Below, in pieces: positions 1 to 20,586 of a stretch of DNA of 20,586 nucleotides. Both the position numbers and the translations under genes were made by a program. The notes under the pieces were generated by a model. That model had not been told where the DNA came from, made no database searches, and was given only the letters and a program-made list of their open reading frames with translations. Each line of letters opens with the position of its first letter. Positions within the stretch are counted from its first letter, which is position 1. Location of the stretch: positions 1 to 20,586 of the IMG/VR virus record IMGVR_UViG_3300022752_000474. One strand, given 5' to 3'. The stretch comes from a virus.

Positions 1-330
1 CCTATGGTTAATGGTGCAACCATTACAAATGATATTTCAATTATTGTTGGGCCGACCCCAGACCTAAATTATCAAGCTGAGTTGCATTATTTTTATTATC
101 CAGAATCTATTGTTACTGCTAGCACTTCTTGGCTTGGCAATAATTTTGATGCGGTGCTTCTGTACGGTACGCTCCAAGAAGGTTATACGTTTATTAAAGC
201 CGAGCCAGATATGTTGGCTAGGATTGATTCGCAATACAAAGAAGCATTAGCCCTGATTAAACAACTCTCAGATGGTAAGGATCGCCGTGATACTTATCGT
301 GACGTACAAGTTCGGTATCCAGTGAGATAG
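1..330 (+). CDS. Head-tail adaptor-like protein, C-terminal part (5' truncated by window edge)
   Basis: The reading frame is open from base 1 and ends in TAG at 328-330. An ATG at base 4 exists, but the true start is probably upstream because the product looks like the C-terminal half of a longer protein. The visible segment has a YYxPES-type motif, then TSWLGNNFDAVLLYGTL, an EPDMLARIDSQYKEAL helix and a basic end with DRRDTYRD. From memory this pattern (W-L-x-x-N-x-D-x-x-L-Y-G-x-L followed by an acidic helix and a charged tail) is typical of phage adaptor proteins that sit under the portal in short-tailed phages (SU10-adaptor-like). Assignment is by family resemblance only. It lies one base ahead of the next gene, in the same transcription unit as the tail genes. 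Confidence 0.6.
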   Translation, partial: PMVNGATITNDISIIVGPTPDLNYQAELHYFYYPESIVTASTSWLGNNFDAVLLYGTLQEGYTFIKAEPDMLARIDSQYKEALALIKQLSDGKDRRDTYRDVQVRYPVR

Positions 331-331
331 C

Positions 332-766
332 ATGGCAATCGTACAAACCATGTGCACTAGTTTTAAAGCAGAAGTTGCTCAGGCTTTGCACAATTTCACG
401 AGGACAACGGGTAATGTTTTTAAACTTGCGCTCTACACCGCCGACGCTACCTTGGGGGCCGATACCACGGTCTATACGACAGATAATGAAGTCCCGTCGA
501 GTGGAACCAATTACACCGCTGGCGGACTTGCGCTTACAAACATCACGCCTGTTTCAGGAGATAGTACAGGCTATTGGTCGTTCGACGATTTAACTTTCTC
601 AACCGTGACTCTTACGTGCGCGGGGGCTTTGATCTACAATTCAACTAATGGTAATCGGGCAGTTTGTGTATTAAATTTTGGACAGACTATCTCAAAAACA
701 GCTTCTGATTTAGTGATTACATTTCCTGTCATGGGCGCTACTAATTCAGTTTTAAGGATAAGTTGA
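332..766 (+). CDS. Putative virion protein, paralogue of the 967-1434 product
   Basis: 144-residue protein starting one base after the upstream stop. It opens with MAIVQTMCTSFKAE and continues with a stretch of the form FKLALYTADATLG...TTDNEV...GTNYTAGG, ends with ALIYNST-GNRAV and closes in a beta-rich tail (VITFPV...NSVLRIS). The same order of motifs occurs in the product of 967-1434, so the two are paralogues. The composition (Thr, Ser, Ala, Gly and beta-branched residues; no signal peptide or transmembrane helix) suits a beta-sandwich structural protein such as a tail or neck decoration. I recognise the family as frequent in environmental phage genomes but know no assigned function. The stop TGA shares its final A with the ATG of the next gene (TGATG), which suggests translational coupling. 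Confidence 0.85.
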   Translation: MAIVQTMCTSFKAEVAQALHNFTRTTGNVFKLALYTADATLGADTTVYTTDNEVPSSGTNYTAGGLALTNITPVSGDSTGYWSFDDLTFSTVTLTCAGALIYNSTNGNRAVCVLNFGQTISKTASDLVITFPVMGATNSVLRIS

Positions 767-957
767 TGGCACTTGTTACGACAACCAAAGGCCAAATGGA
801 TGAATCCCTGCTAGAAAAGCGTGAAGGTGGGATTGATGATGAAAATGAACTTACAACATGGGTCGAGTATTGGCACGAGGGTGAACTCGTGCACCGTTCG
901 GCGCATGTAATCTTGAAGAAATTTCCGTCACTTAGTGGCGAAGCTGCTTCTTTCTAG
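766..957 (+). CDS. Small conserved phage protein of unknown function
   Basis: 63-residue protein. A TTG at 763 could also begin the frame, but I choose the ATG at 766 because it overlaps the upstream stop by one base in a TGATG arrangement, which allows re-initiation. The product is hydrophilic and acidic at its N-terminal half (MDESLLEKREGGIDDENE), then has TTWVEYWHEGELVHRSAHV and a basic C-terminus. The TTKG...MDE..L.K..G..D..NE..TWVEYW..GE.VHRS pattern matches, from memory, small proteins found beside tail genes in many phages. No signal peptide or membrane segment is present. Its place between two paralogous virion genes suggests a structural or assembly role, but no function can be assigned. 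Confidence 0.8.
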   Translation: MALVTTTKGQMDESLLEKREGGIDDENELTTWVEYWHEGELVHRSAHVILKKFPSLSGEAASF

Positions 958-966
958 GGGTTTATT

Positions 967-1434
967 ATGGCAAACACACAAGCAATGTGTACTTCGTTTA
1001 AAGTTGAGTTGCTGACAGGAACTCATGCCTTTGGTACTGCCCCCACTAGGGCTACGACTGCCGCAGATACTTTTAAGGCTGCTTTGTATCTTGCTACCGC
1101 AACCATGAACGCTTCAACCACTGCTTATACTGCAACAAATGAAGTGAGCGGTACGAATTATACAGCAGGTGGCGTTTCTGTTGGCGCATTTAATGCACCT
1201 ACGTCCACAAGTACCACGGCGTTTACCCAGCCTACTTCGTCTATTACGTTTGGTACTTCTGGGTCACCTGTTACGTTGGGAACGGCATTTGATGCAGTAT
1301 TAATTTATAACAGTACTCAGAGTAACAAAGCTGTTAGTGTGCATACATTTAGCTCGCAAACAATTACTGCGGGCATATTCACATTGACGCTACCTACTAA
1401 TGATTCCACAAACGCATTATTAAGAATTGCTTAA
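967..1434 (+). CDS. Putative virion protein, paralogue of the 332-766 product
   Basis: 155-residue protein preceded by AGGGG, 5-9 bases from the ATG. It shares with the 332-766 product the N-terminal MCTSFK motif, the FK-A-LY-A-AT segment, the T-NEV-SGTNYTAGG motif, the (A/V)LIYNST-NKAV motif and a C-terminal N-A-LLRI ending. It differs by an insertion near residues 20-32 and by a more Ser/Thr-rich middle. The sequence looks beta-rich and soluble. Two diverged copies separated by one small gene imply an old duplication. They could form hetero-oligomers or occupy different positions on the virion. The function is unknown to me. Confidence 0.85.
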   Translation: MANTQAMCTSFKVELLTGTHAFGTAPTRATTAADTFKAALYLATATMNASTTAYTATNEVSGTNYTAGGVSVGAFNAPTSTSTTAFTQPTSSITFGTSGSPVTLGTAFDAVLIYNSTQSNKAVSVHTFSSQTITAGIFTLTLPTNDSTNALLRIA

Positions 1435-1450
1435 TTAGAGCAGGTATGTT

Positions 1451-2023
1451 GTGGCGAACGGCACATGGGGTGATGGCGCTTGGGGTAGTAATACTTGGGG
1501 CGGCACTAATGTCGATCAAGCTCTAACGGGAGTAAATGCCACTGGTAATGTTGGGTCTGTATCCCCCGGTAAATCAGTAGCGTTAACAGGTGTAAATGCT
1601 ACTGGCAGTGTTGGAAATGTAAGTGCGGCAACTTCTGTTGCCTTGTCGGGTGTAAATGCTACTGGAAATGTTGGGTCTGTATCCCCCGGTAAATCAGCAG
1701 CGTTAACAGGTGTAAATGCTACTGGAGGAGTTGGTAACTTATATTTTTCGTTTAGTGCTGCTCTTTCGGGTGTAGGTGCTACTGGTGGAGTAGGTTCAGT
1801 TTTCCAAGGGCGGACCGGTGAATTAACAGGTGTAGGTGCTACCGGTAATGTTGGATCGCTTAAAGTAGTAACAGCAGTGACGCTTTCTGGTGTTGGTGCT
1901 ACAGGTAGTGTTGGAACATTAGGTGTCTTATACTGGAGTTTGGTTAATACCTATCAAGATGCAGATTGGGGCAATGTGGGGAATTACCAAAATGCTGATT
2001 GGACTGTAATTACTACGCAATGA
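1451..2023 (+). CDS. Repeat protein with seven 20-residue L(T/S)GVxATGxVG units, putative tail/fibre protein
   Basis: 190-residue protein with a GTG start. The nearby ATG at 1446 is in another frame, and a weak purine-rich GAGCAGG precedes the GTG. Residues 4-18 contain three WG motifs (GTWG, GAWG, NTWGG). Residues 24-159 are seven tandem 20-residue units of consensus ALTGVNATGNVGSV plus a variable six-residue end; the last unit is shorter. Residues 160-190 contain YQDADWGN and YQNADWTV, a second short duplication. The regular period and the Gly, Val and Thr content suggest a stacked beta structure or extended fibre shaft. I remember similar repeat proteins in aquatic phage tail clusters. Receptor binding or fibre function is inferred from context only. 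Confidence 0.8.
   Translation: MANGTWGDGAWGSNTWGGTNVDQALTGVNATGNVGSVSPGKSVALTGVNATGSVGNVSAATSVALSGVNATGNVGSVSPGKSAALTGVNATGGVGNLYFSFSAALSGVGATGGVGSVFQGRTGELTGVGATGNVGSLKVVTAVTLSGVGATGSVGTLGVLYWSLVNTYQDADWGNVGNYQNADWTVITTQ
1520..1927 (+). repeat. Tandem 60-base repeats (seven units) with a 120-base higher-order copy
   Basis: In-frame units begin at 1520, 1580, 1640, 1700, 1760, 1820 and 1880, each encoding about 20 residues. Segments 1547-1605 and 1667-1725 match at 58 of 59 positions (T at 1578 against C at 1698), while other unit pairs are more diverged. This shows a recent duplication or gene conversion of a two-unit, 120-base block within an older 60-base array. Confidence 0.9.
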
Positions 2024-2031
2024 GGTAAACG

Positions 2032-2685
2032 ATGGCTTATACTCCCACAACATTATTATCCCTTCCTGTTATTACAACAGGATCAGAGTCTGGCGCTTGG
2101 GGTGACATTACTAATAATGGCTTAACGCAATATCTGGATATTTCAATTGCCGGAGCGTTAAGTATTACTGCAACTACAACCCTTGCAAATACGGCAGGGA
2201 CAAGCACTGTAACTAATATTGCTTCCACTACGGCACAGTATAGAACGCTGATTATTCCAGCGTCAGGTCCGTCAGCAAATATTGTTATTACAGCGCCCTC
2301 TTCAAACCGCACGTTCCACGTTATTAATCGTAACGCCACATACACGGTACAGATTCGTGCAGGGGCAAACTCTGGGGTAACACTCCAGCCAAACCAATCA
2401 GCTACGGTTGGTTATGATTCCGTTGCAGGTGATTATGTATTAGTGGGGCCGATTGGACCAACGGTTCCTGTCTCTAGTGGCGGTACAGGTCTATCAACCA
2501 CCACCGCTTATGGTTTGATTGCTGCGGGTACGACCTCGACAGGCAACTTCCAGCAGGTGTCTGGCACAGGCAGTTCAGGACAAGTATTGACATCGAACGG
2601 GGCGGGGGCACTTCCTTCATGGCAGTCAGCTTCAGGCATTTCTACAGGCAAGGCAATCGCTATGGCGATGATTTTCGGTTTTTAA
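2032..2685 (+). CDS. Putative tail fibre protein
   Basis: 217-residue protein with GAGG ahead of the ATG. The N-terminal part carries SLPVITTGSESGAWGDITN, resembling the start of many tail-fibre-like phage proteins in which a short GxWG segment begins the structure. The middle is beta-rich (TLIIPASGPSANIVITAP, HVINRNATYTVQIRAG, VTLQPNQSATVGYD). Around residues 148-205 comes the classic fibre module PVSSGGTGLSTTTAYGLI followed by GSSGQVLTSNGAGALPSW, a motif recurrent in tail fibres (the SGGTG and GQVLTSNG pattern). The C-terminus GKAIAMAMIFGF is hydrophobic and compact. It has no signal peptide. It lies in the fibre region and is probably a virion appendage or a base to which larger fibres attach. 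Confidence 0.75.
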   Translation: MAYTPTTLLSLPVITTGSESGAWGDITNNGLTQYLDISIAGALSITATTTLANTAGTSTVTNIASTTAQYRTLIIPASGPSANIVITAPSSNRTFHVINRNATYTVQIRAGANSGVTLQPNQSATVGYDSVAGDYVLVGPIGPTVPVSSGGTGLSTTTAYGLIAAGTTSTGNFQQVSGTGSSGQVLTSNGAGALPSWQSASGISTGKAIAMAMIFGF

Positions 2686-2695
2686 GGATTAGATC

Positions 2696-3100
2696 ATGGC
2701 AAATCCAAATATTGTTAACGTCACGAGTATCTACGGAAACACTGCTTATGTGGTTCCTAGTACAACGTCCGCTACTACGTCATGGACGTATAACGGCACG
2801 ACTTCACTGACGGGCTTAACTCCGGCGGCTGGTACGGTTAACCGAGTTACCGAGATCGTTGTTTCTAACACCACCTCAAGCGCAGCAACGGCAACGGTGG
2901 CTATTGGTAACAACGCGACTTTCGGGTCGGCAACCGTGCTTGGTTACTTGGCCTACCAGATCAGCGTACCAGCTAACACGACATTGATTGTGACTGATAA
3001 GACGACTTCGTTTTACGTTACAGAAAACCAATCGGTTGGGGTGACATCTGGCACTGCTTCAGCACTGACTTACACGGCGACGTTTGAAGCAATTACCTGA
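2696..3100 (+). CDS. Putative small beta-rich virion protein
   Basis: 134-residue protein with AAGGA ahead of the ATG. It begins MANPNIVNVTSIYGNTAY and is made almost entirely of short, Thr/Ser/Val-rich beta-strand-like segments (RVTEIVVSNTTSSAATATVAI, TTLIVTDKTTSFYVTENQ, ALTYTATFEAIT). It contains no cysteine or obvious catalytic motif. The pattern of alternating polar and hydrophobic residues suggests a single beta-sandwich domain. From memory the MANPNIVNVTSI start occurs in other phage structural proteins. It is sandwiched between a fibre-like gene and the LamG genes, so a fibre-associated or decorating role is plausible, but nothing in the sequence specifies it. Confidence 0.7.
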   Translation: MANPNIVNVTSIYGNTAYVVPSTTSATTSWTYNGTTSLTGLTPAAGTVNRVTEIVVSNTTSSAATATVAIGNNATFGSATVLGYLAYQISVPANTTLIVTDKTTSFYVTENQSVGVTSGTASALTYTATFEAIT

Positions 3101-3112
3101 TAGAGGTTACTC

Positions 3113-5164
3113 ATGGCGATGCGCTACCCCGGTGGGCTAATTGCCCCCACGCCTGTCAATGCGAATTATCCATCCGGCGTTTGGACGCCAAGTCAGTCTT
3201 TGCCGTACCAGCAGCAAAATGTCTGGACGAGGGATCAGTATTGGCCCTATACCACCCTGCTGCTTCAAGGCAACGGGACAAACGGAGCGCAAAACAATAC
3301 CTTCCTAGACTCTTCAAGCAACACCTTCAGTATTACCCGAAATGGGAACACCACCCAAGGCTCGTTCACGCCTTATGAAGCTAACGGGTATTGGAGTAAT
3401 TATTTTGATGGGAGTGGGGATTATTTAACTGCATCAGCAAACAGCGCATTTGCGTTTGGCACTGGCGACCTTACCGTCGAGTTTTGGGTTTACACTTTAG
3501 CCACTCCCGGAGTAGTGGCTGGTATTTACGACGTTGGTACTACAAACACATCAGGCCGATTTGTAATCGATTATTACTCGGACCAGAAGGTCAAGATAGA
3601 AACAGCAGGATCGACGTTAGTTTCATCTAGCACAAATTTGCCACTTAATTCATGGGTTCATATTGCCGCTGTTCGCAGTGGCACAACCATGTCGTTGTAT
3701 CAAAACGGAGTGCGGGTCGGTACCGCAACAAACTCAACAAACTTTTCCCAAAACTCGCCGTGGATTGGGCAATCACTTGATGGGTATGCTTTTACTGGAT
3801 ACATAAGCAATGTGCGTGTTGTAAAAGGCACGGCAGTCTACGACCCAACTCAGGCTTCGATCACAGTCCCAACCGCACCTCTCACCAACATCACAAACAC
3901 CTCGCTGCTGACCTGCCAAAGCAACAGATTCATCGACAATTCAGCTTCCCCGTTAACCATCACAGTCAACGGCAACCCAAGCGTCCAAGCCTTCCAACCT
4001 TTCCCCGGTGCAACCACATGGAGTGCAAGCGTACTAGGTGGGAGTGGGTACTTTGATGGGAATGGGGATTATTTAACTGGGACGTTGACAGGACAGACGC
4101 CGGGAACGGGGGACTTAACCGTTGAATTTTGGGTGTACCGGACAGCTACACAAGCCTGCACTGTTTTTAACACAAGATCTGGTGATACGACAGATGGCAT
4201 TGGTATTGAAATAGGTTCTACTAATGCTTTAGCAGTAACTTTTGCTGGGGACACGTTTATTGTTACTGCCAACGGTTCAGTTCCGTTAAACTCATGGAGT
4301 CATATAGCAGTTGTAAGATCTTCGGGTAATTTTCAAGCATATATAAATGGTGTTGCACAAGTTTCACCCGTAACAAGAACTAATAACTTCACTTCAACTA
4401 ATTTAACTATTGGATATTTTTCTGTTAATGCGCCATATGGAACGACTTATTTAACGGGATACTTATCTTGTTTAAGGTACACAAAAACAGCGGTATACAC
4501 AAGTAATTTTACACCTCCAACAAGTCCACCAACGAATATTGCAAACACAGTTCTCCTCCTCAACTTCACCAACGCTGGAATCTTTGACAGCGCGATGATG
4601 AACGACTTGGAAACGGCAGGAAATGCTCAGGTCAGCACCAGCATAGTGAAGTACGGCACGGGGAGTATGTACTTTGATGGGAGTGGGGATTGGTTAATCA
4701 TTCCGTATAGTCAGAACATCAACTTCGGCACGGGCAACTTCACGATTGAAGGGTGGTTTTACCTTAGTTCATTTGCCAATCAATACTATGTGTTGGGCGG
4801 GACTTGGACAACAGGCTCTAGCGATGAGTGGTTGGTTCAAATAGAAAATAACGGAACCATGAGGTTTTTGACCTCTGCCGGGACTTCTTTCTACACCGCA
4901 GGAATTACCACTGGGACTTGGTATCACTTTGCCGCTGTACGCAACGGATCAACCGTAACGCTGTATGTGAATGGGTCAAGCGTAGGCAGTTACACAAACT
5001 CCAATTCGATTGGATCAACTTCCAAGACTCTCTATATTGGCGTTCAAAATAACGGTGCTGCTTGGCCTTGGAACGGCTACATCGACGACCTGCGAATCAC
5101 TAAAGGCGTGGCCCGTTACATCTCTACTTTCACGCCGCCCCCTGCGCGTATGCCCCAACAATAA
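3113..5164 (+). CDS. Three-module LamG (concanavalin A-like) protein, putative tail fibre/adhesin
   Basis: 683-residue protein, AGAGG ahead of the ATG. Three LamG-type modules begin at residues about 97, 313 and 520, each opening with YFDG(S/N)GD(Y/W)L, followed by a GTG(D/N)(L/F)T(V/I)E(F/G)W strand, a conserved (S/T)W-H-AAVR-type strand, an LY-NG-V turn and a closing GY(I/L)S-(V/L)R or GYIDDLRITKG-ARY element. This is the pattern of LamG_3 jelly-roll domains, which bind carbohydrates or host surfaces. Before the first module is an N-terminal attachment segment with LLLQGNGTNGAQNNTF and a DSSSNTFSITRNGNTTQG linker. Modules are joined by linkers such as CQSNRFIDNSASP and LLNFTNAGIFD. No signal peptide or membrane helix is seen. 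Its position in the tail region supports a receptor-binding fibre. It is closely related to the next gene. Confidence 0.85.
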   Translation: MAMRYPGGLIAPTPVNANYPSGVWTPSQSLPYQQQNVWTRDQYWPYTTLLLQGNGTNGAQNNTFLDSSSNTFSITRNGNTTQGSFTPYEANGYWSNYFDGSGDYLTASANSAFAFGTGDLTVEFWVYTLATPGVVAGIYDVGTTNTSGRFVIDYYSDQKVKIETAGSTLVSSSTNLPLNSWVHIAAVRSGTTMSLYQNGVRVGTATNSTNFSQNSPWIGQSLDGYAFTGYISNVRVVKGTAVYDPTQASITVPTAPLTNITNTSLLTCQSNRFIDNSASPLTITVNGNPSVQAFQPFPGATTWSASVLGGSGYFDGNGDYLTGTLTGQTPGTGDLTVEFWVYRTATQACTVFNTRSGDTTDGIGIEIGSTNALAVTFAGDTFIVTANGSVPLNSWSHIAVVRSSGNFQAYINGVAQVSPVTRTNNFTSTNLTIGYFSVNAPYGTTYLTGYLSCLRYTKTAVYTSNFTPPTSPPTNIANTVLLLNFTNAGIFDSAMMNDLETAGNAQVSTSIVKYGTGSMYFDGSGDWLIIPYSQNINFGTGNFTIEGWFYLSSFANQYYVLGGTWTTGSSDEWLVQIENNGTMRFLTSAGTSFYTAGITTGTWYHFAAVRNGSTVTLYVNGSSVGSYTNSNSIGSTSKTLYIGVQNNGAAWPWNGYIDDLRITKGVARYISTFTPPPARMPQQ

Positions 5165-7447
5165 GGGAACAACATGAGTCAACGGTATATTGGCGGACTG
5201 ATCTACAACCCTCCGGGCGGATTCTCGGGGTACTTTGATGGGTCGGGGGATTACCTGACTCTTGCAAGCAGTTCTAATCTTGCACTTGGTTCAGGTGATT
5301 TTACGCTTGAGTTTTGGGTTTATTCCTTAAACAACACTTCAGGTTCTGATAAGGTCATATTTGACCAAGCAGCCTCAAACACTCTTTTAATATACATTGA
5401 AAGCACAGATGGTTCTTTTGTTGTCAGAGACTATGGCGTTTCAAACATATTCTCAATACCAAGTTTTCCAGTAAATTTTTGGACTCATGTCGCCTTGTCT
5501 CGGGCAAGTAATACTCTTCGCCTTTTTATTAATGGCGCACAAGTCGGATCGACAAGCAACAGCACAAACCTCACCCAAAACGGAACGACTATTGGCAGAT
5601 TCAACTCCGGTGGGGAAGAGTTTAACGGCTATATCTCCAATCTTCGCCTCGTAAAAGGAACGGCTGTCTACACCTCGGCCTTCAATCCTCCATCGGGTCA
5701 ACTACAAGCCGTCACCAACACCCAACTGCTGACCTGTGCCTACAGCACCTTCAGGGACGGATCAAACAACGGCTTTGCTATCACGGTCAACGGCAACACG
5801 GTAGTCAGTACCCAGAATCCTTTCCCGCTCACGACACTACCCAACCCTGCACTTGGCAATCAGGGCAACGGCATCTACACCATGAGCCAGTATCAGTCGT
5901 TATTGAGCCAAAACCTCTGGCCTTCGATTGATCCCTACTTTAAAAACGTCACGCTCTTGCTGCATGGCAACGGCACCAACGGCGCACAAAACAATAGCTT
6001 CGTCGATTCTAGTACCAACAACTTCAGTATCACCCGCAACGGCGACACCACCCAAGGCACCTTCAGCCCATTCAGCCAGACGGGGTGGAGCAATTATTTT
6101 GACGGGAGTTCGCAGTATTTGAGTGTTGCTGATAGCGCTGATTTTGATTTTGGAGGTGGAGATTTTACAGTTGAATATTGGGAATACAGAACTGCCGCAA
6201 AAAACGATGTTACACCAATTAACAGAAGAATAAACATATCTGGATCAAACAATTCAATTTGGATGTTTGGATATGAAGTCTCCGGTAATTTATCTGGCTA
6301 TTTTAATAATGGCGCAGGAACTATTTATTTAAATATTAGCATGGGCGCAGCCCTGTACAATTCTTGGAACCATTATGCAATTGTAAGGTCTGGCAATACC
6401 GTCACTATTTACCGGAACGGCACTAATATTCAAACGGGGTCACTAACTCAAACACTACCTGCCGCAGGACAACCTATAAGCATAGGAAGAATGCAATCCG
6501 GTTATGATTTTAATGGTTATATATCAAATGTGCGTTTAGTAAAAGGCGTAGCTGTTTACACAGGCAACTTTACGTTACCAACATCACCGCTTACTGCAAC
6601 ACAGTCTGCTGGAACAAACATAGCCGCAATTACTGGCACACAAACCTCCCTCCTCACTTGCCAATCCAACCGCTTTATCGACAACAGCGCGTCTCCAAAG
6701 ACCATCACAGTCAACGGCAACGTCTCCGTTCAAGCCTTCTCACCCTTCCAACCAACAGCGGCATACAGCGCGTCAACAAACGGCGGCAGCGGGTACTTTG
6801 ATGGGAGTGGGGATTATTTGAGTTTTTCAGCGGTTTCAGTTGGAACAAGTGCCTTTACATTTGAATGTTGGGTGTACACGAGTGCGGCTAATACATTACA
6901 ACTTACTTTTGGCGCTCCTAGTATAAACCCCACTGGAGGGTTGTCAATACAATTGCTATCTAATGGCACAACTGTACAACTAGATTCTTATACCGTAAGC
7001 AATCAGCAATTTACAATTCCTACTAGAACCGCTCAGTCTTGGAATCATCTGGCTGTTTGCCGTGACGGATCAAATAATTGCACGGTATTTTGGAACGGAA
7101 CAAGATCCTCAACGGGGTCAGTAACAAATACAACAAACTATTCAGGTGGTTTTGGCAATATTGGTGCAAATGGCGGTTTTGAAGCTTTTACAGGGTATAT
7201 TTCTGGGGCAAGAGCTGTGATTGGCTCTTCAGTTTATGACCCCACGCAATCTTCAATTACAGTCCCAACTTCTCCTCCCACTGCTGTAAGTAATACCAAA
7301 CTCCTCCTCAACTTTACCAACGCAGGCATCATCGACAACACCGCCAAGAACGATCTAGTCACGGTAGGCAACGCGCAGATCAGCACGGCACAGAGCAAGT
7401 TTGGTGGCGCGTCGATGTACTTTGATGGTAGCGGGGACTTTGTACAG
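3401..7447 (+). repeat. Seven dispersed near-identical 30-base blocks at LamG module starts
   Basis: The block encoding YFDGSGDYL and its variants recurs at 3401-3430, 4049-4078, 4670-4699, 5231-5260, 6095-6124, 6794-6823 and 7418-7447. Most copies share TTTGATGGGAGTGGGGAT or differ by a few bases, while the module cores that follow are strongly diverged. Linker DNA also repeats between the two genes, for example near 3268-3365 and 5967-6063, and near 5074-5120 and 7831-7880. These blocks lie inside coding sequence and could serve as homologous recombination points for swapping modules. Confidence 0.85.
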
Positions 7448-7921
7448 ACGTTTGCTTCAAACCAAGACCTTGCTTTTAGGACAGGGAATTTTACTGTCGA
7501 GTGTTGGGTATATTTCAATACAAGCGGACAGCACGGCATTTTGCAGCTTTCAACCAATCCCGGTGGGTTCAACACTTCCAATACAAATTCTATTGCGATG
7601 CAAAGAAGTGGAACGGGGCAATGGGAAATTTACGCAAAAAGCACCAACCCGTCAGCGAGTGCAACCATTAATCAAAGCCAGTGGTATCACCTTGCCATTG
7701 TCAGGAATGGAACTACAACAACTTTTTATGTAGATGGCGTATCAACAATCACGGTGACAAGTGACTCTACTGACTACACCGGAACGTACATTGGGTTAGG
7801 CGCTATTTATTCCACTGGTGTCCCTCTCAACGGCTACATCGACGACCTCCGCATCACTAAAGGCATAGCCCGATACACCACAAACTTCACCCCGCAACGT
7901 TCACAATGGCAGGATCAATGA
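5174..7921 (+). CDS. Four-module LamG protein, putative tail fibre/adhesin
   Basis: 915-residue protein with AAGGG ahead of the ATG. Four LamG-type modules start at residues about 20, 308, 541 and 749. Modules 2, 3 and 4 are preceded by the same linkers as modules 1, 2 and 3 of the upstream protein (GNGTNGAQNNSF; CQSNRFIDNSASPKTITVNGN; LLLNFTNAGIID), so the two genes are collinear paralogues, and this one has an additional N-terminal LamG unit beginning almost at the start codon. Each module has the FT-E-WV strand, a W-H-A strand, an NG turn and the closing GYIS or GYIDDLRITKG element. It is likely secreted only as part of virions, since it has no signal peptide. The stop TGA overlaps the next start (ATGA at 7918). 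A carbohydrate or cell-surface ligand is inferred from the fold family. Confidence 0.85.
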   Translation: MSQRYIGGLIYNPPGGFSGYFDGSGDYLTLASSSNLALGSGDFTLEFWVYSLNNTSGSDKVIFDQAASNTLLIYIESTDGSFVVRDYGVSNIFSIPSFPVNFWTHVALSRASNTLRLFINGAQVGSTSNSTNLTQNGTTIGRFNSGGEEFNGYISNLRLVKGTAVYTSAFNPPSGQLQAVTNTQLLTCAYSTFRDGSNNGFAITVNGNTVVSTQNPFPLTTLPNPALGNQGNGIYTMSQYQSLLSQNLWPSIDPYFKNVTLLLHGNGTNGAQNNSFVDSSTNNFSITRNGDTTQGTFSPFSQTGWSNYFDGSSQYLSVADSADFDFGGGDFTVEYWEYRTAAKNDVTPINRRINISGSNNSIWMFGYEVSGNLSGYFNNGAGTIYLNISMGAALYNSWNHYAIVRSGNTVTIYRNGTNIQTGSLTQTLPAAGQPISIGRMQSGYDFNGYISNVRLVKGVAVYTGNFTLPTSPLTATQSAGTNIAAITGTQTSLLTCQSNRFIDNSASPKTITVNGNVSVQAFSPFQPTAAYSASTNGGSGYFDGSGDYLSFSAVSVGTSAFTFECWVYTSAANTLQLTFGAPSINPTGGLSIQLLSNGTTVQLDSYTVSNQQFTIPTRTAQSWNHLAVCRDGSNNCTVFWNGTRSSTGSVTNTTNYSGGFGNIGANGGFEAFTGYISGARAVIGSSVYDPTQSSITVPTSPPTAVSNTKLLLNFTNAGIIDNTAKNDLVTVGNAQISTAQSKFGGASMYFDGSGDFVQTFASNQDLAFRTGNFTVECWVYFNTSGQHGILQLSTNPGGFNTSNTNSIAMQRSGTGQWEIYAKSTNPSASATINQSQWYHLAIVRNGTTTTFYVDGVSTITVTSDSTDYTGTYIGLGAIYSTGVPLNGYIDDLRITKGIARYTTNFTPQRSQWQDQ

Positions 7922-8250
7922 TGCTTTATTCAAAAAATGGATCAATTCCAAAGCCGCAAACAGATGGCACAGATGGATGGGTTGAAGTGCCTGAGCCTCC
8001 CGTAGCTCCTGAAGGTATGGAAACGGTGTGGTGGTATCACCCCGGCTGGATTGTGCGTCCCATCAAACCTGCTGCGGAAGAAGGCTTTGTTTGGAAGTGG
8101 AGCCAGAGTGAAGAGCAGTGGAACAAGTATGCAGTGCCAACCTCTGCCGAAATCTCAATCGAACCCTCTGCAACCATAACTCTTGATGCGTCAACAGCAA
8201 CGATCAGCCTAGCTGGATTCACGGCAGGTACTGCTTCGGGTGTGCTGTAA
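7918..8250 (+). CDS. Small hypothetical protein downstream of LamG fibres
   Basis: An in-frame ATG at 7906 exists, but I prefer 7918: AGGA at 7911-7914 is correctly spaced for 7918 or 7921, and ATGA overlaps the upstream stop. The 110-residue product is Trp- and Pro-rich: SIPKPQTDGTDGWVEVPEPP, then VWWYHPGWIVRPIKP, then GFVWKWSQSEEQWNKY, and a beta-rich C-terminal tail of short Thr/Ala/Ile strands (SATITLDASTATISLAGF). No signal peptide or transmembrane helix is seen. Directly following the fibres and coupled to them, it may be a fibre-associated or fibre-assembly protein, as genes in this position often are; that is inference from position only. I do not recognise a named family. Confidence 0.7.
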   Translation: MMLYSKNGSIPKPQTDGTDGWVEVPEPPVAPEGMETVWWYHPGWIVRPIKPAAEEGFVWKWSQSEEQWNKYAVPTSAEISIEPSATITLDASTATISLAGFTAGTASGVL

Positions 8251-8366
8251 TGGATGACAAGACCCACAAGCTAGCGGCTCTTAAGGCGCAAGCCAAGATC
8301 AATCGTGGGTGTTGGTGCATCTATTTTCTTGGAAGGCGAGAAAATCAGATTACCGCAAAGGGGTAA
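8250..8366 (+). CDS. Putative 38-residue small protein
   Basis: A short open frame begins at ATG 8250, sharing its A with the upstream stop (TAATG), and ends at TAA 8364-8366, two bases before the holin ATG. The product begins MDDKTHKLAALKAQAKINRG, then CWCIYFLGRRENQITAKG. It has a basic amphipathic helix followed by a short Cys/Trp-containing segment that is too short for a membrane span. It exactly fills the space between two tightly packed genes, which is the main argument that it is real. There is no strong separate ribosome-binding site, so expression would depend on translational coupling. Function unknown; it could be chance, but a 119-base empty gap would be exceptional in this window. 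Confidence 0.5.
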   Translation: MDDKTHKLAALKAQAKINRGCWCIYFLGRRENQITAKG

Positions 8367-8368
8367 GC

Positions 8369-8854
8369 ATGTTTGATTTACTTTCAGGCGGTTTACTTGG
8401 CTCTATCTTTGGTGGGTTGTTCAGGCTCGCACCTGAAATCCTTAAATTCCTAGATAAAGCCAACGAACGCAAACATGAATTAAATATGTTTCAGCTCCAA
8501 ACGGATTTAGAGAAACTCAGGGGCGAGTTTAAAGTTGAAGAAAAGTATGTTGATTACAGCATTCAACAATTAGATACCATTAAAGAGGCGTTCCGTGAAC
8601 AATCAGAAACTGCAAAATCAGCAGGATGGTTCGTATCTGCAATCTCGGCACTTGTTCGTCCGGGGATTACATGGTGCTTGTTTGGTATGTATGCAGCCGT
8701 TAAAGCTTGCGCTATCTATATGGCGCTCTTATCGGATGCACCGTGGTACGAAGTTTTAAAAGCCAACTGGAACGAAAACGATTTTGGTCTTTTTACGATG
8801 GTGCTTACGTTTTGGTTTGTTGGGCGTAGTATAGAGAAATATCAAAAGTCGTGA
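8369..8854 (+). CDS. Holin, three-transmembrane (GTA_holin_3TM-like) type
   Basis: 161-residue protein. An upstream GTG at 8309 would add 20 residues, but the ATG at 8369 has a strong AAGGGG five bases upstream (8358-8363) and gives a clean N-terminus. Residues about 4-25 form a glycine-rich hydrophobic segment (LSGGLLGSIFGGLFRLAP), residues about 26-85 a charged helical domain, and residues about 88-160 two membrane segments around SAISALVRPGITWCLFGMYA and FGLFTMVLTFWFVGRSIEKY. The conserved LVRP-T turn before the second hydrophobic stretch and the FWF-GRS end are hallmarks I associate with the three-TM holin family. It would form the inner-membrane lesion that releases or activates the lysozyme encoded next. 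The stop overlaps the lysozyme GTG start (GTGA). Confidence 0.8.
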   Translation: MFDLLSGGLLGSIFGGLFRLAPEILKFLDKANERKHELNMFQLQTDLEKLRGEFKVEEKYVDYSIQQLDTIKEAFREQSETAKSAGWFVSAISALVRPGITWCLFGMYAAVKACAIYMALLSDAPWYEVLKANWNENDFGLFTMVLTFWFVGRSIEKYQKS

Positions 8855-9321
8855 ATGAAGAAGCGAAGAAGTTAGCCAGAGATGTACTCATCAAGCCATT
8901 TGAAGGACTGGCTAGGCTTTTGCCTGACGGATACGTAACATCTTATCCTGATCCGGGAACCAAAGGACACCCTTGGACTATAGGCTGGGGAGCAACCGGT
9001 CCAGATATTCAGCCGGGAACCATTTGGACGATTGAGCAGTGCGAAGATGCGCTTGACCATCACATCACTTACTTTTATGTAGGACTTTGCAAACTTAGTC
9101 CGACATTTCCAAATGCCTTCCCCCGACGCATTGCCGCCGTTACAAGCTGGGCATACAATTGTGGCTTAGGGAACTATCGGGTTTCTACGTTTAAACGGCG
9201 TGTTGATGCGGGGGATTGGGATGGTGCAGCCGATCAATGTATGTTGTGGAATAAAGCTGCTGGAAGAGTTCTCCCCGGACTCACTCGCCGCCGTGCGGCA
9301 GAAGCTGCCTTGATGAGGTGA
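8851..9321 (+). CDS. Endolysin, GH24 (T4/P22-type) lysozyme
   Basis: 156-residue peptidoglycan hydrolase cleaving the MurNAc-GlcNAc glycosidic bond. GTG start at 8851, overlapping the holin stop by four bases. The catalytic Glu is E18 in KPFEG, followed by YPDPGTKGHPWTIGWGATG containing D34 and T43, equivalent to the Glu-Asp-Thr triad of T4 lysozyme. Later, AAVTSWAYNCGLGNYRVST is the conserved core helix, and LPGLTRRRAAEAALM is the family's C-terminal G-L-RR-AE-L motif. Length is typical of the family. No N-terminal signal or SAR segment is visible, so export should depend on the holin next to it. The DPGTKGHPW insertion in the active-site hairpin is longer than in T4. No spanin gene is seen nearby. 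Confidence 0.93.
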   Translation: MNEEAKKLARDVLIKPFEGLARLLPDGYVTSYPDPGTKGHPWTIGWGATGPDIQPGTIWTIEQCEDALDHHITYFYVGLCKLSPTFPNAFPRRIAAVTSWAYNCGLGNYRVSTFKRRVDAGDWDGAADQCMLWNKAAGRVLPGLTRRRAAEAALMR

Positions 9322-9324
9322 GTA

Positions 9325-11382
9325 ATGCCGCTCAAAAAAATTCTTTTTAAAGCTGGTGTTAATAAAGAAAATACCCGCTATACCAACGAAAACGGTTGGT
9401 ATGTTTCTGACAAAGTTAGGTTTCGCCAAGGTACACCCGAAAAAATTGGTGGGTGGTCACGTATTTCTGCAAGCACCTTTTTAGGTATATGCCGTTCTTT
9501 ATGGAACTGGGTAACGTTAAATTTTCTTAACTTAATCGGTGTTGGTACAAATCTTAAGTATTACATTGAGTGGGACGGAAACTATTACGACATTACGCCT
9601 ATTCGTGCGACGACAACGCTAGGTACTAATCCATTCACGGGTAACGGCACAACAACAGTTACTGTCACGGCTAATACTCATGGCGCTATCACTGGGGATT
9701 TTGTAACTTTTAGTGGGGTTACGGGAACTTACGCATCTCTTTTAAATGCCGAGTATCAGATAACAAGGATTGATGCTAATTCTTATACCATTACAACAGC
9801 TTCTGTTGTAGCGGCTGGCGCTACAGGGGGTTCCGCAGTTGTTGCTGCATATCAGTTAAATGTCGGCCCGTCGATTCAGGTTCCCTATGCTGGATGGGGT
9901 GCAGGGAGTTGGGGGTCAGGGGCATGGGGTCAAGGTACAACAACTACAGATGCCATACGTATCTGGTCTGCAAATAATTGGGGGGAAGATTTAGTCTTTG
10001 GTCCTCGCGGTGGTGGGTTGTATTATTGGGATGCTACGAGTGGGCTGTCTGCTAGGGGTGTTAATGTCAATACTTTAGGTGGTACGGTAACGCTAACTAT
10101 TGCCTCACCTTGTGTTATTACTTTATCAAACGTCTTTGCAGAGGGCACAGCCATTAAGCTAGCTACTACAGGCGCACTCCCTACTGGACTAACCGCAGGG
10201 ACAACTTATTATTTACTAAACGTCAACGGTGTAACCGCTAACCTGTCTGCAACTTTGGCTGGTACAGCTATTAATACTTCGGGTACTCAGTCAGGGACTC
10301 AAAGTATATCTACGATTGTCGATGTACCGACTTTGCAAAATTATATTTTTGTTTCGGATACGTCCCGGTTTGTTATGTTGTTTGGTACAACTGACTATGG
10401 TAGTACCACCTTAGACCCTATGCTGATTCGTTGGAGTAATCAGGAGTCAGTCGTTGATTGGGTACCTTCATCATTAAACCAAGCAGGGTCGGTCAGGCTT
10501 TCTCACGGTTCGCAGATTATTAGTGCGGTACAGGCTCGTCAGGAAATTGTGGTCTTTACCGATTCATCTTTATATTCACTTCAGTATGTTGGCGCACCCA
10601 TTGTCTGGGCTTCGCAGCTTCTTGGGGACAACATCTCTATCGCTAGTCAAAACGCTGCCATGATTGCTTCGGGGCGGGTGTACTGGATGGGTGTAGATAA
10701 GTTCTATGTTTACGATGGACGGGTGCAGACTTTGCGTTGTGATCTACGCCGCCACGTATTTAGTAATATCAACTTAGCGCAAAACGAACAGATCTTCTCT
10801 GGCACTAATGAAGGGTTTAATGAAGTCTGGTGGTTTTATTGCTCTGCAAGCTCTAACACTATTGACTCGTATGTGGTTTATAACTATGCCGAGGATGTCT
10901 GGTATTACGGCACGTTAGGGCGTACGGCTTGGCTTGATTCGGGTTTAAGGGACTACCCCATTGCGGCGACTTACAGTAATAACCTTGTTAATCACGAATA
11001 TGGTATCGACGACAACACGACAGGTGTCCTTGCACCAATTGAGGCTTACATTGAGTCTGCTGAGTTTGACATTGATGACGGAGAGAACTTTGGATTTGTG
11101 TGGCGCATGGTGCCTGACTTGACATTCCAAGGGTCAACAGCCGCTACACCCCAAGTTACTATGACGATGTACGGTATGAACGGATCAGGGTCTGGGTTTA
11201 ATACCGAGGCAGCTAAAGCTGTGTCCCAAACATCTACAGCAGTTATTGAGCAGTTCACCAATATTATTTACACCCGCATCCGTGGTCGCCAGATGATTGT
11301 AAAGATTTCTTCAAATGGGATAGGCACGACTTGGCAGCTTGGTGCACCACGAATTGATATCCGACAGGATGGTAGACGATGA
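9325..11382 (+). CDS. Tail nozzle / DNA-stabilisation-like protein (P22 gp10-like beta-propeller)
   Basis: 685-residue protein with GAGGTGA ahead of the ATG. The opening MPLKKILFKAGVNKENTRYT, followed by GWY-SDKVRFRQGTPEKIGGW, is one I know from many podovirus-like phage tail proteins. Residues 330-685 show propeller-like strands: YIFVSDTSRFVMLFG, then IVVFTDSSLYSLQY, then SGRVYWMGVDKFYVYDG, SYVVYNYAEDVWYYG and a C-terminal TRIRGRQMIVKISSNG. The order (IVVFTDSSLY..., YW-G-D-FYVYDG, R-RG-...-K-S) parallels P22 gp10, which closes the tail below the portal. Two modular insertions interrupt it, residues about 98-177 and about 250-328, both Thr/Gly-rich and Ig-like in look. Residues 190-204 carry GWGAGSWGSGAWGQG. 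The nozzle assignment is inferred from this pattern, not from a search. Confidence 0.65.
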   Translation: MPLKKILFKAGVNKENTRYTNENGWYVSDKVRFRQGTPEKIGGWSRISASTFLGICRSLWNWVTLNFLNLIGVGTNLKYYIEWDGNYYDITPIRATTTLGTNPFTGNGTTTVTVTANTHGAITGDFVTFSGVTGTYASLLNAEYQITRIDANSYTITTASVVAAGATGGSAVVAAYQLNVGPSIQVPYAGWGAGSWGSGAWGQGTTTTDAIRIWSANNWGEDLVFGPRGGGLYYWDATSGLSARGVNVNTLGGTVTLTIASPCVITLSNVFAEGTAIKLATTGALPTGLTAGTTYYLLNVNGVTANLSATLAGTAINTSGTQSGTQSISTIVDVPTLQNYIFVSDTSRFVMLFGTTDYGSTTLDPMLIRWSNQESVVDWVPSSLNQAGSVRLSHGSQIISAVQARQEIVVFTDSSLYSLQYVGAPIVWASQLLGDNISIASQNAAMIASGRVYWMGVDKFYVYDGRVQTLRCDLRRHVFSNINLAQNEQIFSGTNEGFNEVWWFYCSASSNTIDSYVVYNYAEDVWYYGTLGRTAWLDSGLRDYPIAATYSNNLVNHEYGIDDNTTGVLAPIEAYIESAEFDIDDGENFGFVWRMVPDLTFQGSTAATPQVTMTMYGMNGSGSGFNTEAAKAVSQTSTAVIEQFTNIIYTRIRGRQMIVKISSNGIGTTWQLGAPRIDIRQDGRR

Positions 11383-12017
11383 CTGTCCTTCAACATCCCG
11401 CTGCGCCTAATCTACCCCTTGCACCGGGGCAGTACGACTCGCGTTACCAAGAACAGTTTAATAATATCTTACGGCTTTATTTTAACCGACTTAACAACAA
11501 CTTACTTTTGTTGTTTGGGTCTTATGGTGGGCAATATATTCAGCTACCTGTTGGGTCTTTTTATGATACGACAGATCAATCCGCTGCCTCAACTACTACG
11601 GCGTATCCCGTAATTTTAAATTCCACGGCAATATCAAATGGGGTGGGGGTTCAAAATAGTTCTCAAATTTACGTAACTTATTCTGGTTACTACAATATTC
11701 AATTTAGTATACAGTTAACTAACGATACTAATGCTTCACAAGATATTGATATATGGTTCAGAAAAAATGGCACGGATATTGCTAATTCCAATAGTCGATT
11801 TGGCCTAGCAGCTCGTAAAAGTCCGGGAGATCCGTACCACATTATTGCTTCACTTAATTTTATTGTTAGTATGACACCTAATGATTACTTGCAACTGTAT
11901 TGGTGTACAACAAATACAAGTGCTAGAATTGAATACTACGCAGCCCCTTCCTCTCCAACCCGACCTGCGATACCATCAGCCATATTAACTGCTACTTTTG
12001 TGTCTGGGGTTGAATAG
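11379..12017 (+). CDS. Putative fibre protein with C-terminal jelly-roll-like domain
   Basis: 212-residue protein whose ATG overlaps the upstream stop (ATGA). The N-terminus has APNLPLAPGQYDSRYQEQFN, followed by ILRLYFNRLNNNL, a helical segment with spaced hydrophobic residues that could trimerise or attach to the tail. After a linker with GSFYDTTDQSAASTTTAYPV, residues about 80-210 form a beta-rich domain with VTYSGYYNIQFSIQLTN, IDIWFRKNGTDIANSNS, ASLNFIVSMTPNDYLQLYW and AILTATFVSG, spaced like C1q/TNF jelly-roll heads used by phage fibres. Receptor or capsid decoration is inferred. It is coupled to the nozzle gene and separate from the main fibre cluster. Confidence 0.65.
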   Translation: MTVLQHPAAPNLPLAPGQYDSRYQEQFNNILRLYFNRLNNNLLLLFGSYGGQYIQLPVGSFYDTTDQSAASTTTAYPVILNSTAISNGVGVQNSSQIYVTYSGYYNIQFSIQLTNDTNASQDIDIWFRKNGTDIANSNSRFGLAARKSPGDPYHIIASLNFIVSMTPNDYLQLYWCTTNTSARIEYYAAPSSPTRPAIPSAILTATFVSGVE

Positions 12018-12019
12018 TC

Positions 12020-13084
12020 GTGACCACCTCCGCTAAAACGTTGACTCCTGAGCAAACGGCTGCATTGCAAAAACTGCAATCTTTTCAGCAGCAACAAGCA
12101 CTGGATCAATATTTGTCTAATAGAGCTACGCAGTACGGCATAACTCCTAAAGGTGCAAAGGCTGATACGGGCTGGACTGCGGGGGAAACGCTTGCTAATC
12201 CGTTTGCGGGGTTGACTGATTTTGGTAAGAAAACAGTACAGGTATCCCAAGGGGGCGGGGAAGAAGCCCCAACAGAAGAAGAGCAAGCTAAAACCGCTAG
12301 TGACTTGTTTCGTGAGAAGTTTAGTGAACAGTTAGGACATAAAACATCTTTTGTTAAAGCCTACAAAAAAGATGAAAAGGGTAACACTACTGAAGTTAAC
12401 ATGGATGAATTAACTCCGGGGGAACTTAATTCTGGAAACGTTGTTATATACATGGGCGGTAAAACGGGCGGTACTGAGCGCGAGCGCATGGCGCAAGCCT
12501 ATATCCCCAAGGGCGATAAACTTATTCCTGTAGGTGACCCATCCTATTACAAAGGTGAGCATCCTGATGCCCAAAATGTAGCTAATGCGCTAAAGGTTGC
12601 GTCTATTGCTTCTCTTCCTTTGGGCGGTATTGGTGGGTTATTAGGAAATATATCGGGGCAACTGGGGGGATTTTTAGGTGGTAGTGCGCTAGCAAACGTT
12701 GGAGCTAACGCTCTTGTATCCGGTGCATTACAAGGTGGTCTAGGAACTTTAACAGGGCAAAGTTTTGGTAAAGGATTTAGGTCAGGCGCAGGGTCTAGTC
12801 TTATTGGGTCAGGTGTTGATGCGCTAGGAAATATGACTGGGTTAAATCAATCTTTAGGGCAACTTGCAGCCCCTGTTAAATCAATTGCTACATCTGGTAT
12901 TTCTTCACTGTTAACAGGTCGCCCGTTTGATTTAGGACAAGCAGCTAAAAATGCGGCTATTAATTATGGTTTAAATCAAGCTGGGCAAAATATGGGGTTT
13001 GATCCTAAACAACAAGCTGCCTTTACAAAATTTTTAAATTTTGCTGCGCCGATGATTTCGGCTAGACGCAAGCCGGGAGGTTGA
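12020..13084 (+). CDS. Putative internal virion / DNA-ejection protein, glycine-rich
   Basis: 354-residue protein with a GTG start two bases after the upstream stop; no ATG gives a similarly full product, and the ribosome-binding site is weak, so coupling is likely. Residues 1-36 are Gln-rich and helical (EQTAALQKLQSFQQQQALDQ). Residues about 75-130 are charged. Residues about 190-275 are a long Gly/Ala/Leu region with many GG, GxxxG and AxxxG steps (SLPLGGIGGLLGNISGQLGG, ALVSGALQGGLGTLTGQ), the composition expected for a membrane-active ejection protein. The end is basic (SARRKPGG). It heads a run of four further large proteins of similar character, consistent with an ejection cassette. No named family is recognised. 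Confidence 0.65.
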   Translation: MTTSAKTLTPEQTAALQKLQSFQQQQALDQYLSNRATQYGITPKGAKADTGWTAGETLANPFAGLTDFGKKTVQVSQGGGEEAPTEEEQAKTASDLFREKFSEQLGHKTSFVKAYKKDEKGNTTEVNMDELTPGELNSGNVVIYMGGKTGGTERERMAQAYIPKGDKLIPVGDPSYYKGEHPDAQNVANALKVASIASLPLGGIGGLLGNISGQLGGFLGGSALANVGANALVSGALQGGLGTLTGQSFGKGFRSGAGSSLIGSGVDALGNMTGLNQSLGQLAAPVKSIATSGISSLLTGRPFDLGQAAKNAAINYGLNQAGQNMGFDPKQQAAFTKFLNFAAPMISARRKPGG

Positions 13085-13085
13085 A

Positions 13086-13925
13086 ATGAGTGACGGAAAT
13101 AATGATAATTTTTATGATATTAGATCTTTAAATGATCCTTTGACTGCGTATCTTACTCAACAAAACCCTAATGTTTTTACAAACGTAAATAATCCTGCAA
13201 TTTCATTTTTAGACACAGCATTTTTGGGGGATCCTAATGATATTCGAATGCCCCCTTCTGTTTTAATGGAGTTTAAAGATCTTTATACCCCTGCAGAACT
13301 TACTTCAATATTAAACGACTACGAAACACAAACTGGTGATAAAGAAGGTGCGGCGTTACTTAAAACTTTGTTTGGGACAGATACGACGCTTGCAGACACA
13401 GCAATAAAAGAAGCCGCAAAAATGCCAGTTGGAGAAGGAGATACTTTTTCCGCCGGAAACGAAAGTTTTTTAGACAAACTCCTATCCAACAAAAATCTTC
13501 TCCAAGCTGGACTTGGTGGGCTAGGTGCATTAGCTTCATATAAATCTGCAAAAGACGCACAGAAACAAGCAGCAGGGGTTAGCCTTAAAAAAAATGCCCC
13601 CGTTACTGCTACGCGCACTGCTGGTAAAGGTACAAGGTATGCTGCTGACGGTGGCTTGATGGGGTTAGCCAGAGGTAGGTATCTTGATGGACACAGCGAT
13701 GGTATGGCTGATAGAGTACCGGCACAGATTGATAACCGCAGACCCGCTGCGTTAAGTGATGGGGAATTTGTAATCCCTGCTGATGTTGTTAGCCACCTTG
13801 GGAATGGTAATTCAAACGCTGGTGCAAAACGGCTTTACAAAATGATGGACGATATTCGTGCCGCACGAACAGGCAACCCCAAACAGGGCAAACAAATTAA
13901 CCCTGATAAATTTATGCCGAGGTAA
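13086..13925 (+). CDS. Internal virion protein with conserved C-terminal DGMADRVPA / DGEFVIPADVV module
   Basis: 279-residue protein with GGGAGG ahead of the ATG. The N-terminal 110 residues are acidic and apparently helical. Residues about 135-165 contain a GLGGLGALASYKSAKDAQ helix. Residues about 185-197 have AADGGLMGLARGRY, and the last 80 residues form a compact conserved block: DGHSDGMADRVPAQID, then RRPAALSDGEFVIPADVVSH, then NSNAGAKRLYKMMDDIRAAR and GNPKQGKQINPDKFMP. From memory this block recurs, highly conserved, in ejection-type proteins of diverse aquatic phages. Its biochemical role is unknown to me. The GG motif is shared with the next two gene products, suggesting they act in one complex. 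Confidence 0.75.
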   Translation: MSDGNNDNFYDIRSLNDPLTAYLTQQNPNVFTNVNNPAISFLDTAFLGDPNDIRMPPSVLMEFKDLYTPAELTSILNDYETQTGDKEGAALLKTLFGTDTTLADTAIKEAAKMPVGEGDTFSAGNESFLDKLLSNKNLLQAGLGGLGALASYKSAKDAQKQAAGVSLKKNAPVTATRTAGKGTRYAADGGLMGLARGRYLDGHSDGMADRVPAQIDNRRPAALSDGEFVIPADVVSHLGNGNSNAGAKRLYKMMDDIRAARTGNPKQGKQINPDKFMPR

Positions 13926-13927
13926 TC

Positions 13928-15790
13928 ATGGCGACTATTTCTGGAAAAGAACTCAAAGCCCTTTATGAGCAGCTTGCTGCTCAAGGATATAACTACGCCG
14001 ATATTGTTGCGCTTGCTAAGCAATTTGACGTAACTGAGCAAGAGCTTAACGCTGCCCTCAAAGATCCCAACGCTCAGATTGGCTACGAAGAGCCAGACGA
14101 TAAAGAAAAAGCAGCGTTTGAAAATATTCAGAAAGATGTAAAAAGCAAACAAACCGAAAAGAAAATTGGCGCGGATGAACTAAAAAGATTGGTCGGGGAT
14201 GTCCAAAAAGCTGGTTATTCAATGGACGACATTTACAATCTTGCCTCACAGTATGATGTATCAAAGCAAGAAATTGATGCAGTTTTAGGTGGGGGTAAAG
14301 ATGCTATTGGTTACCGTGATCCTACCGTCCAAGAATTAGCACAGTTTCAAGCTATCCGTGAGGCTAATCCCACTGCATCTAAAGCAGCAGATGTTATTTT
14401 TGCAAAAAATCAAACGCGTTCTGAATTAGAAAAACTTTTGCCTGACCGCAAAATTACTGATGCTGATGTTGATTATTGGTATAACCAAGGTGGTGTAGGT
14501 GCAGTTCAAAAAGAATTTAAACCCGCACCGCCCCCAGCACAACAAGGCGCGACTGTGAGCCGACCGGGGTACGAAGCGCGTACTGGCACAGGTGTTGATG
14601 TATCAGGAGAGTCTGGCCTTCGGGAAGCCTACGGTGACTACGTAGAGCGTATGTTAGAAAGATCTTCGGCTGAAGCTGATGTGCCTTTTCAGGCATACAA
14701 AGGTATATCTCCTCTTGTTGAACAAGCACAAACAGGTCTTGCTAATCTCAAAACGCCGGGACAGTTTCTTCAAGGATCTAATCTAGCAACGGCTGCGGGT
14801 ATCGGTGCTTTGGGCTACGGACAATATAAGCCCACGCAGTTTATGACCGGAACGTTTGCTAACCCTATGCAAGGCACGCGTGGAGATATTATTAACTTTG
14901 CCGAAAAATATGCTGGTACTCCCGCCTCTGCACAGCAGATAGGTGCGCTTGATGCTTATCTTAAAGCTAATCCTAATACAAATTTTCAATCGGGTGTAAA
15001 TACGCTTTTAAATATACCTCCAACTGGTAAAGCATACGGCGGTGAGGTTGAAGGGTATCAAGAAGGTGGAGACGTAACTGAACCTATTAATGTAGGTGGG
15101 ACTAACCCAAATCTTCAGCCTATAAACTACGGTGGGCAAAACATTACCAACGTGCAAGCGTCTTACATGTCTCCTTATATGCAAGGAGCTATTGACCCTG
15201 CGCTTCGTGAAGCCAAACGTCAATCAGAAATACAAGGGCTGACTAACGCTGCTAGGTTTACACAAGCTGGCGCTTTTGGTGGAACCCGGAATGTACTTGC
15301 AGATGCAGAACGCCAACGTAACTTAGCCACTCAACTAGGTGATATTCAGGGTAAGGGTTTACAAGAAGCCTACACCCAAGGACTTGGACAGTTTAATGTT
15401 GAACAGAATCGTGGGTTAGAAGCACAAAAATTAGGTGAACAGTCTCGTCAGTTTGGTGCTGAACTTGGGCTTAAAGGTTTGCAAACAGGTATACAAGCAG
15501 GTCAAGCGCTTGGACAACTAGGCTATCAGCAAAGCGCATCTGATCTTGCAAGGCTTAGGCAGTTGTATGACACAGGCACAGGTGAACGCACATTTGACTA
15601 TAATGAATTTTTGCGTAGTGAAAAGTATCCGTATGAGAATTTGACGTTTATGAAAAATATGCTGCAAGGTTTACCCATACAGGCCGCACCAACGGGTATC
15701 GATCCATTGTCGCAAGCTTTGTCTGGTGGTATTTCCACTGTGTATTTAACAAATCTTTTAAGATCATTAGGCGGCGGGACAGGGGGTTAA
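13928..15790 (+). CDS. Putative DNA-ejection / internal virion protein with N-terminal tandem helical repeat
   Basis: 620-residue protein with GAGG ahead of the ATG. Residues 5-66 and 80-143 are a tandem repeat: AQGYNYADIVALAKQFDV / KAGYSMDDIYNLASQYDV, (V/S)..QE(L/I)(N/D)A(A/V)L and (Q/A)IGY(E/R)(E/D)P. Residues about 368-383 contain YGGEVEGYQEGGDV. The C-terminal half (from about 390) has INYGGQNITNVQASYMSPYM, ALREAKRQSEIQGL and AARFTQAGAFGGTRNVLADA, followed by long Gln/Gly/Leu-rich helices. The AAR-QAGAFGG-R pattern is, from memory, a hallmark of podovirus ejection proteins. The role is likely to be part of an envelope-spanning channel ejected with the DNA. Soluble, no signal peptide. Confidence 0.75.
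   Translation: MATISGKELKALYEQLAAQGYNYADIVALAKQFDVTEQELNAALKDPNAQIGYEEPDDKEKAAFENIQKDVKSKQTEKKIGADELKRLVGDVQKAGYSMDDIYNLASQYDVSKQEIDAVLGGGKDAIGYRDPTVQELAQFQAIREANPTASKAADVIFAKNQTRSELEKLLPDRKITDADVDYWYNQGGVGAVQKEFKPAPPPAQQGATVSRPGYEARTGTGVDVSGESGLREAYGDYVERMLERSSAEADVPFQAYKGISPLVEQAQTGLANLKTPGQFLQGSNLATAAGIGALGYGQYKPTQFMTGTFANPMQGTRGDIINFAEKYAGTPASAQQIGALDAYLKANPNTNFQSGVNTLLNIPPTGKAYGGEVEGYQEGGDVTEPINVGGTNPNLQPINYGGQNITNVQASYMSPYMQGAIDPALREAKRQSEIQGLTNAARFTQAGAFGGTRNVLADAERQRNLATQLGDIQGKGLQEAYTQGLGQFNVEQNRGLEAQKLGEQSRQFGAELGLKGLQTGIQAGQALGQLGYQQSASDLARLRQLYDTGTGERTFDYNEFLRSEKYPYENLTFMKNMLQGLPIQAAPTGIDPLSQALSGGISTVYLTNLLRSLGGGTGG
13940..14356 (+). repeat. Protein-level tandem repeat in the 13928 gene
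   Basis: Two diverged copies of about 62 residues, offset by about 76 residues, share the GY..(A/D)DI..LA.Q(F/Y)DV...E(L/I).A.L and IGY..P patterns. At DNA level they are too diverged to be a recent duplication. Each copy looks like three short helices. Confidence 0.7.
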
Positions 15791-15793
15791 CAA

Positions 15794-17596
15794 ATGGCAC
15801 AGATTCCTTTTTCTCCTCCACAAGTTCAGGCAGCACTACAAAACCCTGTCCGGTTTCCTGACCAGCAACTTCAACAATATGCTCAACGTGGTAGCCCTAC
15901 AGGACAAGTCACGCCTCCTATGGCGCAGCAAGAAATGGCTACGAGAGGGCAAGAACGCCAAGCGTTTCAGCGTCAACAAGCCATGAGTCAAAACCCTGAA
16001 AACAGCCCAACAATCTTTCAACAGAAGGACATGCAAATTCAGCAAGCTATGCAAGCCTTGCAGCAAAAAGAGCAGCAGCTTGGGATGATGGGTGCTTTGA
16101 TGGCGAGAAAAGCACAAGATGTACAGGAACGAGAACAAGGGATTGCCACACTTCCCGTTCGTGAAGATATGTTTACTGCTATGAATGGCGGTATTGTGTT
16201 TCGTGGTGGTGGGCAAGTGCAGCGATTTAATGGACGAAAAGGCCCATCATTTATAGAAGGTATAAGCCCAGAATTTGGCGGTGTATCCTCAGATGTGCTT
16301 ATAGAAGACATATTTAGAGCAGAAAAAAAGAAAAAGGAAAAAGATAAAGTGCAATATGAATTTCTACAAGAAGCCGCGCCTTCTGTAGCAAAACGTTTTG
16401 CAGAAGAAAACCCCCATGTTTTAGAAACTATTCCCCGCGTACCCAGCACCGTAGGTGAACCTGAACCCACTATCTACAAACCATCAACAAATAAAAAAGA
16501 AGACAGAAAATCGTCAAGTACTACTGGTGAAACTCGTGCTCCTTCTTTAGCTAATTTAACCACTGGGATGTACGATAAGTATATGAGCCGTATGTCTCCC
16601 TATATGGGAACTTCTCCTGAAGTTAGCGAATCTCGTTCGGGTATTAGGGGTGCGCTGGGTCGGATTTCAAATGAAGCTGAAAAGTCTAAACCGCTTGAAG
16701 GTAGGGCGCGGGAAGAAATGGAAACGGCTGAACGCGAACGCCTCGCCAAAGAATATGGCGAATATACTGCGGGTCGTACAAGCAGAAGGGAACGTGCTGC
16801 CGAAGCATTGCGTGGACAGAAACTCGAACTTATTGACTACCTCGGAGCAATGGCTGAAGGTGGTCCCGGTAAAACATTAGCTGAAACTTTATCTCGTGCA
16901 GTTCCCGGCACAACAAAACTTCGTGCAGACCAAAAAGCCCGAGAAATGGCAGCAGCTAAATTTTTAGCTGAGGCCGAAGAGCTTGATGCAAAAGCTGATT
17001 TGGCTGAACGTCGAGGCCAAACAATTGCGGCGCGTCAACTAACCGAGCAAGCAGACCAACGTCGCGCTCGCTCATTTGAAATTGTTAGGGGTGCAGAGGC
17101 AACAAACATTCAGGGGTTGGGTGCGCTTGCTAGCTCTGCTGAAGCTGAGCAAAAACGTATTGCCGATATAGCCAGTACTGGGGCCGCAGCAGAACTAAAA
17201 GGTAATTTGGAAGTCCAGTTAAAACAAGCTGAAATGAATTTCCGTGCAGCTTTGGAAGCAAATAGACCTACAGACATGATGCGAAATGCCCAGTTTATTG
17301 CTAATGCTACGGGTAAACCTATGGCGGAGGTTGTTAATAGCTTACTAACCAAGGGTAGGTCTTCCGTTAAAACTGCTGATCCAGCCAAAGCACTAGAAAC
17401 AATAAATGCTTTACCATTTAATAACCCAATGCTGGTTTCCCGCGCAGCATTGACCCAAGATGAAATGTTAAAAGTACAAAGAAGTAAAAACGAAAACGAG
17501 TTGCCCCCAGCTATAGTAAAAAAATTAACTCGTGCAAAAGAAGCTATGTATCAACAAATGGTAACAGGCGCGGCAGACGATTCGCTCTTTGATTGA
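15794..17596 (+). CDS. Putative internal virion / DNA-ejection protein, Gln- and Ala/Glu-rich
   Basis: 600-residue protein with AGGGGG ahead of the ATG. The N-terminus (PFSPPQVQAALQNPVRFPDQ, then QLQQYAQRGSP) resembles, from memory, the start of many aquatic-phage ejection proteins. Residues about 40-115 are Gln/Met-rich helices. Residues about 130-150 contain NGGIVFRGGGQVQRFNG, the same kind of GG motif as in the two preceding products. Residues about 280-500 are strongly helical with many Ala, Glu, Arg and Lys (EMETAERERLAKEYGEYTAG, KFLAEAEELDAKADLAERRG), likely coiled coil. The C-terminal 100 residues include PFNNPMLVSRAALTQDEM and end LFD. No enzyme motif is seen. It probably lines or assembles the ejection conduit with its neighbours. 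Confidence 0.7.
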   Translation: MAQIPFSPPQVQAALQNPVRFPDQQLQQYAQRGSPTGQVTPPMAQQEMATRGQERQAFQRQQAMSQNPENSPTIFQQKDMQIQQAMQALQQKEQQLGMMGALMARKAQDVQEREQGIATLPVREDMFTAMNGGIVFRGGGQVQRFNGRKGPSFIEGISPEFGGVSSDVLIEDIFRAEKKKKEKDKVQYEFLQEAAPSVAKRFAEENPHVLETIPRVPSTVGEPEPTIYKPSTNKKEDRKSSSTTGETRAPSLANLTTGMYDKYMSRMSPYMGTSPEVSESRSGIRGALGRISNEAEKSKPLEGRAREEMETAERERLAKEYGEYTAGRTSRRERAAEALRGQKLELIDYLGAMAEGGPGKTLAETLSRAVPGTTKLRADQKAREMAAAKFLAEAEELDAKADLAERRGQTIAARQLTEQADQRRARSFEIVRGAEATNIQGLGALASSAEAEQKRIADIASTGAAAELKGNLEVQLKQAEMNFRAALEANRPTDMMRNAQFIANATGKPMAEVVNSLLTKGRSSVKTADPAKALETINALPFNNPMLVSRAALTQDEMLKVQRSKNENELPPAIVKKLTRAKEAMYQQMVTGAADDSLFD

Positions 17597-17604
17597 GGCT
17601 GAAC

Positions 17605-20586
17605 ATGCCAGTTATAAATATCCCTCCTTACGGACCGATTAGGTTTTCTGATTCCCTATCTAAGGAAGAACTTGCAGAAAAAATAAACCGAATAAAAAGT
17701 AAAGTCGGAGAAAGTGAATATAAATTTGACCCTCGTGAAGAGTTATCGTTTTTAGAAAAATTAAAAGGCGGCGCTAAACGGGCACTTTCTGGTATAGGCA
17801 GTCTTGTCACGGATGTTGTCCCTGCTATTGGGGGTAGCTTACTTGGGTTTGAAGATTACGCCCGTGAGCAGATGGCAGAGGCAGCGCAAAAACGAGCAGC
17901 CGCTGAACTTGAATCCCCAACTGCTTATAGGAAATTAAGTGATGTTAGAGGAATTGGTGACGTACCGGGATTCCTTGCGGAAACATTGGGTGAAGGTGCC
18001 GTTGACATTGCCTCTTTACTTGTCCCCGGTGGTGTTGGTTCCGTTGTAGGTCGCCGTCTCGCACAACGTGGCGCAGCCGAAGCCGGTGAACAAATTGCAA
18101 GTCGTATTGCTAGACGCGGTGTTCCAGAAGGACCGATTGTACCAGACGTACTTAAAGGTTTACAGGAAACCGCTACGCGTAGAGCTGCAACGTCGTTAGG
18201 TCAAGCAGGTGCAGACCTTGGGTTTAAAACAGGTCTGCGTGGTGGTGCGTATGGACTTGCTTCAGGTGAGATTTTTCAAAGTGTTGAAGAAGAAACTGGC
18301 AAGCTTGAACCGGGATTAGCCCTTGCACTGGGTGTGCCGTTTGCCGCACTGGACTCGCTACTCCCTGAAACCATAGCCAAGCAGCTCGGTGCAACCGGTA
18401 AGGCAGTCTTAACTAAAGAAATGCTAGAGCGTTCAACGCTCCCTGAAGCAAAAAGTCTTGCTGCTCGCCTTGGTACAGCAATCCCTGCGTTGGTTGCCAA
18501 AGAAGGTTTAACCGAAGCGGCGCAAGAAAACATATCAATCCTTGCCGAGCAGATTGCTGGCAGTAAAAAAGAATTTTTTGATCCTGAGAATGTTGACCGG
18601 ATGCTCATGGCAGGGGTCAAAGGCGGTATTGCAGGCGGTGTGTTTGGTGCTCCCGGTGCGGCAATCGAAGCGGTTAGAGATAAACGTGCGGATCAGGCAT
18701 TGATTGACGCAGAATTAGCGCGACGTGAAAAAGCTAAAACACCAGAAGAAAAAAAAGAAATTGAGCAACGTCTTTTGCTTTTAGGGTACGAACTACCCAC
18801 ACCTAAATTTGAAGGGCGTATTGAACCTACCCTTGCACTTCCACCTCCTCCACCGAAAGCTTTACCTAGACCTACCCCATTTACCCCTATTGTTACCGCA
18901 GATGGCACGGTTCTTTTTACTCGGCAAGAAGCTGCGTTATACGAAGCTAACGAACGCTTTAAACAAGAACAAGAAGCTAATCTTATAAAGGAAAAAGAAG
19001 AGGCTAAATTTCAAGGTAAATATGCCCCGCAACGAGCCGGAACACAGTTTGAGTTAACCGGTCCCGGTTTTGGTGTTCGTGCAGAATCTCTTTTTAATCA
19101 AGAAGGTAATCTTAACGAAGCTGCCCCTGAAATTACATCTGCACCTATCACCCAAGCGTTTTTAGCTGAAGCTGGTATAGGTAAAGGGTCTGCACCATAT
19201 AAACAATTTATAGATAAAGATCTTGCAGACCCGGAAGTTCGGGGGGAATTTAGAGCTTTTTTGCGTGAACGTGCAGAAAACCCAAGTCGTTCTAAACCCG
19301 TGCAAGAAAAAGCTAAAGCCGCAACCGATATTCTTGCTCGTATACCGTTTGCTCCTGCTGATCAGCTTTCGTTATACCTACCCACTGAAATAGGTGAAAA
19401 CCCCGTTGAACGTATGGTTCAAGAAGCGCGTGGTCGCGCCCGTCCAACAGGGCCGACTCGTGTGGGTGGGGTGCCTGAAAGTAACTTAACAGAACAGCAA
19501 ATGCGCGAACGTAATCTTGCAGATATACAACAAGAGCAAGACAGACAAGCGCGTGAACGTTTTGAAGCTGAACTTGCAGAAACCGATCTTCGCGTGCAAG
19601 CAAATCAAGCTCAACGTATCATCCAAGAACGAAACACTATACTTGACGATGTACTTGCTGACCCACAAATTGTAAATCAAAGAAAGCGTTTTTCTGCTGA
19701 ATTACGTCGTGCAGGGTATACCGATACCAATATATCTCCGGCAGAAGAAGCACGTATTGCACGGTTTAACGAATTAAAAGAAACTTTCCCGGATCTTGAT
19801 TCTCAGGAAGTCGCCGCTAGAGAGCGTGCTGAAGCGGAAGAACGTGCCGGTCTTAACGAACTTGAATCCCTTGTGCCAGAACGTAAACCAAAACAAGCCC
19901 CTACCCCTAAAAAGCGTACTCCCCCGGAGGCTACAAATGTTAATGAACTTGACGAGAGTAGAAGTGGAGAAGGCGTTCCAGTTCCTAGCAGATCCGGAGA
20001 GCGAGTACCCACCGTCGGAACTGAGCCACCTGTCGCCACTGGAGTGGAACGTGCTGAGCCAGCTACTGAGGCAACTGTACGAGGAGAGGAAGTTCCATCC
20101 GTTGCATTAGAAGAAAGCAAAGGCGCACGTATAGAACGTAAAGAAAGTTTCAGGGGGCGTACAACTCCTGATGTTGAGTATATTGTTTATGACCAAGAGG
20201 GTAATCGGTATAGGACGTTTAAAACCAAAAAAGAAGCTCAACAAGCTTTAGATATGTTGACTATGCCAAGGGAAGATTTCTTAAATAAATACCCTGATTT
20301 AAAAGCTAAAGTTGAAGAAATAGAGACTCGTAAAAAAGAAACAACTAAATCCGAGACTGAACCCAAAGTCGAAGCCGAAACAGAACCCAAAACCGAACCC
20401 AAAAAGGAAACCGCAAGTGCCGCTGCGCCCACCGAAACCAAGCAAGCAAAAAAAGAGGGAACAACAGAGGCTCCTAAAAGAGCAAAAGTGGCAGAACCCG
20501 CCACTGGAGAGTCAACCGAAACAGACCGCACCATGCGCGGTCAAATGGAAAAGGTAAAGACCGAACGTGAACAAAAACGAAAAGAA
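17605..20586 (+). CDS. Giant internal virion / DNA-ejection protein, 3' truncated by window edge
   Basis: Reads as one uninterrupted frame from ATG 17605 (GAGG upstream) to the window end, at least 994 codons. Residues about 60-85 contain a glycine/hydrophobic stretch (GIGSLVTDVVPAIGGSLLGF), and residues 115-150 contain PGFLAETLGEGAVDIASLLV followed by PGGVGSVVGRRLAQ. Residues about 295-355 hold KEGLTEAAQENISIL and VKGGIAGGVFGAPGAA, suggesting membrane-active helices. A Pro-rich linker follows near residues 410-430 (LALPPPPPKALPRP). Residues about 510-580 have AGIGKGSAPYKQFIDKDLAD, a motif I associate with phage internal proteins. Residues about 625-765 are charged coiled-coil. Residues 778-835 overlap a second gene in another frame and are low-complexity. 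From about residue 910 it is a Lys/Glu/Thr/Pro-rich tail that continues past the window. No catalytic motif was visible in the part present. Confidence 0.85.
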   Translation, partial: MPVINIPPYGPIRFSDSLSKEELAEKINRIKSKVGESEYKFDPREELSFLEKLKGGAKRALSGIGSLVTDVVPAIGGSLLGFEDYAREQMAEAAQKRAAAELESPTAYRKLSDVRGIGDVPGFLAETLGEGAVDIASLLVPGGVGSVVGRRLAQRGAAEAGEQIASRIARRGVPEGPIVPDVLKGLQETATRRAATSLGQAGADLGFKTGLRGGAYGLASGEIFQSVEEETGKLEPGLALALGVPFAALDSLLPETIAKQLGATGKAVLTKEMLERSTLPEAKSLAARLGTAIPALVAKEGLTEAAQENISILAEQIAGSKKEFFDPENVDRMLMAGVKGGIAGGVFGAPGAAIEAVRDKRADQALIDAELARREKAKTPEEKKEIEQRLLLLGYELPTPKFEGRIEPTLALPPPPPKALPRPTPFTPIVTADGTVLFTRQEAALYEANERFKQEQEANLIKEKEEAKFQGKYAPQRAGTQFELTGPGFGVRAESLFNQEGNLNEAAPEITSAPITQAFLAEAGIGKGSAPYKQFIDKDLADPEVRGEFRAFLRERAENPSRSKPVQEKAKAATDILARIPFAPADQLSLYLPTEIGENPVERMVQEARGRARPTGPTRVGGVPESNLTEQQMRERNLADIQQEQDRQARERFEAELAETDLRVQANQAQRIIQERNTILDDVLADPQIVNQRKRFSAELRRAGYTDTNISPAEEARIARFNELKETFPDLDSQEVAARERAEAEERAGLNELESLVPERKPKQAPTPKKRTPPEATNVNELDESRSGEGVPVPSRSGERVPTVGTEPPVATGVERAEPATEATVRGEEVPSVALEESKGARIERKESFRGRTTPDVEYIVYDQEGNRYRTFKTKKEAQQALDMLTMPREDFLNKYPDLKAKVEEIETRKKETTKSETEPKVEAETEPKTEPKKETASAAAPTETKQAKKEGTTEAPKRAKVAEPATGESTETDRTMRGQMEKVKTEREQKRKE
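19926..19930 (+). promoter_or_regulatory. Strong internal Shine-Dalgarno GGAGG for the nested gene
   Basis: GGAGG at 19926-19930 is followed by a six-base spacer (19931-19936) and ATG at 19937. The site lies inside the 17605 gene and is not needed by it. It is one of the clearest ribosome-binding sites in the window. Confidence 0.75.
19937..20110 (+). CDS. Nested 57-residue gene, out of frame inside the giant ejection-protein gene
   Basis: The frame is +1 relative to the enclosing gene; ATG 19937 (a second ATG at 19943), TAG at 20108-20110, preceded by a perfect GGAGG. The product starts MLMNLTRVEVEKAFQFLADP, then ESEYPPSELSHLSPLEWNVL, and ends SQLLRQLYEERKFHPLH. It reads as two amphipathic helices joined by an acidic/proline turn, with the LSHLSPLEW motif capping helix two. 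From memory, small phage proteins with this pattern (FL-DP---PP-L-HLS--EW--L--LL--L--E, ending PLH or similar) lie next to terminase genes in podovirus-like phages, so this is probably a conserved gene and not a chance frame. GC at third codon positions is 43 of 57 codons (75%), far above 4 of 20 and 6 of 20 in enclosing-frame codons at 19741-19800 and 20221-20280. The frame stays open 141 bases upstream, but no good ribosome site favours an earlier start. Function unknown; a DNA-packaging role is speculation. Confidence 0.75.
   Translation: MLMNLTRVEVEKAFQFLADPESEYPPSELSHLSPLEWNVLSQLLRQLYEERKFHPLH

Follow-up and report, generated by a model that had tools for sequence, protein, structure and literature searches.

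The locus raises the question of whether a short open reading frame (ORF) lying out of frame within a very large phage gene is a gene in its own right, and what its product might do. The stretch of DNA analyzed here, called the window, is a virus record of 20,586 bases. An earlier note on this DNA had claimed a complete 57-codon out-of-frame ORF within the gene beginning at 17605, with GGAGG six bases ahead of its ATG. Both claims were borne out. The stop-free translation of 19937-20107 gave 57 residues (MLMNLTRVEVEKAFQFLADPESEYPPSELSHLSPLEWNVLSQLLRQLYEERKFHPLH), and the TAG at 20108-20110 ends the frame. The features concerned are the following.

17605..20586, + strand: enclosing (outer) gene, encoding the N-terminal 994 aa of a large polyvalent-type protein; ORF from the ATG at 17605 that runs off the window end.
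19926..19930, + strand: Shine-Dalgarno (SD) sequence GGAGG, six bases 5' of the nested ATG; an SD is kept in 88 of 91 homologues.
19937..20110, + strand: nested gene of family A, with 57 codons and a TAG stop, read in the +1 frame of the enclosing gene; from the translation, homologues and codon-position test.
19938..20108, + strand: outer-frame codons over the nested gene, a low-complexity G/P/V/E-rich linker (NVNELDESRSGEGVPVPSRSGERVPTVGTEPPVATGVERAEPATEATVRGEEVPSVAL); from the outer-frame translation.

Homologues of the nested product were sought in IMG/VR. The first search retrieved 16 contigs with 51-95% identity, all carrying the ORF nested in one relative frame. When the most divergent of these was used as query, 110 relatives were found, 80 of which were kept, and further members were added via profile A2 and another divergent query. 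After collapsing, family A comprised 91 distinct nucleotide sequences, and thus homologues exist beyond identical sequence. In the window and in all 91 sequences, the nested ORF lies wholly within another same-strand ORF in a different frame. The frame relative to the large outer ORF is always the same (+1; 91/91), and outer-frame stops inside the nested ORF or within 60 bases of it are missing throughout (0/91). Indels preserve the nested frame, product lengths being 56-58 aa.

The question of whether homologues occur alone or nested received a uniform answer: all were nested. No free-standing homologue was found in IMG/VR (91 distinct sequences), INPHARED, GTDB species genomes, Pfam, PHROGs or NCBIfam, and each of 18 long contigs searched whole (46-67 kb) had a single family A copy without a free-standing second one. 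The nested product gave only noise against INPHARED (E ≥ 4) and only chance-level matches against Pfam, PHROGs, NCBIfam and PDB sequences. Two different queries scanned against GTDB genomes retrieved no relative. On these grounds, the earlier suggestion that the product resembles small proteins encoded separately near terminase genes is unsupported. Family A was also absent, by profile search, from isolated phages with related outer genes. Most loci were retrieved via the nested product, so that the collection cannot tell how often outer genes go without it. When the outer N-terminus alone (17605-18690) was used as query, four contigs were obtained, two of them previously unseen (L194 and L196). 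All four contained the nested gene (E<1e-24), in what is a small sample.

The start of the nested ORF has features of a translation start. An SD-led ATG (59 cases) or GTG (29 cases) was present in 88 of the 91 distinct homologues, compared with the same SD motifs at 10% of control ATG/GTG codons taken from the same +1 frame in the flanks. The three sequences without such a call are L121, where the contig end cuts it, L041, which has an AGGGGG-type SD outside the motif list, and L165 (around 6001), the sole distinct family A member without a recognizable start codon at the expected place. The mRNA in the 60 bases around the nested start was predicted to be less folded than around control starts (mean -8.5 vs. 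-13.9 kcal/mol, p about 2e-25, a value that overstates independence since the sequences are related). An in-frame stop was present at most 10 codons upstream of the nested start in 22 of 89 cases, in some of them directly before the ATG. The SD-led ATG or GTG and the unfolded start region indicate that the nested gene would have its own translation start.

Next to the start signals, selection on the two frames was analyzed with a codon-position test, in which 28 disjoint locus pairs were aligned in the outer frame and changes were counted by codon position. At outer positions 1/2/3, changes per site were.229/.191/.387 in the left flank,.192/.103/.051 in the nested zone and.314/.268/.446 in the right flank. 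Third positions are thus the most changeable in the flanks and the least changeable in the nested zone. The third-position rate in the zone relative to the flanks had a ratio of 0.12 (bootstrap 95% 0.095-0.151), an about eight-fold drop, with the same direction in 28/28 pairs. In 10-codon bins, the drop opens at the nested start and closes at the nested stop. The suppression of synonymous change in the enclosing frame at 19937-20110, on which the earlier note had let its proposal stand or fall, was therefore found. An omega-like ratio was about 0.13 for the nested frame; for the outer frame it rose from 0.16 and 0.22 in the flanks to 3.4 in the zone. These values point to purifying selection on the nested frame together with reduced synonymous change in the outer frame. 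Judged from the sequences, the nested ORF is very probably a real, translated, same-strand out-of-frame gene. The homologues and the codon-position test strongly support the earlier view of an embedded, conserved second gene that ordinary gene callers miss.

Three readings without an independently translated gene were weighed against this evidence. Long +1 ORFs do arise by chance in GC-biased linkers, and many unconserved ones were found; the ORF might accordingly be a chance one that stays open only because the outer frame is conserved. Here, however, conservation is weaker in the outer frame, with synonymous and nonsynonymous codon changes of 43:423 in the nested zone vs. 1461:2300 and 1219:2814 in the flanks. 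Since the 28 pairs agree and the ratio is 0.12, the codon-position test refutes this reading, which we regard as having a vanishingly small probability. Nucleotide conservation is higher over the zone than in its surroundings, as would also be expected of an RNA or DNA element (a packaging, processing or regulatory signal) conserved for reasons other than protein. Yet the changes follow the codon periodicity of the nested frame, in that nested position 3 (outer position 1) takes 55% of those in the zone, and a pure nucleotide element is therefore rejected. The low omega-like ratio of the nested frame, the coincidence of the constraint boundaries with the ORF, the frame-preserving indels and the weak folding of the start region argue in the same direction, and such an element is extremely improbable. 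Programmed +1 frameshifting, by which a shortened outer protein would end in residues from the nested frame, would fit the +1 position of the nested frame in all members. Against it, the constraint starts at the start codon, and an SD with ATG or GTG is kept in nearly all members. The upstream in-frame stops mean that frameshifting is not the route into the nested frame, and we hold it to be very unlikely.

The enclosing gene was characterized through its relatives. Their complete outer ORFs encode about 1,800-2,600 aa, and the distance from the outer start to the nested gene is 262-798 codons. Three of the four outer ORFs tested have Pfam domains (LPD39; LPD38 and ART-PolyVal; HATPase and LPD39); the fourth, L098, had no Pfam match. 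The window copy, which is cut before the polyvalent domains, had no Pfam match above cut-off. By the domains of the three complete relatives, the outer gene appears to encode a large polyvalent protein, a class that is described in Iyer et al. 2017 (PMC5512222) as deployed by phages in biological conflicts. Isolated phages share the C-terminal part of the outer protein at 22-30% identity, where it is annotated as DarB-like antirestriction protein, PLxRFG protein or methylase. As far as sequence comparison reaches, the nested gene is known only inside large phage genes of apparent polyvalent type, over a seemingly disordered linker. The outer protein may be delivered into the host with the phage DNA, as suggested by its class and its position among structural genes, and the label of ejection-protein gene, given in the earlier note, is plausible. 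Four consecutive large proteins without a PHROG match are encoded at 12020-17596, between the structural genes and the polyvalent gene.

Outer genes vary considerably along their length. Among 33 representatives, outer segments were recognizable (E<1e-4) in 19% (N1), 17% (N2), 42% (C1) and 43% (C2) of pairs, and segment C2 fell into two unlinked groups. The nested gene is common to all and the outer segments are variable; the locus is thus a mosaic in which the nested gene is the constant element.

The nested product was modeled with AF2, giving helices at residues 7-18, 27-31 and 34-53 (pLDDT 81). Family A products are acidic, with an average net charge of about -4. Fold searches with the model yielded no usable match, the top scores being E 1.9 in BFVD, E 4.3 in PDB and Z 3.1 in VIA. 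In the mechanism we propose, ribosomes would initiate internally on the mRNA of the polyvalent gene, and this initiation would yield an acidic helical-hairpin protein of ~57 aa. The arrangement may have originated in two ways. Either a linker of the outer gene was overprinted by the nested frame, or two genes on either side of a small gene were fused, the linker then being the small gene read in an alternative frame.

As to function, we tentatively suggest that the nested product is a small factor that is synthesized together with the polyvalent protein and serves as its partner or chaperone or in its assembly or loading. Among the functions considered, a partner role is the most likely because the nested gene never leaves the outer gene despite the domain shuffling around it. 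This suggestion derives from the close linkage of the two genes, a linkage that sharing the same sequence would itself maintain. A different function is conceivable for the same real gene: it could encode an independent effector acting early or late, such as a peptide for host takeover or counter-defense, that is parked in the polyvalent gene because polyvalent proteins serve in conflict with the host. The small, acidic, helical nature of the protein would suit an effector, as would the conflict-related class of the outer genes described in PMC5512222. An effector gene would, however, be expected to stand alone somewhere, and none does among the 91 distinct sequences, INPHARED or the GTDB genomes. 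Moreover, the nested gene is nearly universal in its group, being present in all four relatives retrieved by the outer gene, unlike typical counter-defense genes, which are patchy. An effector role is considered somewhat less likely than the partner role, of which it is the main rival.

To see whether other polyvalent genes contain such ORFs, those of isolated phages were scanned for SD-led +1 ORFs, and two more families were found. Family B (~130 aa, range 120-138 aa) was detected in six isolated phages and in five IMG/VR contigs, always nested, and has no separate gene entry in the annotations shown. Family C (63 aa) was detected in BA3, vB_ValP_FGH and three IMG/VR records, one of which matches BA3 in length. 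The nested ORFs are located as follows.

L185:2217-2603, +1 frame: family B, Skulduggery (MF042361 33577-33963).
L178:2514-2900, +1 frame: family B, Parlo.
L206:5001-5387, +1 frame: family B, ZX1.
L207:5001-5360, +1 frame: family B, 45A6.
L180:2580-2972, +1 frame: family B, D274.
L205:3178-3570, +1 frame: family B, 1.232.O.
L198:8001-8189: family C, vB_ValP_FGH, unannotated.
L182:2253-2441: family C, BA3, annotated as BA3_0004 with a start 47 codons upstream of the conserved part.
L211:1664-1849 (family C) and 3986-4351 (family B): two nested genes in one outer gene, each with an SD.

Between Parlo and ZX1, changes at outer positions 1/2/3 numbered 86/74/156 and 71/66/147 in the flanks and 56/31/29 in the family B zone. 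Such an inverted codon-position pattern was seen in several family B pairs; the 45A6 comparisons were too diverged to show it. For BA3 and vB_ValP_FGH, the counts were 61/49/150 on the left and 17/12/14 in the family C zone. Fold searches with family B gave nothing usable. Profile comparison of A, B and C detected no relationship, and they are therefore treated as unrelated families. In L211, the family C homologue lies upstream of the family B gene, showing that one outer gene can hold two. We give about even weight to the broader proposal that polyvalent genes serve generally as hosts of out-of-frame nested genes. It would comprise at least three families without detectable relationship, in the +1 frame over linkers and sometimes two per gene, that encode dedicated partners and were fixed by ancient fusions across intervening small genes.

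Further candidates were noted during the scan. The Aeromonas phage phiARM81mr has a 64-aa SD-led nested ORF (L181:840-1031), which matched the family C profile weakly after L211 had been added (E 0.0015). Parlo (L178:465-677) and ZX1 (L206:3336-3545) have candidate SD-led nested ORFs of ~70 aa upstream of family B, with 28% mutual identity. BA3_0003 (L182:5205-5549) was unsupported as a nested gene and was missing from the SD-led candidates.

Nested phage genes are known singly. In phage lambda, Rz1 lies within Rz; these embedded spanins are functional partners of a similar size class, and separate, overlapping and embedded arrangements exist. The family A locus is similar in that a same-strand gene with its own ribosome-binding site lies in a different frame wholly inside another. 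It differs in that the outer gene is more than thirty times longer, the nested gene is deep inside it and overlies a linker, and the searches revealed no free-standing form. Identity with an embedded spanin was rejected: inspection of the family A alignment by eye revealed neither a lipobox cysteine nor a stretch resembling a signal peptide, and the nested gene lies outside the lysis cassette of the window (8309-9321).

The domains in the relatives' enclosing genes (LPD38, LPD39 and ART-PolyVal) are those of the large polyvalent proteins in PMC5512222, a paper in which no mention of out-of-frame genes inside polyvalent genes was found. Overprinted viral genes in general, the topic of a review (PMC8227390), likewise produce a second protein from an alternative frame over a disordered-looking region; here, in contrast, conservation is stronger for the nested gene, which is constant across loci whose outer protein is mosaic. 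The literature searched contained no report of nested genes inside polyvalent genes, an absence that is not proof. Outside its IMG/VR members, family A is absent from every database and family library searched here. As a kind, the out-of-frame nested gene is known; the setting in polyvalent genes and the recurrence there appear to be new.

The nested gene is widespread in uncultured phages and is more strongly conserved than the giant gene that encloses it. Core genes can lie hidden over the disordered linkers of polyvalent proteins, where callers barring long same-strand overlaps would discard them. Families B and C occur in isolated phages (one of them, Skulduggery, on the laboratory strain Pseudomonas fluorescens SBW25), making the idea directly testable, and a systematic search of polyvalent genes suggests itself.

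Elsewhere in the window, the protein encoded at 1451-2023 has repeats of the type ALTGVNATGNVGSV. Two adjacent, related-looking large proteins (3113-5164 and 5174-7921) contain repeated units of the FDGSGDYLT/GYISNVRLVKG type, and the second of them matches several virion and baseplate PHROGs.
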